Source: Rhodovarius crocodyli (GTDB lineage Bacteria; Pseudomonadota; Alphaproteobacteria; Acetobacterales; Acetobacteraceae). From it: a stretch of DNA of 64,000 bases. The stretch lies in contig CAMDJV010000006.1 of the NCBI GenBank assembly GCA_945901085.1, positions 1-64,000 on the forward strand, in the 5' to 3' direction. A program made the translations under genes and the position numbers. Numbering within the stretch: position 1 is the stretch's first letter; each line of letters starts with the position of its first letter. Shown piece after piece: positions 1-64,000 of the stretch. The notes beneath the pieces are model-generated. The model was not told the DNA's origin. It searched no databases and saw only the letters and a program-made list of their open reading frames with translations.

Positions 1-381
1 AATGATATTCACTGCGTCACCGCTTGGTCGCGCTATGATAATCGCTGGTCGGGGGTGGGGGCGCTCACGCTGCTGAACCTGGTGCAGCCCATGGCCGAGG
101 CCAGCCATGTGGTGTTCCACTCCTATGATGGCTACACCACCAACCTGCCGCTGGAGGCCTGGGCCCGGCCGGAGAATTTGGTGGCCACGCATTGGAATGG
201 CGCGTCGCTCGACCGGGTGCATGGCGGCCCGGCGCGGATTGTGGTGCCGCATTTGTATTTCTGGAAATCGGCGAAATGGATCACCCGGATCGAATTGCTG
301 GCCGAGGATCGCCCCGGTTTTTGGGAGGTGCGCGGCTACCACAACAATGCCGACCCATGGACGGAGGAGCGTTATGGTTGA
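1..381 (+). CDS. Sulfite-oxidase-like molybdopterin oxidoreductase, C-terminal part
   Basis: The gene enters from the left edge, and the frame is open from base 1 to the TGA at 379-381. What remains (about 126 residues) begins with the DIHCVTAWSRYD block. In the COG2041/MsrP/sulfite-oxidase family this segment carries the Cys that ligates the molybdenum. The end (YHNNADPWTEERYG) matches the usual C-terminus of the bacterial 'sulfite oxidase-like' subfamily. It probably binds Mo-molybdopterin and oxidises or reduces a sulfur compound; the substrate cannot be told from this fragment. Its stop overlaps the start of the glutathione peroxidase gene, suggesting co-transcription. A second molybdoenzyme (5974-7269) and modABC (8814-11379) lie nearby. 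Confidence 0.85.
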   Translation, partial: NDIHCVTAWSRYDNRWSGVGALTLLNLVQPMAEASHVVFHSYDGYTTNLPLEAWARPENLVATHWNGASLDRVHGGPARIVVPHLYFWKSAKWITRIELLAEDRPGFWEVRGYHNNADPWTEERYG

Positions 382-916
382 GCGCCGCCTTTTGCTGGCC
401 GGCGCGGCCGCGCTGATGGCCGAGCCTGCCGCTGCCGCTGGCCTTCGCGATTTTTCCATCACCCGGCTGGAGGGGGGCACGCTGCCGCTGGCCGAGTTTG
501 CCGGGCGCGTGGTGCTGGTGGTCAATACCGCCAGTTTCTGCGGCTATACCCACCAATATGCCGCTTTGCAGGCGCTGCATGACCGTTACGAGGCGCGGGG
601 CCTGGTGGTGCTGGGTGTGCCCAGCAATGATTTCAATCAGGAAAGTGCGGATAATCAGCGCATTCGCGCATTTTGCGATGGGATGTTTGGCATCACCTTT
701 CCCATGGCCGGGCTTTCGGTGGTGCGGGGCGGGCGGGCAGTGCCGCTGTATCAATGGCTGGCCGCCCAGGCGGGCGGGCCGCCGCGGTGGAATTTCCACA
801 AATATCTGGTGGCCAGGGATGGGGTGCGGGTGAGCGCCTTCGCCACCCAGGTGGAGCCGCAGGCACCGCAATTGCTGCGCGCCATTGAGGCGGCCTTGGC
901 GGTGCAGGCTGGCTGA
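374..916 (+). CDS. Glutathione peroxidase family protein
   Basis: A 180-residue thiol peroxidase that would reduce hydroperoxides with glutathione or thioredoxin. The N-terminus (RRLLLAGAAALMAEPAAAAG) looks like a signal peptide, so it is probably periplasmic. Family blocks are visible: NTASFCGYT with the peroxidatic Cys in place of selenocysteine, SNDFNQES (the FGxQEP/Gln block), and WNFHKYLV near the C-terminus containing the conserved Trp-Asn. The ATG at 374 overlaps the upstream TGA by a few bases and gives a normal family length. A longer in-frame extension upstream of 374 lies inside the previous gene and was rejected. The family is clear; the reductant is not visible. Confidence 0.93.
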   Translation: MVERRLLLAGAAALMAEPAAAAGLRDFSITRLEGGTLPLAEFAGRVVLVVNTASFCGYTHQYAALQALHDRYEARGLVVLGVPSNDFNQESADNQRIRAFCDGMFGITFPMAGLSVVRGGRAVPLYQWLAAQAGGPPRWNFHKYLVARDGVRVSAFATQVEPQAPQLLRAIEAALAVQAG

Positions 917-1403
917 ACCCATCCTCATCGGCATTGGCGCCAATCTGCCCGGCCCTGATGGCGCAGCACCCTTGGCCACATGCCGGGCGGCGGCGGCGGC
1001 TTTGGATGGCCTGGCCGGCTTGCGGCTGATGGCGCTCTCGCGCTGGTGGGAGAGCGCGCCCATCCCGCCGCTGCCCGGCGCGCCGTGGTTCGTCAATGGT
1101 GTGGCCAGGCTGGCCGGGGAGGCCGAGCCCGAGGCCTTACTGGCGGCGCTGCATGCCATCGAGGCGCGGTTTGATCGCGCCCGGCCTTACCCCAATGCGC
1201 CGCGCACGCTGGATTTGGACCTGCTGGCGATGGGCGATTTGCGGCGGGACGGCGCGCTCATTCTGCCGCATCCGCGGCTGCATTTGCGCCATTTCGTGTT
1301 GCAGCCGCTGCTGGAGGTGGCGCCGGGTTGGCGGCATCCGGTGCTGGGAGACGCGGCGGGCCTGCTGGCGGTGCTGCCGGAACAGGCGTTGCGCCCGCTC
1401 TGA
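885..1403 (+). CDS. folK: 2-amino-4-hydroxy-6-hydroxymethyldihydropteridine diphosphokinase
   Basis: HPPK transfers pyrophosphate from ATP to 6-hydroxymethyl-7,8-dihydropterin in folate synthesis. Seen: ILIGIGANLPGP at the N-terminus, WWESAPIPP, the HAIEARFDR helix, the signature RTLDLDLLAMG, and LPHPRLHLRHFVLQPL near the C-terminus. The start is unresolved. The only in-frame candidates are TTG at 885, inside the peroxidase gene, or CTG at 909, which would give a more typical N-terminus; there is no ATG and no strong ribosome binding site. The gene sits alone among folate genes here and probably relies on translational coupling with the peroxidase gene. Confidence 0.93.
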   Translation: MRRPWRCRLAEPILIGIGANLPGPDGAAPLATCRAAAAALDGLAGLRLMALSRWWESAPIPPLPGAPWFVNGVARLAGEAEPEALLAALHAIEARFDRARPYPNAPRTLDLDLLAMGDLRRDGALILPHPRLHLRHFVLQPLLEVAPGWRHPVLGDAAGLLAVLPEQALRPL

Positions 1404-1418
1404 CGCCCGGCCAACGGT

Positions 1419-2654
1419 TCAGCAGGGCGGGAAATCAAACCCCTCCAGCCGGCATTCCGCTGACTCGCCACCGCCGAACAGCCGTGTAGCCAAGCTGCGT
1501 TTGCGCAATTCCATCACCAGCCGCGCTCCGCCCTGGATGCCCGCGATGGTCACCACATTGGGGCCAGGCAGCAGCACATGCTCTTGCATGTGGCTGGCTC
1601 TGATCTGCAAGTTCAGCGGGCCGGGGCCTGGATTGTGCAAATGCATCACCAATGCCAGCTCCCGGGGCAGGGCGCCGAAGCGCATTGTGGCATCGGCGGT
1701 CAGGGTCAATCCGCCCGTCCCATCGGCGGTGATCCCTTCGCTTTCGGCCAGCGCCTGCAGCCATGCCATGCCGTGCAGCGCCCGCCACCGGCCGGCCAGC
1801 ACCTGGCCCAAAGTGGGGTCGAGCACATTCTCGACAATGGGTTCGAGCCCGGCCAGGGCCAGGCAGCGGCGGATGAAATCCAAGCTGAAGCCGCTTTCGA
1901 ACCAGCCATGCTTGCGCATGACATAAAGCGATTCCCCGTCCAGCCGCAGGCCCCAATGCGGCCACCAATGGGCCTGCACCGGCTCGCCCGCCATCAGGAT
2001 ATGGCAGCCGGGATCCTTGTTGAGGGTGGTGGCGAAGCGGCGCAGCACCTCCCATGGCCGCAGCGCGTGATGCAGGCATTCATAGAACAGCACCTGGTCC
2101 ACCGGATGGGCGGGGCCCCAGTGATCGAATTCGCCAATATGGGCGGTGATAGGCAGGCCAAGCCTGGCGGCACGGCGGTTCACCAGAGCGACGAATTGCG
2201 GGTTGATGTCCATGGCGACCACCTGCAAGCCCGCCTGGGCCATGAATTCCGATGACAGGCCCCAGCCGCAGCCCATATCGAGCAGCATGGAGCCGCGCCT
2301 GGGATCGGCCAGCCGCAGCACGCTCAGCAGACGTGTCAGGTGATCGGAGAATGGTTTGGGGAACCAGTGATCATAGGCGTTGGGCGCGGCGACATGGCGG
2401 TCTATATCGATGTCCACCTGTTCATTGGCGGCCTGGTCCAGGCCGCGACCGGAAATTTCACGATGCAGATCAAGCTGCTGCTGCAGCCATTGCGGCCCGA
2501 AGGGGTCCAGGCTGGTATCGGGGCTGGTGGCGGGTTGGTAGTGAGCGCGGTCAAGCATCGCGCGGGCAGCCGGATGGCCAGGACCGCCCAAGGCATCAAT
2601 GCGCCTGACGAAGCAATCGAGGTTATCTGCCGTCAGTGAAATCATATCATTCAT
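1419..2654 (-). CDS. Class I SAM-dependent methyltransferase
   Basis: A 411-residue protein with a Rossmann methyltransferase core starting around residue 115: [14 protein letters not shown] is the SAM-binding glycine motif [11 protein letters not shown] is motif II with the acidic residue that binds the ribose, and [13 protein letters not shown] is the post-motif III region. The N-terminal 100 residues and C-terminal 150 residues do not resemble a domain I can name. The C-terminal half ([20 protein letters not shown] and following) looks beta-rich. The substrate is unknown. It converges with folK, with 15 bases between the stops, and is divergent from rpoZ. The start at 2654 (MNDMISL) lacks a clear Shine-Dalgarno; an ATG three codons on is the alternative. 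Confidence 0.82.
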
Positions 2655-2801
2655 TCTTGGGATATTATTGCCGAATTGCAGCGATTGGCAAACTTATGGC
2701 GCAACTGCCAGCTGCTTGCCTTTCCACCCCGCCATGGCTATCTGAAGGTTTACGCGGCCCCGGAGTTGAACGGGGCGCGATCTCTTTGCCCAGGAGCACA
2801 T
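2655..2801. promoter_or_regulatory. Divergent intergenic region, methyltransferase / rpoZ
   Basis: This 147-bp region drives the methyltransferase leftward and rpoZ rightward. A strong ribosome binding site AGGAG (2792-2796) sits five bases before the rpoZ ATG at 2802. It fixes that start and excludes the longer in-frame ATG at 2676. I could not assign -35/-10 boxes with confidence. Confidence 0.45.
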
Positions 2802-3179
2802 ATGGCCCGCGTTACCGTCGAGGATTGCATCCTTCAGGTCCCCAACCGCTTCGACCTCGTGCTCTACGCTGCCCAGCGCGCCCGCAATATCAGCCGCGGC
2901 GAAACGCTGACCCTGGACCGCGACAATGACAAGAACCCGGTGGTGGCGCTGCGCGAAATCGCCGAGCAAACCGTGGGACTGCCCAATCTCGAAGCTGATC
3001 TGGTGAAGAGCCTGTCCCGCGCGCCGGAGCCAGAGCCGGTCGAGGACGAGGTGATGGACCTCATCGCCACCGACGAGAATATCTTTGGCGTTATGGACGT
3101 CAACGAAGAGATGCCGGGCGGCGAAGAGCCGGTGGATATCGAAGCCGCGATCGGCGCCGAACTCTTCGGCGAGGAATAA
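2802..3179 (+). CDS. rpoZ: DNA-directed RNA polymerase omega subunit
   Basis: Omega assists folding and assembly of the beta' subunit of RNA polymerase. The protein starts [20 protein letters not shown], followed by [11 protein letters not shown] and [15 protein letters not shown], the standard alphaproteobacterial omega core. After that comes a long acidic tail ([14 protein letters not shown]...), also typical of alphaproteobacteria. Its 125 residues fit the class. The ATG at 2802 has AGGAG five bases upstream. It lies nine bases before rsh, the conserved rpoZ-rsh pairing, which links the ppGpp-binding omega with the ppGpp synthetase/hydrolase. Confidence 0.97.
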
Positions 3180-3188
3180 GGCGGGGCC

Positions 3189-5456
3189 TTGGCGCCCAGG
3201 AAGCACCCCACCCACAGCCCGGCCCCGCAAGCGCCGGAGGGGTTGAACGCGGGTTCTGCCATCCCTGGCCTTGATGCGGCGCTGGCCTTTGTGGCCAGCG
3301 CGGTGGAGGGGGACCCCCGGCTGGATGGCCAGGTACTGGCCGATGCCGCCCGCCTCGCCGCCACCGCCCATGCGGGGCAGGTTCGCCGCAATGGCGAGCC
3401 GTATATTATTCATCCCATTGCCGTGGCCGAGATTTTGGCTGGCTATCGGCTCGATACCGCCACCCTGGCCACCGCCCTGCTGCATGATGTGGTGGAGGAT
3501 ACCCCCACCTCGCTGCCCGACATCAGCCGCCGCTTTGGCGCTGAGGTGGCCAAGCTGGTCGATGGCGTCACCAAACTCAGCCGGATCGAGGTGCAGTCCG
3601 AGCGCACCAAACAGGCGGAAAACCTACGCAAACTGCTCATGGCGGTCAGCGAGGATATTCGCGTCCTGCTCGTCAAGCTGGCCGACCGGCTGCACAATAT
3701 GCGCACGCTGCACCATGTGCCGAAGGTGGAGAAACGGGCGCAGACGGCGCGCGAGACGCTCGATATCTATGCTCCCCTGGCCGAGCGCATCGGCATGGAA
3801 CGGCTGAAGACCGAACTCGAGACCCTGGCCTTTCGGGAACTCAACCCCGAGGCCTGGCGGGGTATTCAGGCCCGGCTGACGTTTTTGCGCGGCCAAAGCG
3901 CCGATTTGATCAGCGAGATCGAGCACGACATTGTCGAGGTGCTGGGCCGCCACGGCGTCGCTGTCGAGGAGGTGCTGGGGCGAGAAAAATCGCCCTATTC
4001 GATCTGGCGCAAGATGGAGGCGAAGAATGTCGCCTTTGAAGCCCTCTCCGATGTGATGGCGTTTCGCGTCATCCTGCCCCAGAAGGCGCAATGCTATATG
4101 GCGCTGGGGGCAGTGCATGACGCCTATCGCACCATTCCCGGCCGCTTCAAGGATTATATCTCCACCCCCAAGGCCAATGGCTATCAGAGCCTGCACACCG
4201 GGGTGACGGTGCCGGCCAAGCGCCATGCCAAAATTGAATTGCAAATCCGCACCCGCGCGATGCATGAAGTTGCCGAATACGGCGTTGCCGCGCATTGGGT
4301 CTATAAGCAGGGCGAAACGCAGGAGACGCGCCGCTACCCCTGGATGAAGGCGCTGCTCGAGATTATCGAGACCGCCTCCGAGCCGCAGGATGTGCTGGAG
4401 AACACCAAGCTCCAACTGCATAGCGAGAGTGTCTTTGTCTTCACGCCCAAGGGCGAATTGTTCGAATTGCCGCGCGGCGCCACGCCGATTGACTTTGCCT
4501 ATATGGTGCATTCCCAGGTGGGCGATACCTGCGTGGGCGCCAAGGTGAATGGCAAGGTGATGCCGCTGCGCCAGCACCTCTCCAATGGCGACCAGGTGGA
4601 GGTCATCACCGCCCGCGGCGGCAAGCCCAACCCGGATTGGCTGAAATTCGTTGCCACCGGCCGGGCAAGGGCGCGGATTCGGCGTTTTGCCCAGGCGGCC
4701 GAGCGTGAGACCCACCGCCAGGAAGGCCGCGCGGCGGTGGCCAAGGCCTTTCGGCAGGATGGGCTGGATTTTTCCGAAAAACTGCTCGAGCCGGCGCTGA
4801 AGACGCTGAAACAGGCCAGCACCGAGGAGCTTTTCGTTGCGGTGGGCAGCGGCGCGCTGGGCCCGCGCGAGGTGCTCTTCGCCGCCGTGCCGGAACTGCG
4901 CGCGCCGGCCCGTGCGGTGGAGCCGATGATGCTCAGCCGCCCGCGCGGCAGGCTGGGCGGCGGGCCGCTGGTGACAGCACGCGCCGAAGGCCGCAGCGAG
5001 CCGGCTGCCGAAGGCCCCATGGCCATCACCGGCCTGCCGCCTGGCACGCCAGTGCAATATGCTGGCTGCTGCAACCCGGTGCCGGGCGATGCCATTCTGG
5101 GGATCATCAATACCGGCCGGGCCATCACCATCCATCGGCGGGATTGCCACACGCTGGAGAGTTTTTCCGCCACCCCCGAGCGCTTCTTCGAGGTGGGCTG
5201 GGAGGCCCAGCAGAGTGGCGCGCATACCGCCAAATTATCGCTCTGCGCAGCCAATGAGCCCAATGTGCTCTCAGGCATCACCAATGCCATCGCCAAGCAG
5301 GATGGTGCCATTGCCTCACTGCGGGTGACCCGGCGGCAGGATGAATGTGATGTGGCGCTGGAGGCGGAGGTGCGCGATTTGCGGCACTTGGCCAATATCA
5401 TGGCCGGGCTGCGCGCCTGCCCCGGGGTGATACGGGTGGATCGGGCGCGGAGTTAG
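3189..5456 (+). CDS. rsh: Bifunctional (p)ppGpp synthetase/hydrolase (Rsh)
   Basis: A 755-residue long RelA/SpoT homologue that makes and degrades the stringent-response alarmone. Domain order: HD hydrolase from about residue 55, with HAGQVRRNGEPYIIHP and the catalytic LHDVVEDT near residue 98; synthetase with FKDYISTPKANGYQSLHT near 320 and LQIRTRAMHE; TGS domain from about 414 (VFVFTPKGELFELPRG); a Cys-rich zinc-finger-like segment YAGCCNPVPGD with DCHTL; and a C-terminal ACT domain. Both catalytic centres look intact, so it should be bifunctional, as expected for a single-Rsh alphaproteobacterium. The start is TTG at 3189 with no good alternative nearby. It is co-transcribed with rpoZ. A strong hairpin lies about 30 bases after the stop. 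Confidence 0.96.
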   Translation: MAPRKHPTHSPAPQAPEGLNAGSAIPGLDAALAFVASAVEGDPRLDGQVLADAARLAATAHAGQVRRNGEPYIIHPIAVAEILAGYRLDTATLATALLHDVVEDTPTSLPDISRRFGAEVAKLVDGVTKLSRIEVQSERTKQAENLRKLLMAVSEDIRVLLVKLADRLHNMRTLHHVPKVEKRAQTARETLDIYAPLAERIGMERLKTELETLAFRELNPEAWRGIQARLTFLRGQSADLISEIEHDIVEVLGRHGVAVEEVLGREKSPYSIWRKMEAKNVAFEALSDVMAFRVILPQKAQCYMALGAVHDAYRTIPGRFKDYISTPKANGYQSLHTGVTVPAKRHAKIELQIRTRAMHEVAEYGVAAHWVYKQGETQETRRYPWMKALLEIIETASEPQDVLENTKLQLHSESVFVFTPKGELFELPRGATPIDFAYMVHSQVGDTCVGAKVNGKVMPLRQHLSNGDQVEVITARGGKPNPDWLKFVATGRARARIRRFAQAAERETHRQEGRAAVAKAFRQDGLDFSEKLLEPALKTLKQASTEELFVAVGSGALGPREVLFAAVPELRAPARAVEPMMLSRPRGRLGGGPLVTARAEGRSEPAAEGPMAITGLPPGTPVQYAGCCNPVPGDAILGIINTGRAITIHRRDCHTLESFSATPERFFEVGWEAQQSGAHTAKLSLCAANEPNVLSGITNAIAKQDGAIASLRVTRRQDECDVALEAEVRDLRHLANIMAGLRACPGVIRVDRARS

Positions 5457-5473
5457 CCGGCTACTGACAAAAC

Positions 5474-5511
5474 CCTGCTGGGGTGCTCGAGGGGCAAAGC
5501 CCCTCGATCTT
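5474..5511 (+). terminator. Rho-independent-type hairpin after rsh; 38-bp repeat copy 1
   Basis: A perfect 9-bp stem TCGAGGGGC / GCCCCTCGA (5487-5495 with 5499-5507) with an AAA loop, followed by a short T run (5508-5513 region). It lies 30 bases after the rsh stop. The whole 38-base stretch 5474-5511 recurs identically at 16593-16630, so it is both a terminator and a dispersed repeat. Confidence 0.75.
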
Positions 5512-5519
5512 TTCCCCCC

Positions 5520-5625
5520 TAGAGCCTGTTCCGTTCGCCTCGGCTCACTGCAAAGGCTCTAGGCTTTTGTTTGCCGAGCATCTTTATCCGTTCAAACGAT
5601 TCCGTTTGAACGGATGATGCTCTAG
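5520..5625 (+). repeat. Composite palindromic intergenic repeat, copy A
   Basis: About 105 bases made of two hairpin modules. Module 1: AGAGCCTGTTCCGTTCGCC with an imperfect return to GGCTCT at 5555-5560. Module 2: ATCCGTTCAAACGATTCCG / TTTGAACGGAT, an inverted repeat of ATCCGTTCAAACG with CGTTTGAACGGAT (5586-5598 with 5603-5615), flanked by GAGCAT and ATGCTC. Related copies lie at 11454-11556 (same orientation) and at 16669-16747 and 31401-31502 (opposite). All are intergenic. No protein is encoded; the role (mRNA 3' stabiliser, terminator, or REP/MITE-like mobile unit) is unknown. Confidence 0.8.
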
Positions 5626-5647
5626 CTATCCATTTTCCAGCCGCCTC

Positions 5648-5974
5648 TCAGTTGAGAAACGGATTGCGCCCGCGCGCCGGCGCCTGTGCCGGGCCGAAAT
5701 GCTGCGCCAAGTAATTCACCACCAGGGCGCGATCAGCACCTTCGAGCGGGGTCATGCCGTGGCGCTCGGCCATCCAGTCCATCAGCCCATCCCATTGCGC
5801 GTGGGAGAGGCGAGAGCGGCGGATCAGGGCGCTGCTGTGGCAGGCGGTGCAACCATAGAACACCTCATCGCGGCCTTCGCCATCGGGCAGCACGGTGGGT
5901 TCTTCGGCGGTGGCGGTCGGCTGGGCCATGGCCCAGCCGGCGCATAGGCTCAGCGCCAGAAGCAGGCGGCGCAT
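5648..5974 (-). CDS. Monohaem cytochrome c, SorB-like subunit of sulfite dehydrogenase
   Basis: A 108-residue protein with an N-terminal signal peptide (MRRLLLALSLCAGWAMA) and one c-type haem site, GCTACHSS (CxxCH). The sequence RRSRLSHAQWDGLMDWMAERHGM, followed by a C-terminal helix with VVNYLAQHFG, is the pattern of the small cytochrome subunits that accept electrons from periplasmic sulfite dehydrogenases. The likely axial ligand is Met in the MAERHGM segment. Its ATG overlaps the stop of the upstream molybdoenzyme gene by one base, so the two are translationally coupled and probably form one complex. The subunit assignment is by pairing and family resemblance. Confidence 0.88.
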   Translation of the reverse strand: MRRLLLALSLCAGWAMAQPTATAEEPTVLPDGEGRDEVFYGCTACHSSALIRRSRLSHAQWDGLMDWMAERHGMTPLEGADRALVVNYLAQHFGPAQAPARGRNPFLN

Positions 5975-7269
5975 CAGCCCACCAGAATGGCGGCGCGGCT
6001 GATGGCATTGGCGCCATAGCCTTGCGGGTTCCAGTTTGCCGCGGCGTGCGGCTGCATCCGGCCCTGGCTGTCGGTGGCGCGGTACCAGATCTCGAAATAG
6101 CCATCCGAGGGCAGGGCGACGCGCCCGCTCCAGCGTTGCCAGGCATGGCGATTGGCGGGGGCGGCCACGGCCATCTCCTGCCAGGTGGCGCCAAAATCGA
6201 GGCTGACATGCACCGCGCGCACCGTCTCATCCCCGGCCCAGGCGGCGCCGCGCAGGTCAAGCGCGCGGGTGCCGGCGGCGATGCGCGCGCCATGGGCGTG
6301 GCTGCTCAGGATCGAGCGCACCGGCATCGACGCCATATCCATAAAGCCCGCGCCATTATTTTCCGCCCCCGGCACGATGGGGGTGCGGGGGAGGCGGTAG
6401 CTGGTGCCGCCCATGCCCGCGCCATCATGCGGCTTGTCGCGCAGCCAGATGCGGTTGAGCCATTTCTGGCTGAGGCTGCCGGGCCAGCCGGGGGTGATGA
6501 GGCGCAGCGGCGCGCCATGGATATGCGGGATGGCCTGGCCGTTCATCCGGAAGCAGAGCAGCGTGTCCTCGTCCATGGCTTTGGCGATGGGCATGCCGCG
6601 ATTGATGGCCGCGCGGTCGGTCGCGCCAGACAGATGCGGGTCGGCGCCGAAATGCGCGGTGAAGACGGCCGAGGGCTTGAGGCCGGCGGCGGCGAGCACA
6701 TCGCGCAGGCGCACGCCGGTCCATTCCGCGTTGGAAATGGCGCCATTGCCCCATTGATTGCCCCGGGTGGCGGGGGTGAATTGGCTGCGGCCATTGCCGC
6801 CGCATTCCATTTGCAATTGCCGGGTCACCACCTCAAAGCGGCGGGCCAATTCACCCACGGCGAGGTTGAGCGGGGTGTTGACCTCGCCATCCACCACCAG
6901 CCGCCAGGCCTGCGGGTCGGCCGCCACGGGCGGGATTTGGCCATTGTTGCGGATGAAGTGGTTGGCGGCCGAGGTGATGGGCTCATCGAGCAGGGTTTCC
7001 GGGGTTTCCGCCACCAGCGGGCGCTCGCCCAGAATCAGCAGAGGGCCTTTGCCATCCATGCGCAGGATGGCGCTCTCCTGCGCCAGGGCGGCGGGCAGCA
7101 GGCCCTGGGGCATGCGCGCGGCGAAGGGAATGGCGGCGCCGAGGGCAGCGCCCATGCTGGCCAGGGCCGCGCCGCGCAACGTGCCGCGGCGCCCCCAGGC
7201 GAGGGCATCAGCCCGCTCGGGGTCGGCCGCATAGAGCGCGGGGAGTGAGATTTCCTGGGCTTTTGACAT
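5974..7269 (-). CDS. Periplasmic sulfite dehydrogenase, molybdopterin subunit (SorA-like)
   Basis: A 431-residue sulfite-oxidase-family enzyme oxidising sulfite to sulfate at a Mo-molybdopterin centre. A twin-arginine-like export signal is visible (GRRGTLRGAALASMG with a hydrophobic run to about residue 50). The Mo-ligand Cys is in MECGGNGRSQF near residue 185; other family blocks are NAEWTGVRLRDVL, IPHIHGAPLRLITPGWPG and the dimerisation domain with HVSLDFGATWQ. The cytochrome partner follows directly (one-base overlap). Electrons would pass to cytochrome c. Its Mo requirement fits the modABC operon 1.5 kb away. It is divergent from malonyl-CoA decarboxylase. Confidence 0.9.
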   Translation of the reverse strand: MSKAQEISLPALYAADPERADALAWGRRGTLRGAALASMGAALGAAIPFAARMPQGLLPAALAQESAILRMDGKGPLLILGERPLVAETPETLLDEPITSAANHFIRNNGQIPPVAADPQAWRLVVDGEVNTPLNLAVGELARRFEVVTRQLQMECGGNGRSQFTPATRGNQWGNGAISNAEWTGVRLRDVLAAAGLKPSAVFTAHFGADPHLSGATDRAAINRGMPIAKAMDEDTLLCFRMNGQAIPHIHGAPLRLITPGWPGSLSQKWLNRIWLRDKPHDGAGMGGTSYRLPRTPIVPGAENNGAGFMDMASMPVRSILSSHAHGARIAAGTRALDLRGAAWAGDETVRAVHVSLDFGATWQEMAVAAPANRHAWQRWSGRVALPSDGYFEIWYRATDSQGRMQPHAAANWNPQGYGANAISRAAILVG

Positions 7270-7389
7270 GCGTGGCCTCCTTTTATGGGAGCAGCCTTAG
7301 CATGGCGGGGCGGCCTTGTTCAGGCCATTCGCAACCAAGGCCGCACGAGAAGATTGTTTCTTTATATTTCCAGGGATAGGCTGCCAGGA

Positions 7390-8790
7390 ATGCCAGACAT
7401 CATTCCCAATGAAGGCCTTCTCGACCGTGCGCTGCGCCGGGTCTCCAGCCTCTGGCGGGACATGGCGGAGCGGGTCTCCGGCCCTGAGGAGAGCTCGGAC
7501 CTCGCCGAACAAATGCGGGTCTGCCTCGCTGCGCGCGGTGGCGAGGTTTCGGCCCGCGCCCGGGCGGCGAATTTGGCGCAGGCCTATGTCGCCGCCGATG
7601 CTGGAGGGCGGCGGGCGTTTCTGCGAACCCTGGCGAGCTTTGATTCCGACCCTGAGGCAGTGGCCCGCGCCGCCGATGCGCTGGGCGCGGCGCGTGACCC
7701 CGAAAGCGCCGCCGCCGCCAAGGTTCGCCTGCGCCGGGCGCTGGAGCCGCCACGGCTGCGGCTGCTGACCCAATTCACCACCATTCCCGACGGGATGAAG
7801 TTCCTGGTCGATCTGCGCGGCGAATTGCTGCAATTGGCCGATGGCGATGGCATGCTGGCCGCGCTGGAGGCCGATATGAAGGGCCTGCTGGCCAATTGGT
7901 TCGATGTCGGCTTTCTGGAACTGCGCCGGATCGATTGGTCGAGCCCCGCGGCCTTGCTGGAAAAACTGGTCGATTACGAGGCGGTGCACCGGATCAGAAC
8001 CTGGCGGGACCTCAAGAACCGGCTGGATAGTGACCGCCGCTGCTACGCCTTCTTCCATCCGCGGATGCCCGAGGAGCCGCTGATCTTCGTCGAGGTGGCG
8101 CTGGTGCAGGGCCTCTCCGACAGCGTGCAGCGCCTGCTCGACCAGAAGGCCCCGGTGCTGGACCCCAAAGCGGCCGATACGGCGATCTTCTACTCGATCA
8201 ATAATTGCCAGCGCGGCCTCGATGGCATTGCCTTCGGCAATTTCCTGATCAAGCGGGTGGTGGAGACGCTGAGTGGCGAATTGCGCGGCTTGAAGCATTT
8301 CGCCACCCTCTCGCCCATTCCCGGCTTTGCCCGCTGGCTGGCCGAGCGGGAACAGGCGGCCGAGGATGGCCTGCTGCAGGAGGGCGAGGCCATGGCGCTG
8401 CGAAAGGCCGCCGCGGTGCCGCCCGCCACCCACCCCACAGCGGCGCTGGCGCTGTTGATGGCGCGGCGGAACTGGCCGCGTGAGCCGCTGCTCAATGCCA
8501 CGCTGGAGCCCATTTTGCTGCGGCTCTGCGCCCGTTATCTGCTGAGCGAGGGTGGCCGCAACCCCAAGCGCGCGCGCGACCCGGTGGGCCATTTCCACCT
8601 CTCCAATGGTGCGCGGGTGGAGCGGATCAATTGGCTGGCGGATACCTCGGCCAAGGGCATGGCGGAGAGTGCCGGGCTGATGGTGAATTACCTCTATGAT
8701 CCCGGCAAAATCGAGGATCATCACGAGGCCTATGCCGGCGAGGGCAAGCGGGCGGCATCCGCCATGGTGCGCAAGCTGCTCAAGGCTTAA
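7390..8790 (+). CDS. Malonyl-CoA decarboxylase
   Basis: A 466-residue enzyme converting malonyl-CoA to acetyl-CoA and CO2, used in malonate or fatty-acid metabolism. The C-terminal catalytic domain is unmistakable: VALVQGLSDSVQ, DTAIFYSINNCQRGL, KHFATLSPIPGF, then DPVGHFHLSNGARVERINWLAD and SAGLMVNYLYD, with the His of HFHLSNGA and the Ser/Glu of the GNAT-like fold. The N-terminal half is the helical tetramerisation domain. I chose ATG 7390 (MPDIIPNEG). An in-frame ATG at 7285 would add 35 untypical residues and lie 15 bases from the divergent sulfite dehydrogenase start. There are no malonate transport or malonyl-CoA synthetase genes next to it. Confidence 0.93.
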   Translation: MPDIIPNEGLLDRALRRVSSLWRDMAERVSGPEESSDLAEQMRVCLAARGGEVSARARAANLAQAYVAADAGGRRAFLRTLASFDSDPEAVARAADALGAARDPESAAAAKVRLRRALEPPRLRLLTQFTTIPDGMKFLVDLRGELLQLADGDGMLAALEADMKGLLANWFDVGFLELRRIDWSSPAALLEKLVDYEAVHRIRTWRDLKNRLDSDRRCYAFFHPRMPEEPLIFVEVALVQGLSDSVQRLLDQKAPVLDPKAADTAIFYSINNCQRGLDGIAFGNFLIKRVVETLSGELRGLKHFATLSPIPGFARWLAEREQAAEDGLLQEGEAMALRKAAAVPPATHPTAALALLMARRNWPREPLLNATLEPILLRLCARYLLSEGGRNPKRARDPVGHFHLSNGARVERINWLADTSAKGMAESAGLMVNYLYDPGKIEDHHEAYAGEGKRAASAMVRKLLKA

Positions 8791-8813
8791 GCCGGGCAGG
8801 CCGGGCCGCGCGG

Positions 8814-9917
8814 TTATGGCGGCGGCGGCGGCGGCACGGCATGGTCGAAGGTGACGGCCTTGATCACCGCCCAGACCGCAAGGCCCGGCCGCAGCCCCAG
8901 CCTTGCGATGCTGTCCCGGGTGACGCGGGCGAGAATGATGCTGGGGCCGAGCGCCAATTGCAAAAAAACCTCGGGCGAGGATGTCGCATCACCCACCGAC
9001 ACCAATTGGGCGGCCAGAACATTCTGGGTGGAGATGCCCCGCGGTGGTTCGGTGGCCACCGCCACATCGCGCGCGCGCAGCCGGATGCGGGCCTGGCTGC
9101 CAATGGGCTCGGCGCGCAGCGGCACGGCAAAACGCCCGCCGGGGAAATCCAACTGGGTCAGGCCGCGCACCTGGTCATGGGCTGCGATGCGGCAGGTGAG
9201 CAGCGCGCCGGCATCGCGCCGGGCGGCCAGTGGCAGATCGGTGCGCGCGGCCAGCGCCTCGACCGGGCCTTGCGCCAGCACCCGCCCCTCGGCCAGCAGC
9301 ACCATCTGGTCGGCCAGGGCATCCACCTCATCAAGCGCATGGGTGACGTAGAGGATGGGAATGGCGGCCGCATCGCGAAGCCGGGCGAGGAAGGGCAGCA
9401 CCTCGGCGCGGCGGGCGGCGTCGAGCGCGGCAAGGGGCTCATCCATCAGCAGCAGCCGGGGGCGGGCGAGCAGGGCCCGGCCGAGGGCCACGCGCTGCCG
9501 CTCGCCGCCGGAAAGCCGGCCCGGGCGGCGGGCCAGCACATGCTCAAGGCCCAGCAGCGCCACCACCTCCTCAAAGCCCGGGCCTGTGGCCTGGGCCGGC
9601 GCGCGGCGCAGGCCATAGCGCAGATTGGCGGCGACGCTGAGATGGGGAAACAGCCGCGCATCCTGAAAGACCATGGCAAAGCGGCGCCGCTCCGGGGCGG
9701 TGAAGAGGCCCCGCGCCGTGTCGAGCAGCGCCTCGCCCGCCAGCGCCACCCGGCCGGATTCGGGGCGCAGCAGCCCTGCCACCGCCGCCAATATGCTGCT
9801 CTTGCCGCAGCCCGAAGGGCCGAACAGCGCCGTCACCCCGGTCGCGGGTGCGGTGAAACTGGCATCAAGGGCAAAGCCCGCCCGACCATAGCGGTGGCGC
9901 AGCGCAACCTCGAGCAT
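8814..9917 (-). CDS. modC: Molybdate ABC transporter ATP-binding protein
   Basis: A 367-residue ATPase of the molybdate importer. Walker A LFGPSGCGKSS near residue 35, signature LSGGERQRVALGRAL, Walker B LLLMDEPLAALD, and a C-terminal molybdate-binding TOBE domain (about 290-360). The ATG at 9917 overlaps the modB stop by one base (TGATG). An upstream in-frame extension to 9959 would lie inside modB and was rejected. The C-terminal proline run is unusual but short. It converges with malonyl-CoA decarboxylase with only 23 bases between. Confidence 0.95.
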   Translation of the reverse strand: MLEVALRHRYGRAGFALDASFTAPATGVTALFGPSGCGKSSILAAVAGLLRPESGRVALAGEALLDTARGLFTAPERRRFAMVFQDARLFPHLSVAANLRYGLRRAPAQATGPGFEEVVALLGLEHVLARRPGRLSGGERQRVALGRALLARPRLLLMDEPLAALDAARRAEVLPFLARLRDAAAIPILYVTHALDEVDALADQMVLLAEGRVLAQGPVEALAARTDLPLAARRDAGALLTCRIAAHDQVRGLTQLDFPGGRFAVPLRAEPIGSQARIRLRARDVAVATEPPRGISTQNVLAAQLVSVGDATSSPEVFLQLALGPSIILARVTRDSIARLGLRPGLAVWAVIKAVTFDHAVPPPPPP

Positions 9918-10609
9918 CAGCCGCGCCCGAGCAGCATATGCATCCGCCGGGCGATCCATTCGGCCAGCAGCAGGCCCAGCATGGCCAAGGTGAAGGAGAT
10001 CAGCGCAAGGCGCCCTGCCACCGCCTCACCGCCCGGGGTTTGGGTGGCGGTGTAGATGGCCAGCGGCAGGGTCTGGGTCTCGCCTGGAATATTGGCGGCA
10101 AAGGTGATGACGGCGCCGAATTCGCCCAAACCCGCGGCAAAAGCCGTGACCGCACCGGCAAGGATGCCGGGCGACATGAGCGGCAGGGTCACGGTCAGAA
10201 ACCGGTCGAGCGGGGAGGCGCCGAGGCTGGCCGCCGCCGCCTCCAGCCCGGGATCGACATTCTCCAGGCCCAGGCGCACCGCGCGCACGATCAGCGGAAA
10301 GGACATGACCGCCGTGGCCAGGGCTGCCCCCCCGGTGGTGAAGACCAGCCGGATGCCGAACCATTCATAGAGCGGCGCGCCAATGGGCCCGCGCAGGCCA
10401 AACAGCATGAGCAGCCCCCAGCCCACCACCACCGGCGGCACCACCAGCGGGACATGCACCAGCGCATCAAGCAGCATCCGGCCGGCAAAGCGGCCCCGCG
10501 CCAGCGCCCATGCCACAGCCACGGCCGGGATGAGCGAGACCAGCACCGAGCGGGTGGCGACATCGAGGCTGAGGCGCACCGCCTGCCATTCCTCCCCCGA
10601 GAGTATCAT
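9917..10609 (-). CDS. modB: Molybdate ABC transporter permease
   Basis: A 230-residue inner-membrane permease with five to six hydrophobic segments. Family motifs: HVPLVVPPVVVGWGLL early, and the EAA-type cytoplasmic loop LEAAAASLGASPLDRFLTVTLP, which contacts ModC; near the end FGAVITFAANIPGETQTLPLAIY is typical of ModB. The start at 10609 (MILSGEEW) overlaps the modA stop by four bases (ATGA). A much longer in-frame extension on this strand runs through modA and is spurious. Confidence 0.95.
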   Translation of the reverse strand: MILSGEEWQAVRLSLDVATRSVLVSLIPAVAVAWALARGRFAGRMLLDALVHVPLVVPPVVVGWGLLMLFGLRGPIGAPLYEWFGIRLVFTTGGAALATAVMSFPLIVRAVRLGLENVDPGLEAAAASLGASPLDRFLTVTLPLMSPGILAGAVTAFAAGLGEFGAVITFAANIPGETQTLPLAIYTATQTPGGEAVAGRLALISFTLAMLGLLLAEWIARRMHMLLGRG

Positions 10610-11379
10610 GGGGCGGGAATGAAGCCGTGGCGGGCCCAATGCGGCATCGCCTCTGGCCCGGTGAGAAAATCCAGCAGGGCGCGGGCCTGGGGAAGCTGCT
10701 GGCCCTGCCGGGTCAGGGCAAAGGGGTAGGTGATGGGCGGATGGCTTTCGCGCGGGAAGCGGCCGATCACCCGCAGCCCGGGCATGGCCTGCGCATCGGT
10801 GGCATAGACAATCCCGGCCGGCGCCTCGCCGCGTTCGACCAGCAGCATGGCGGCGCGCACATTGTCGGCGCGGGCCAGGCGGGGGGCCAACGCGTCCCAT
10901 TGGCCCATCCAGGTGAGGGCGGCGCGGGCATAGCGGCCGGCGGGGACATGGGCTGGGTCAGCCATGGCCAGCCGCCCGCCCGGGCCGAGCAGCGCTGCGA
11001 GGGCGGTGCCGGGGCTGAGGGTGATGGGCTGGAGGCTGCCGCGCCCGGCGATGAGCACAAGCGCATTGCCGATGGGGCTGCTCCGGCTGGCCTCGGCGAG
11101 GAGGCCACGCGCTTGCAGGTAATCCGCCCAGGCTTCATCGGCACTGATGAAGAGCGCGGCCGGGGCGCCCTGTTCGATCTGCCGCGCGAGGGAGGAGGAA
11201 GCCGCGAAGGCGAGGCGAGGCGGCTGATGGCCCCTTGCCGCCCATTGGGCGGCGAGGTCGCGCAAGGCCTCGGTGAGGCTGGCGGCGGCGAAGATGGTGG
11301 GCGGCCCAGCCTGGGCGGCGGCCGGGCCGGCCAGGGCCCAAACCAGGGGCGAGGCGGCGGCGAGGAGGCGGCGGCGCAT
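10606..11379 (-). CDS. modA: Molybdate-binding periplasmic protein
   Basis: A 257-residue substrate-binding protein of the molybdate importer. A signal peptide ends at AAAQA; then comes the ModA fold TIFAAASLTEALRDLAAQW, FAASSSLARQIEQGAPA with the oxyanion-binding serines, LFISADEAW, and GIVYATDAQA near the C-terminus. I chose ATG 11379 because GGGAGA lies six bases upstream. A GTG at 11397 would overlap the candidate ModE operator. It is first gene of modABC. Confidence 0.93.
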   Translation of the reverse strand: MRRRLLAAASPLVWALAGPAAAQAGPPTIFAAASLTEALRDLAAQWAARGHQPPRLAFAASSSLARQIEQGAPAALFISADEAWADYLQARGLLAEASRSSPIGNALVLIAGRGSLQPITLSPGTALAALLGPGGRLAMADPAHVPAGRYARAALTWMGQWDALAPRLARADNVRAAMLLVERGEAPAGIVYATDAQAMPGLRVIGRFPRESHPPITYPFALTRQGQQLPQARALLDFLTGPEAMPHWARHGFIPAP

Positions 11380-11396
11380 CTTCATTCTCCCGGCCA

Positions 11397-11420
11397 CGCT
11401 GTATCCTTACGGATATAGCG
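11397..11420. promoter_or_regulatory. Candidate ModE operator upstream of modA
   Basis: An inverted repeat CGCTGTATCC-TTAC-GGATATAGCG, matching at nine of ten arm positions, sits 18 bases before the modA start. It resembles the CGnTATAT...ATATAnCG ModE box known from enterobacterial and rhodobacterial mod operons. ModE with bound molybdate would repress the operon from here. No modE gene is in the window, so this rests on sequence resemblance and position only. Confidence 0.55.
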
Positions 11421-11453
11421 GGGGCGGGGCGGATGGTCGAGCGGCGCGGCTTG

Positions 11454-11556
11454 AGAGCCTGTTCCGTTCATTAAGGCCCACTGAAAGGGCTCTAATGCTC
11501 TGTTTTTAGTGTTTTAATCCACTCAAACGAGGCCGTTTGAACGGATGAAGCGCTAG
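11454..11556 (+). repeat. Composite palindromic intergenic repeat, copy B
   Basis: Same two-module layout and orientation as the copy at 5520-5625: AGAGCCTGTTCCGTTCA...GGGCTCT, then a spacer ending TTTTAATCC, then CTCAAACGAGGCCGTTTGA with ACGGAT. The second hairpin pairs TCAAACG (11523-11529) with CGTTTGA (11534-11540). The right end runs into the stop codon of the cytochrome b gene (CTA at 11553-11555 on this strand). Confidence 0.75.
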
Positions 11557-12107
11557 CCGCGCGGGTAACGAAACGGACCGCTGCGCGGCAGCATGCGCAG
11601 CAAGCCGCCATCCTGCAGCACGATGTTATGGAACACCGCCGCCGCCGCATGCAGGCCAACGAGTGCGAGCAGGGCATGCGCGCCGAATTCGTGCAGCCCC
11701 TCCATTTGCTCACCAAGGCCGCGATTGGCCGAAAAGGGGGAGGGCAGGGTGAAGAGGCCAAGCACCATCACCACGCGCCCCTTCAGCCACATCATGCCCA
11801 GGCCGAGCAGCGGCACCGCCAGCATGGCGGCGTAAAGCCCCCAATGGGCGAGCCTGGCCAGGCGCTGGATCATCGGGTTGCCCTCCAGCCGTGGCAGGCC
11901 GGGAATGATCAGCCGCCACAATGCCAGCAGCAGCGTGAGCGCAAGGCCCAGCAGGCCGAGTGAGGCATGCAGCATGGTGACAAGGTTGCGCGGCGCGCCG
12001 CGGGGGAACTCCTCCATCACCAGCCCCAGCGCATAGCTGCTGAAGATGCCCAGCGCGATCAGCCAATGCAGCGCTTGGATGATGGCGGAATGGCGTTGTG
12101 CGATCAT
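11553..12107 (-). CDS. Cytochrome b561 family protein
   Basis: A 184-residue integral membrane dihaem cytochrome of the bacterial CybB type. Four transmembrane segments are visible, each with histidines in the expected places: HSAIIQALHWLIALGI, VTMLHASLGLLGLALTL with LWRLI, LARLAHWGLYAAMLAVPLLG, and LHEFGAHALLALVGLHAAAAVFHN. It would pass electrons between quinol and periplasmic or membrane acceptors (in E. coli CybB, superoxide). The last codon and stop lie within a composite repeat, so the C-terminus (RSGPFRYPRG) may have been altered by the repeat. The electron partner is unknown. Confidence 0.9.
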   Translation of the reverse strand: MIAQRHSAIIQALHWLIALGIFSSYALGLVMEEFPRGAPRNLVTMLHASLGLLGLALTLLLALWRLIIPGLPRLEGNPMIQRLARLAHWGLYAAMLAVPLLGLGMMWLKGRVVMVLGLFTLPSPFSANRGLGEQMEGLHEFGAHALLALVGLHAAAAVFHNIVLQDGGLLRMLPRSGPFRYPRG

Positions 12108-12116
12108 GCTTGGCGC

Positions 12117-12810
12117 CTAAAGCGTGGCGCGCAGCAGCAGCGGCATGGGCGCCATCGCGTCATGCACCGCACCAACCCCGGCGATGCCCTGTGCCAGCAT
12201 GATCAGCCCCTGGCGGATCTTCTCTGAGCGCGCATAGCCATGCAGGGTGACCACGCCGGCAGTGACATCGGGATAGACCCAATATGTATCCACCCATGGC
12301 TGCTCGCGCATGGCGGCGAGGAGCGCTTGGCGGATCGTGCTGTCTTTCTGATGCGCCCCGGGGTTGGGGCATAGCGCCGAGCACGGCGCGCAACGGATCG
12401 GCACGGCTGACTATGCCCACCAGCCTGCCATCGCGCAGCACCAGCACCCGGCGGATGGCATGGCTTTCCATCAGCCGGGCGATCTGCTCGGCGGAGGCCT
12501 CCTCGGTGACGCTGGCCAGTTCTGCCGTCATCACATCGCGCGCGCAGGCGCCATGCGCCTTGGCGAAGCGCTCGACCAGCGGCTTGGTGCCGCCGAAGAG
12601 TTGCAGGAACCAGCCAAAAGGGCCGGGGGGCTGGTCGGCAAGGCGGCGGATAAGGTCGCCCTCGGTCACAATACCAATGGGCTGCCCTTGGGCATCCACC
12701 ACGGGCACGGCGGAAATGCCCCGCGCGGCCAGCAATTCGGCGAGGGCCGCCACCGGCATATCCGGCGGCACCACGACCAGGCTGGTGGACATCAGTGTCT
12801 TGGCAATCAT
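12117..12810 (-). pseudogene. CBS-pair plus BON domain protein, frameshifted
   Basis: From the ATG at 12810 (GGAGG six bases upstream) the frame encodes two CBS domains: MIAKTLMSTSLVVVPPDM with VPVVDAQGQPIGIVTEGDLIRRL, then ARDVMTAELASVTEEA with RRVLVLRDGRLVGIVSRADPLR. Near 12350-12365, around the CCCCAACCCCGGGG tract, the sense is lost. It resumes in the next frame as a BON domain (STIRQALLAAM, TAGVVTLHGYARS) ending at 12117. One extra base explains the break. Intact relatives are single CBS-CBS-BON proteins, thought to sense adenosine nucleotides. Either a real pseudogene or a sequencing error in the G/C runs; read as is, the BON part would not be made. Confidence 0.8.
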
Positions 12811-12941
12811 CGAAGCCTCCCCTGCCGCGGCGGCGCTGCGGCCGGGGAGTAGCCTGCCTTGAACCGGCGCCCATTGTCCTTGCGCCAAATCAACCGCGGG
12901 TGGGGGCGGATCGCCGTGCAGCGGCGCGGCGGCTGGCGCTG

Positions 12942-14342
12942 TTACTCCCCGGCCATGCGCAGCGACGCCTGGGGCGTGCCCAGCCGGGTGAGCGTGGTCA
13001 CATCATCGGCCAGATGCAGGTTCAGCGCCGCATCGGCCAGTTCCGCCGCGCGCGCCTCGCCCAGAATGGCATCGGCCAGACCATGGAATTTGGCCCGCAG
13101 CTCGGCCTCGGAGAGGAAGTTGCCGGGTTCGCCCTTGGGCACCGTCACCATCTTCACGAAGGTCTGGCCGCGCGCCTGAATGGTGAGCTTGCCGGCCATA
13201 TTGGTGGGGAATTCGGCCTCGACCTCCGCGTCGAAATCGCAGCCAATCTTCGGCAGCAGGGCGCGGATCGTGGGGTCCTGCAACAAGGCATAGCTGTCCC
13301 AGCCAAAATACCCATAGGCCAGCGCATTGGCCACCACGAAGGGCCCACTGAACTGGCCATCCACCACATTTTGCGGGTTTTGCTTATAGGCCAGCGGTGC
13401 GCCCACCAGCTTCATGCCCTTATGCGGCAGGCCCATCAGCACGCTCTCGATTTCCTCGGGCTTGAGGCCATGCTCGGCCCGCAGGGCGAGGGCCGCATCC
13501 ACCCCTGCATGGCCGTAGCGGCAGGAGGGGTAGGGCTTTACGGCGGTTTCCATCAATTCGAACACAATGCCCAGATCCTGCACCGCGCGGGCCGGGGTGG
13601 GGTTGGGCGCATAGGCCTGCAGGAAGCCGGCGCGGCCCTCAAATGCTTCGGATGCGCCGCGGAAACCCTCGCGCGCCAGCAGCGCGGCGGAGAGGCCGTT
13701 CATCGCCGCCCAACCCACCTGGAAGCGCTTGGTCCAGGCGCCATTATGCAGAAAGGCTAGGCTGCCGGCGCATTGGCTGAGTGCGATGCCAAAGGCCTTT
13801 TCCACGCCATCGGCATCGAGGCCCATGACGCGCGCGGCTGCCGCCGCCGCACCAAAGGCGCCGCAGGTGGCGGTGGGGTGGAAGCCGCGATCATAGTGAT
13901 CGCCGCCCGGCAGGGCCAAGGATAGGCGGTTGGTCACCTCATAGCCGGCCACGATGGCGGCCAGCACATCCTCGCCCCGGGCGCCGGTCATTTCGGCGGC
14001 GGCGATGGCGGCGGGGATGACCGGCGCGCCGGGATGCAGCGTAGCGGCGGCATGGGTGTCATCAAAATCGAGGCTATGGGCGAAGGCGCCGTTCAGCAGG
14101 GCGGCGCCATTGGGCGTCCAGCGGGTCTGCTCGCCGAAGACGGCGTGGTTGCCGGCGGAGAGGCCCATCGCCTTGGCGGCGCGGATCAGCGAGGCGCTGC
14201 TTTCGGCATCGTGGCGGCCACGCAGCATATTGCCCAGCAGGTCGAGCAGCAGAAAGCGCGTGCGCTCCTGCACCGCCTCCGGCAGGGCGCCATATTGGAT
14301 GGAGGCGGAGTATTCGGCAAAAATGCGGGTGACGGCGACCAT
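12942..14342 (-). CDS. MmgE/PrpD family protein
   Basis: A 466-residue member of the 2-methylcitrate dehydratase (PrpD) / MmgE / iminodisuccinate epimerase superfamily. Seen: RTRFLLLDLLGNMLRG, LLNGAFAHSLDFDDTH (the DFDD signature), HPGAPVIPAAIAAAE, the helical domain with FGIALSQCAG, and KPYPSCRYGHAGVDAA with the active-site Cys/Tyr/His region. There are no prpB or prpC genes nearby, so a methylcitrate role is not supported; other roles (isomerase or epimerase of carboxylic acids) are as likely. The frame stays open upstream to 15371, but the family N-terminus fits the ATG at 14342. Divergent from the transglycosylase gene. Confidence 0.88.
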   Translation of the reverse strand: MVAVTRIFAEYSASIQYGALPEAVQERTRFLLLDLLGNMLRGRHDAESSASLIRAAKAMGLSAGNHAVFGEQTRWTPNGAALLNGAFAHSLDFDDTHAAATLHPGAPVIPAAIAAAEMTGARGEDVLAAIVAGYEVTNRLSLALPGGDHYDRGFHPTATCGAFGAAAAAARVMGLDADGVEKAFGIALSQCAGSLAFLHNGAWTKRFQVGWAAMNGLSAALLAREGFRGASEAFEGRAGFLQAYAPNPTPARAVQDLGIVFELMETAVKPYPSCRYGHAGVDAALALRAEHGLKPEEIESVLMGLPHKGMKLVGAPLAYKQNPQNVVDGQFSGPFVVANALAYGYFGWDSYALLQDPTIRALLPKIGCDFDAEVEAEFPTNMAGKLTIQARGQTFVKMVTVPKGEPGNFLSEAELRAKFHGLADAILGEARAAELADAALNLHLADDVTTLTRLGTPQASLRMAGE

Positions 14343-14453
14343 GGCGTTATCCTCGATGAATTTGGTCCAACGTAACCCCAAGCTTCGCTTTTGGCCAATC
14401 CATGGCCCAAGCTTTGATTGCATCGCATTGGGCGCCATGGCAGGCACAGAACT

Positions 14454-15446
14454 ATGTTGATGCGCCGTTCCCTGGCCGCCCGAGTCGCGGCGCTGTCGGC
14501 CCTGCCGTCTGTGGGTTTTGCCCAGGCCTCGGGGAGTTTTGAAGCCTTTCTGGCCGGAATCCGGCGTGAGGCGCAGGGGGCTGGCGTTTCCACCGCCACG
14601 CTGAACCGCGCCTTTGCAGGTATCCGCCCCAATGAGCGGGTGCTGGAACTGGATCGCCGCCAGGCGGAATTCACCATCTCCTGGGAGGCCTATCGCGATG
14701 GCCGGCTCAGCGCCGCGCGGATTGATGCCGGCCGGCGCGCCTATGCTGAGAATCGTGGCTTGCTGGCCCAGGTGCAGGCGCGCACCCGCGTCTCGGCCCG
14801 GGTGGTCATGGGGATTTGGGGGCTGGAGACCAATTACGGCGGCTTCTCCGGCAATTTCAGCGTGGTTGAGGCCTTGGCGACGCTGGCCTGGGAGGGCCGC
14901 CGCGCGGCCTTCTTCCGGGCCGAATTGCTGGCCGCGCTGCGCATCCTTGATGCCGGCCATATTGCGCCAGAGCGCATGAAGGGCAGCCATGCCGGCGCGA
15001 TGGGCCAGCCGCAATTCATGCCCAGCAGCTTCGAACGCCTGGCGATGGATTTCGATGGTGATGGCAGGCGCGACATTTGGGACAATCGGGCCGATGCGCT
15101 GGGCAGCATTGGCAATTACCTCGCCCGCAATGGCTGGCGCGAGGGCGAGGCCTGGGGCTTTGAGGTGGTGCTGCCCGCTGGTTTCGACCGCGCACTCGCC
15201 GAGCCCTCCCGCCCGCGGCCAGCGACGGAATGGCCGGGTCTGGACCAATGGGCGCGGATGGGCGTGCGTCGGGCCGATGGGGGGCCATTGGGTGCGGGGC
15301 AGGGCGGTATCATCCTGCCGGCCAATCAGGAGCGGGGTTTTCAAGCCTTCATGGCGCTGCCGAATTTCCACGCCATCCGCCGTTATAATCCGTCCAATTT
15401 CTATGCGCTGACCGTGGGGATGCTGGGCGATCGTGTGACGGCATGA
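14454..15446 (+). CDS. Lytic murein transglycosylase (MltB family)
   Basis: A 330-residue periplasmic enzyme cleaving the MurNAc-GlcNAc bond of peptidoglycan to form anhydro-muropeptides. A signal peptide ends at GFAQA. The catalytic Glu is in IWGLETNYGGFSG; SHAGAMGQPQFMPSSFERLAMDFDGDGRRDIW and ALGSIGNYLARNGW are diagnostic for slt-family 3 (MltB). A C-terminal block LPNFHAIRRYNPSNFYAL matches the family. The ATG at 14454 (MLMRRSL) is chosen; ATG 14460 is an equal alternative. Its stop overlaps the rlpA start (ATGA), so the two cell-wall genes are co-translated. Confidence 0.94.
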   Translation: MLMRRSLAARVAALSALPSVGFAQASGSFEAFLAGIRREAQGAGVSTATLNRAFAGIRPNERVLELDRRQAEFTISWEAYRDGRLSAARIDAGRRAYAENRGLLAQVQARTRVSARVVMGIWGLETNYGGFSGNFSVVEALATLAWEGRRAAFFRAELLAALRILDAGHIAPERMKGSHAGAMGQPQFMPSSFERLAMDFDGDGRRDIWDNRADALGSIGNYLARNGWREGEAWGFEVVLPAGFDRALAEPSRPRPATEWPGLDQWARMGVRRADGGPLGAGQGGIILPANQERGFQAFMALPNFHAIRRYNPSNFYALTVGMLGDRVTA

Positions 15447-16333
15447 GGCTTGCTCTTTGCCTGTTATTGGCGCTTGCCGGCTGCACGATGGGCCCGCCCA
15501 TCCAGCCCGAGCCGCGCTATGAGGTCGGCCAGCCCTATCAGATGGGTGGCTTTTGGTCCTACCCGCGTGAGGCGTTTTCCCTGGTGGAAAGCGGCTTGGG
15601 GGTGGTGGTGGAGGCCGCAGGCCCCCGCCGCACCGGCAATGGCGAGGTATGGGAGGCTTCTGCCATGCTGGCCACCCATCGCAGCCTGCAATTGCCGGCC
15701 ATTATCACCCTGACCAATTTGGAAAATGGCCGCGCACTGAGCCTGCGGGTCAATGATCGCGGGCCGGAGCAGGCCGGGCGCATGGTTGGTGTCTCCCGCC
15801 GCGCCGGCGAATTGCTGGGGGTGGCACCAGGGGCGGTTTTTCAGGCCCGGCTTGAGGTGCAGGCCGAACCCTCGCGCGCATTGGCTGAAGGGCTTTCGGG
15901 CGGGGCGGCCAGCAATAGCCCGGCGCTGGTGATGAATGCGGCGCCGGTGGGCCGGGTGGAGCGTGAGAGCCTGGCACCGCCCGAAGGGGCCAGGGCGGGG
16001 GCGGTGCGCGCTACCCCCGGCCGCGCCGCTTTGGCCGAGGTCACGCAAGCCAATACTGTGAGCCTGCCGCCGCTGCTCCTGGCTGAGGAATTGCGCCAGG
16101 GGCTGGCCATGCCCGGGCGGCTGTTTCTCGATGCCGGCAGCTATTTCACCTATGCGCTGGCGCAGCGCCAAGCGGGGCGGATCGGGGCGCGGGCCGAGCC
16201 GGTGGGGCCACGCTCCCGCCAGCAGGAATTTCGCGTCCGCGCGGGGCCTTTTGTGAGCGTGGCAGAGGCGGATGCGGCGCTGCAGCGCGCCCGCGCCGCA
16301 GGGTTCCCCGAATTGCGGATCGTGGTTGAATAG
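15443..16333 (+). CDS. rlpA: RlpA-family septal ring lipoprotein
   Basis: A 296-residue lipoprotein: the lipobox LALAGC at residues 9-14 predicts membrane anchoring after Cys14. A double-psi beta-barrel domain (about 60-140) contains TLTNLENGRALSLRVNDRGP, the hallmark with catalytic Asp of RlpA transglycosylases acting on naked glycans. A low-complexity linker follows, then a C-terminal SPOR domain (about 225-296: AGSYFTYALAQRQAGRIG, VRAGPFVSVAEAD) that targets septal denuded peptidoglycan. It overlaps the MltB gene by four bases. In related alphaproteobacteria rlpA is usually followed directly by the D-Ala-D-Ala carboxypeptidase; here 454 bp of repeats intervene. Confidence 0.9.
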   Translation: MRLALCLLLALAGCTMGPPIQPEPRYEVGQPYQMGGFWSYPREAFSLVESGLGVVVEAAGPRRTGNGEVWEASAMLATHRSLQLPAIITLTNLENGRALSLRVNDRGPEQAGRMVGVSRRAGELLGVAPGAVFQARLEVQAEPSRALAEGLSGGAASNSPALVMNAAPVGRVERESLAPPEGARAGAVRATPGRAALAEVTQANTVSLPPLLLAEELRQGLAMPGRLFLDAGSYFTYALAQRQAGRIGARAEPVGPRSRQQEFRVRAGPFVSVAEADAALQRARAAGFPELRIVVE

Positions 16334-16358
16334 CCGGCGTTAGTAGGCGGCTGAAAAA

Positions 16359-16419
16359 CCCTGGTGGCGGTGTAAAAAAGAGCGAAAGGGCTTTGCCCTC
16401 TCGCGCTCTCCCACCAGGG
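16359..16419. terminator. Long two-part hairpin after rlpA
   Basis: An outer stem CCCTGGTGG (16359-16367) pairs exactly with CCACCAGGG (16411-16419). An inner imperfect stem, GAGCG and GGGC with GCCC and CGCTC, has a TTT loop at 16392-16394. It begins 26 bases after the rlpA stop. It probably ends the transglycosylase-rlpA transcript. It resembles the GC-rich hairpin repeats common in Acetobacteraceae intergenic DNA. Confidence 0.6.
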
Positions 16420-16440
16420 TCGACCTGTATGTCGACGATT

Positions 16441-16580
16441 TTCCTGGACCTTTGATTAATTTTTTCTCTTAAAATTGAAGTATTTTTCTTCATATAAATT
16501 GAGTTTTATTTTTTATAATAAAATTAAACAATCATATTGAATATATTATAATTAAAGCTACAAATTAAACGAAGGTGCAG
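16441..16580. other. Strongly AT-rich island between rlpA and dac gene
   Basis: About 130 bases with long A/T runs (for example TTAATTTTTT, GTTTTATTTTTTATAATAAA, ATATTATAATTAAA) in a genome that is otherwise very GC-rich. No open frame of note. It is bracketed by the hairpin at 16359-16419 and the 38-bp repeat at 16593-16630. The base composition is foreign to the window. It could be a remnant of inserted DNA, a nucleoid-protein binding site, or a strong promoter/UP-element region for the downstream genes. Confidence 0.7.
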
Positions 16581-16592
16581 GAAACTAAGTTT

Positions 16593-16630
16593 CCTGCTGG
16601 GGTGCTCGAGGGGCAAAGCCCCTCGATCTT
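16593..16630 (+). repeat. 38-bp hairpin repeat, copy 2
   Basis: Identical over 38 bases to 5474-5511, including the 9-bp stem TCGAGGGGC / GCCCCTCGA with AAA loop (16606-16626). Here it does not directly follow a gene but an AT-rich island, so it is a dispersed element as well as a potential terminator. Confidence 0.8.
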
Positions 16631-16668
16631 ATTTAAGCTCGCTATTCGTTAATCCGATCAGATAAAAT

Positions 16669-16747
16669 GTTTCGAGCGGATAAAGATACCCACCATACAA
16701 AAGCCAAGAGCCTGTGCAGTGAGCCGAGGTGAAGGGAACAGGCTCTA
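16669..16747 (-). repeat. Composite palindromic intergenic repeat, copy C (degenerate)
   Basis: Reverse orientation to copies A and B. Well conserved in CGGATAAAGAT, ACAAAAGCC, AGAGCCTGTGCAGTGAGCC and GGGAACAGGCTCT; the CAAACG/CGTTTG hairpin arm at the left end has decayed. It ends 40 bases before the carboxypeptidase start, so it forms part of that gene's 5' region. Confidence 0.7.
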
Positions 16748-16787
16748 ATCGGCTTGAGCGGCAACCGCCACGAGCGTAAGCCAAGCC

Positions 16788-18014
16788 ATGGTCAAGCATC
16801 CCGAATCCCGCCGCGCCCTTCTTGCCGCTCCGGCATTGCTGCTGGCGCCCCCCGTGCAGGCCCAGCCGCAGCGCCCCAACCCAGGCGCCGCCCGCCCGGC
16901 CAATCGCCCGCAGCAGCGCCCGCCGGGTTCGCCCGCCTCCAGCCCGCTGGGGCCCATCGATACCGCCGCGCGCCAGGCCATTATTACTGATTTTGAGACA
17001 GGTGCGGTGCTGTTGGAAAAGGCGGCGGATGAGCGCATGCCGCCCTCTTCGATGTCCAAGCTGATGACCATGTATATGGTGTTCGATCAGTTGAAGCAGG
17101 GCCGGCTGCGCCTCGATCAGACCTTCACCGTCAGCGAGGCCGCCTGGCGGATGGGCGGCAGCCGGATGTTTCTCGAACTCGGCTCCCAGGTGCCGCTGGA
17201 GGCGCTCTGCCGCGGGGTGATCATCCAATCCGGCAATGATGCCTGCATCGTGCTGGCCGAGGGTATTGCCGGCAGCGAGCGGCAATTCGCTGAGATGATG
17301 AACCAAAAGGCGCGCGAGATCGGCCTCACCAACTCCAATTTCCGCAACGCCACCGGCTGGCCTGACCCCGAGCACCGGATGACCTGCCGTGACCTGGCCC
17401 ATCTCGCCGGGCGCGTCATTCGTGACTTCCCGGAATATTATCGGTTTTATGGCGAGCGCAATTTCCGCTGGAACAATGTCAGCCAGGAAAACCGCAACCC
17501 GCTGCTGGCCCGGATGAACGGCGCCGATGGCATGAAGACCGGCCATACTGAGGAGGCGGGCTATGGCCTCACCGGCACGGTGAAGCAGGGCGAGCGGCGG
17601 CTCATCATCGTCACCAATGGCCTGCCCAGCATGGCGTCGCGGGCGGAGGAGAATGTCCGCCTGCTGGAATGGGGTTTCGGCAATTTCGAGAATGTCGTGC
17701 TGTTCCGCGCCGCCGATGAGATCGAGCGTGTGCCGGTGCATCTGGGTGCATCGCCCTCCGTGCCGCTGGTGGGCGGGCGCGATGTGGTGGCCACCCTGCC
17801 GCGCAGCTGGCGCCAATCCATGCGGGCGAGGCTGCGCTATGATGCGCCGCTCGAAGCGCCGGTGAGCCGTGGGCAGGAATTGGGCCGGCTGGAGATTTCC
17901 GGCAGCGGCGTGCCGCCGATGGATCTGCCGCTCTATGCCGGCGCTGATGTCGAGCGTCTGGCCCTGTTGCAGCGCATTCCCGCGGTGATGGGGCGGCTGC
18001 TCGGGCGGGGTTGA
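16788..18014 (+). CDS. Serine-type D-alanyl-D-alanine carboxypeptidase (PBP5/6 class)
   Basis: A 408-residue low-molecular-weight penicillin-binding protein that trims the terminal D-Ala from peptidoglycan stem peptides. After the signal peptide (to about PPVQAQ) and a Pro-rich linker come the three active-site motifs: SMSK (about residue 88), SGN (about 147) and KTG (about 249, in DGMKTGHTEEAGYGLTG). A C-terminal PBP5-type beta domain follows (RARLRYDAPLEAPVSRGQELG). ATG 16788 is the only reasonable start. It leads the run tmk-holB-metG-tatD-MBL with short or overlapping junctions. Confidence 0.95.
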   Translation: MVKHPESRRALLAAPALLLAPPVQAQPQRPNPGAARPANRPQQRPPGSPASSPLGPIDTAARQAIITDFETGAVLLEKAADERMPPSSMSKLMTMYMVFDQLKQGRLRLDQTFTVSEAAWRMGGSRMFLELGSQVPLEALCRGVIIQSGNDACIVLAEGIAGSERQFAEMMNQKAREIGLTNSNFRNATGWPDPEHRMTCRDLAHLAGRVIRDFPEYYRFYGERNFRWNNVSQENRNPLLARMNGADGMKTGHTEEAGYGLTGTVKQGERRLIIVTNGLPSMASRAEENVRLLEWGFGNFENVVLFRAADEIERVPVHLGASPSVPLVGGRDVVATLPRSWRQSMRARLRYDAPLEAPVSRGQELGRLEISGSGVPPMDLPLYAGADVERLALLQRIPAVMGRLLGRG

Positions 18015-18017
18015 GCG

Positions 18018-18611
18018 GTGTTCATCACCCTCGAAGGCGGCGAGGGGGCGGGTAAATCCACCCAGGCCCGGCGGATTGCCGCCCATTATGCCGCGCTGGG
18101 CCGGCCGGTCTTTCTGACCCGTGAGCCCGGCGGCACGGCCGGGGGCGAGGCGCTGCGGGGGCTGCTGCTCTCACGCGGCTGGGAGGGGGGGGGCGAGATG
18201 CTGCTGCATTTCGCCGCCCGGCGTGAGCATGTGACCCGTGCCATACGCCCCGCTTTGGCCGCGGGTGCCGTGGTGGTGTGTGACCGTTTTGCCGATAGCA
18301 GCTTGGCCTATCAGGTGGCCGGGCAGGGCGGTGCGCGGGCGATGTGGCAGGGCCTGGTGGAACTCACCCTTGATGGTATCTGGCCTGACCGGACATTCCT
18401 GCTCGACCTGCCGCCCGAGGCGGGGCTGGCGCGCGCCGCCCTGCGCGGCGATACCAACCGCTATGAGACCCTCGGCCTGGACTTCCATAGCCGCATCCGC
18501 CAGGCGTTTTTGCACCAGGCGGCGGCAGAGCCTGCGCGTTTTCGGGTGATCGACGCCACCGCGCCGCTGGATGGGGTGACGGCGGCGATCTTCGCTGGAT
18601 TGCCGGCGTGA
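18018..18611 (+). CDS. tmk: Thymidylate kinase
   Basis: A 197-residue dTMP kinase supplying dTDP for DNA synthesis. P-loop LEGGEGAGKSTQ at residues 4-15, LTREPGGTAGGE (the TMP-binding DR/REPGGT motif), VVCDRFADSSLAYQ, and a LID-like region. GTG start three bases after the carboxypeptidase stop. Its own stop overlaps the holB start by four bases (GTGA). Confidence 0.97.
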   Translation: MFITLEGGEGAGKSTQARRIAAHYAALGRPVFLTREPGGTAGGEALRGLLLSRGWEGGGEMLLHFAARREHVTRAIRPALAAGAVVVCDRFADSSLAYQVAGQGGARAMWQGLVELTLDGIWPDRTFLLDLPPEAGLARAALRGDTNRYETLGLDFHSRIRQAFLHQAAAEPARFRVIDATAPLDGVTAAIFAGLPA

Positions 18612-19591
18612 GCACCCTCGCCCCGCGCGAAAACCCCGCCCTGATTGGCCATGAGGCGGCCGAGGCGGCGCTGGCGGCGGCCGCGCGTGCTGGGCGGCTG
18701 CATCATGCCTGGCTGCTCACCGGCCCGCCGGGCATTGGCAAGGCGACGCTGGCCTTTCGCTTCGCCCGCTGGCTCTTGGCGGGGATGGAGGACGGCCCAG
18801 GGCTGTTTGTGGCAGAATCCAACCCGGTGTTTCGCCGCGTGGCCTCGGGCGGCCATGCCGATCTTCTGGCGCTCTCACCCAATACCGGTGAGAAGGGCAA
18901 GCGGCAGATGATTCGGGTGGATGAGGTGCGCGGCCTGCGCGGCTTCATGAGCCTGACCCCGGCCGAGGGCGGGTTTCGCGTGCTTGTGCTCGATGAGCCC
19001 GAGACCATGGATGCGGCCGGGCAGAACGCCATCCTGAAAACCCTTGAGGAGCCGCCGGCGCGGGCGGTCCTGCTGCTGGCCTGCTCGGCGCCGGGGCGGC
19101 TTTTGCCCACCATCCGCAGCCGCGTCCGCCGCTTGGAGTTGCAGCCCCTGGCCGAGCCGGTGATGGCCGGGTGGCTGGCCGCCGCCATGCCCGATATGGC
19201 AGGGGCGGACCGGGCGATGCTGGCGCGCCTCTCGGGCGGCGCGCCCGGCCGCGCCCTGGCCCTGGCCGAGGGCGAGGGCCTGGCCATGGCCCGCCTGGCC
19301 GAGGAGGCGCTGGGCGGCGTTGCCGGCAGCCGCGCCCTGGCCCTGGCCGAGGCCGTGGCCGGGCGCGATGTGGGGCCCATGGTCACGTTTTTTGCCCTGC
19401 TGCGGGCGGCGCTGGCGGCGGGTGTGCGGCAGGCGGCGCTGGGCGGGGCGGCGCCCTCCTGGCTGGGCAGCCGCCCCATCGCCGAATGGGGTGAGATTTG
19501 GGGCCGGCTGGGCACCCATGCGGCCGCGGCGGAGAAACTCAGCCTGGACCGCAAGCAGGCGGTGCTGGTGGCGCTGGGCTGGCTGCGCTGA
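18608..19591 (+). CDS. holB: DNA polymerase III delta-prime subunit
   Basis: A 327-residue clamp-loader subunit. N-terminal AAA+ fold: HAWLLTGPPGIGKATLAFRF with a P-loop, RQMIRVDEVRGLRGFM, FRVLVLDEPETMDAAGQNAILKTLEEPP (Walker B and sensor region), and LPTIRSRVRRL (SRC-like arginine-finger motif). The GTG start overlaps the tmk stop. The tmk-holB order is conserved in many bacteria. The C-terminal collar half is less conserved, as usual. Confidence 0.93.
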   Translation: MSTLAPRENPALIGHEAAEAALAAAARAGRLHHAWLLTGPPGIGKATLAFRFARWLLAGMEDGPGLFVAESNPVFRRVASGGHADLLALSPNTGEKGKRQMIRVDEVRGLRGFMSLTPAEGGFRVLVLDEPETMDAAGQNAILKTLEEPPARAVLLLACSAPGRLLPTIRSRVRRLELQPLAEPVMAGWLAAAMPDMAGADRAMLARLSGGAPGRALALAEGEGLAMARLAEEALGGVAGSRALALAEAVAGRDVGPMVTFFALLRAALAAGVRQAALGGAAPSWLGSRPIAEWGEIWGRLGTHAAAAEKLSLDRKQAVLVALGWLR

Positions 19592-19640
19592 ACGCCACCG
19601 CAGGGTAGCGCCGGCGCGCTTCACGCGGCATATCCCTTCC

Positions 19641-21146
19641 ATGCCCCGCTATTTCACCACGCCCATCTATTACGTGAACGACAAACCCCATGTCGGCCAT
19701 GCCTATACCACGCTCGCCGTGGATGTGCTGGCGCGCTGGCATCGCATGGCGGGGGAGGAGGTGTATTTCCTCACCGGCACGGATGAACACGGCCAGAAGG
19801 TGGAAAAAGCCGCGGCCGATGCCGCCATGGCGCCGCGAGCCTTTTGCGACCAGGTCTCCCAGGCGTTTCGCGACCTCACCGTGACCATGGGCGTCTCCAA
19901 TGACGGCTTTATCCGCACCACCGAGCCCCGGCATTACGAGGCCTGCCAGGCGCTGTGGCGCAAGCTGGAGGCCAATGGCCATATTTATCTCGGCCATTAC
20001 GAGGGCTGGTACGCGGTGCGCGACGAGGCCTTTTACGGCGAGGATGAACTGAGCGAGCGCGATGGGGTGAAATATGCCCCGAGCGGCGCGCCGGTGGCCT
20101 GGGTGAAGGAACCTTCCTATTTCTTTCGTCTCTCAGCTTGGGGCGATAAGCTGCTGAATTTTTACGAAACGCATCCGGATTTCATCCTGCCGGCCAGCCG
20201 CCGCAATGAGGTGATGAGTTTCGTCAAATCCGGCCTGCAGGATCTGAGCATTTCGCGCACCAGCTTTTCCTGGGGCGTGCCGGTGCCCGGCGATGCGGCG
20301 CATGTGATGTATGTTTGGCTCGATGCGCTCACAAATTACATCACGGCCCTTGGCTATCCCGCTGATATTCAAAAATTCTGGCCGGCTGATGTGCATATGG
20401 TCGGCAAGGATATCCTGCGGTTTCACGCGATCTATTGGCCGGCCTTTCTGATGGCCGCCGATTTGGCCCCGCCGCGCCGGGTTTTTGCCCATGGCTGGTG
20501 GACGATCGAAGGCCAAAAAATGAGTAAATCCCTTGGCAACGCCATCGATCCTGTGAAATTGGTTGAGGAATTCGGCCTCGATGCGGTGCGGTTTTTCCTG
20601 TTGCGCGAGGTGCCCTTTGGCCAGGATGGCGATTTCTCCCGCCGCGCGCTGATCCAGCGGCTGAATTCGGAATTGGCCGATAGCCTGGGCAATCTGGCCA
20701 ATCGCACCCTGAGCCTCATTCAGCGCAATTGTGAGGCGCGGCTACCCGAGCCCGGCGCGCCCGATGCGCTATGGGCCGAACACATCGCAAACCTGCCAAC
20801 AACGGTCGGCAATCATCTGGAATTGCAGCAATTTCATGCGGCGTTGGAGGCGATTTTCGCCGCCATTCGTGCCGCCAATGTCCACATCACTGAACAAGCC
20901 CCCTGGGCGCTGAAAAAGACCGACCCGGCGCGCGGCGTCGCCGTGCTGCGGGGGCTGCATGACGCGCTGCGGGTGATTGCCACCGTCCTCATTCCCTTCA
21001 TGCCCACCACCATGGCGGCGATGCTCGACCAACTCGGCGTGCCGGAGGATGCGCGAAACCTCGCCGCGCTGGCCACACCGCTGCCCGGTGGCCTCGCGCT
21101 GCCACCGCCGGCACCACTCTTCCGCAAGCTGGATTTGCCGGCATGA
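19641..21146 (+). CDS. metG: Methionyl-tRNA synthetase
   Basis: A 501-residue class I synthetase charging tRNA-Met. HIGH-type motif HVGHAY near residue 17, FLTGTDEHGQK, HMVGKDILRFH, and KMSKS at about residue 293. The Cys-zinc knuckle of the longer E. coli type is absent, and there is no C-terminal tRNA-binding (EMAP-like) domain, so it is the short form usual in alphaproteobacteria. ATG 19641 gives the family N-terminus MPRYFTTPIYYVNDKPH; an open extension back to 19320 lies within holB. The stop overlaps the tatD start (ATGA). Confidence 0.97.
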   Translation: MPRYFTTPIYYVNDKPHVGHAYTTLAVDVLARWHRMAGEEVYFLTGTDEHGQKVEKAAADAAMAPRAFCDQVSQAFRDLTVTMGVSNDGFIRTTEPRHYEACQALWRKLEANGHIYLGHYEGWYAVRDEAFYGEDELSERDGVKYAPSGAPVAWVKEPSYFFRLSAWGDKLLNFYETHPDFILPASRRNEVMSFVKSGLQDLSISRTSFSWGVPVPGDAAHVMYVWLDALTNYITALGYPADIQKFWPADVHMVGKDILRFHAIYWPAFLMAADLAPPRRVFAHGWWTIEGQKMSKSLGNAIDPVKLVEEFGLDAVRFFLLREVPFGQDGDFSRRALIQRLNSELADSLGNLANRTLSLIQRNCEARLPEPGAPDALWAEHIANLPTTVGNHLELQQFHAALEAIFAAIRAANVHITEQAPWALKKTDPARGVAVLRGLHDALRVIATVLIPFMPTTMAAMLDQLGVPEDARNLAALATPLPGGLALPPPAPLFRKLDLPA

Positions 21147-21916
21147 TCATCGACAGCCATTGCCATCTCGACCATTTCTCCGCCGAGGATCACGCTGAGA
21201 TTGTCGCCCGGGCCGAGCGCGCTGGCGTGGCCCGCATGGTCACCATCGGCACCCGCCTGCACCAGGCGCCGGTGCAAAAGGCCATTGCCGAGCGCTTCTC
21301 TCAGGTCTGGTGCACGGTGGGCGTTCATCCGCAGCAATCGGGTGAGAACGACATCCCCTCCGTTGCCGATATCGTCGCCACCGCCGACCATCCGCGGGTG
21401 ATCGGCATTGGCGAGAGTGGGTTGGATTATTTCTACGACAAAGCCCCGCGCGATGTGCAGCAGGAGAGTTTCCGCCGCCATATTCGCGCCGCGCGTGAGG
21501 CCGGCCTGCCGCTATGCATCCATGCCCGCGACGCCGATGAGGATGTCGCCAGGATCTTGGCGGAAGAGCAAAGGGCAGGGGGCTCCTTTGCCTTTTTGCT
21601 GCATTGCTTTTCCTCGGGCCGGGGCCTGGCCGAGGCAGCCCTCGCCATGGGCGGCTACCTCTCCTTCTCCGGCATTGTGACCTTTCCCAAAAGCGAGGAG
21701 AACCGCGCCATCGCCCGCGATGTGCCGCTGGATCGGCTGCTGGTGGAGACTGACAGCCCCTTCCTCGCGCCCGTGCCCCTGCGCGGCAAGCGCTGTGAGC
21801 CGGCCTATACCGTGCACACGGCGAGGGTGCTGGCCGAGGTGAAGGGCGTGGCCGAGGCCGAGATGGCGCGCATCACCACCGAGAATTTCCATCGGCTTTA
21901 CGCCAAAGCGGCATGA
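21143..21916 (+). CDS. tatD: TatD family metal-dependent hydrolase/DNase
   Basis: A 257-residue TIM-barrel protein. Metal ligands are visible: HCHLDH at residues 5-10, GIGESGLDYFYD, PLCIHARDAD, LLHCFSSG, and VETDSPFLAP near the C-terminus. Family members are 3'-5' exonucleases or D-aminoacyl-tRNA deacylases. The metG-tatD-MBL order is a widespread conserved neighbourhood. Four-base overlaps at both ends indicate translational coupling. Confidence 0.94.
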   Translation: MIIDSHCHLDHFSAEDHAEIVARAERAGVARMVTIGTRLHQAPVQKAIAERFSQVWCTVGVHPQQSGENDIPSVADIVATADHPRVIGIGESGLDYFYDKAPRDVQQESFRRHIRAAREAGLPLCIHARDADEDVARILAEEQRAGGSFAFLLHCFSSGRGLAEAALAMGGYLSFSGIVTFPKSEENRAIARDVPLDRLLVETDSPFLAPVPLRGKRCEPAYTVHTARVLAEVKGVAEAEMARITTENFHRLYAKAA

Positions 21917-22704
21917 GGCTGCGGGTTCGCCTCCTGGGCACCGGCCCATCGCCCGGCGTGCCCAATATCGGCGGTGATGACGAGGCCGGCGATTGGGGCG
22001 CTTGTGACCCCGCCGAGCCACGCAACCGCCGCACCCGCACCGCCGCGCTGATCGAAGCCGCGGATGGCACGCGATTGCTGATCGACCCCGGCCCCGATAT
22101 CCGCGCCCAGCTTCTGGCTGCCCGGGTGGCCCGGCTTGATGCCGTGCTGATCACCCACGCCCATGCCGATCATGTGATGGGCCTTGATGAATTGCGCGCG
22201 GTCAATCGCGCCACCGGCCAAGCGCTTGCGGTGCATGCGATGGCAGAGACCCTGGCCGATCTGACCCAGCGCTTTGGTTATGCCTTCCTGGCGCCCACCC
22301 GGGGGTTTTACCGCCCGGCCTTGCTGCCCTTGGTGGCCGAACCCGGAAGCCGGCTGCAGATCGGCCCGCTCAAGCTGGAGTTGATTGAACAGGACCATGC
22401 GGTGATGCGCACGCTGGGCCTGCGCATTGGCGGCTTTGCCTATTGCACCGATGTGGTGCGCCTGCCTGAGGCGAGCCTGGCCGCCTTGCAGGGGGTGGAG
22501 GCTTGGGTGGTGGGCTGCTTCCAGCATGAGCCGCATCACGTGCATGCGCATCTGGCCCTGGTGATGGAATGGTCGGCGCGGATTGGCGCGCGGCGCACTG
22601 TGCTCACGCATATGAGCAACAGGCTTGATTTCGCCAGCCTCAAGGCCGAATTGCCGCCGGGTTTTGAGCCCGGCTTTGATGGCATGGAACTCAGCCTGGG
22701 CTGA
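21913..22704 (+). CDS. MBL-fold metallohydrolase (PhnP-like)
   Basis: A 263-residue metallo-beta-lactamase fold protein. The zinc motif THAHADHVMGLDELR lies near residue 80; LIDPGPDIR precedes it; later conserved positions include DHAVMRTLGLRIG with YCTDV, and TVLTHMSN. PhnP-type members are cyclic ribose phosphodiesterases; in the tatD neighbourhood the function is not established. Its stop codon sits in the first unit of a 14-bp tandem repeat (22698-22737), so the C-terminus LSLG may be recent. Confidence 0.9.
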   Translation: MRLRVRLLGTGPSPGVPNIGGDDEAGDWGACDPAEPRNRRTRTAALIEAADGTRLLIDPGPDIRAQLLAARVARLDAVLITHAHADHVMGLDELRAVNRATGQALAVHAMAETLADLTQRFGYAFLAPTRGFYRPALLPLVAEPGSRLQIGPLKLELIEQDHAVMRTLGLRIGGFAYCTDVVRLPEASLAALQGVEAWVVGCFQHEPHHVHAHLALVMEWSARIGARRTVLTHMSNRLDFASLKAELPPGFEPGFDGMELSLG

Positions 22705-22737
22705 ACCGGTTGGGCTGAACCGGTTGGGCTGAACCGG
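22698..22737 (+). repeat. 14-bp tandem repeat spanning the MBL gene stop
   Basis: Three units of GGGCTGAACCGGTT (22698-22711, 22712-22725, and 12 bases at 22726-22737). Each unit contains the palindrome AACCGGTT or its start. The first unit supplies the TGA stop of the preceding gene. It is likely replication slippage; regulatory meaning is unknown. Confidence 0.85.
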
Positions 22738-22955
22738 CCAACCGCCAAATCCATCATTATCCCCAAGATCATGTCCAATATGGCGCCATGCCATGCCGGG
22801 CCAAAACTTGTCCCAAATATCCCCCGGAGTTTTCCCCACCATATCCACAGGCCAAAATTTTCCATAATATATCTTATGCGATAACTTGGCCTGTGGAAAT
22901 CTCGGTTTTGTCGGGCACACCGCGCCTGCCAGCCCAGGCCATGCTATCAGCGGGC
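22738..22955. promoter_or_regulatory. Intergenic region before mazG with DnaA-box-like words
   Basis: About 220 non-coding bases with AT-rich blocks. Words close to TTATCCACA: TTATCCCCA near 22756, TTTTCCCCA near 22830, ATATCCACA at 22841-22849, TTTTCCATA near 22858, and ATTTCCACA on the other strand at 22891-22899. An 11-bp inverted repeat CCACAGGCCAA (22845-22855) / TTGGCCTGTGG (22886-22896) encloses an AT-rich core with ATAATATATC. It could be DnaA-binding, or a promoter or operator for mazG. Nothing proves an origin. Confidence 0.4.
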
Positions 22956-23744
22956 ATGACACAGACGCCGATCGACCAATTGCTCACCATCATGGCCGCG
23001 CTGCGTGCCCCAGCCACAGGCTGCCCATGGGACCAGGTGCAGGATTTCGCCTCAATCGCGCCCTACACCATTGAAGAAGCCTATGAGGTCTCAGATGCCA
23101 TCGCCGCCGGTCCAGAGCCGGCGCAATTGAAGGATGAATTGGGCGATCTGCTCTTCCAGGTGGTCTATCACGCGCAAATGGCGCAGGAGCGCGGCTGGTT
23201 CGGCTTTCAGGATGTGGCCGAGGCGATTTCCCAGAAGATGATCCGCCGCCACCCGCATGTCTTTGGCGATGCCGCTGCGCGCGATGCCGGCGCGCAAACC
23301 GCCGCCTGGGAGGCGCAAAAGGCCCAAGAACGCGCCGCCCGGGCCGAAACCGGCACGCTGGCCGGGGTGCCCAGCGCCCTGCCCGCCCTCACACGCGCCG
23401 AAAAACTCACCAAACGCGCAGCGCGCGTGGGTTTCGATTGGCCCGATGCCGCGAGCGTGCTCGATAAGTTGGAGGAGGAAGCGGCCGAATTGCGCGCAGA
23501 GCTGGCCGCCGCTGAGCCCGCGCGCCTGGCCGATGAACTGGGTGATCTTCTCTTCGTGCTGGCCAATCTCGCCCGCAAACTTGGCCTGAACCCCGAGACC
23601 ACGCTGCAGGCCGCCAACCGCAAATTCACCAGGCGGTTCGAATTCGTGGAGGCGGCGCTGGCCGCCCAGGGCCAGGCGCCGGCGGATGCGACATTGGCCG
23701 AGATGGAGGCCGCCTGGCGCGCCGCCAAGCTGTCGGGGCTGTGA
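22956..23744 (+). CDS. mazG: Nucleoside triphosphate pyrophosphohydrolase
   Basis: A 262-residue house-cleaning NTP pyrophosphatase with two tandem MazG domains. Domain 1: CPWDQVQDFASIAPYTIEEAYEV and LKDELGDLLFQVVYHAQMA with the EExxE/ExxD metal-binding pattern. Domain 2: LDKLEEEAAELRAE and ADELGDLLFVLANLARKL. It hydrolyses NTPs or dNTPs and can affect (p)ppGpp levels. ATG 22956 (MTQTPIDQLL) fits the family. An in-frame extension to 22788 runs through the non-coding repeat region and was rejected. Confidence 0.95.
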   Translation: MTQTPIDQLLTIMAALRAPATGCPWDQVQDFASIAPYTIEEAYEVSDAIAAGPEPAQLKDELGDLLFQVVYHAQMAQERGWFGFQDVAEAISQKMIRRHPHVFGDAAARDAGAQTAAWEAQKAQERAARAETGTLAGVPSALPALTRAEKLTKRAARVGFDWPDAASVLDKLEEEAAELRAELAAAEPARLADELGDLLFVLANLARKLGLNPETTLQAANRKFTRRFEFVEAALAAQGQAPADATLAEMEAAWRAAKLSGL

Positions 23745-23848
23745 AGCCTTTATCGGCCTGGACGACGCTGCGCGCTCGCCCGCTTCTGCCAGGCCGCGCG
23801 ATATATTCCCATTTTTAAAAATGGGCTTTAATTCCAAGTGAGGCTTCA
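23742..23848. terminator. Nested inverted repeats between convergent mazG and lipoprotein gene
   Basis: The two stop codons lie in the arms of an outer repeat TGAAGCCT (23742-23749) / AGGCTTCA (23841-23848). Inside are GGCCTGG (23755-23761) / CCAGGCC (23789-23795) and a perfect 18-base palindrome CCCATTTTTAAAAATGGG (23808-23825), whose A/T centre gives T runs on both strands. This suits a bidirectional terminator. Confidence 0.65.
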
Positions 23849-24265
23849 GCGTTTCGTGAGGCTTAAATTATAGCTGCAGCCCTGCCGGCTGGCCTCGCCG
23901 CTCATACGCCGGCCCTGAAAGGTGCCATTCGCCGCCATGGTGCCATCGGCAAAGCGCACCATGCCATCGGTGGTGATGGTGCCCTCCAGCGTATCGCCAC
24001 GACGAAAAGTGAGTGCTGCGCGGCCGCCATTGACCGTCATCGCCGCCGGCAGGCTTCGCGTGCGGCATTCACGGCCCTGCCCTGCTGCCAATTGTGCCCG
24101 CCCGCTCCATCTCCCATCCAGCCCCGGCGGGGCTGCATTGATCGCCGAGGGGGCGGGGGTGGGCGCGATCAGCGGCGCCGGCACCGGGGCTGGCGGTGGC
24201 GGCTCGCTGGCGCAGGCCATCATCAGGGCGGGGAGAGCAAAGAGGCTGGTGCGAAGCAGGCGCAT
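23846..24265 (-). CDS. Small predicted lipoprotein, unknown function
   Basis: A 139-residue protein with a signal sequence and lipobox-like site ALMMACAS (Cys at about residue 18), then a Pro-rich linker (EPPPPAPVPAPLIAP). The C-terminal domain of about 90 residues starts LDGRWSGRAQL and contains two Cys (RECRTRS and RQGCSYNL) and a beta-rich pattern (AALTFRRGDTLEGTI, VRFADGTMAANGTF). The Cys pair could form a disulfide. I recognise no named family. It converges with mazG and shares the inverted-repeat region. Confidence 0.75.
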   Translation of the reverse strand: MRLLRTSLFALPALMMACASEPPPPAPVPAPLIAPTPAPSAINAAPPGLDGRWSGRAQLAAGQGRECRTRSLPAAMTVNGGRAALTFRRGDTLEGTITTDGMVRFADGTMAANGTFQGRRMSGEASRQGCSYNLSLTKR

Positions 24266-24321
24266 GGTGAGGTCCTTCCTGGATACCCCACAGCAACGCG
24301 CCCCCCGGGCAAAAGTTTGCC

Positions 24322-25113
24322 TCAGAGCGCCCAGGCCGGTTTGCGCTTCTCGCGGAAGGCGGCGATGCCCTCCATCGCCTCATCGCTCGCCGCGGTGCGG
24401 CCAAAGCTGCGCGCCCCCGCCTCGGCATAGCCTGCCGGCGCCACGGGGCCGAGGGCGGCGAGCAGCGCCTTGGTCTCCGCCAGCGCCTGCGGCCCGGCCT
24501 CGGCAATCAGGCCGATGCATTGCGCCACCATGGCGTCCAGCCCGGGCTTGTCAGCCGCCATGCCGTGCAGCAGGCCGATCTGCCGCGCCTCCTCGGCATC
24601 CAGTACCCTGCCCTCCAGCACCATGCGGGTGGCCTGCGGGCGGCCCATCCGGCGCACCAACCAGGGCAGAATCTGCGCCGGCACCAGTCCGCGGCGGACT
24701 TCGGGGGCGCAGAAGCGCGCATCGGCCGAAGCAAAGGCGATATCCGCCGCGCAGACAAAACCCAGGCCACCGGCATGGGCGGCGCCCTCAATGGCGGCCA
24801 CCACCACCTGCGGCAGGCGGCTGATGGCCTCGAAGCGGGCACCGATGCTGCGGTTGCGCGCCTGTTGCGCGGCCAGGCGCTGCTCGGGCGTATCGCCCGC
24901 CGCCACCTCGGTCAGATCCAGCCCGGCGCAGAAATGCCCGCCCGCCCCTGAGAGCAGCACGACGCGCACCGAGCGATCCTCGGCCAGCGCGGCGAGTGCG
25001 GCATCCAGCGCCTCGCCCATGCCCCCGCCTATGGCATTGCGCCTGGCCGGGCGATTGAGGGTGAGGCGGGCAAGCGGGCCCTCGCGGGTGAAAAGAACGG
25101 TTGGCTGATCCAT
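24322..25113 (-). CDS. Enoyl-CoA hydratase/isomerase family protein
   Basis: A 263-residue crotonase-fold protein. Seen: LNRPARRNAIGGGM, the oxyanion-hole segment SGAGGHFCAGLDLTEV, VVVAAIEGAAHAGGLGFVCAADIAFA, and FCAPEVRRGLVPAQI. A Glu is seen only in the second expected position region (CAPEVRRGL), so the hydratase chemistry is uncertain; isomerase or acyl-CoA hydrolase activities are possible. The start at 25113 (MDQPTVLF) has GGAG about ten bases upstream. Divergent from the aminoacyl transferase gene. Confidence 0.9.
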   Translation of the reverse strand: MDQPTVLFTREGPLARLTLNRPARRNAIGGGMGEALDAALAALAEDRSVRVVLLSGAGGHFCAGLDLTEVAAGDTPEQRLAAQQARNRSIGARFEAISRLPQVVVAAIEGAAHAGGLGFVCAADIAFASADARFCAPEVRRGLVPAQILPWLVRRMGRPQATRMVLEGRVLDAEEARQIGLLHGMAADKPGLDAMVAQCIGLIAEAGPQALAETKALLAALGPVAPAGYAEAGARSFGRTAASDEAMEGIAAFREKRKPAWAL

Positions 25114-25173
25114 AGGGCATCTCCATCGCGGCTTGATTTCCACCGCTGCTGCCGCGATGCTGCCACAGACATC

Positions 25174-25926
25174 ATGACCATGCACCGCACCCGCCGGCCG
25201 CAATTCTTCTACACCACGGCGCCGCTGCCGTGCCCCTATCTGCCTGGGCGGATGGAACGGAAAATCGTCACGGAATTATCCGGCGCGGGTGCCGATTCAT
25301 TGCATGACAGGCTCTCGCGCGCGGGGTTTCGGCGCAGCCACAATATCGCCTATTCGCCGGTCTGCCCCGCCTGCCAATCCTGCATCCCCATCCGCATTCT
25401 GGCCGATGCATTCCGCCCCGGGCGGACCCATCGCAAGCTGCTGAAGGCGCTGGCGGGGGTGAGTGCGCATCGCATGCCGGCGCGCGCCTCGGCCGAGCAA
25501 TTTTCGCTGTTCCAGCGCTACCAGCAGCGCCGCCACCAGGATGGCGATATGGCGGCGATGGGCTTTTATGATTACCGCGCCATGGTGGAGGATACGCCGA
25601 TCTCCACCGGCATCGTCGAATTCCGCAGCCCCGATGGCACGCTGCTGGGCGCCTGCCTGACGGATTGGCTCAATGACGGGCTTTCGGCCGTCTATAGTTT
25701 TTACGCGCCGGAGATGGCGGGGCTGGGCACGCTGGCCATTCTTTGGCTGGTGGAGGAGGCGCAGCGCAGCGGCCAGCCCTATGTCTATCTGGGCTATTGG
25801 GTGCCGCAATCGCGCAAGATGGCCTATAAGGCGGCGTTCCGCCCAGCTGAGGTGCTGCGCGGTGGGGTGTGGCAGCTTCTGGATACAGCGGTGGTGCCGG
25901 AAATGGCGGAGCTGAGCGCCGAGTAG
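25174..25926 (+). CDS. bpt: Aspartate/glutamate leucyltransferase (arginyltransferase family)
   Basis: A 250-residue N-end-rule transferase that adds Leu from Leu-tRNA to proteins with N-terminal Asp or Glu, marking them for ClpAP. Seen: FFYTTAPLPCPYLPGRMERK, FRRSHNIAYSPVCPACQSC (the conserved Cys cluster), FQRYQQRRHQDGDM, GACLTDWLNDGLSAVYSFY, and YVYLGYWVPQSRKMAYKA. All family hallmarks of the bacterial Bpt type are present. It starts MTMHRTRRPQ at 25174. It converges with the photolyase gene with a small hairpin between. Confidence 0.94.
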   Translation: MTMHRTRRPQFFYTTAPLPCPYLPGRMERKIVTELSGAGADSLHDRLSRAGFRRSHNIAYSPVCPACQSCIPIRILADAFRPGRTHRKLLKALAGVSAHRMPARASAEQFSLFQRYQQRRHQDGDMAAMGFYDYRAMVEDTPISTGIVEFRSPDGTLLGACLTDWLNDGLSAVYSFYAPEMAGLGTLAILWLVEEAQRSGQPYVYLGYWVPQSRKMAYKAAFRPAEVLRGGVWQLLDTAVVPEMAELSAE

Positions 25927-25951
25927 AGCCTGCCGCCTCCCGGCCCAGGCT
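25927..25951. terminator. Short hairpin between convergent bpt and photolyase genes
   Basis: AGCCTG (25927-25932) pairs with CAGGCT (25946-25951), extended inside by CCG with CGG. It starts immediately after the bpt stop and ends just before the stop of the opposite gene. No T run, so termination efficiency is doubtful. Confidence 0.4.
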
Positions 25952-27478
25952 TCACGCCAACCGCGCCAAAAACCCCGCAGCCTCCGCCCGCATCGCCGCC
26001 ACCCGCGCCGGGTCCATCTTGCGCATCGTGTTCAGCGGCATGGCCATGCGCGGATTGGTGGCAAAACTCTCGGCATGCCGCGCCATGAAATCCCAATAGA
26101 GAAAATTGAACGGGCAGGCCTTCGGCCCCGTCGCCGCCTTCACATCATGCTCGCAGCCCCGGCAATGATCGCCCATCCGGTTGATATAGGCCCCGCTCGC
26201 CGCATAGGGCTTGGAGGCCATGATGCCGCCATCGGCCCAAATCGCCATCCCATGGGTATTGGGCAATTCCACCCATTCAAACGCATCGGCATAGACGGCG
26301 AGGTACCAGCGATTGATCGCCTCCGGCGCCACCCCGGCGAGGAGGGCGAAATTCCCCGTCACCATCAGCCGCTGGATATGATGGGCATAGGCCAGCCGCT
26401 CGGTCTGGCCGATCGCCGCGCGCATGCAGGCCATGGAGGTGGGCGCACCCCAATAGATCGCCGGCAGGGGCCGCGCCGCGCCCAGCGCGTTCAGCCCGGC
26501 ATAGCCCGGCATGTTCAGCCAATAGAGGCCGCGCACATATTCCCGCCAGCCGAGGATTTGCCGAATAAACCCCTCCACCGCATTGAGCGGCGCGCGGCCC
26601 TCCCGCCAGGCTGCCTCGGCCGCTTCGCAGACCTGCGCCGGCAGCAGCAGCCCCAGATTGAGGCTGGTGGAAAGCAGGGCATGGAACAGCGTATCCTGCC
26701 CCTCGGCCATGGCATCCTGATAATCGCCAAAGAGCGGCAGGCGATGGGTGATGAAATCGGCCAGGGCGAAAGCCGCCTCGGCCGCCGTCACCGGCCAGTT
26801 GAAGCCCTCCAGCCGGCCGAAATTCCCCCCGAAGCGCTCCGCCACCAGGGCCATCACCTCGGTTGTGATGGCATCGGGGGTGAATTGCAGCGGTTTTGGC
26901 GGGTTGAGGCCCTTGGGCAGGCGCTGGCGGTTCTCGGCATCGAAATTCCATTGCCCGCCAGCGGGCTGGTCCGCCTCCATCAGCAGGGAGGTGGCGCGGC
27001 GCATCTCGCGGTAGAAGAATTCCATGCGCAATTGCTTCCGCCCGCCCGCCCATTGCCGGAACCAGGGCAGCGAACAGAAGAAGCGATCATCGGCACGGAT
27101 CTCCACCGGCAGGCCCAAAGCGGCCTCCCACCCCGCCATGGCCTGCGCCACGCGATATTCACCAGGCTCCGTCGCCACCACGCCGCTCGGCCGAAGCGCC
27201 GCCACAGCGCGCAAAACCTCGCCGGTCAGCGTGCCGGTATTGTCAGGGTCATCGAGCCGGATATGGCGCACCGCCACGCCACGCGCCGCCAAGGCGGCCG
27301 AGAAATGCCGCATCGCCGAGAGCACCAGGGCAATTTTCTGCGGGTGATGCGGCACGTATTCGCATTCGCCCATCACCTCCATCAGCAGCACGGTGTCCTG
27401 CGCCGCATCAAGCCCATCAAGGGCCGAGAGGCTGCGGGACAATTGGTCGCCCAGCACCACCCGCAACATGCCGCTCAT
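25952..27478 (-). CDS. FeS-type (6-4) photolyase / cryptochrome-like protein (PhrB class)
   Basis: A 508-residue flavoprotein of the prokaryotic FeS-BCP group, which repairs UV (6-4) photoproducts or senses light. The N-terminal antenna domain starts LRVVLGDQLS (the family's usual opening) and contains MEVMGECEYVPHHPQKIAL. In the C-terminal FAD domain are FIRQILGWREYVRGLYW and ANTHGMAIWADGG-like segments (NTHGMAIWADGGIMASKPY). The four presumed 4Fe-4S Cys are visible: one in LLLPAQVCEAA and three in GDHCRGCEHDVK with KACPFNFLYWDF. The stop of this gene is followed by bpt; its start overlaps the stop of the gene upstream (27475-27478). Confidence 0.92.
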   Translation of the reverse strand: MSGMLRVVLGDQLSRSLSALDGLDAAQDTVLLMEVMGECEYVPHHPQKIALVLSAMRHFSAALAARGVAVRHIRLDDPDNTGTLTGEVLRAVAALRPSGVVATEPGEYRVAQAMAGWEAALGLPVEIRADDRFFCSLPWFRQWAGGRKQLRMEFFYREMRRATSLLMEADQPAGGQWNFDAENRQRLPKGLNPPKPLQFTPDAITTEVMALVAERFGGNFGRLEGFNWPVTAAEAAFALADFITHRLPLFGDYQDAMAEGQDTLFHALLSTSLNLGLLLPAQVCEAAEAAWREGRAPLNAVEGFIRQILGWREYVRGLYWLNMPGYAGLNALGAARPLPAIYWGAPTSMACMRAAIGQTERLAYAHHIQRLMVTGNFALLAGVAPEAINRWYLAVYADAFEWVELPNTHGMAIWADGGIMASKPYAASGAYINRMGDHCRGCEHDVKAATGPKACPFNFLYWDFMARHAESFATNPRMAMPLNTMRKMDPARVAAMRAEAAGFLARLA

Positions 27479-28152
27479 GAGGCTGTGTAGCTCACCGTCG
27501 AGCCATCATCGCCGATCACGCTATAGGCCACCCAGTGGCCATTGGCGTCATAGGCCAAGGTGGCATCCACCTCGCCCTGGCAGCGCCATTGCACCCCGCC
27601 ACCGGGCAGCGCCAGGCGGCTCCAGCGCAAATCCATCAGCCGGCCGGTGGTGGTGCCAAAAATCGGCACCGCACCGCCAAAGCGCTGCGGCTCCCACCAG
27701 GAGAGCGGCGCGGCATTGGCCGGCAGGTTCAACGCGCCTTCCGGCCCGCGAATGGCGACCCTGCCGGGGGCGGCCTCGGCGCTGACCTCGACAATGCTGC
27801 CATTGCGGTTCTGCCGCGATTGCACCGCGACAAAGCCGCCCGCCCGCGTCACCTCGGTATAGCGATGCTCAAACCGATACACGACCACGCCCAGCAATTT
27901 TGGCATGATTGACACATCGGAGATGGCAATAAGCTCGGCCCCGCGCTGGCTGAAAGTGACGCTGTGGCTGCCAATCTCGCTGCCATTGCGCATCACCCGC
28001 CAGCGATAATCTGCCCGCATGGGCGGCACCGCCTGGGGGATGGCCGGCGCTTCACCGCGCCCGCTTCTGGGCTGCTGCGCCCGGCCGGTGCCCGGCAGAA
28101 GGGCCGTAAGCGTAGGGGCAAAGAGCTTGGGCAGCAGACGTCTGGGGTGCAT
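27475..28152 (-). CDS. DUF6134-like secreted protein
   Basis: A 225-residue protein with an N-terminal hydrophobic leader (KLFAPTLTALLPGTGRAQ) and a beta-rich body: ADYRWRVMRNGSEIGSHSVTFSQRGAE, VVVYRFEHRYTEV, APLSWWEPQRFGG, and a C-terminal YDANGHWVAYSVIGDDG. This pattern (Gly-Ser/Ile-Gly-His, then 'YRYEhrY.E.W', then 'SWW') matches the DUF6134 family as I know it; function unknown. It sits between the SDR gene (one-base stop/start contact at 28152) and the photolyase gene (four-base overlap), so all three form one operon. Confidence 0.75.
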   Translation of the reverse strand: MHPRRLLPKLFAPTLTALLPGTGRAQQPRSGRGEAPAIPQAVPPMRADYRWRVMRNGSEIGSHSVTFSQRGAELIAISDVSIMPKLLGVVVYRFEHRYTEVTRAGGFVAVQSRQNRNGSIVEVSAEAAPGRVAIRGPEGALNLPANAAPLSWWEPQRFGGAVPIFGTTTGRLMDLRWSRLALPGGGVQWRCQGEVDATLAYDANGHWVAYSVIGDDGSTVSYTAS

Positions 28153-28871
28153 CAGCCACCCTTACCGCGCAGGCTCGACCTTCCGCCATCCACCGCCATG
28201 ATCTGCCCGGTGATCCAGCCTGCATCGGGCCCGAGCAGGAATTCAGCCAATGCCGCCACCTCATCCGCCTCGCCCAGGCGTGGGATGGGGTGGAGCTTGG
28301 CAATCGCCTCGGCCATGGCGGGGTTTTTGGTCAGCGGTTCGGCAATGCGGGTGCGGGTGAGGCTGGGGGCGATGCAATTCACCCGCACCGCGGGTGCGAG
28401 CTCAGCCGCGAGCGCCACGCTCAGCCCCTCCACCGCCGCCTTGGCGGCGCCGATGGCGGCATGCATGGCAAAACCCGCCCGGGCGGCGACGCTGCTGAAC
28501 AGCACGACCGAACCCTGCGCGCGGGCCAGCTCGGGTGCTGCCGCCTGCACCGCCATCGCGGCAGCCAGGGTGTTGAGGCGAAAAGCGTCGAGAAAATCCG
28601 CCTCGCTGGTGCGGGCGAAGGGTTTGAGGATGATCGAGCCGACGCAAAAGGCGAGGCCGCTCAATGGGCCCGCCAGGGCGGATTTGAGTGCCGCGCTATC
28701 GGTCACATCCACCACCTGGCTCTCGGCCCCGGGCAATTCGGCCGCCAGCGCCGCGAGCCTCGCGGGGTCACGCGCCAAAAGCAGCGGCGTGGCGCCGCGT
28801 GCGGCCACCCGCCTCGCCAGGGCGGCACCGATGCCCCCCGTTGCCCCCAAAATCGCCACCCTGCCCTGCAT
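28152..28871 (-). CDS. Atypical SDR-fold protein lacking the catalytic Tyr
   Basis: A 239-residue Rossmann protein. The N-terminal nucleotide site VAILGATGGIGAALA is intact, and VVLFSSVAARAGFAMHAAI gives the catalytic Ser region. The YxxxK motif reads IGAAK, so the Tyr is replaced by Ile while the Lys is kept; VNCIAPSLTRTRIAEP and ITGQIMAVDGG follow normally. Without the Tyr, normal dehydrogenase chemistry is doubtful. The start at 28871 has AAGGAG eight bases upstream. It leads the SDR-DUF6134-photolyase operon, so its role may be tied to light or oxidative damage. Confidence 0.85.
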   Translation of the reverse strand: MQGRVAILGATGGIGAALARRVAARGATPLLLARDPARLAALAAELPGAESQVVDVTDSAALKSALAGPLSGLAFCVGSIILKPFARTSEADFLDAFRLNTLAAAMAVQAAAPELARAQGSVVLFSSVAARAGFAMHAAIGAAKAAVEGLSVALAAELAPAVRVNCIAPSLTRTRIAEPLTKNPAMAEAIAKLHPIPRLGEADEVAALAEFLLGPDAGWITGQIMAVDGGRSSLRGKGG

Positions 28872-28957
28872 AAGAACTCCTTTTCGTCCGCCGGCGCATA
28901 TCGGGCCGCTGCCGGCAATGACAAGCCAGCACCGTCCATGCCATGATGCTCGCAGCA

Positions 28958-29512
28958 ATGCGCCAACTCCTTCTCCTCCGCCATGCCAAATCCGCCTGGG
29001 ATGACCCGGCCCTGGCCGATCATGCCCGGCCGCTGAATGGTCGCGGCCGCGCTGCGGCCCGGCTGATGGCTGCGGAAATGCAGCATCTGGGGCTCACGCC
29101 GGATCTGGTGCTGGTCAGCTCCGCCCGCCGCACCCTGCAAACCCTCGAGGCACTCAAACCGCTCGAAGGCAGCCCCATCATCACCATCAGCGATGCGCTC
29201 TACCTCGCACCCTGGGAGGGGCTGCTGGGGGCGCTGAACAAGGTGCCCGATACGGTGCGCTCGGTGCTGCTGATCGGGCACAACCCCGGCCTGCACGAAT
29301 TGGCGCTGAATTTGCTGACCCCGGGCACCGGCCCCACCCCCATGCTCTTCCGGCTGCAGGAGGGCTACCCCACCGGCGCGCTCACCGAATTCACCATCGC
29401 CAAGCCCTGGCATGACCTGACCGATGGCGGCGGCCGCTTGATGGCCTTCATCGCACCGCGGGACCTGCCTGGGGGGGATATGCTGCGCGAGGCGGAAGAA
29501 GGCCCGGCCTGA
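28958..29512 (+). CDS. sixA: SixA-type phosphohistidine phosphatase
   Basis: A 184-residue histidine-phosphatase-superfamily protein. RHG-type motif LLLLRHAKSAW at the N-terminus, LVSSARRTLQTLE (second Arg), and the C-terminal catalytic His in IGHNPGLHELAL. SixA-like members dephosphorylate phosphohistidine on HPt or PTS proteins. ATG 28958 (MRQLLLL) is preferred; ATG 28943 adds five residues. It is divergent from the SDR operon and is followed 19 bases later by the CHAD gene. Confidence 0.9.
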   Translation: MRQLLLLRHAKSAWDDPALADHARPLNGRGRAAARLMAAEMQHLGLTPDLVLVSSARRTLQTLEALKPLEGSPIITISDALYLAPWEGLLGALNKVPDTVRSVLLIGHNPGLHELALNLLTPGTGPTPMLFRLQEGYPTGALTEFTIAKPWHDLTDGGGRLMAFIAPRDLPGGDMLREAEEGPA

Positions 29513-29531
29513 CCGGCGCTTGCATCACAGC

Positions 29532-30758
29532 ATGGAAATAAGTGCAGTGGATATCGAGATACCCACCCCGCTGATCAACCGGCTCCTGCGCCATCCGGCG
29601 CTGCGGGGGCATGGGCCCTCGCGCGCCAAATGGCAGTTGCTGGAGAGCGACCATCTGGTGGGCCGGCAACGCCGCCTCAGCGCGCCCGAGGCGGCGCTGT
29701 CCATCACCCTGATCCAGGGCAGCCTGCAGGCCGGCCCGCTCGAGCAGGGTTTCGCCCGGCTGATGATCGAGGGGCCGGGGGCGGCGGCGCTGGGCGGGGC
29801 CTTGGCCACGAGCCTGCCGCTGCTGCCCGCCACCACCAGCTTGGAGGATGCCGCCCTTGTGCTGGCGGGGGGGCGCAAGCCAGCCTCGCCGGGCCTGGCG
29901 GGGCAGGCATCAACGCCCCCTGCCCTCGCCCTCGCCCTGCGTGAGGGGCTGGCCGGGCTCATGCGCCACGCCCCGCAATGCCGTGCCGATGCCCCGCCGC
30001 TGGGGGTGCACCAGTCCCGCGTGGCGATCCGGCGGATGCGTTCGGTGCTGAAAATGTTCTACCCTGCGGTGATGGCGCATCTGCCCCCCGGTGCCTTGGG
30101 CGCCTTTGATGCCCGGCTCAAGGCCCTGGCCACGGCGCTGGGGCCGGCGCGTGACCTTGATGTTTTCCTGGGCGGCATGGCGCTGCGCCTGCAGGCCGCC
30201 CTGCCCGATGACAAACGCCTGCGGCCCTTGATCGCCGCCGCCCGCCGCGCCCGGCTCGATGCCTATAAGCCGCTGCCCGCCCTGCTCACCGGCACCGAGT
30301 TTCGCGCCACCATCTGGATGGGTTTCGGCCTGATCGAGGCGCTGGAGGCGGTGCCGCCGCAGGATGACCTCATGGGCTTCGCCGCCCATGTGCTGGCCCG
30401 GCGCCACCGCCGGCTGAAGCGTGCTGGGGCGATGATCGAGCTACTTCCGCCGGCAGAACTTCATGCGCTGCGCCTGGACGCCAAGCGCCTGCGCTACGCC
30501 GCCGAATTGCTGGTACCACTTTGGCCGGGCCATCACGCGCGGCGCTACCTCAAGCGCCTGATGGCGCTGCAAGAGGCTCTGGGCCTGGCCAATGACGCCG
30601 AGGTGGCGCGCGAATTGGTCCGTGGCCTGCGCATCACCGGCTGGACCTTGGGCGTGGCGGAGGGTTTTGCCCTGGCCGGCGCTGCCGGCAGCCGCGATAT
30701 GGCGCTGGAGGCCTGGGCCGGCTGGCAGGCGGCCAAGCGCTTTTGGCAGGATGGTTGA
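29532..30758 (+). CDS. CHAD domain protein with degenerate CYTH-like N-terminus
   Basis: A 408-residue protein. The C-terminal CHAD domain (about 140-405) has the helical His/Arg-rich pattern VHQSRVAIRRMRSVLKMFYP, LGPARDLDVFLGGM, FAAHVLARRHRRLKRAG, LHALRLDAKRLRYAAELL and LMALQEALGLANDAEVARE, which binds polyphosphate. The first 120 residues loosely follow a CYTH/triphosphate-tunnel fold (IEIPTPLINRLLRHPAL, RQRRLSAPEAALSITLIQG) but lack the usual ExExK start (IEIPT), so catalysis is unlikely. ATG 29532 is preferred over TTG 29520. A polyphosphate kinase gene is at 60534. Confidence 0.88.
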   Translation: MEISAVDIEIPTPLINRLLRHPALRGHGPSRAKWQLLESDHLVGRQRRLSAPEAALSITLIQGSLQAGPLEQGFARLMIEGPGAAALGGALATSLPLLPATTSLEDAALVLAGGRKPASPGLAGQASTPPALALALREGLAGLMRHAPQCRADAPPLGVHQSRVAIRRMRSVLKMFYPAVMAHLPPGALGAFDARLKALATALGPARDLDVFLGGMALRLQAALPDDKRLRPLIAAARRARLDAYKPLPALLTGTEFRATIWMGFGLIEALEAVPPQDDLMGFAAHVLARRHRRLKRAGAMIELLPPAELHALRLDAKRLRYAAELLVPLWPGHHARRYLKRLMALQEALGLANDAEVARELVRGLRITGWTLGVAEGFALAGAAGSRDMALEAWAGWQAAKRFWQDG

Positions 30759-30789
30759 AGCAGCGCCGTTAAGCCACTGCGATATCACG

Positions 30790-30808
30790 TTACAGAAATA
30801 TTTTGTAA
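30790..30808. promoter_or_regulatory. Imperfect palindrome upstream of the nuclease-like gene
   Basis: TTACAGAAATATTTTGTAA: the outer TTACA/TGTAA arms match exactly and 14 of 19 positions are symmetric. It stands out as AT-rich between the CHAD gene and the gene starting at 30855, where a repressor or activator could bind. No known factor consensus is assigned. Confidence 0.35.
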
Positions 30809-30854
30809 TAACCCACCTTGCCAGGAGGTTTTTGCCCGGTCTAGTTTGCTGGGC

Positions 30855-31379
30855 ATGCAAACCCGACGCATTTTCAAGCCCGCTCGTGACCAAAAGCGCA
30901 TGGGCAGGGCCGTGGCGATCCTCGCCTCGCTGGGGATGATCGCTGTGCTGGCTGCGGTGTTGCGGCCGGTAGATCTTCTGGGTTCGGCACCGCAAGCGCA
31001 GGATTGGCGCGCGCTGCCGGCCGAGGTGCGGGTGGTGGATGGCGAGACGCTGCTGCTGGGTGAGAGGGTGCTGCGCCTTTACGGCGTGGCTGCGCCTGCG
31101 CGCCGGCAAGTCTGCGGTATTGGCGCTGATTGGGGCCGGATGGCGGCCAATGAACTGGCCTCCCTGGTGCGTGACCGCGCGGTGGAATGCCGCATCCAGG
31201 GCCAGGACCGCTTCGGCCGGGCGCTGGGCAGCTGCCGGGCCGGGGGGGTTGAGATCAATGCCTCTCTGGTGGCCGCCGGTTGGGCCACCGTCGATGAGCA
31301 AGCTCTGCCCAGCCTGATTCCGATCGAAGCGGCGGCGCGTGCAACGGCCCGCGGCATTTGGGCCCAGCCGCCCTGCTGA
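30855..31379 (+). CDS. Membrane-anchored staphylococcal-nuclease-like protein, probably inactive
   Basis: A 174-residue protein with one N-terminal membrane helix or signal (VAILASLGMIAVLAAVL, about residues 23-40) and an SNase OB-fold domain. VRVVDGETLLLGERVLRLYGV keeps the DGDT-like strand and Arg, but the usual G(I/V)DAPE reads GVAAPA, losing the Asp and the general-base Glu. DRFGRALGSCRAGG keeps the YGR-like Arg. A Cys pair (QVCGIGADW, VECRIQG) and another Cys (GSCRAGG) may form disulfides. The missing acids suggest binding rather than cleavage. ATG 30855; AGGAGG lies upstream at about 30822, too far to be its ribosome site. Confidence 0.8.
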   Translation: MQTRRIFKPARDQKRMGRAVAILASLGMIAVLAAVLRPVDLLGSAPQAQDWRALPAEVRVVDGETLLLGERVLRLYGVAAPARRQVCGIGADWGRMAANELASLVRDRAVECRIQGQDRFGRALGSCRAGGVEINASLVAAGWATVDEQALPSLIPIEAAARATARGIWAQPPC

Positions 31380-31400
31380 AGCGGCCGCCTTGCGGCGCTG

Positions 31401-31502
31401 AGAGCATCAACCGCTCAAACGGAATCGTTTGGGCGGATAAAGATGTTCGACAAACAAAAGCATAGAGCCTGGGCATGCGGCCGTCCTGCCTGGAACAGGC
31501 GC
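31401..31502 (-). repeat. Composite palindromic intergenic repeat, copy D
   Basis: Reverse orientation to copies A and B: AGAGCATCAACCGCTCAAAC then GGAATCGTTTGGGCGGAT (inverted repeat CGCTCAAACG-type), AAAGATGTTCGACAAACAAAAGC, TAGAGCCT and GGAACAGGC. It lies 22 bases after the nuclease-like gene and 116 bases before gltA. Compensatory changes in both arms (CCGCTCAAAC with GTTTGGGCGG) preserve most of the pairing. Confidence 0.78.
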
Positions 31503-31618
31503 CAAGTTTTGCGTCTTTGCCCAGGCCAGCGCCATGGACATCGGCAAGGGCTGGATTAAGCTGCGACGCAACATGAACACGCCCCGGGCAACCGGGCCGA
31601 CTGAGGATCGCAGCGACG
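31503..31618 (+). promoter_or_regulatory. gltA leader region
   Basis: 116 bases before gltA. A small hairpin CCCGG-GCAA-CCGGG (31583-31596) with a GNRA-type loop lies 22 bases before the start codon and could affect translation. GAGG at 31603-31606 is a weak ribosome site. An ATG frame at 31534 runs into gltA out of frame and does not look like a gene. Confidence 0.35.
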
Positions 31619-32929
31619 ATGACAATCCTGAGCAAGACCGGCACCGTGACGGTGACCCTGGATGGCAGCAACAAAAGTGCCTCCCTGCCGCTGCTGGAGG
31701 GCACGCTTGGTACGCCGGTCGCCGATATCCGCAAACTTTACAATGATCTGGGCATCTTCACCTTCGATCCCGGCTATGGCGAGACGGCGAGTTGCGACAG
31801 CAAGATCACCTATATCGATGGCGATGCCGGCGTGCTGCTCTATCGCGGCTACCCCATCGAGCAATTGGCCGAGCACAGCGACTTCGTCGAGGTTTGCTAC
31901 CTGCTGATGTATGGCAATTTGCCGAACGCCGCCGAATTGGCCGAGTTCAAGAAGGGTGTGACCTATCACACCATGGTACATGAGCAGATTCGCCAATTCT
32001 TCAATGGCTTCCGCCGTGATGCCCACCCGATGGCGATCATGTGCGGCGTGGTCGGCGCGCTGGCCGCCTTCTATCATGACAATATCAACATGACCGATCC
32101 GCGCCAGCGCGAGATTGCCGCCTTCCGCCTGATCGCGAAGGTGCCGACCATCGCCGCCATGGCCTATAAATATGCCCTCGGCCAGCCCTTCGTGTATCCG
32201 CGCAACGACCTCAGCTACGCTGCCAATTTCCTGCATATGCTCAATTCCGTCCCGGCAGAGCCCTATGTGGTGAGCCCGGTGCTGGAAAAGGCGATGGACC
32301 GCATCCTGGTCCTGCATGCCGATCATGAGCAGAACGCCTCGACCTCGACGGTGCGCCTGGCCGGCTCCACCGGCGCCAATCCCTTTGCCTGCATCGCGGC
32401 CGGCATCGCGGCGCTGTGGGGCCCCGCGCATGGCGGCGCCAATGAGGCGGTGCTGAAGATGCTGGCCGATATCGGCACGCCGGACAAAATTCCGCAATTC
32501 ATCGCCGAGGTGAAGGACAAGAACAGCCACACCAAGCTCATGGGCTTTGGCCACCGCGTCTATAAGAATTTCGACCCGCGCGCCAAAATCATGAAAGAAA
32601 GCTGCCACGAGGTGCTGGCCGAACTTGGCGTCAAAAACGAGCCGCTGCTCGATATGGCGATGGAGATGGAGCGGATTGCGCTGACGGATGATTATTTCGT
32701 CTCGCGCAAGCTCTACCCCAATGTGGATTTCTATTCGGGCATTATTCTGAAGGCGATGGGTATTCCCACCTCGATGTTCACGGTGATCTTTGCCGTGGCG
32801 CGCACCATTGGCTGGGTCAGCCAGTGGAAGGAACTGGTGGAAGACCCCAGCCAGCGCATCGGCCGCCCGCGGCAGATCTATACCGGTGCCCCGGCACGGG
32901 ATTATCAGCCCATCTCCAATCGCGGCTGA
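31619..32929 (+). CDS. gltA: Citrate synthase
   Basis: A 436-residue type II (hexameric, Gram-negative) citrate synthase condensing oxaloacetate and acetyl-CoA at entry to the TCA cycle. N-terminal small beta domain, then [36 protein letters not shown], and the catalytic His in [12 protein letters not shown] (about 270) and [15 protein letters not shown] (about 309), with Asp in [14 protein letters not shown]. All active-site residues are present. It is monocistronic: a repeat lies upstream and a strong hairpin downstream. Confidence 0.98.
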
Positions 32930-32940
32930 AACCCTCTGAT

Positions 32941-32975
32941 TTCGCGCGCAAGGTTGAATTTTCCTTGCGCGCGAA
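32941..32975. terminator. Strong hairpin after gltA
   Basis: A perfect 13-bp stem TTCGCGCGCAAGG (32941-32953) with CCTTGCGCGCGAA (32963-32975) around a nine-base AT-rich loop, 11 bases after the gltA stop. There is no T run on the plus strand immediately after, so it may act as an mRNA 3'-end stabiliser as much as a terminator. Confidence 0.65.
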
Positions 32976-33108
32976 TGGCTTGTGGCCGGCGGGTGAGGCG
33001 GCCCCAAAGGGTAAATTTCTTTAGTTTTGGGTAATAAATCACTTGAGCGCTTGGCGCGTGTCGTGTTCACTCCCGCATTGGTTGTGTTACGAAGGTGATA
33101 TTCTCCTT

Positions 33109-33885
33109 ATGGGCGATTTGCCGACTCCCCCCGGTCCTGCGTCGCTAGATGCCCGTGTTCGCCGGTCTTTGGCCAAATGGCCGCAGCGGCCTCCCGGAAT
33201 GCCACGCAATATCAAGCAGCCAGGCACCTGGCTGCGCGCGCGGCCGGATAATTGGACCACCGGAACCCAGCCATTCCTCAAACTCCCCGGCAGCCGGCAC
33301 CTGCGCACCTTGCCCGATGGGCTATGGCTGCATTTCAGCCACGACCCGGGCGACCCTTATGCCGATATTCTCTGCATCGAGGCCTGCGCCTCGCTCACCA
33401 ACCTGCTCGACAAGCGCAGCCGCTTCGCCCCCAGCACCGGCTGCATGCAGGTTTTTTGTCCGCATCCCTGGCTCTTGGGGCCGAGCCTGCCCGAAACCAC
33501 GGTGCCGCGCTGGCGCCTGATCGCGCTCTTCTCCACCGAGCCGCTTGGCCCTGTCGTCCTGCCGGTGCGCGATATTCGGGTGGTCTATGGCCTGCGCGAT
33601 GAGCATTATCAGGGCTTCTGCGAAAGCCAGATGCCCGCCGCGCATGAATTCTTTTGCCCGATGGAGGCGCTGATGCAGCCCGAGGGCGACAAGAACCCGG
33701 CCATGCGCGCGCTGATGGCCCGCACCTCGGCCGGTGCCAATTTCATGCAATTGCCTGAGATTCCGCCCGAGGAGCCGCCACCCACCGCGCCCCATGCCGC
33801 GGCAGAGCCGCGCCCAGGCAGGCCGCGGCGGCGCCATCCCAGCGCCTTCAACACCATGTACACCATCCCCAGGCGCTGCGGCTGA
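33109..33885 (+). CDS. Conserved hypothetical protein
   Basis: A 258-residue soluble-looking protein with no signal peptide. Visible: WLRARPDNWTTGTQPFLKLPG, LWLHFSHDPGDPYADILCIEAC, a Cys in STGCMQVFCPHPWLLGPSLP, WRLIALFSTEPLGPVVLPVRD, and a basic C-terminal tail (RPGRPRRRHPS). I recognise no family. It is followed after 58 bases by a glycosyltransferase, which hints at but does not show a surface-glycan role. ATG 33109 (MGDLPTPPG) is chosen because upstream codons to 33043 look non-coding; CTCCTT upstream is not a ribosome site, so the start is uncertain. Confidence 0.7.
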   Translation: MGDLPTPPGPASLDARVRRSLAKWPQRPPGMPRNIKQPGTWLRARPDNWTTGTQPFLKLPGSRHLRTLPDGLWLHFSHDPGDPYADILCIEACASLTNLLDKRSRFAPSTGCMQVFCPHPWLLGPSLPETTVPRWRLIALFSTEPLGPVVLPVRDIRVVYGLRDEHYQGFCESQMPAAHEFFCPMEALMQPEGDKNPAMRALMARTSAGANFMQLPEIPPEEPPPTAPHAAAEPRPGRPRRRHPSAFNTMYTIPRRCG

Positions 33886-33943
33886 GGCGCCAAAGCCCAC
33901 AGGGGCGCTTGATGCGCCGCGCGGCACAGGGCACACCGGCAGA

Positions 33944-35047
33944 ATGTTTCCCACCATCCTCCAGGTTCTGCCGGCGCTGCATGCGGGTGGCGTGGAGCGC
34001 GGCACCTTGGAGATCGCCGCCGCCATCATCCAAGCTGGCGGCCGCGCCCTTGTGGCCAGCGCGGGCGGGCGCCTCGTGCCTGCGCTGCAGGCCTTGGGGG
34101 CGGAGCATTTCACCCTGCCCCTCACCAGCAAGGCGGCCATCTGGGGCAATGGCGGGCGGCTGGCGGCACTGGCCCGCGCCGAGGGGGTGGATATCATCCA
34201 TGCCCGCTCACGCGCCCCAGCCTGGTCGGCCTGGCGCGCGGCGCGGCTGACCTGTCTGCCTTTGGTCACCACCTGGCATGGCACCTATAATGAGAATTTC
34301 CCGGGCAAGGCGCTGTATAATTCGGTGATGGCGCGCGGCGCGCGGGTCATTGCCATCAGCGATTTCATCCGCGCCCATATTCTCGCCCGCCATCCTCAGG
34401 TGCAGCCGCGGCTGCGCACCATCCATCGCGGTGTGGATCCGAGCCTGTTTGACCCCGATGCCATAGACCCCGCGCGGGTGGCCGCGCTGCGCGCCGCCTG
34501 GAACCTCAGCCCCGGCCAGCCCACCCTGCTGCTGCCCGCCCGGCTCACCCGCTGGAAGGGCCAGGGGGTGCTGATCGCGGCGCTCGCCCGCCTGCCCAGC
34601 CCGCCCGTGGCGGTGCTGCTGGGCGATGGCAGGGCGGGCTATGCCGCCGAACTCACCCGCCTGGCCGCAGCCCAGGGCGTGCCCCTGGTGCTGGCCGGCC
34701 ATACCGCCGATATGCCCGCAGCCCTGCTGGCCGCCGATATCATCATCCATGCCAGCACCGAGGCCGAGGCCTTTGGCCGCGTGGTGATCGAGGCGCAGGC
34801 CATGCGCCGCCCGGTCATCGCTGCCGATCTCGGCGGCCCGCGCGAGACCATCACCCATGGCCGCACCGGCTGGCTCACCCCCCCAGGCGACGCCACCGCC
34901 CTGACGCAAACCCTGGCCATGCTGCTGGCCATGCCCCCGCAGGCCCGAGACGCCATCGGCGCCGCCGCCCGCGCCGATGTGCTGGCGCGCTTCTCCACCG
35001 CCGCCATGCAGGCCGCCACCCTCGATGTCTATCGGGAATTGGCATGA
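33944..35047 (+). CDS. Glycosyltransferase family 4 protein
   Basis: A 367-residue GT-B retaining glycosyltransferase. The N-terminal half starts ILQVLPALHAGGVERGTLEIA (the Gly-Gly-Val-Glu-Arg donor loop), with TTWHGTYNENFPGKALYN and VIAISDFIRAHIL. The C-terminal half has LLPARLTRWKGQGVLI, VLLGDGRAGYAAEL and the catalytic EAFGRVVIEAQAMRRPVIAADLGGPRE (Ex7E). It likely builds LPS or another surface polysaccharide; the sugar is unknown. The stop overlaps the next glycosyltransferase start by four bases. In-frame sequence upstream of 33944 overlaps the hypothetical gene and was rejected. Confidence 0.93.
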   Translation: MFPTILQVLPALHAGGVERGTLEIAAAIIQAGGRALVASAGGRLVPALQALGAEHFTLPLTSKAAIWGNGGRLAALARAEGVDIIHARSRAPAWSAWRAARLTCLPLVTTWHGTYNENFPGKALYNSVMARGARVIAISDFIRAHILARHPQVQPRLRTIHRGVDPSLFDPDAIDPARVAALRAAWNLSPGQPTLLLPARLTRWKGQGVLIAALARLPSPPVAVLLGDGRAGYAAELTRLAAAQGVPLVLAGHTADMPAALLAADIIIHASTEAEAFGRVVIEAQAMRRPVIAADLGGPRETITHGRTGWLTPPGDATALTQTLAMLLAMPPQARDAIGAAARADVLARFSTAAMQAATLDVYRELA

Positions 35048-35970
35048 GGCGGGTTTTGATCATCAAGCTCGGCGCGCTGGGCGATTTCGTGCAGGGTTTT
35101 GGCCCCTTTGCCGCCATTCGGGCGCATCATCCAACCGCCCATATCACCCTGCTCACCACCCGCCCCTTTGCCGCCCTGGCCGAGGCCAGCCCATGGTTCG
35201 ATGCGGTGTGGCATGATGGCAGGCCCTCCTGGCTGGACCTCGCCGCGCTGGCGCGCCTGGCCAGGCGGCTGCGCGCTGCGCGCTTCGAGCGGGTTTATGA
35301 TTTGCAAACCTCGCCACGCTCCTCGCGCTACCGGCTTTTCGTCGGCCGCGCGGCGGAATGGTCGGGCGTCATCGCCGCCGCCTCGCATCCCCATGCCAAT
35401 CCGCAGCGCGATGCCATGCACACGGTCGAGCGCCAGCGGGACCAATTGATGATGGCCGGCATTGCGGATTTCCCTCCCCCCGCGCTGGATTGGCTGGATG
35501 GTGATCTCTCAAGCCTGGGCCCGCTGCCGCCGCGTTTCGCCCTGCTATTGCCCGGTGCCTCGCCGCATCGGCCCGGCAAACGCTGGCCGCTCGGCCATTT
35601 CGCCGCGCTGGGCCGCGCCTTGCCCTTTCCCGCCATCATCTGCGGCGGCCCGGCCGAGGCGCTGCTGGGTGCCGAGTTGGAGGCTGGCGGACTGATCAAC
35701 CTGGTCGGCCGCACCTCCCTGCCGCAACTGGCCGCCTTGGCGCGGCGGGCGGCCTTCACCCTGGGCAATGATAGCGGGCCCACCCATCTCGCCGCCGTGG
35801 CGGGCTGCCCCACCTGGGCGCTGTTCGGCGCCGAGAGCGAGCCGTTTCGCTGCGCCCCGCGCGGGCCGGCGGCGCATTGGCTGCGCCATATCCCGCTGGC
35901 GGAACTGACGCCCGAGGCGGTGCTTCAGTCGCTCGGCGCCTCGGTCGCCGGCGGCAGCAGCCATTCCTGA
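35044..35970 (+). CDS. Glycosyltransferase family 9 (ADP-heptosyltransferase-like)
   Basis: A 308-residue GT-B protein of the WaaF/WaaC class, transferring heptose or a related sugar to LPS core. VLIIKLGALGDFVQGFGPFAAIR at the N-terminus, the acceptor-side Asp in the GALGDF loop, LLLPGASPHRPGKRWPLGHFAAL, ICGGPAEA, LVGRTSLPQLAALAR and TLGNDSGPTHLAAVAGCPT (the nucleotide-sugar site) are all present. Co-translated with the GT4 gene. Its last 46 bases overlap the 3' end of the opposite NYN-domain gene. Confidence 0.92.
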   Translation: MRRVLIIKLGALGDFVQGFGPFAAIRAHHPTAHITLLTTRPFAALAEASPWFDAVWHDGRPSWLDLAALARLARRLRAARFERVYDLQTSPRSSRYRLFVGRAAEWSGVIAAASHPHANPQRDAMHTVERQRDQLMMAGIADFPPPALDWLDGDLSSLGPLPPRFALLLPGASPHRPGKRWPLGHFAALGRALPFPAIICGGPAEALLGAELEAGGLINLVGRTSLPQLAALARRAAFTLGNDSGPTHLAAVAGCPTWALFGAESEPFRCAPRGPAAHWLRHIPLAELTPEAVLQSLGASVAGGSSHS

Positions 35971-36755
35971 CGCACCACGAAGCCGCCCGCCGGGCCTTCC
36001 TGCCGCACGATCCCGCCCACCCGCGCCACCAGGGCATCAATGGAGCCGGTGCCGCCCCAATCGCTCTCACGCAGCGTTATGCCGGTGCGGGTGCGCACCT
36101 GTGCGCCCAGCGCGGCCAGCGGCACCGGGCCCTGCGCCTCGGCCATGATCTCCCCCATCGCCGCAATCACCTGTTCGCCGGCATCCTGGCCGAACAGCGC
36201 CTCATCAAGCGGGCTCGCCTCCCAGCCCAGACCACGGGCGAGGGCATCGAGCCCAACCACACTATCCGCCGCCGCGCGCACCACCCGGCCGACATCGGGA
36301 TGCGCCACGAGCTTGGTGCGCCGATCCGCCGCGCGCAGGCGCAGCAGCAGCGGCACGAAATCCGAATCGGTGGACATGAGGATGAATTCATCGAAATGGG
36401 TGGAGGCTGCCAGCGCATCCATCACATCAAGCGCCATGCGAAGATCGGCGCCGTTTTTCATCCGCGTCAGTGGCGGGCAATCCACCACCTCGAAGCCCAA
36501 GGCCTGAAAGGCGCGGCGGAAGGCGCTGAAATAGGCCCGGTTGCCGTTTTCATCCAGCAGATAGCCGGCTGGGTTCATATAGCAGCGGCGCAGCAGCACC
36601 CGGCGCGGTAGGTCATGCGTCAGCCAATCGAACCAGGGCTCGGGGTCGGTGGCAAAGCGATGGGCGACGGAAGGACCAGCCCCGGTGGCCAGGCCAGAGA
36701 CGACATTGTCGAAATCAAGGAAGACCGCCGAGCGGAGAGTATCGTGCTGCTGCAT
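35925..36755 (-). CDS. NYN domain protein with C-terminal OST-HTH/LOTUS-like domain
   Basis: A 276-residue LabA/PIN-like putative RNase. The NYN fold acidic residues are in AVFLDFDNVVSG (near residue 13), PPLTRMKNGADLRMALDVMDAL and FILMSTDSDFVPLLLRLRAAD. The C-terminal 75 residues (VIAAMGEIMAEAQGPVPLAALGAQVRTRTG, GSIDALVARVGG) resemble an OST-HTH/LOTUS RNA-binding domain. It probably acts on RNA. The start at 36755 (MQQHDTLR) is preferred over TTG 36767. It is convergent with and overlaps the GT9 gene by 46 bases, and is divergent from thrS. Confidence 0.88.
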   Translation of the reverse strand: MQQHDTLRSAVFLDFDNVVSGLATGAGPSVAHRFATDPEPWFDWLTHDLPRRVLLRRCYMNPAGYLLDENGNRAYFSAFRRAFQALGFEVVDCPPLTRMKNGADLRMALDVMDALAASTHFDEFILMSTDSDFVPLLLRLRAADRRTKLVAHPDVGRVVRAAADSVVGLDALARGLGWEASPLDEALFGQDAGEQVIAAMGEIMAEAQGPVPLAALGAQVRTRTGITLRESDWGGTGSIDALVARVGGIVRQEGPAGGFVVRQEWLLPPATEAPSD

Positions 36756-36865
36756 GGCTGCAAGCAATGGGCGCTGGTCCGTTCCGCGGCAAGGCCCGCT
36801 CAGGCACTCTTGACCCTGCCATGCTGCGCGGCGATGGTCCGCCCCTTTCCTTTTGAAGGTTCACC

Positions 36866-38821
36866 ATGCCTGCCATTACCCTGCCCGACGGTTCCGTTCG
36901 CCACTTCCCCGGCACGGTCACGGGCACCGAGATCGCCGCCAGCATCGGCCCGGGCCTGCTCAAGGCTGCCATGGTGATGGTGGTGGATGGCGTGCAGAAG
37001 GATCTCTCGGAGAGCATCAGCGCCGATGCCAGCCTGCGCTTCATCACCCGCCGTGACCCCGAGGCGCTGGACATCATCCGCCATGACGCCGCCCATGTGC
37101 TGGCCGAGGCGGTGCAGGAGCTCTTCCCCGGCACCCAGGTCACCATCGGCCCGGCCATCGACAACGGCTTCTACTACGATTTCGCCCGCAACGAGCCCTT
37201 CACGCCCGAGGATTTCCCGGCGATTGAGGCCAAGATGCGCGAGATCATCGCCCGCAATGCCGCCTTTGAGCGCGAGGTATGGCCGCGCGAGCAGGCCATC
37301 GCCTTCTTCAAAGAACGGGGCGAGAACTACAAGGCCGAGCTGATCTCCGACCTGCCGGTGGATGTGCCGATCTCGATCTATCGCCAGGGCGATTGGATCG
37401 ACCTTTGCCGCGGCCCGCATGCGCCCACCACCGGCGCCGTCGGCACCGCCTTCAAGCTGCAGAAAGTGGCCGGCGCCTATTGGCGGGGCGACCACCGCAA
37501 CGCCATGCTCAGCCGCATCTACGCCACCGCCTGGCGCGACCAGAAGGAGCTGGATGCGCATCTGCACATGCTCGAGGAGGCAGAAAAGCGCGACCACCGC
37601 CGCATCGCCAAGGAGATGCACCTCTTCCACATGCAGGAGGAGGCGCAAGGCTCGGTGTTCTGGCACGCGCCGGGCTGGAAGCTCTACCGCACGGTGGAGG
37701 ATTACATGCGCCGCCGCCTCGACGCCTCGGGCTATCAGGAGGTGAAGACGCCGCAGTTGGTGGATCGCCGGCTGTGGGAGGCCTCGGGCCATTGGGAGAA
37801 ATTCCGCAGCGCGATGTTCATCGCCACCGTCGAGGATCAGGACGAGGCGCATAAAATTCACGCCCTCAAGCCAATGAACTGCCCCTGCCATGTGCAGATC
37901 TTCAATCAGGGCATTCGCAGCTATCGTGAATTGCCGCTGCGAATGGCCGAATTCGGCGCCTGCCACCGCTACGAACCCTCGGGCGCGCTGCATGGCATTA
38001 TGCGGGTGCGCGCCTTCACCCAGGATGACGCGCATATCTTCTGCGAGGAGCATCAGATCGCCGATGAGACGGTGCGCTTCGTGGCGCTGCTCTCCAGCAT
38101 TTACCGTGATCTCGGCTTCCCCGAATTCCGGGTGAAATTCTCCGACCGCCCGGCCACCCGCGCCGGCGATGACGCGACCTGGGACCGGGCCGAGGGCGCG
38201 CTGAAAGAGGCCTGCCGCATCGCCGGGGTGGAATATGAACTCAACCCCGGCGAGGGCGCCTTCTACGGCCCGAAGCTGGAATTCGTCCTACGCGACGCCA
38301 TTGGCCGCGACTGGCAATGCGGCACGCTGCAGGTGGATTTCGTCCTGCCCGAACGGTTGGACGCGCTCTACACCGCAGAAGATGGCGGCCGTAAACGCCC
38401 GGTCATGCTCCACCGCGCCATTCTGGGCAGCTTCGAGCGCTTCCTGGGCATGCTCATCGAGCAATATGCCGGCCGCTTCCCGCTCTGGCTTGCGCCGCGC
38501 CAGGTGGTGGTGGCCTCCATTGTCGATGACGCGGCCGATTATGCGCGCGAGGTGGTGGCCGCGCTGAACGCGGCCGGCATCCGCGCCGAGGCCGATACCC
38601 GCAACGAGAAGATCAACCGCAAGGTCGTCGATCATATTGAGACTCGGGTGCCGGTGCTGGCCGTGGTGGGCCGGCGCGAGGCGGAAGAGCGCAAGCTGGT
38701 GCTCCGCCGCCTGCCCGGCCGCGAGCAGGAAAGCCATGATCTGGCCGAGGCGGTGCGAATTCTGGCCGCTGAGGCGACGCCGCCGGACTTGTCAAGCGCC
38801 AACCCGGTTGCAGTTGCCTGA
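36866..38821 (+). CDS. thrS: Threonyl-tRNA synthetase
   Basis: A 651-residue class II synthetase charging tRNA-Thr. N-terminal TGS domain ([19 protein letters not shown]), editing domain with [16 protein letters not shown] and the Cys/His region [10 protein letters not shown], the catalytic core with [23 protein letters not shown] (Zn Cys), [15 protein letters not shown] and [16 protein letters not shown], and the C-terminal anticodon-binding domain. Full length. GAAGG lies about eight bases before the ATG. infC follows after 60 bases, the classical thrS-infC pair. Confidence 0.98.
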
Positions 38822-38881
38822 GCGAATCGCCATAACAGAGCCGTCACACCAACAGGAGAAACTCCCATACCTCGTAGTCCC

Positions 38882-39412
38882 ATGCCTTCTGCGCCCCAAC
38901 TGCCCAGCCGAGACGGTCCGCGCGTGAACGAAGATATCCGCGTGCCGCAGGTCCGCCTCATCGACCAGAATGGCGAAATGCTGGGCGTGATGACCTCGCG
39001 CGATGCGCTGTACCGGGCCTATTCGGTGGGGTTGGACCTGCTGGAGATCTCCCCCAATGCCGTTCCGCCGGTGTGCAAGATCACCGATTACGGCAAGTTC
39101 AAATACGAGCAGCAGAAGAAGGCCAACGAGGCCCGCAAGAAGCAAAAGGTTGTCGAGATCAAGGAAATCAAGGTTCGCCCGAACATTGATGACCATGACT
39201 ATGATACCAAGATGAAGCAAATGAAAGGCTTCATTGCTGATGGCGACAAGGTGAAGGTCACGCTGCGCTTCCGCGGCCGCGAAATGGCGCACCAGGAGCT
39301 GGGCGTGAAGGTGCTGGAGCGGGTGAAGACGGAATTGGCCGAGCTGGCCAAGGTTGAATCCATGCCGCGCCTGGAAAACCGTCAGATGATCATGGTGCTC
39401 GCACCAAAATAA
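38882..39412 (+). CDS. infC: Translation initiation factor IF-3
   Basis: A 176-residue IF-3. [22 protein letters not shown] starts the N-terminal domain, the lysine-rich linker is [20 protein letters not shown], and the C-terminal domain has [24 protein letters not shown] and [16 protein letters not shown]. The start appears to be an ordinary ATG rather than the rare AUU used for autoregulation in E. coli. rpmI and rplT, which usually follow infC, are not here: the next gene is on the opposite strand and overlaps infC by 23 bases. Confidence 0.97.
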
Positions 39413-39758
39413 CCAGAATCGGCGGCTGGTGCCGCTTGAGCACCAGCACCGCATTCTGCCGGAAGCGGCGGGCAAGAACTAACCCGGCCCGCGCATCCAT
39501 CTCCACCAGCCGCTGTATTTCCAGCCAAGCGCCCTGCCCCGATTGCGCCTCGCGCCAGGGGTTGCGGCGCAATGCCGCGTCCAGCGCGCGCAGCATTCTG
39601 GCATTCCAACCCGGCGGATGGCGGCGGGAATGTGGGTTATGCGCCGTCAGCAGCACTGCGGGCGGCCCGGGCCATAATGGCCGGCGCCCCACCCGCAGCA
39701 GCCTCCCATCCACATGATAGGCGCTGGCGCGAAAAACCCTCTCCAGCGCCGGGCGCAT
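39390..39758 (-). CDS. DUF3293-like protein
   Basis: A 122-residue protein that is easy to miss because the same frame continues as non-coding sequence upstream. Its ATG (39758) overlaps the stop of the rRNA methyltransferase by one base (TGATG). The sequence shows [12 protein letters not shown], then [32 protein letters not shown] and a short C-terminal strand pair ([17 protein letters not shown]). This matches the DUF3293 pattern of '...T.wNP.S...s..eN..r...L...L', a small alpha/beta protein of unknown function. Its 3' end overlaps infC by 23 bases on the other strand. Confidence 0.78.
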
Positions 39759-40930
39759 CACAGCGCGTAAAGCAGCCCCTTGAGATAGGCGCTCTCGGGC
39801 AGCATGGGGTGCACTGGGTGATCGGCGCCCGCGCCGCCGGAAAACAGCAGCCGCCCCTCCCGCCGGGCGCGGAAAATGCCATGCGCGGTCGCGTCGATAA
39901 ACTCGCCGGGACTGACATGATGCGAGCAACTGGCGATGAAGAGAAACCCACCCGGATTGACCATCCCGGCGCAAAACCGCGCCAATTGGGCATAGGCCCT
40001 GAGCGCATTGGGGTTATCCTTGCGCGCCTTGGCGAAGGCGGGCGGGTCGGCCACCACCACATCGAAACGCTGGCCCTCGCCATGCCATTTCTCCAGCATG
40101 GCCAGGGCCTCGCCGCGCTGCACCGTGACCTGCGCCAGCCCATGCGCGGCGGCGGTGCGGCTGGCAAGCGCCAGGGCGGGCTCGCTGCGGTCCAGCAGCG
40201 TCACATGCGCCGCCCCCGCCGCCGCCGCCGCCAGGCCAAAGCCGCCGGTGTGGCAAAACGCATCCAGCACCCGCGCGCCGGCGCAAAGCGCGGCCACCCT
40301 TGCGCGATTCTCCCGCTGGTCATGGAACCAGCCGGTCTTCTGGCCATTCAGCAGGTCCATTTCAAAGCGCAGGCTGCCCTCCTCGACAAAGGCGGTGGCA
40401 TCCTCGCCCAGCAGCAGGCCGGTCTGCTCCTCCAGCCCCTCCAGCTTGCGCACCGGGCTGTCATTGCGGGCGATGATGCTGCGCGGGCCGATCAGGTTTT
40501 GCAGCGCTGCCAGAATGAGCGGCGTTGCGCGCTCCATGCCGGCAGTATTGGCCTGCAGCGCCAGAACATCGCCATAACGGTCGATCACGAGGCCCGGCAG
40601 GCCATCGGCCTCGGCATGCACCAGGCGGTAATGCGGCCTGCTGAAGAGCTTTTGCCGCAGGGTGAGGGCCTGGGCAATCCGCGCCTCGAACCAGGCGGCA
40701 TCGGGGGTGGCGGCGGGGTTGCGGTCCAGCAGGCGGGCGGCCATCAGGCTATGGGGGTTGAAATGCCAGATGCCCCGGCGCGCACCATCATCGCCCTCAA
40801 TCTGCACGGCGCTGCCCGGCGGCAGGCTGCGCAGGGCGTGGTTCATCGCCACCTCATTGGAGAAAATCCAGGGATGGCCGGTTTTGGCGCGGGCATCGCG
40901 GCCGGGCAGGAGTTTGACGGTGGGGAGCAT
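39758..40930 (-). CDS. Class I SAM-dependent rRNA methyltransferase (RlmI-like)
   Basis: A 390-residue 23S rRNA m5C methyltransferase-type protein. An N-terminal PUA domain (VKLLPGRDARAKTGHPWIFSNE), a middle EEHEE domain (LVHAEADGLPGLVIDRYG), then the SAM-binding core VLDAFCHTGGFGLAAAAAG, FDVVVADPPAFAKARKD (catalytic-type motif IV DPPAF) and LFIASCSHHVS. Relatives methylate C1962 of 23S rRNA. Coupled to the DUF3293-like gene downstream; the DMT transporter gene ends six bases upstream, so the three may be co-transcribed. Confidence 0.93.
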   Translation of the reverse strand: MLPTVKLLPGRDARAKTGHPWIFSNEVAMNHALRSLPPGSAVQIEGDDGARRGIWHFNPHSLMAARLLDRNPAATPDAAWFEARIAQALTLRQKLFSRPHYRLVHAEADGLPGLVIDRYGDVLALQANTAGMERATPLILAALQNLIGPRSIIARNDSPVRKLEGLEEQTGLLLGEDATAFVEEGSLRFEMDLLNGQKTGWFHDQRENRARVAALCAGARVLDAFCHTGGFGLAAAAAGAAHVTLLDRSEPALALASRTAAAHGLAQVTVQRGEALAMLEKWHGEGQRFDVVVADPPAFAKARKDNPNALRAYAQLARFCAGMVNPGGFLFIASCSHHVSPGEFIDATAHGIFRARREGRLLFSGGAGADHPVHPMLPESAYLKGLLYAL

Positions 40931-40936
40931 CCCCCC

Positions 40937-41818
40937 TTATCCGCGCGAAGCCAGCACCACGCCAGCCAGGGTGAGCAAAAGCGCTGCCGTCTCGCGCAGG
41001 CCAAAGGGTTCGGGCAGAAACATCGCCGCCCCCGCCACCCCCACCATGGGGGCGAGCAGCATGGCGATGGTGGCGAAGGTGGCAGGCACCCGCTTGATCG
41101 CCTCGAACCAGGTCAGATAGGCGAGGCCAAGCGGCACCACCGTCATCCAAACCATAAAGAACCAGCCCTGATCTGACAGCGTATCAAAGCGCCAGGGCTC
41201 GAAAGCCAGCCCCAGCAGCAAGAGCGGCAGGCTGCCCAGCCCCACCTGCCAGGCCACGGTGGCAACCGGCGGCATGGCCAGCACATTCCGCTTGCCCAGC
41301 ACGGTGCCGAGCGCAAAGAGCAGTGGCGCCACCGTCATCAGCGCATAGCCCGGCAATTTGGCGAGCCCCAAATTCAGCCCCTGCCCGCCGAATAACAGCA
41401 CCACGCCGCTGAGCGACAGGCCAAGCGCCAGCAGCCGCCGCGCACTCGGCCGCTCCCCCAGCACCGGCCAGGCGAAAATCGCCGTCCAGACCGGCACTGT
41501 ATAGGCCACGATGGCGGCCTCGGCCGCGCCCATCCAGGTCAGCCCATACGTGGCCAGGCCCATCCAGGCCGTGACATTGAGCACCGCTGCCAGCAAAAGC
41601 CGCGGCCACATGCCGGCGGGAACCTTCAGCGAAATTCCAAAAGCCCAGGCGCCGAGGGCGAAACCCATGCCCGCCGCCACCCCGGCAAAGCCGCGCGCCT
41701 GCAAGGGCGACACCTCGGCCAGCAGCAATTTCAGCATGGGCCAATTGCTGCCCCAGCCACAGGCCGTGGCCACCAGCAGCACAATGCCCGCGGTGCTTAC
41801 GCGCTGAGCAGGTGGCAT
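40937..41818 (-). CDS. DMT/EamA family transporter
   Basis: A 293-residue inner-membrane protein with ten hydrophobic segments and two EamA repeats (GWGSNWPMLKLLLAEVSPLQARG; GYALMTVAPLLFALGTVLGKRN). Such proteins export small metabolites such as amino acids; the substrate cannot be read. The start at 41818 (MPPAQRVSTAG) overlaps the ABC ATPase gene end by 22 bases. An in-frame extension to 41857 lies inside that gene. Confidence 0.9.
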   Translation of the reverse strand: MPPAQRVSTAGIVLLVATACGWGSNWPMLKLLLAEVSPLQARGFAGVAAGMGFALGAWAFGISLKVPAGMWPRLLLAAVLNVTAWMGLATYGLTWMGAAEAAIVAYTVPVWTAIFAWPVLGERPSARRLLALGLSLSGVVLLFGGQGLNLGLAKLPGYALMTVAPLLFALGTVLGKRNVLAMPPVATVAWQVGLGSLPLLLLGLAFEPWRFDTLSDQGWFFMVWMTVVPLGLAYLTWFEAIKRVPATFATIAMLLAPMVGVAGAAMFLPEPFGLRETAALLLTLAGVVLASRG

Positions 41819-42738
41819 TCGGCGCCATCCACGCGGGGTGGCGTCTGCAGGCTGCAACGCGCGATAGCCACCGGGCAGCGCGGATGGAAGCGGCAGCCAG
41901 GGGGGATATTCGAGGGGTCGGGCAGCACATCACCCAGGCCGACATCGGGCACGCCCAGGCCCGGCTCAGGCGTCAGCACCGAGGCTAGCAACGCGCGGGT
42001 ATAGGGATGGCGAGGCGTGGCAAACAGCGCCTGGGCCTGCGCCTCCTCCACAATGCGCCCCAGATACATCACCGCCACCGTATCGGCGATATGCTCCACC
42101 ACCGCCAGATTATGGCTGATGAAGATGGTGGTGAGGTTCAGGCTGCGCCGCAGATCGGCCAGCAGGTTCAGAATTTGCGATTGCACCGAGACATCGAGCG
42201 CCGAGGTCGGCTCATCGCAGAGCAGAATGCGCGGGCGCAGCACCAAGGCCCGGGCAATGGCAATGCGCTGGCGCTGCCCGCCCGAGAGCTGCGCCGGGTA
42301 GCGGCTGGCCATATCGGGGGAAATGCCCACCTGCTCGAGCATCTCGGCCACCCGGCTGCGGGTCTCGCGGCCCGCCACGCCTTGCGCCACCAGCGGCATG
42401 GCGACGATATCGCCAATGCTGCGGCGCGGATTGAGCGAGGAAAACGGGTCCTGAAACACCGGCTGGATGAGGCGGGCACGGGCGCGGCGGTCCAGCCGCG
42501 ACAAATCCTGCCCCTCCACCAGCACCGACCCGGCCGAAGCCGGCAGCAGCCCCAGGATCAGCCTTGCGAGGGTGGATTTGCCGCAGCCGCTCTCCCCCAC
42601 AATGCCCAGCGTGGCGCCGGTGGGGATGGAAAGCGTCACCCCATCCACCGCCCGCACATGCCTCGGCGTGCCGAAAAGCCCCTGCTTGACGATAAAGCGC
42701 TTTTCCAGATCGCGGATTTCAATGGCGGGCGTGCTCAT
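41797..42738 (-). CDS. Peptide-type ABC transporter ATP-binding protein (OppF/DppF-like)
   Basis: A 313-residue ATPase. Walker [16 protein letters not shown], signature LSGGQRQRIAIARAL, Walker B ILLCDEPTSALD, and a C-terminal oligopeptide-transporter extension with Cys pairs (PPGCRFHPRCPVAIARCSL), which in this family can bind a 4Fe-4S cluster. The start at 42738 overlaps the OppD-like stop by four bases. It is last of the four-gene transporter operon (44506-45420, 43688-44509, 42735-43691, this gene). Confidence 0.95.
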   Translation of the reverse strand: MSTPAIEIRDLEKRFIVKQGLFGTPRHVRAVDGVTLSIPTGATLGIVGESGCGKSTLARLILGLLPASAGSVLVEGQDLSRLDRRARARLIQPVFQDPFSSLNPRRSIGDIVAMPLVAQGVAGRETRSRVAEMLEQVGISPDMASRYPAQLSGGQRQRIAIARALVLRPRILLCDEPTSALDVSVQSQILNLLADLRRSLNLTTIFISHNLAVVEHIADTVAVMYLGRIVEEAQAQALFATPRHPYTRALLASVLTPEPGLGVPDVGLGDVLPDPSNIPPGCRFHPRCPVAIARCSLQTPPRVDGAECHLLSA

Positions 42739-43691
42739 GCATCCACCACGCAGCGATAGAGATGCGGCGCGCCGCGCAGCGCCACCGGTGCGGCGCATTC
42801 CGCCCGCGCCAGCGAACAGCGCGAGCGAAAGCCACAGCCGGTAAAGCCCGGGGTCAGCTTGGGCACCATGCCGGGAATACTCCCCAGCGGCGCCCCGGGC
42901 GCCACCTTGCCCGGAATGGGCAGGCATTCCAGCAGCCCGCGCGTATAGGGGTGGCGCGGCGCGGCAAAGAGATCCGCCGTGGCGGCATTCTCCACCACCT
43001 CGCCGGCATACATCACCGAGACGCGATGGGCGACGCGCGCCACCACCCCCAGATCATGGGTGATCAGCAGCAGGCCCAGGCCCAACTCGGCCTGCAACTG
43101 GGCCAAAAGCCGCAAAATCTGCGCCTGGATGGTGACGTCCAGCGCCGTGGTCGGCTCATCGGCTATGAGCAATTCCGGGTCATTCATCAGCGCCATGGCG
43201 ATCATCACCCGCTGGCGCAACCCGCCCGAGAGCTGATGCGGGAATTGCCCCAGCCGCATCCCCGGCGCGGTGATGCCCACCCGGCCCAAAAGCTCCGCCG
43301 CGCGGTCCAGCGCTGCCTGTTTGGTGCCGCCCAAATGCCGGGTGCGGACCTCGGCCATCTGGCTGCCAATGGTATAGGCCGGGTTCAGGCTGGTCATCGG
43401 CTCCTGGAAGATCATCGCAATGCGATGGCCGCGCAGGCGTGACATCTCGCGCTCGGTGAGGCGGGAAATATCCCGCCCATCGAATTCCATGCGCTTGGCC
43501 TGCCGTGTCGCGCCGCGCGCCAAAAGCCCCATAATCGCCAGCGAGGTGACGGATTTACCGCAGCCACTCTCACCCACAATGCAATGCGTCTCGCCGCGGG
43601 CAAGGGAAAAACTGGCGCCACGCACCGCCGCGACCCGCCCCTCACCCTGGCCGAAAGTGACCTCAAGCCCCTCAATTTCCAGCAGGCTCAT
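42735..43691 (-). CDS. Peptide-type ABC transporter ATP-binding protein (OppD/DppD-like)
   Basis: A 318-residue ATPase partner. Walker [29 protein letters not shown]-loop, signature [15 protein letters not shown], Walker [14 protein letters not shown], and the C-terminal Cys segment [16 protein letters not shown]. The start at 43691 overlaps the permease stop (ATGA). It forms the ATPase heterodimer with the OppF-like protein. Confidence 0.95.
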
Positions 43692-44509
43692 GACGGCGCC
43701 GCCCCAAACAAATCCCGCAAGCCATCGCCCAGCAGGTTGATCGCCAGAACGAGGGTGAAGAGCGCGATGCCGGGGATCCAGATCACCCATGCGGAGAAAA
43801 ACATGAAATCCCGCCCCTCGGCGATCATCAGCCCCCAACTGGGCAGCGGCGGCGGCACGCCGAGGCCGAGGAAGGACAGCGCCGCCTCCAGCAAAATCGC
43901 CAAGGCCATCTCCAGCGTGCCGACAACGGCGAGGTGCGTCATGATATTGGGCAGCACCTCGGAGATCAAAATCCGCGGCGTGGAACTGCCCGCCGCCCAG
44001 GCGGCCGCGACATAGTCGAGATTGCGCACCTGCATGGTGGTCGCCCGCGCCACCACGGCGAAACGGTCCCATAACAGCAGCCCCAGCACCGCCACCACCA
44101 GCGTGGTGGAAGAGCCCAGCAGCCCCACCACGGCGAGTGCCACCAGCACCACCGGAATCGACAGCCGGCAGGTGATCAGAAACAGCACCACATCATCCAC
44201 CCGCCCGCCGAAAAACCCGCCCAGCACGCCCAGCGTGATGCCAATAGCACCCGAGACCACCACCACCATCGCGCCGATGATGAGCGACACCCGCGCGCCA
44301 AAAATCAGCCGCGAGAGATAATCCCGCCCCAGCTGATCCGTGCCGAGCAGATGCTCGGGCAGCGCGCCCTCCATCCAGAAGGGCACCGCGAGGCGGCGGG
44401 TGAGGTCCTGCGCATAGGGGTCATGCGGCGCAATCCAGGGCGCGAAGACCCCGGCCAGGACCACCAAGGTGAGAATCGCGCCACCGATCCAAATGCCAGA
44501 ACGCCTCAT
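43688..44509 (-). CDS. Peptide-type ABC transporter permease (OppC/DppC-like)
   Basis: A 273-residue permease with about six membrane segments. The N-terminal region includes FAPWIAPHDPYAQD (the typical OppC periplasmic 'DPxxxDL' stretch), then HLLGTDQLGRDYLSRLIFGARVSL (hallmark) and the EAA loop YVAAAWAAGSSTPRILISEVLPNI. Overlaps both neighbouring genes by four bases. Confidence 0.95.
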   Translation of the reverse strand: MRRSGIWIGGAILTLVVLAGVFAPWIAPHDPYAQDLTRRLAVPFWMEGALPEHLLGTDQLGRDYLSRLIFGARVSLIIGAMVVVVSGAIGITLGVLGGFFGGRVDDVVLFLITCRLSIPVVLVALAVVGLLGSSTTLVVAVLGLLLWDRFAVVARATTMQVRNLDYVAAAWAAGSSTPRILISEVLPNIMTHLAVVGTLEMALAILLEAALSFLGLGVPPPLPSWGLMIAEGRDFMFFSAWVIWIPGIALFTLVLAINLLGDGLRDLFGAAPS

Positions 44510-45420
44510 CCGCGCAGCCTCGGGTCCAGCACCGCATTGAACAAATCGGCCAGCAGCGTCAGCACGACGTAAATCACCGCCAGCACCAGCACCACCGCCT
44601 GCACCACCGGGAAGTCATTCTTGGTGATGCTCTCCCAGGCCAAAAACCCCACACCATGCAGGGCGAAGACGGTCTCGATCACGATAGAGCCGCCCAGCAT
44701 GAAGCCCAGCTGCACCGAGGCGATGGAGACCACCGGCAGCGCCGCATTGCGCAGCGCATGCTTGAAGAGGATGGAAAACCGCGACAGCCCCTTGGCCCGG
44801 GCGGTGCGGATATAATCACTCGCCAGCGCCTGGATCATGCCCGAGCGGGTGAGCCGGGTGAGCGCCGGAATGGCCGAGAAGGCCAGCACCGTGCCGGGCA
44901 TCACGTAATGCTCCCAACTGCCGGTGCCGCTCACCGGCAGCCAGCCCAGCTGCAGGCCAAAAAAGATCATCATGATGAGGCCGAGCCAGAAGCTGGGCAT
45001 CGCCTGGCCGATCATGGCGAAGAGCTGCACCAGCCGGTCCACCCAGGAGCCCTCGCGCACTGCGGCCAGAATGCCCAGCGGAATTGACACAAGGAGCGCG
45101 ATGCCAAGCCCCGTCAGGCCCAGCGACAAGGTGATGGGCATGCGCTCGGCGATCAGCGAGGAGACGCGGGCCTTGAAGAAGAAGCTCTCGCCAAAATCCC
45201 CCACCGCGGCGCGCCCCACCCAGGCCAGGAATTGCTCCGGCAGCGGCCGGTCCAGCCCATAGGCGGTGCGGATGATGGCGATATCGGCATCGGTGGCCGA
45301 GGGCCCGGCGATGGAGATCGCCAGGTCGCCCGAGAGCCTGGTGAGGGTGAAGGCCAGCGTCAGCACGGTGAGTGCCACGCAGGCCGCCAGAATCAGACGT
45401 CGGAGGAGGAAGGAAGCCAT
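44506..45420 (-). CDS. Peptide-type ABC transporter permease (OppB/DppB-like)
   Basis: A 304-residue permease, first of the operon. LLRRLILAACVALTVLTLAFTLTRLSGD at the N-terminus and the EAA loop YIRTARAKGLSRFSILFKHALRNAALPVV are diagnostic. No substrate-binding protein gene is next to it: the next gene upstream is an acetamidase-family enzyme, which suggests the transporter may serve an amide or a peptide-like substrate, with the binding protein elsewhere. Confidence 0.95.
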   Translation of the reverse strand: MASFLLRRLILAACVALTVLTLAFTLTRLSGDLAISIAGPSATDADIAIIRTAYGLDRPLPEQFLAWVGRAAVGDFGESFFFKARVSSLIAERMPITLSLGLTGLGIALLVSIPLGILAAVREGSWVDRLVQLFAMIGQAMPSFWLGLIMMIFFGLQLGWLPVSGTGSWEHYVMPGTVLAFSAIPALTRLTRSGMIQALASDYIRTARAKGLSRFSILFKHALRNAALPVVSIASVQLGFMLGGSIVIETVFALHGVGFLAWESITKNDFPVVQAVVLVLAVIYVVLTLLADLFNAVLDPRLRG

Positions 45421-45515
45421 TGGCGCTGACAGTAGAGGTGCGGCGCGTCACTTGGGAATGGGCGCGGGGCGGAATTCATCGCCCCGCGCCGCCTCATTGC
45501 CCGCCTATCGGGCAG

Positions 45516-46424
45516 TCAGGCGCGTTTCAGCCAGCGCTTGGCAATGCGGCAGGCCACTGTGAAGGCCGGGTTGAACACATTGCCCACATCATAGCGCACC
45601 ACCTGCCCCATCAGATGGCTCGCCGCGCGCTGGTCCAGCCCGTAATCCTCGCCCAGCCAGCGCATCATCTCAGTGGTGGCGTGCTGCAAGGCCTGGTCGA
45701 GCGGCCGCGCATTGCCGATGGTGAAAATATCCTCCGCCGTCTCACCGCGCGGCCAGGTGATGCGCCGCTTGAGCACCTGGAAGGTGACCTGCATCTCGAA
45801 GGAGGTCTCGATACCGGTGCCCACAATCTCGCCATCGCCCTGGCAGGCATGGCCATCGCCCAGATAGAACAATGCGCCCGGCACCGAGACCGGAAACCAC
45901 GCCGTCGTTCCCGGCGCGAAGAGCCGATAATCCATATTGCCGCCATTCTGCGCGCTGGTGGCGGTGGAGAAGGCCTGCCCGCCCGCCGGCGCCACGCCGA
46001 AACAGCCGATCATCGGCGCGATCTCGGGCGCAAAACCCTCCAGCCCCGGCGGCGGGTTTTGCAGGCGCACCGTCCCGGCGGACTGGTCGATGGCCCAAAC
46101 CGCGCGTTCCACCGCCGGGCGCTCAATAATGGCGGCGGGGTCCAGCACCGTCACCGCCAGGGGCGAATAGGTCCAGCCCGTCGCGCGGCTGGGGGTCAGC
46201 CGGTCGATCCGCACGGCCAGGGTATCGCCGGGCTCGGCACCTTCGATGAAGAATGGGCCGGTCATCGGGTTGGGCCGGGGGGCCACGGCCATTTCGCGCG
46301 CATCGAGGCCCGAGGCGTCGATCGTATCGGTCACCAGCGTGTCACCATCTGCGAGCCTGAAGCAGGGCTCGGCGGTGCCAATGGCGTTATAGTAACGGGT
46401 GGGACTGAAACGATGTGTGGCCAT
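45516..46424 (-). CDS. Acetamidase/formamidase family protein
   Basis: A 302-residue enzyme of the FmdA/AmdA family that hydrolyses short amides to acid and ammonia. Seen: TGPFFIEGAEPGDTLAVRIDRL, the metal-site region APMIGCFGVAP, NGGNMDYRLFAPGTTAWFPV and ALFYLGDGHACQGDGEIVGTGIE, the family signature with the His and Asp. The start at 46424 (MATHRFSP) is chosen over 46541. It lies just upstream of the peptide-type ABC operon on the same strand (95 bases between), suggesting uptake plus hydrolysis of an amide compound. Confidence 0.9.
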   Translation of the reverse strand: MATHRFSPTRYYNAIGTAEPCFRLADGDTLVTDTIDASGLDAREMAVAPRPNPMTGPFFIEGAEPGDTLAVRIDRLTPSRATGWTYSPLAVTVLDPAAIIERPAVERAVWAIDQSAGTVRLQNPPPGLEGFAPEIAPMIGCFGVAPAGGQAFSTATSAQNGGNMDYRLFAPGTTAWFPVSVPGALFYLGDGHACQGDGEIVGTGIETSFEMQVTFQVLKRRITWPRGETAEDIFTIGNARPLDQALQHATTEMMRWLGEDYGLDQRAASHLMGQVVRYDVGNVFNPAFTVACRIAKRWLKRA

Positions 46425-46563
46425 GGGGTTCCCCCGGGGGTTCGCGGTGTCGCAACCGGCTGCATCGCGCTTCAGCAAGGCTGATGGCATTGCGAAGGCC
46501 GCGGGCGTGGTCAATGACCGCGGCGTGGTGCGTTTCCGCAAGGTTGAGTTGCGGGTGCTGTAG
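46423..46563 (+). other. Short uncertain open frame, possible gene remnant
   Basis: A 46-codon frame on the plus strand between divergent acetamidase and convergent katG 3' end. It starts ATG GGG TTC CCC and ends in VVNDRGVVRFRKVELRVL. The last 20 residues look like a real protein C-terminus (alternating Arg/Val strand) rather than random GC-rich translation, so it could be the tail of a lost gene. There is no ribosome site or recognised family. Confidence 0.2.
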
Positions 46564-46607
46564 GCAAGGCGCTGCCGGGGAAGGCTCTCGCCTTCCCCGA
46601 ACGAGGC

Positions 46608-49549
<2,942 letters not shown>

Positions 49550-49604
49550 ACCCCTCGCCGCGCGCTTCGGCGCGCATGTGTTCACGCCTTGTCGGATCAT
49601 CACC

Positions 49605-51659
49605 ATGTCGAATCTTTGTCGCGCGCTTCTCGCCGCGCCATGCCTGCTGGCCATCCCCGCCTTCGCGCAGGATAGCATACCCTCAACGCCCCCCGTCACC
49701 GTCATTGGCGAGCGTGAGCGGCTGACCACCGAAAGCAACGAGGCCGCCCGGACGCGGCTGTGGTCCTCCCCTGGCGCCAATAGTGTGGTGGAGGCGCGCG
49801 ACTTCCAGGAGCGCGCCGGCGCCACCTCGGTGCGCGATGTGCTGGAATATACCCCCGGCGTCTTTGCCGCCCCCAAATGGGGCGAGGATGCCAGGCTCTC
49901 CATCCGCGGCTCGGGGCTTGCGCGGAATTTCCACCTGCGCGGCGTCGCGGTCTATCAGGATGGCATTCCGCTCACACAGGCCGATGGCAGCGGCGACCTG
50001 CAGGAGATCGACCCGCTGGCCTATCAGCGCGTGGAAGTGCTGCGCGGCGGCAACGCCTTCTCGCTGGGCTCGACCACACTCGGTGGCGCCATCAACTTCG
50101 TCACCAATTCGGGGGTGAGCGCGCCCGGCGGCACGGCGCGGCTGGAGGCCGGCAGCGATGGCTTCTTCCGCGGTCAGGCTGCCTATGGCGTGGCCGTCGG
50201 CCCCTATGAGGCCTATGTCAGCAACAGCTGGACGCAGCAGAATGGCTACCGCCACAATTCCGCCGGCCAGGCCAATCGCTTCAACGCCAATGCCGCCTAT
50301 CGCTGGAACGACCAGGTCGAGACGCGGTTCATCGTCAGTTCCAACACCATCTGGCAGCAAATTCCCGGCGCGGTGACGCGGGTTTCCGCGCTGAACGCGC
50401 CGCGCACCACGGCCTTCGCGAACGAAAACAACAATTACCAGCGCAATATCAACACCACCCGCCTGGGCACCATCACCGCCATCCAGGCCACGCCGGAACT
50501 GCGCTTCGAGTTGGGCGGCAGCTATGTCGAGCGCCGGGTCTACCACCCGATCTTCCAAATCGTCCGTAACCAAACGGGTGACGTCAATCTTTTCGCCCGC
50601 GGCAGCTATGACGGCCAATTCTTCGGCCTGCGCAACCGCACGAGCTTTGGTGTGACCTTCGCCGAGGGCAGCACCGATAATAAGCGTTTCATCAACAATT
50701 ACGGCATCCAGGGCAACCGGACCTCCCAATCGGAGGACCTCGCCCGCACCACCACGCTCTATGCCGAGAACGCACTCTATATATTGCCCCAAATCGCGCT
50801 GGTGGCAGGCTTCCAGGGCGGCTTCGCCTATCGCTCCAGCCGCAACATCCTCAACCCCGCGCTGTCGGGTGCTGGCAATTGGGAATGGGCCAATCCGCGC
50901 CTGGGCGTGCTGTATGAGGTGACGCCCGCGATCCAGGCCTATGCCAACCTCACTTGGTCCACCGAGCCACCGACGCTGTCGGACCTCATTGCCCTCGTGC
51001 CACTCGGCGGTTTTTCGCGCCTCAATGCCCAACGCGCCTATACCACCGAGATCGGCACCCGCGGCCAGCATGGCCGGGTGGCCTGGGAGGTTGCGGCCTA
51101 TCGCGCCTGGCTGCGCGATGAAATCCAATTGCTGCAAGGCCCCACACCCGGCAGCAGCCTGGCGCAGAACCTGCAAGGCCGCACCATCCACCAAGGTGTG
51201 GAAGTGGCGCTGAACTATAGCATCGCCGACAACCTGATCAGCGATGGTGACCGCCTGAGCACCCGCGCCGCCTGGACCTTCTCGGATTTCCGCTTCTCCG
51301 ACAATGCCACTTACCACGACAACCAATTGCCCGGCGCACCGAGGCATGTGCTGCGCCAGGAGCTGCGCTACCGCCACGCCTCCTCCGCCTGGATCGCGCC
51401 GAATATCGAGGTGGTGCCGCAGGGTTTTTACGCCGACAACGCCAATACTCTGCGCAGCAACCCCTATACCCTGTTTGGCATTCGCGGTGGGGTGGAGCTG
51501 ATCCCCGGCCGGGTCACGGCGTTCTTTGACGCCCGCAACCTGGGCAATACACGCTATATCTCTTCCGCCTCGGTGCTGCCCCGCGCCGTGGCCAATTCGG
51601 CGGTGTTTGAGGCGGGCTTCGGCCGCAGCGTCTTCGCCGGCCTGCAGGTGAGGTTCTGA
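49605..51659 (+). CDS. TonB-dependent outer-membrane receptor
   Basis: A 684-residue porin-type receptor. Signal peptide (to AIPAFAQ), a TonB box-like PPVTVIGERE, plug domain with SVRDVLEYTPGVFAAPKWGEDARLSIRG and VEVLRGGNAFSLGSTTLGGAINFVT, then a 22-strand barrel ending in aromatic SVFAGLQVRF, the usual BamA recognition end. The neighbours (YcnI-like, PCu(A)C) make copper or a copper chelate the likely ligand, by context only. The stop touches the next start (TGATG). Confidence 0.93.
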   Translation: MSNLCRALLAAPCLLAIPAFAQDSIPSTPPVTVIGERERLTTESNEAARTRLWSSPGANSVVEARDFQERAGATSVRDVLEYTPGVFAAPKWGEDARLSIRGSGLARNFHLRGVAVYQDGIPLTQADGSGDLQEIDPLAYQRVEVLRGGNAFSLGSTTLGGAINFVTNSGVSAPGGTARLEAGSDGFFRGQAAYGVAVGPYEAYVSNSWTQQNGYRHNSAGQANRFNANAAYRWNDQVETRFIVSSNTIWQQIPGAVTRVSALNAPRTTAFANENNNYQRNINTTRLGTITAIQATPELRFELGGSYVERRVYHPIFQIVRNQTGDVNLFARGSYDGQFFGLRNRTSFGVTFAEGSTDNKRFINNYGIQGNRTSQSEDLARTTTLYAENALYILPQIALVAGFQGGFAYRSSRNILNPALSGAGNWEWANPRLGVLYEVTPAIQAYANLTWSTEPPTLSDLIALVPLGGFSRLNAQRAYTTEIGTRGQHGRVAWEVAAYRAWLRDEIQLLQGPTPGSSLAQNLQGRTIHQGVEVALNYSIADNLISDGDRLSTRAAWTFSDFRFSDNATYHDNQLPGAPRHVLRQELRYRHASSAWIAPNIEVVPQGFYADNANTLRSNPYTLFGIRGGVELIPGRVTAFFDARNLGNTRYISSASVLPRAVANSAVFEAGFGRSVFAGLQVRF

Positions 51660-52147
51660 TGAAAAGACTTTTCGCCCTGGCGCTGCTGGCCGCACCGGCC
51701 AGCGCCCATGTGGTCATCACCCCGGCCGAGGCGCCGGCGGGCTCCTATACCCGCATCGCCTTCATGGTCGGCCATGGCTGCGCCGGTGCCGCGACCACCG
51801 GCATCGAAGTCACCCTGCCCGAGGGGCTTTCGGCTGCCCGGCCGCAGCCGAAAACCGGCTGGAACATCACGGTGGAGACGCGCCCGCTGGAACGTCCCGC
51901 CCCCACCGCCCATGGCCTGGTGCGTGAGGCCCCGGCGACCATTTCCTGGACCGGCGGCCCGCTGCCGGACCAGCATTACGAGGAATTCGTCATGCTCATC
52001 GCCACCCCTAACCGGCCCGGCAACACACTGATCTTCCCCATCATCCAGCGTTGCGAGGGCGGTGCCCAGCATGCCTGGGTGGAGGTACCAGCCGAGGGCA
52101 TGCGGGCCAGAAGCCCCGCCGCCACGCTGCGACTGGTGGCACGCTGA
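51659..52147 (+). CDS. YcnI-like copper-binding protein (DUF1775)
   Basis: A 162-residue secreted protein. The signal peptide ends ALLAAPASA so that mature His is first (HVVITPAEAPAGSYTRIAFMVGHGC), the position that binds copper in YcnI-type proteins. Further conserved: IEVTLPEGL, KTGWNITV, ISWTGGPLPDQHYEEFVMLI, and IIQRCEGGAQHAWVEVP. Likely a periplasmic copper chaperone or stress protein. The start overlaps the TonB receptor stop by one base; its own stop overlaps the next gene likewise. Confidence 0.9.
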   Translation: MKRLFALALLAAPASAHVVITPAEAPAGSYTRIAFMVGHGCAGAATTGIEVTLPEGLSAARPQPKTGWNITVETRPLERPAPTAHGLVREAPATISWTGGPLPDQHYEEFVMLIATPNRPGNTLIFPIIQRCEGGAQHAWVEVPAEGMRARSPAATLRLVAR

Positions 52148-52452
52148 TGCGCGCGTTGCTTCTGGCCCTGGCCATGCTGCCGCTCGGCGCCAGCGCCTGC
52201 GACCCCGATGAGATGGATCGCGCCATGAGCGAGATCTGCACCGCCGCCACCGCCGCCGCGGCCGAGGTGGTGCAGGCCGCAACCCCCCTGGCACAGGGCG
52301 AGGAGGCGGCGGCGATGGCCGCCCGGCTCGCCCATGCAAGGCATATTTGTATCAATGGAGACCCCAGCCTGGCGGCGGCAGAATCGGTGCATCTCGCCCG
52401 CTTCGCCGCCCGAATTGAGGCCCGGCTGACCAGCAAGGATAGCACGCGATGA
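52147..52452 (+). CDS. Small secreted Cys-containing protein of unknown function
   Basis: A 101-residue protein with a signal peptide (MRALLLALAMLPLGASA) and then CDPDEMDRAMSEIC. A third Cys is in HARHICINGDPS, together with a Met- and His-rich middle part (AAAMAARLAHARHI). The Cys spacing and location between YcnI-like and PCu(A)C genes (one-base and four-base overlaps) suggest a periplasmic copper or thiol protein, but I know no family. A lipoprotein reading of ASAC is possible but the box is weak. Confidence 0.8.
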   Translation: MRALLLALAMLPLGASACDPDEMDRAMSEICTAATAAAAEVVQAATPLAQGEEAAAMAARLAHARHICINGDPSLAAAESVHLARFAARIEARLTSKDSTR

Positions 52453-52901
52453 ACCGACGCCTTCTCCTCGCCACCGCCCTTCTGCCCATGGCGGCCCAGG
52501 CGCATGGCAGCGCCACCCAACATGGCAGCCTGACGCTGGAAGCCCCCTGGACCCGCGCTGCCGGCCAGGGCGGCCAGGGGGCTGGATTTCTGACCATCCG
52601 CAATACCGGTGGGGCTGACCGCCTGCTCTCGGCCAGCACCCCGGCCGCAGGGCGCACCGAATTGCACACCATGCTGCGCGATGGCGATATCATGCGCATG
52701 CGCCAGGTTGAGGCCATCGCCGTGCCGGCCAATGGCGCGGTGAGCCTCGCCCCTGGCGGGCTGCATATCATGCTGCTGGGCCTGACACGGCCGCTGGTGG
52801 TGGGCGAGAGCGTGCCGCTGACACTGGTCTTCGAACAGGCCGGCGCGGTGACATTGCAACTCGCGGTGCAAGCGGCCGGTGCACGGATGCCGATGCATTG
52901 A
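52449..52901 (+). CDS. Periplasmic copper chaperone PCu(A)C
   Basis: A 150-residue secreted protein. After the signal peptide (to MAAQAH) come APWTRAAGQGGQGAGFLTIRNTG and the copper site: His and Met in ELHTMLRDGDIMRMR and GGLHIMLLGL, matching the H-M-x10-M-x21-H-x-M rule of the family. It delivers Cu(I), for example to the CuA centre of cytochrome oxidase. Last gene of the cassette, overlapping the previous stop by four bases. Confidence 0.92.
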   Translation: MNRRLLLATALLPMAAQAHGSATQHGSLTLEAPWTRAAGQGGQGAGFLTIRNTGGADRLLSASTPAAGRTELHTMLRDGDIMRMRQVEAIAVPANGAVSLAPGGLHIMLLGLTRPLVVGESVPLTLVFEQAGAVTLQLAVQAAGARMPMH

Positions 52902-52921
52902 GGCGGTGATGCGCTGTGGTG

Positions 52922-53011
52922 GCCTCTTCCTGCCCGCGCGGGGGGGGGCCGGTTTGTTGCCAACGGCTAGCTCAAATGTCACGCCTCTTCCTGCCCGCGC
53001 GGGGGGGGGCC
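52922..53011. repeat. 29-bp exact direct repeat pair with 32-bp spacer (CRISPR-like spacing)
   Basis: The 29 bases at 52922-52950 and 52983-53011 are identical, beginning GCCTCTTCCTGCCCGCGCG and ending in nine G and CC; the palindrome CCCGCGCGGG forms a small stem. The spacer (52951-52982) is 32 bases and AT-richer than the flanks. Repeat and spacer lengths are those of type I-E arrays, but only two repeats are seen, no cas genes are in the window, and no third copy lies at the 61-base interval on either side. It may be a minimal orphan array or a simple duplication. Confidence 0.55.
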
Positions 53012-53265
53012 TGTCGCGCGCGCCGGCCGCCCAAGATTTGAAATTTCTGGCTTTTCTGGCAAATCTGCGATGTTGGATGCGAAATTTGGCTTTTTCTCAT
53101 TAGGCAAAATTTGCCCCATGGGATGTCAGAAACTCCCCCAAATCACATTCCCTGAAAAAAACATCTCTAGAATTACATTCAATCTTGCGGCATTCCGCGC
53201 CAGGCGATAAACAAATCGCTAACGGGTGCCGCCTTGGCGCTCGCAGATTGGCGAGGAGTTAAGAC
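53012..53265 (+). promoter_or_regulatory. AT-rich leader of the RTX-like gene
   Basis: About 250 bases, AT-rich in the middle (AAATTTCTGGCTTTTCTGG, AAAATTTGCCCC, GAAAAAAACATCTCTAGAATTACAT), unlike the coding DNA around. TTGCGG (53185-53190) with a 17-base spacer to TAAACA is a possible promoter. A strong ribosome site GAGGAG lies eight bases before the ATG at 53266. A long, AT-rich leader is common for acquired surface-protein genes. No gene is supported here. Confidence 0.4.
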
Positions 53266-54474
53266 ATGTCGGTGACACTGAGCGGGGGTTCCAGCGATCC
53301 TGTTGTGATCCCATTCGACTGGGGTGGCACCAAAGACACCGCCCAGGCCTTTGCCGCGAGCAGCAAGACCCCCACGCAATATCGCGGCCCGGGCGAACAA
53401 ACCCCGGCACCTGCGACGCCCGATACCCCCTTGCTCGTCTCCGGCACGCCAACCGAGGCGATTTCGACCGCAAATTATTACAAGGTCCTCATCAACGCCT
53501 CCTCCGCGGTATCCGTCGTGGGTGGCAGTGGGAATGACGTGGTGGTCGCTGGCAATGCCGGTATCGTGTACAACACCGGCGGTGATTATGACTCCGGCGG
53601 CGGCAACGACACTGTTCTCGCCGGTGGCGGCGATAATCTCATCGGCGCCAATGCTTCAAGTCAACAAACCAACTCATTTTTTGGCACAGGCGCCGGAAAT
53701 GACACGATCATATCGTCAACCGGTAATAACACCATTATGGCTGGTGGCGGGACAAACCAAATTGCCTTGAGTTTTAGTACCGGCAATAACCTGGTATACT
53801 CACAGGGCAAGGACATCATATGGGCCGGTGGCGGCAATGACACCATCGGCGTTGAGGATGGCGCGACGGTGGTGGGTGGCTCGGGCCGTCTGACCTTCGT
53901 TGGTGGCACCGGCAATAGCACCGTCACCGCCGGCTCTGGTAGCGCCACCATCTTCGGCGGCGCGGGCACCGGCTCCTTCTGGGGCGGCGATGCCGGCCAA
54001 AACTCCGTCACCGCCGCTGAGGGGCAGTCAACGGTCTTCACCGGCGGCGCCTATTCGGCCGGCTTCGCCGCCGGTGCGGGCGCCGATACGCTGGTCGCCA
54101 GCGCCGGCAACACCACGCTGAGCGGCGGCAACTCCACCGGCAATAACGTCTTCTTTGCCGGCAAGGGGGATAATGTGCTGATAGGCGGCGGCATTGGCAA
54201 TGACACGATTTTCGCCGGCCGCGGCGAATCCACCGTCTTCGGTGGCGAGGGTGCGGATGTCTTCGCCTTTTTCAAAAGCGAGATGGATGGCAACCCCAAC
54301 CACACGGTGGTGATTGGTGACTTCACCGTCGGTAAGGACAAGCTGGTCTTCGATGGCTACAGCAATGTCTCCCTGCCGCTGCCGCAGCAGGATAGCGGTT
54401 CCACCACCCTTACCCTGCCCGATGGCACCAAGATCATCCTGAGCGGCGTGTCCTTGACGGCTGGTGGCGTCTGA
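53266..54474 (+). CDS. RTX-like glycine/aspartate repeat protein, probably secreted
   Basis: A 402-residue protein without N-terminal signal peptide. From about residue 85 to 340 it has nonapeptide-type repeats around GGxGNDxxx and relaxed forms (SGNDVVVAG, GGNDTVLAG, GAGNDTIIS, GGNDTIGVED, GIGNDTIFAG, GGEGADVFAF), the calcium-binding beta-roll of RTX proteins, though many repeats lack the Asp. The end (VVIGDFTVGKDKLVFDGYSN...LTLPDGTKIILSGVSL) is the typical C-terminal type I secretion region. It is therefore likely exported by an RTX-type ABC system, which is not in the window. Function: adhesin or surface-layer-like, by resemblance. Confidence 0.85.
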   Translation: MSVTLSGGSSDPVVIPFDWGGTKDTAQAFAASSKTPTQYRGPGEQTPAPATPDTPLLVSGTPTEAISTANYYKVLINASSAVSVVGGSGNDVVVAGNAGIVYNTGGDYDSGGGNDTVLAGGGDNLIGANASSQQTNSFFGTGAGNDTIISSTGNNTIMAGGGTNQIALSFSTGNNLVYSQGKDIIWAGGGNDTIGVEDGATVVGGSGRLTFVGGTGNSTVTAGSGSATIFGGAGTGSFWGGDAGQNSVTAAEGQSTVFTGGAYSAGFAAGAGADTLVASAGNTTLSGGNSTGNNVFFAGKGDNVLIGGGIGNDTIFAGRGESTVFGGEGADVFAFFKSEMDGNPNHTVVIGDFTVGKDKLVFDGYSNVSLPLPQQDSGSTTLTLPDGTKIILSGVSLTAGGV

Positions 54475-54500
54475 TCCGACAGGGTGATCTCTGTCGCAGC

Positions 54501-54536
54501 CATGGGCGGGGGAGGATCATCACCCTCCCGCCCATG
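54501..54536. terminator. Hairpin after the RTX-like gene
   Basis: A 10-bp stem CATGGGCGGG (54501-54510) pairs with CCCGCCCATG (54527-54536); inside, GGAGG can pair with CCTCC in an alternative register. It starts 26 bases after the stop. No T run. Confidence 0.55.
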
Positions 54537-54654
54537 CTTGGCCCGCTCCGCATGTGGTTGCGCCGCAACCAGCCCAGCCTCCTGCCGGCCTCTTTACGAT
54601 CATTTCACTTGATCCGCGCATAACCCCATCAATGGGGTGAGAGGAAGTGCCTTT

Positions 54655-55548
54655 ATGAGTGAATCCGCATCTGTTCTTGTCGCCGAAGTGCCAATCTCGG
54701 CTCATTCGATTGTTCTTAGCCATGGCACATATTGCGTTTTCGTCACCGGCGTGACCCAAGGCCTCACCGAGCGTGATCTGCCCGCGCTGCGCATCTCCAG
54801 CTCGCCCGGCAGTTCCACCGTGGCCGTGGCCGCCCTGCCTGGCGATGGTTGGCTGCGCCAACTGGGCGATGCCGTGCTGCTGCGCGTCGCCAGTGAACGC
54901 TCCCGCGTGCTCTTCACCAGCTACGACGAATCCCGCGCCCCCGGCGCCAAGCCACCACAAATCCAAATCCAACGCCTCGATGATGGCCGCCTGCCCGAGA
55001 GCCTGCGCCCCAACCCCGCGCTGCCAAAAGCCGATTACACCCTGCATTTCAGCCGCAAGGGCGATGTGCCCGCAGGCTTCGGCCAATGGGTGGGCAGCCT
55101 GGGCGATGATAGTTGGATCGAAGGTGTTGAATTGCTCGCCCCCGCGCCGCTTCAGCCCGCCGATCTGGAATATCAGGTGGTTCTGGGCCGCGGCTGGCTC
55201 TCCCCCTGGGTGCAGGCTGGCGAATTCTGCGGCAGCCGCGGCATGGGCCTGCCCATATTGGGCTTCCGCGCCCGGCTGCTGGGCCAGGCCGCCCAGCAAT
55301 GGCGCCTGCATTATGCCGGACGATGCGTCGATGGCAGGGAATTGCCCGAGGCTGAAAACGGCATGCCCTGCGAATCGGCCGACCTCACGCCCCTGGCCGC
55401 CCTGAACATCACCCTCGAACCCCTCGGCGGCACCCAGCCTGCCGCCATGCCACCGCCCAAACACAAAAAGCCGGCCAGGCCCAAGCCCGCCAAGTCCACA
55501 GCCGCCAGCCCCGCCGGCAAGACACGCCGTGCCAAGAAGGCCAGCTGA
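54655..55548 (+). CDS. Protein with ChW-like repeats, unknown function
   Basis: A 297-residue protein without signal peptide. From about residue 130 three segments share the layout 'Y.....GW..WV..G...G..G....I.G....L': GFGQWVGSLGDDSWIEGVELLA; GRGWLSPWVQAGEFCGSRGM with LGFRARLLG; and a weaker third ending LAALNITLEP. This resembles the clostridial hydrophobic-W (ChW) repeat of surface proteins. Cys residues occur in EFCGSRG, AGRCVDG and GMPCES. The C-terminus is a Lys/Ala/Pro tail (HKKPARPKPAKSTAAS...KKAS). ATG 54655 has GAGAGGAAG upstream. It overlaps the following glycosyltransferase gene by 20 bases. Confidence 0.75.
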   Translation: MSESASVLVAEVPISAHSIVLSHGTYCVFVTGVTQGLTERDLPALRISSSPGSSTVAVAALPGDGWLRQLGDAVLLRVASERSRVLFTSYDESRAPGAKPPQIQIQRLDDGRLPESLRPNPALPKADYTLHFSRKGDVPAGFGQWVGSLGDDSWIEGVELLAPAPLQPADLEYQVVLGRGWLSPWVQAGEFCGSRGMGLPILGFRARLLGQAAQQWRLHYAGRCVDGRELPEAENGMPCESADLTPLAALNITLEPLGGTQPAAMPPPKHKKPARPKPAKSTAASPAGKTRRAKKAS

Positions 55549-57295
55549 TAGCCGCAAGCCGGCCCCCTCGCCTCCACCGCAAAGCTGGTCAGGGCTGGTT
55601 GAATCCTATGCCCCGGCCGAGGGTGCGGAAGGTTGGCTGCTCTGCGGCAGCGCCGCCCAACCCTGGCCGGCCAGGATTGAGGCGGTTGAGGCGGTGTTCG
55701 AGCATGGCGTGCTCACAGGCACCCTGCTGAGCGTCTTCATCGCCGATGATCACACCCAAGGCCAGCGCTTCATCGCGCTTTTCCAGGCCCCCCGCCCGCC
55801 GGTCGGCCCCTTGCGCCAGCTTGCCGACGGACTGGGGCTGAGGCTGCAAGCCCAGGATGCCCGGCTTGAGGATGCCCAAGCTGCCGGCGCGCGCTGCCGG
55901 GCCATGCTGCATGCCGCCGCCAAAGCCAGCGACATCGCCAATACCATCCGCGCCGCCCTGCCCGTCCCGGCCTATACCGGCAATGACAGCCTCACCCCGC
56001 TCGGCCTGCCGCTGCGCATTGCCATCGATGCGGTGATACGCATCCCCCCCGCCGGCATCGCCATCGAGGGCGGGCTGGTTGACCCCATGCGGCTGGTCAC
56101 CCGGCTGGCCCTGCGCCAGGGCACCACCTGCCAGGTGCTGGAGCGCGACCATTGGGCGCTCATGCCGCGCCCCGACCTGGCCCCGCCCGGCAGCGCCGAG
56201 GATGCCATCCGCCATGGCGGCACCACCGGCTTCCTCGCCTATGCTCAGGGGCCCTTCCTTGCCGCGGCCCCACCCTGGCTTGAGGTTGAGACCCGCGATG
56301 GCACCATCGCCCATCTGCCCCTGCCGCGCCCGGCCGAGGGCGCGGGGCTGGCCGTGATCGAGCAGATTCTCGCCCTGCCACGCCCGCCGCTCGCCCGCAT
56401 CTCCACCGTGCTGGCCCACACCATCGGCCCCATTGCACGCGGCCTCAACCGCGCCCGCCTCGCACTGCGCCCCACGCCGCAGCGGCAGGATTTCGGCCCG
56501 CTGCCTGCCTCGCCCGAAAGGGCGCTGATCATCCCGTTGCATGGCAGGGTGGATTTCATGGCGCTGCAACTCGCGCTCTTCTCTGCCAGGCCCGATCCCG
56601 GCTGTGAGATTCTCTACATTCTCGACGATCCCCGCCTCGCCGAAGAGGCCGAGCGCATGGCCCAATCCTGCTGGATGCGCTTTCGCCTGCCCTTCAGCCT
56701 GCTCGATCTGGGTGCGCATCTGGGCTATGCGCCGGCCAATAATGCCGGCCTAGCCGCCGCCCGCGCGGCGCATCTATGCCTGCTCAATGCCGATGTCTTC
56801 CCCCGCCAGGGCGAGGGCATGGCCTGGCTGCCCCGCCTCTGCGCCCCGCTCGGCAAGCCGGCGGTGGGTGCGGTGGGTGCGACTTTGCTGTTCGAGGATG
56901 GCACGCTGCAACATGGCGGCATGGAATATCAGCGCGTGGCCAGCCTGCCGCCCTGGCCCTTCCCCATTCATCCCGGCAAGGGCGCCAAACCCGGCCCAGC
57001 CCGGCCCGCCTTGCGGGAGGTGAGCGCGCTCACCGGCGCCTGCCTCGCCATCCGCCGGGCCGATCTGCAGGCGCTGGGCGGGCTCGATGAGGATTGCATC
57101 ATCGCCGATTTCGAAGATGCGGCGCTGTGCGAGGCGCTGCGCGCGCGCGGCCTGCGCATCATGCTGCAGCCCGATGTGGTGCTCTATCACCTGGAGCGAC
57201 AAACCCCGGGCAGCCACGCCCCCTGGCGCAGCGGGGCCACCTTGGTCAATGCCAGCCACTTCGCCGCGCGTTGGAATCCCGATGCGCAAGGCTAA
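55529..57295 (+). CDS. Glycosyltransferase (GT2-like C-terminal half) with unknown N-terminal domain
   Basis: A 588-residue protein. The first 330 residues are unassigned; they open GLVESYAPAEGAEGWLLCGSAAQPWPARIEAV, which looks like the beta-domain fused to many Acetobacteraceae polysaccharide transferases. The C-terminal half is a GT-A fold: RALIIPLHGRVDFMALQLALF, LYILDDPRLAEEAE (in place of the usual DDGS), YAPANNAGLAAARAAHLCLLNADVFPR (the DxD-type NAD), then VGAVGATLLFEDGTLQHGGMEY and ALTGACLAIRRADLQALGGLDED. Likely builds surface polysaccharide. GTG start at 55529, inside the previous gene; the exact start is uncertain. Confidence 0.82.
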   Translation: MPRRPADSRKPAPSPPPQSWSGLVESYAPAEGAEGWLLCGSAAQPWPARIEAVEAVFEHGVLTGTLLSVFIADDHTQGQRFIALFQAPRPPVGPLRQLADGLGLRLQAQDARLEDAQAAGARCRAMLHAAAKASDIANTIRAALPVPAYTGNDSLTPLGLPLRIAIDAVIRIPPAGIAIEGGLVDPMRLVTRLALRQGTTCQVLERDHWALMPRPDLAPPGSAEDAIRHGGTTGFLAYAQGPFLAAAPPWLEVETRDGTIAHLPLPRPAEGAGLAVIEQILALPRPPLARISTVLAHTIGPIARGLNRARLALRPTPQRQDFGPLPASPERALIIPLHGRVDFMALQLALFSARPDPGCEILYILDDPRLAEEAERMAQSCWMRFRLPFSLLDLGAHLGYAPANNAGLAAARAAHLCLLNADVFPRQGEGMAWLPRLCAPLGKPAVGAVGATLLFEDGTLQHGGMEYQRVASLPPWPFPIHPGKGAKPGPARPALREVSALTGACLAIRRADLQALGGLDEDCIIADFEDAALCEALRARGLRIMLQPDVVLYHLERQTPGSHAPWRSGATLVNASHFAARWNPDAQG

Positions 57296-58511
57296 GGCCG
57301 ATGGCCGCCGCGTGCTGGTTGTCAGCCACACCCATCCCAAACTCACCCAGGGCGGTGGCGAGATCGTCGCCTTCGAAACCTTCCGCCGCCTCAACGCCAC
57401 GCCGGGATTTGAGGGTTTTCTGCTCAGCCACGATGCCAAAAAACTGCCGGTGCGGGCCGGTGCCGCCTTCACCCAGCCCTTCGGCCCGCGCGAATACCTC
57501 TATGGCGGCCGCAGTTTCGACCATTTCCTCTTCGCCAATCCCGACCCGAATTTCGCCCGCGCATTCGAGGCGCTGTTGGCGGAATTGCAGCCCGATATCG
57601 TGCATTTCCACCACTTCATCGGCATTGGCATCGAAGCCCTGGCCATGCCGCGGCGGGTGCTGCCCCGGGTGGAGGTGATGCTCACCCTGCATGAATACCT
57701 GCTGATCTGCCACCATCACGGCCAGATGGTCACCCGCCCAGACCTCACCCTTTGCACTGAAGCCAGCCCGCAAGCCTGCCATGGCTGCTTCCCGGAACAA
57801 TCACCGCAGTCCTTCTTCATGCGCGATTTGTGGCTGCGGCGGCATCTTGATGCGGTCGATCGCTTCATCGCCCCCAGCCATTTTCTGCGCGCGCGCTTTC
57901 TGGCCTGGGGCCTGGCCGAGGCGCGCATGCTGGTGCAGGCCAATCCCCTCCCCCCGCCAGCCCCGCGCCAGAAACCCTCACCCCGCCCGCCTGGCACGCC
58001 GCGCATCGGCTTTTTCGGCCAAATCTCGGAATTGAAGGGCCTGGGCGTGCTCTTTGCCGCCGCCCACATCCTCGCCGCGCGCGGCTGGCCGGGCGTGATC
58101 GAGATGCATGGCCGCCAGGAGGAACAACCCGAGCTTCTCCGCCGCCGCCTAGAGAGGCTGCTGGCCGCGCAGCCACCCAACATCACGCTCTGCGGCCCCT
58201 ATCCCAATGAAGCGGTGGGCGGGCTCATGGCGGGCTGCGATGCGGTCGTGGTGCCATCCATCTGGTGGGAAAACGCGCCCCTGGTGGTGCGGGAGGCCGC
58301 CGCCGCCGGGGTGCGGGTCATCGGCGCCGATCTGGGCGGGCTGGGCGAGGCGCTACGCGCGCTGCCTGGCAGCATTCTGCTCACCCCGCGGGACCCGCTG
58401 GCCCTGGCCGAGGCTATTCTCGCCCTGCCCCAGGCCGAACCCGCCCCCGCCGCCGCCCTAATCGAGACCGACCCGCTCAGCCTCTATCGCCGCGCATGGC
58501 CAAAAGGTTGA
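57282..58511 (+). CDS. Glycosyltransferase family 4 protein
   Basis: A 409-residue GT-B enzyme. N-terminal half: RRVLVVSHTHPKLTQGGGEIVAFE, HFHHFIGIGIEAL, LTLHEYLLICHHHGQM, and a Cys-rich TLCTEASPQACHGCFPE; DRFIAPSHFLRARFLAWG ends it. The C-terminal half has IGFFGQISELKGLGVLF, CGPYPNEAVGGLMAGCDAVVVPS and WWENAPLVVREAAAAGVRVIGAD (the ExxxxxxxE site). The Cys-x-x-Cys segment resembles those in family members that use an inserted zinc-like loop. ATG 57282 overlaps the previous stop by 14 bases, so the two glycosyltransferases and the ChW-like protein form an operon. Confidence 0.92.
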   Translation: MRKAKADGRRVLVVSHTHPKLTQGGGEIVAFETFRRLNATPGFEGFLLSHDAKKLPVRAGAAFTQPFGPREYLYGGRSFDHFLFANPDPNFARAFEALLAELQPDIVHFHHFIGIGIEALAMPRRVLPRVEVMLTLHEYLLICHHHGQMVTRPDLTLCTEASPQACHGCFPEQSPQSFFMRDLWLRRHLDAVDRFIAPSHFLRARFLAWGLAEARMLVQANPLPPPAPRQKPSPRPPGTPRIGFFGQISELKGLGVLFAAAHILAARGWPGVIEMHGRQEEQPELLRRRLERLLAAQPPNITLCGPYPNEAVGGLMAGCDAVVVPSIWWENAPLVVREAAAAGVRVIGADLGGLGEALRALPGSILLTPRDPLALAEAILALPQAEPAPAAALIETDPLSLYRRAWPKG

Positions 58512-58565
58512 AACGCCGCAGCGCGGCCCGCATATCGGCGGTTGCCATCATTGCAGGAGAAGACA

Positions 58566-60401
58566 ATGGAAGAGAGCCTGGAACGACATGAATTTGGCGC
58601 CGAGGTTGGCCGCCTGCTCGATCTGGTCGTCCATGCGCTGTATTCCGAGCGTGAGATCTTTCTGCGCGAACTCGTCGCCAATGCCGCCGATGCGGTGGAT
58701 CGCCGCCGCTTCGAGGCGCTGACCGACCCCACCCTCGCCCTCCCCGCCGAGCCGCGGCTGCGCATCCTGCCCGATAAGGCAGCCCGCAGCATCACCATCA
58801 GCGATTCCGGCATCGGCATGGCCAAGGCCGATCTGACCGCGCATCTGGGCACCATCGCCCGCTCCGGCACGCTGGCCTTCGCCAAATCCCTCGCCGATAC
58901 CCCGGCGGCGGAAAAGCCCAGCCTGATCGGCCAATTCGGCGTGGGCTTCTACTCCGCCTTCATGGTGGCCGAGCGGGTGGAGGTCACCTCCCGCCGCGCC
59001 GGCAGCGAGGAAGCCTGGGTCTGGGCCAGCGAGGGCCAGGGCGCCTATACGCTCGCGCCCGCCAGCCGCGCCGAGCCCGGCACCGATATCGTGCTGCACA
59101 TCAAAGCCGATGCCGAAGAATTCCTCGAACCCAGCCGCCTGCAAGCCATCATCCGCAAATGGGCGGACCACATCACCATCCCCATCACCGTTGCGCGCGA
59201 TGGTCTGGACGAGCCGGCCAATGAGGGCACTGCGCTGTGGCGCAAAGCCAAATCCGAGGTGACGGAAGAGCAGTACAAGGCCTTCTACCACCACGTCGCC
59301 CATGCCTTTGACAGTCCCTGGGCCACGCTGCATTGGCGCGCCGAGGGGGTGATGGAATTCACCGCCCTGCTCTTCATCCCTGGCATGAAACCCTTCCAGG
59401 CGGTCGAAGGTGAGCGTGACAGCAGGCTGCGCCTGCATGTGCGGCGCATGTTCATCACCGAGAGCGCTGCCCTGCTGCCGCCCTTCCTGCGCTTCGTGCA
59501 TGGCGTGGTCGATACCGAGGATTTGCCGCTCAATGTCAGCCGCGAGATGCTGCAAGCCACCCCGGTGCTCGCGCGCATCCGCAAGGCGGTGACCAACCGC
59601 GTGCTCTCCGAACTCAAGACCCAATCCAAGGATGCCGAGCGTTATGCCAGCTTCTGGGAGAATTTCGGCCCGGTGCTGAAGGAGGGTGTCTGGGAGGATG
59701 CCGAGCATCGCCAGGATGTCGCCGCCCTGCTGCGCTTCCGTTCCTCTTCGGTTGCGGGCTGGACATCGCTCGCCGATTACGTCGCCCGGATGAAACCGGG
59801 CCAGGAGGCGATCTATATCCTGGTGGGTGAGGACCCAGCGGCCCTGGCCAAATCGCCGCAACTCGAAGGCTTCCGCGCCAAGGGGGTGGAGGTGCTGCTG
59901 CTCGGCGACAGCATCGATGCCTTCTGGCCCGAGCGGCTGGCGATGTTTGACGCCAAGCCCATCCGCAGCATCACCCAGGGCATTGTCGATCTCTCCAAGA
60001 TCGAGGGCGCGGCCATGGAGGGCGAGGCGGCCGATCTGGAGCGCCTCTTGCCCCTGCTCAAGGAGATGCTGAAAGACCATATCTCCGATGCACGCGCGAC
60101 CGAGCGCCTGGTGGAAAGCGCCGCCGTCCTCGCCGCCCCGCAATACGGGCCAGACCTGCAAATGAGCCGGATGATGCGCCGCGCCGGCCGTGACACGCCG
60201 GGGCTGCTGCCGGTGCTTGAGGTGAATCCCCGCCACAGCCTGATCCGCCGCCTGGCCGAGCCATCCCTGCCCGAGGCCGAATTGGCCGAGACCGCCGGCG
60301 TGCTGCTCGACCTCGCCCTTATTCAGGATGGCGATGGCCCGCGCGACCCGGCCGCATTCGCCCGCCGCGTCGCCGCCGCCCTCGCATTGGGCGCGGGCTG
60401 A
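58566..60401 (+). CDS. htpG: Chaperone HtpG (Hsp90)
   Basis: A 611-residue Hsp90. The N-terminal ATPase domain has [23 protein letters not shown], the Bergerat-fold ISDSGIGM and [18 protein letters not shown]; the middle domain has [20 protein letters not shown]; the C-terminal dimerisation domain follows. The common ELISNASDA reads ELVANAADA, a conservative variation. AGGAG about eight bases before the ATG. A spacer of 54 bases separates it from the glycosyltransferase gene. An inverted repeat lies just downstream. Confidence 0.97.
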
Positions 60402-60418
60402 ACCCCGCTTGCGCCTAT

Positions 60419-60443
60419 TTGTCATCATCGCCGGGGATGACAA
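60419..60443. terminator. Inverted repeat after htpG
   Basis: TTGTCATC (60419-60426) pairs exactly with GATGACAA (60436-60443) around a nine-base spacer, 18 bases after the htpG stop and 90 bases before ppk2. No T run; it could be a terminator or an operator for ppk2. A similar word occurs just before htpG (58537-58567), so it may also mark a duplicated flank. Confidence 0.4.
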
Positions 60444-60533
60444 CAACCCCGAGGCCGGGCATCAACAATCACAGAATATCTGGGGCAGCCATGCGGCCCT
60501 ATGTGCTTTTCGCGTGGCGAGGGAGAATGACCA

Positions 60534-61454
60534 ATGTCTGAACCGATGAATGATCCGACCGAAAAATCCTGGCTCGACCTCGAATTGCAGGATGATTTCG
60601 ATGAGGAGCTGGAGCAGGAGATCGATGATAGTCGCATCCCGCCCGAGCTGCGCGCCCTGCAGCAGGCCCGCAAGGCGCCGGGGATCGACCGCAGCTTCTA
60701 TTTCCGCGAATTGCTGCGGCTGCAATCCGAGCTGTTGAAGCTGCAGGATTGGGTGGTGCATAAGGGCCTCAAGGTCGTCGTGCTCTTCGAGGGGCGTGAC
60801 AGCGCCGGCAAGGGCGGCGCCATCAAGCGCATCACCCAACGGGTGAATCCGCGCACCTGCCGGGTTGTCGCCCTGCCCGCTCCCTCGGATCGTGAGAAGA
60901 AGCAATGGTATTTCCAGCGCTTCATCTCGCATCTGCCCGCGGCCGGCGAAATCGTGCTCTTCGACCGCAGCTGGTACAATCGCGCCGGCGTCGAGCGGGT
61001 GATGGGCTTCGCCAGTGAGACCGAGGTTGAGGATTTTTTCCGCGACGTGCCGGAATTCGAGCGCATGCTGGTCCGCTCCGGCATCATCGTCATCAAATAC
61101 TGGTTCTCGATCTCCGATGAGGAGCAGCAATACCGCTTCCTCATGCGCATCCACGACCCCATCAAGCAGTGGAAGCTCTCGCCCATGGACCTGCAATCGC
61201 GGATCCGCTGGGAGCAATACACCAAGGCGAAGGAGGATATGTTTGAGCGCACGAATATTCCCGAAGCGCCCTGGTACATCCTTGAAGGCAATGACAAGAA
61301 GCGGGCGCGGCTGAACTGCATCGCCCATCTGCTCTCGCTCATTCCCTATGAGGAGGTGCCGCACCAACCGATCTGCCTGCCAGAGCGCGTCTTTGACCCG
61401 AATTATGAGCGCCGCACCCTGCCAGTCGAACTCTACGTGCCGGAGACCTACTGA
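60534..61454 (+). CDS. ppk2: Polyphosphate kinase 2
   Basis: A 306-residue single-domain PPK2 that uses polyphosphate to phosphorylate nucleotides (or the reverse). Walker A VVLFEGRDSAGKGGAIKRI, VALPAPSDREKKQWYFQRF, Walker B IVLFDRSWYNRAGVERVMGF, the lid KYWFSISDEEQQYRF, and EAPWYILEGNDKKRARLN. The N-terminus is acidic (LELQDDFDEELEQEIDD). Possibly linked functionally to the polyphosphate-binding CHAD protein at 29532. ATG 60534. Confidence 0.95.
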   Translation: MSEPMNDPTEKSWLDLELQDDFDEELEQEIDDSRIPPELRALQQARKAPGIDRSFYFRELLRLQSELLKLQDWVVHKGLKVVVLFEGRDSAGKGGAIKRITQRVNPRTCRVVALPAPSDREKKQWYFQRFISHLPAAGEIVLFDRSWYNRAGVERVMGFASETEVEDFFRDVPEFERMLVRSGIIVIKYWFSISDEEQQYRFLMRIHDPIKQWKLSPMDLQSRIRWEQYTKAKEDMFERTNIPEAPWYILEGNDKKRARLNCIAHLLSLIPYEEVPHQPICLPERVFDPNYERRTLPVELYVPETY

Positions 61455-61516
61455 AGCACGGCTTGCGGCCCGTGCCGTTCCGGGCGCAACCTTCGTGATA
61501 AGGCAGGAGGTTACGC

Positions 61517-62269
61517 ATGGAACTCAGGGGTAAGGTGGCCGTGGTCACCGGGGGCAATGGCGGCTTGGGGCAGCGCATATGCCATGCCCTGGCGCGCGAG
61601 GGCGTGAACCTCGCCGTGGTCTATGCCCGCAGCCGTGACCAGGCCGAGGGCGTGGCCCGCGAATTGGCCGACCGCCATCAAATCCAAGCCGCTGCCCTGC
61701 CCTGTGACCTGGAGGACCCGGCCGCCGCCGAGGCGCTGGTGGCCGCAGTGATCGCCCGCTTCGGCCGGCTCGATATCCTGGTCAATGACGCCGCCTATAA
61801 TATAGCCATTCCCTTCGCGGAGCTCGAAACCCTCACCGATGCGGTGTGGGAGAAGGTGATGGCGGTGAACCTCACCGGCCCCATGCGCCTCACCCGCGCC
61901 GTGGCGCCGGTGATGAAGGCGCAAGGGGCTGGCCGGGTGGTCAATATCGCCTCCGTCGCAGGCCTTGGCCCCACCGGCTCCTCCATCGCCTATGCCGTCT
62001 CCAAGGCTGGCTTGATTCACCTCACCCGCTGCATGGCAGTGGCCATGGCGCCCGAGGCCCTGGTGAATTGCGTGGCCCCGGGCCTGCTGGAGGGCACCCG
62101 CGCCACCGCCAATCTGCGCCCCGAACAGGTCGAGCGTTCGGCAGCCGGAGCCCTGCTCAAGCGCGCGGCCGATAAGGATGATTGCGCCGAGATGGTGCTC
62201 ACCATGTGCCGCACTGAGACGATGACAGGGCAAACCGTGGTGATCGATTCGGGTCGGTTTTTTCACTGA
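61517..62269 (+). CDS. Short-chain dehydrogenase/reductase
   Basis: A 250-residue classical SDR. VAVVTGGNGGLGQRICHAL (TGxxxGxG with Leu), DILVNDAAYNIAI in place of NNAG, RVVNIASVAGLGPTGSSIAYAVSKAGL with the catalytic Ser and YxxxK, and VNCVAPGLLEGTRA. Substrate unknown. AGGAGG nine bases before the ATG. Followed after 76 bases by an amidohydrolase and then a cyclase-family gene, which may be one catabolic operon. Confidence 0.93.
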   Translation: MELRGKVAVVTGGNGGLGQRICHALAREGVNLAVVYARSRDQAEGVARELADRHQIQAAALPCDLEDPAAAEALVAAVIARFGRLDILVNDAAYNIAIPFAELETLTDAVWEKVMAVNLTGPMRLTRAVAPVMKAQGAGRVVNIASVAGLGPTGSSIAYAVSKAGLIHLTRCMAVAMAPEALVNCVAPGLLEGTRATANLRPEQVERSAAGALLKRAADKDDCAEMVLTMCRTETMTGQTVVIDSGRFFH

Positions 62270-62345
62270 AGGCCTGGCGGCGGCCTCAGGGCACAGCCCC
62301 CTTCAGGGCAGCATCTGTGACTTCTTCCTGAGAGGAAACGCGACA

Positions 62346-63863
62346 ATGGCCACCCAGAAACAAGGCGTCAGCCTCATCCGTGGCGGCCGTCTGACCGATA
62401 CGGCAATGCGCCGCGCCGCCCCCACCGATATCCTGATCAAGGATGGGGTGATCGTGGAGATGGGCCTGGGGCTTGCCGCCCCCGAAGGTGCCGCGGTGGT
62501 CAATGCCGAGGGCCTGTTGCTGCATCCGGGCCTGATCAATGCCCATACCCATGGCCATGGCGGGCTGGGCCGCGGCCAGGGCGACAAATTCACCCTCGAA
62601 TTGCTGCTCGCCGCCGCCCCCTGGCTGGGCGGTGGCCGCAACCTCGCGGATAAGAAACTCACCACCCTGATCTGCGCGGCCGAGATGGTGAGCAAGGGCT
62701 GCACCGCCGCCTATGATCTCTATTACGAATTCCCCCTCCCCTCGCGTGATGGGATGGATGCGGTGGCCGAAGCCTATAGCGAGTTGGGCATGCGCGCCGT
62801 GGTCGCCCCCATGGTGGCCGACCGCACGATGTATGAGGCCATCCCCGGCCTCGTTGATTCCATGCCCGCACCGCTGCAGGCCGAGGTCGCCAAGCTGCGC
62901 CTGCGCCCGCCCGAGGAAACGCTCGGCGCGATTGGCGAAATTCTGCACCATTGGCGCTGGGCGGGCCAGGATATCCGCGCCGCCGTCGCACCCACCATCC
63001 CGCATCATTGCTCGGATGGTTTCCTCTGCGGCTGCCGTGATCTGGCGAAGAAGCATGGCGTGGCGCTGCATAGCCATGTTGGCGAGAGCAAGGTGCAGGC
63101 CGTGGTCGGCATGCGCCAATACGGCAAGACCCTGGTCCAGCACATCGATGCGCTGGGCCTCATCGATGAGCATTTCACCGCAGCCCACGGCATCTGGCTC
63201 GATGATGATGATCTGCGGATCATCCGCCACCGTGGCGCCTCGCTCGCGCATAATCCCGGCTCCAATATGCGGCTGGGCAATGGCATGTTCCGGCTGCGCC
63301 GGGCGCTCGATTTGGGCGTCAATATCGGCATCGGCACCGATGGGGTGAATTGCTCCGACAACATCAACATGTATGAGGCGATGCGCTACGCCTCGATGCT
63401 GAGCAAGGTGCAAACCCCTGATCCGAGCCGCTGGGCCTCGGTGGAGGAGGTTTACAATGCCGCCACCGTGGGTTCAGCCCGGGCGCTGGGCTTCAAGGAT
63501 ATCGGCGCCATCGCGCCGGGCATGAAGGCCGATATCGTCTTTCTCGACCTCACGGCGATGAGCTGGATCCCGCATAATTGGACGGTGAACCAGCTTGTCC
63601 ATGCCGAGGATAGCTGCGGTGTGCGCCACACCATGATCGGCGGCGAATTCGTCTATTATGACCGCCGCCATACCAGGCTCGACATCGCCAAACTGGCCCG
63701 CGATGCCGAGGAGGCGCGCGAGAGGCTCGAGCGGCTGAGTGCTGGCATGCACGATCTGTATGAGCGGCTGCGGCCGATCATCGAGAGCTTCTGCCCCGGC
63801 CTGGCGATGGAGCCCTACCATCTCAACCGCTATATGTGTGACGCTCCGAACAACGGGATTTGA
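62346..63863 (+). CDS. Amidohydrolase family protein (cytosine deaminase/TRZ-like)
   Basis: A 505-residue metal-dependent hydrolase. The N-terminal beta domain and metal loop LLLHPGLINAHTHGHG (HxH), then VALHSHVGESKVQAV (His and Glu), FTAAHGIWLDDDDL, and GTDGVNCSDNINMYEAMR with the Asp, and GAIAPGMKADIVFLDL near the end. This is the ATZ/TRZ-type deaminase/chlorohydrolase family acting on C-N bonds in cyclic compounds; the substrate cannot be read. GAGAGG lies about 11 bases before ATG 62346. The next gene starts six bases after its stop. Confidence 0.9.
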   Translation: MATQKQGVSLIRGGRLTDTAMRRAAPTDILIKDGVIVEMGLGLAAPEGAAVVNAEGLLLHPGLINAHTHGHGGLGRGQGDKFTLELLLAAAPWLGGGRNLADKKLTTLICAAEMVSKGCTAAYDLYYEFPLPSRDGMDAVAEAYSELGMRAVVAPMVADRTMYEAIPGLVDSMPAPLQAEVAKLRLRPPEETLGAIGEILHHWRWAGQDIRAAVAPTIPHHCSDGFLCGCRDLAKKHGVALHSHVGESKVQAVVGMRQYGKTLVQHIDALGLIDEHFTAAHGIWLDDDDLRIIRHRGASLAHNPGSNMRLGNGMFRLRRALDLGVNIGIGTDGVNCSDNINMYEAMRYASMLSKVQTPDPSRWASVEEVYNAATVGSARALGFKDIGAIAPGMKADIVFLDLTAMSWIPHNWTVNQLVHAEDSCGVRHTMIGGEFVYYDRRHTRLDIAKLARDAEEARERLERLSAGMHDLYERLRPIIESFCPGLAMEPYHLNRYMCDAPNNGI

Positions 63864-63869
63864 AGAACC

Positions 63870-64000
63870 ATGCCTGAATTTGTCGATCTCTCGCGCGAGA
63901 TTTTCCATCGCACCCAGACCCATCCGAGCCATCCGCCGGTGGTGATGACGGTCTGGGGTGACCATGATGAGAAGAAATATGCCGGCAATACGGTCTTCAC
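63870..64000 (+). CDS. Cyclase family protein (kynurenine-formamidase-like), 5' part
   Basis: Only the first 43 codons lie in the window, starting MPEFVDLSREIFHRTQTHPSHP and continuing VMTVWGDHDEK. This opening (VDLSR.I..) is that of the putative cyclase / metal-dependent formamidase family, whose HxGTHxDxP motif would follow outside. It lies six bases after the amidohydrolase stop, suggesting shared breakdown of an amide or cyclic amide. Confidence 0.7.
   Translation, partial: MPEFVDLSREIFHRTQTHPSHPPVVMTVWGDHDEKKYAGNTVF

Follow-up and report, generated by a model that had tools for sequence, protein, structure and literature searches.

The window analysed here, a stretch of 64 kb of Rhodovarius crocodyli DNA, carries four copies of a dispersed repeat of about 106 bp. 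The search for copies used R1, a covariance model for which 40 copies served as seed, and the flanking genes were named from Pfam:

5519-5626, plus strand: copy A, a complete two-hairpin element (CM score 121.9 bits), with hairpin 1 at about 5519-5562, the T-rich linker at about 5563-5575, hairpin 2 at 5576-5622 and the terminal CTAG at 5622-5625
3243-5456, plus strand, and 5648-5974, minus strand: the convergent neighbours of copy A, a RelA/SpoT gene and a gene without Pfam match, respectively
11452-11557, plus strand: copy B (66.5 bits)
11553-12107, minus strand: cytochrome b561 gene, the TAG stop of which comes from the 3' terminal CTAG of copy B
16641-16748, minus strand: copy C (52.7 bits), hairpin 2 decayed
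15488-16333 and 16836-18014, both plus strand: the flanks of copy C, a lytic-transglycolase-like/SPOR gene and a D-Ala-D-Ala carboxypeptidase gene
31398-31505, minus strand: copy D (79.1 bits), with a decayed hairpin 1 and a largely preserved hairpin 2 that has GATTC in its loop
30846-31379 and 31619-32929, both plus strand: the flanks of copy D, an SNase-domain gene and a citrate synthase gene

The four copies were detected with E values between 2e-22 and 2e-8, and R1 found no fifth copy in the 64-kb window at E 0.1. None of the Rfam families matched the window at gathering score. Hairpin 2 of copy A has GATTC in its loop, and the predicted RNA fold of this copy is stable beyond chance (z of -7.5); the decayed copies C and D reach about -1. 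In the whole assembly (3.85 Mb, 91 contigs, 97% complete) R1 retrieved 51 copies at E<1e-5; a simple BLAST search had already turned up 40. With R1 scores of 52.7 to 121.9 bits in the window and this genome-wide count, the four-copy family put forward in a preliminary description of this DNA is real and does not belong to the repeats with few or no further copies. The limits given there were close overall, except that copy C had been drawn too short. The placement of all copies between genes or at gene 3' ends was borne out as well: all four lie between genes, and only copy B, not A, C or D, abuts a stop codon.

The element consists of two unlike hairpins with a T-rich linker between them, and its genome consensus reads TAGAGCCTGTTCCGTTCGCCTCGGCTCACTGCACAGGCTCTA-AGCTTTTGTTTGTC-GAGCATC-TTT-ATCCGCTCAAACG-ATTC-CGTTTGAACGGAT-GATGCTC-TAG. 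Hairpin 1 is bounded by CTAGAGC at its start and GCTCTAG at its end and is followed by the linker of 12-14 nt (61% T and 5% A over 12 nt). Hairpin 2 is built of 7 bp, an excess of 3 nt on the 5' side only, 13 bp and a loop of 4 nt, usually with GATTC, and the element ends with CTAG. The 3-nt excess occurs in most lineages independently of the sequence (GAGCATC-TTT-ATCCG, GAGCAAC-TTT-ATCCG, GAGCAAA-TTA-CTCCG); in some lineages (GAGCA-TCTTCA-CCCG) it forms part of an internal loop of 6x3. Changes in the 5' tetranucleotide are matched by changes at the end of hairpin 1, on its 3' side, as TTAG/CTAA in copies of the window genome, ATAG/CTAT in G032, CCAG/CTGG in G119 and CTGG/CCAG in G095, while the outer 3' terminus is constantly CTAG. 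A longer form of about 140 bp with extended hairpins was observed in other alphaproteobacterial families (L352, L357, L359, L367 and L371). Partial units exist too, as in genome G143, where a solo fragment of hairpin 2 and linker (L410:7520-7582) adjoins a full copy.

Pairing in the stems was evaluated in a MAFFT alignment of 40 copies from the window genome and others, with shuffled and slid alignments as controls. Pairing cells amounted to 86% in the real alignment versus 78% in the shuffled and 31-36% in the slid ones. Both partners had changed in 23 of the 37 pairs; cells with a double change numbered 120, compared with 43.6 after shuffling and 12-41 after sliding. Stem sequences hence differ between genera and their pairing is retained, to an extent that exceeds every control. 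The preliminary description had derived selection for structure from copy D, in which both arms of the second hairpin appeared to have changed in step. That stem does contain one compensated pair relative to copy A (T-A to C-G), but also one C.A and one T.T mismatch; it is the double changes across the family that uphold the claim, and substitutions that ignore base pairing are not the pattern found. A requirement for pairing in one RNA strand only is expected to leave an excess of G.T among the imperfect pairs. None was seen in 44 non-redundant copies (48 G.T versus 42 A.C), so an RNA strand signal was rejected and a one-strand constraint is disfavoured; the near-equal frequencies indicate that the constraint acts on the DNA or on both strands alike.

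The copies concentrate at gene 3' ends. In the window genome, 28 occupy convergent, 20 tandem and one divergent spacers, besides one antisense copy inside a predicted gene and one with a single neighbour; the element-free spacers of at least 20 bp comprise 6 convergent, 37 tandem and 12 divergent ones (Fisher, 7e-7). Other genomes show the same distribution, with 35 convergent, 40 tandem and 4 divergent spacers against 10, 58 and 19 without the element (p 2e-6). Where a gene 3' end faces the element, its terminal TAG coincides exactly with the stop codon in 12/37 and 17/40 cases in the window genome and in 22/55 and 38/68 cases in the other genomes, and 13 copies supply stops on both sides; the underlying gene calls come from a home-made caller and are approximate, apart from the cases annotated with PGAP. 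The PGAP annotation concurs for a D-aminoacylase gene of Rhodovastum, a tail-fibre gene of S. meliloti, a PAAR gene of S. americanum and a gene of Nitratireductor. The encoded proteins are hardly affected, as the C-termini of close orthologue pairs match to 0-3 residues in nearly all cases. A gene of G119, for instance, ends with DPFAG* by way of the element TAG, and two element-free relatives end with DPFAG* by way of TGA; no congener was obtained among the relatives of G119. Both termini read TAG outward, so that a flush insertion at a coding end keeps the protein intact and provides its stop. Many genes in these bacteria thus stop at a codon from a mobile repeat, which accounts for recurrent odd gene ends.

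Such placement could also be that of a terminator or 3'-UTR hairpin that was spread and kept by selection for an RNA function, its mobility being incidental. The succession of hairpin 1 and a tract with 61% T is consistent with this, as is the strong bias for 3'-3' spacers. Yet in tandem spacers the T tract points with transcription in 25 copies and against it in 35 (p 0.25), and this lack of a preferred orientation does not favour a one-strand terminator role. Together with the absence of a G.T excess over A.C, that is, of a one-strand RNA signal, and with the mobility evident from the empty sites and apparent independent insertions described below, this makes an origin as terminator rather improbable.

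Mobility is shown by empty sites, for which G143 was compared with its congeners G032, G365, G366 and G367 (about 80-92% alike). At L312:10282-10389 a G143 gene ends at the CTAG of the element, and the four congeners all lack the element and have the same CTAG end. The CTAG hence pre-exists in the congeners, and it flanks the element on both sides in G143. At L410:14168-14274, G032 reads ...gtgaac-CTAA-ccgtag; G143 carries the element with CTAG at both ends, and the TAG stop is common to both genomes. At the third site (L410:7583-7690), two convergent genes of G032 have TGA stops 10 bp apart, and in G143 the TAG stops of both genes bound a stretch in which a solo hairpin-2 fragment and a full copy are combined. 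The three empty sites thus show an element that moves, inserts where coding sequences end and provides the stop with or without a prior TAG. For the flush cases L183 and L410:7583-7690, the relatives end in TGA and not in TAG, so that a TAG already in place is not enough to describe the target. Two simple rules were therefore discarded, namely that the target is always a pre-existing TAG, which fails at L183 and L410:7583, and that the CTAG is never derived from the target, since it pre-exists at the L312 empty site. The flush placement could partly be due to later deletion or selection. At one orthologous gene 3' end, G032 (L179) and Neoroseomonas eburnea (L224) carry different subtypes in opposite orientation, each giving the gene its stop; the two are apparently independent insertions. 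No empty sites were obtained within the genus of the window, where the relatives are about 75% alike and their spacers cannot be aligned.

The preliminary description had also likened the repeat to a MITE. In such a case the element would have arisen from an insertion sequence by internal deletion and would be mobilised by the DDE transposase of that insertion sequence through terminal inverted repeats, and CTAG would be the target duplication. The element ends of the window genome are indeed inverted repeats (CTAGAGCCTGTTCCGTTC / CTAGAGCATCATCCGTTC, 14/18 identical), and at L312 the CTAG is present before the insertion and on both sides afterwards. As to CTAG itself being a duplication, the L312 and L410 empty sites are ambiguous, and the flanks of 124 copies contained no target duplication at 2-12 bp outside the CTAG. 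Moreover, the terminal tetranucleotides are often unlike, the 5' one covarying with hairpin 1 instead of the 3' end. In a pattern scan of the 97% complete window genome, no transposase flanked by element-like ends was found, and the stray matches inspected are other small repeats. With neither a duplication in these flanks nor a parent element with the same ends in this genome, the MITE-like reading was not supported, and we regard a MITE origin as unlikely. Three of the matches, C3:24284, C13:7319 and C54:161, were considered as ends of a parent insertion sequence and rejected, as they look like another hairpin repeat. These loci of G000 (L373, L374 and L375) appear to represent a sister hairpin repeat with a similar end (CTAGAGCATGATG) and a different body (GTTGAGGCGGAATCGCC).

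Y1 transposases move GTAG REPs and the IS200/IS605 elements. The Y1 transposase domain PF01797 was absent from 23 of the 26 copy-rich family genomes, the window genome included, whereas control genomes were positive. In most carriers the mobiliser is not a resident RAYT-type Y1 transposase, and in this the element differs from GTAG REPs with RAYT. The resemblance to REP/BIME sequences noticed in the preliminary description is supported by the pairing constraint, the placement in intergenic regions and at 3' ends and the bias for convergent genes. We consider it fairly probable that the repeat belongs to the small, non-autonomous mobile elements of REP/BIME type, has TAG ends that are harmless at stops and serves both strands as a hairpin at transcript 3' ends. 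That it amplifies and inserts at or beside stop codons is evident from the lineage-specific subfamilies, the number of copies and the three empty sites. For mobilisation, the hairpins may be recognised as folded single-stranded DNA, which would account for pairing that is kept with no bias to one RNA strand, and also for the missing target duplication. The outward TAG at both ends would render insertions at stop codons tolerable, and resident hairpins may serve, on either strand, to terminate or stabilise transcripts that come from convergent genes.

The element is widespread in the Acetobacteraceae, where R1 detected it in 80 of the 120 genomes sampled, and by genus in 67 of 102, many carriers having at least about 30 copies. 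Copy numbers per genome in the family and class surveys are lower bounds, with at most 32 and 16 hits, respectively, counted for each genome. Carriers by genome were Roseomonas, Neoroseomonas, Pseudoroseomonas, Roseococcus, Plastoroseomonas, Gluconobacter, Nguyenibacter, Brytella, Asaia and Acetobacteraceae MAGs; plasmid-borne copies occur in Rhodovastum, Komagataeibacter and Acidiphilium. In the wider Alphaproteobacteria, 16 of 203 sampled genera gave matches at E<1e-5, some with more than 10 copies, which have the architecture in common and score lower. A copy of Sinorhizobium sojae matched R1 over the full length with 53.7 bits. BLAST searches with this copy led to S. meliloti, S. fredii, S. 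terangae, S. americanum, Rhizobium, Martelella, Nitratireductor and others, including plasmids, and the Sinorhizobium copies include locations on megaplasmids. Plasmid searches with the class-wide variants L348, L350 and L368 gave no match.

Among known repeats, the GTAG REPs and BIMEs are also palindromic and dispersed; most occupy convergent or tandem spacers close to a 3' end, their GTAG termini often provide TAG stops, they form head-to-head dimers with the tags outward and they are insertion targets of IS elements (PMC3733652). In contrast to these, the repeat described here is a fixed unit of about 106 bp with two unlike hairpins, and its terminus is CTAG instead of GTAG and paired at the 5' end, the tetranucleotide of GTAG REPs being unpaired. 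CGTC REPs have no transposase dedicated to them and do not occur in Acetobacteraceae (PMC3733652); the copies aligned here have no CGTC terminus. Br-REP1 and Br-REP2 of Bradyrhizobium are 3'-UTR stem-loops, and Br-REP1, originally noticed between convergent genes, is transcribed on both strands (PMC5082802). They share the stem-loop type and the convergent setting with our repeat, but the consensus (CCGGAATCTCGAGATTCCGG) is unrelated. In genome G090 (L131-L150), the CTAG boundary of 10 of 21 copies coincides exactly with an apparent IS end (ccaatccgacacgctg / cagcgtgtcggattgg), so that the repeat ends seem to be the target of an IS there.

The loop of hairpin 2 contains GANTC, the site of the methyltransferase CcrM, in 103 of 155 copies, and the repeat could accordingly have been kept as a DNA methylation landmark. 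The motif was counted in 25/30 copies of the window genome, 59/94 of the family and 19/31 others, against a background of 0.77 per kb in the window. As the motif is absent from about a third of the copies and reads GATTC in 91 of the 103 cases, inheritance of the loop sequence explains most of this frequency, and a landmark function seems very unlikely. The CIR repeat of Caulobacter is reportedly longer than 100 bp, with GANTC central in one inverted repeat. Similar to our repeat, CIR are long, strictly intergenic alphaproteobacterial repeats tied to CcrM sites, a likeness of description and not of sequence; the missing GANTC in about a third of the copies here is a difference. CIR repeats are named for Caulobacter and other Alphaproteobacteria (Chen and Shapiro 2003, mentioned in PMC10969869). 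RIME and related palindromes are known from Sinorhizobium and Rhizobium (Osteras 1995, as cited in PMC2573895 and PMC2873474). RIME is likewise an alphaproteobacterial intergenic mosaic of palindromes, and an element with the architecture of our repeat occurs in Sinorhizobium; this comparison concerns architecture and not the RIME1 and RIME2 sequences.

By architecture and description, rather than by the RIME and CIR sequences, the repeat is probably the Acetobacteraceae branch of one alphaproteobacterial superfamily with RIME and CIR. A bolder version, which we put forward tentatively and hold to be possible rather than probable, is a class-wide superfamily of CTAG-ended two-hairpin elements comprising all three, moved by a host- or phage-encoded activity other than RAYT/Y1 that would insert folded single strands at stop codons, where their own TAG ends would restore the stop. 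No published description of the element in Acetobacteraceae was found, in line with the suggestion that the family may be undescribed for the genus; given an architecture that is class-wide and overlaps with RIME and probably CIR, the novelty is nonetheless not one of the genus. The Acetobacteraceae (acetic acid bacteria, Roseomonas and relatives), which the REP catalogue mentions only as lacking CGTC repeats (PMC3733652), thereby gain a defined repeat family with structural covariation, along with a covariance model that works for its detection. The family ties scattered alphaproteobacterial repeats into one architecture and makes a standing question testable, the spread of REP-like sequences in lineages without RAYT.

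Other repeats were noticed as well. A second mosaic repeat in the window (16339-16650 and about 5478-5519) is composed of a CGAGGGGC..GCCCCTCG hairpin, an AT-rich stretch and GCTGGGGTGCTCGAG; many partial copies are found in the genome (C8, C32, C28, C19, C11, C5, C14, C38 and C1), often adjoining the 106-bp element. Another abundant repeat of about 150 bp, with dozens of copies in genus g25, is located in G143 at L312:8404-8560.
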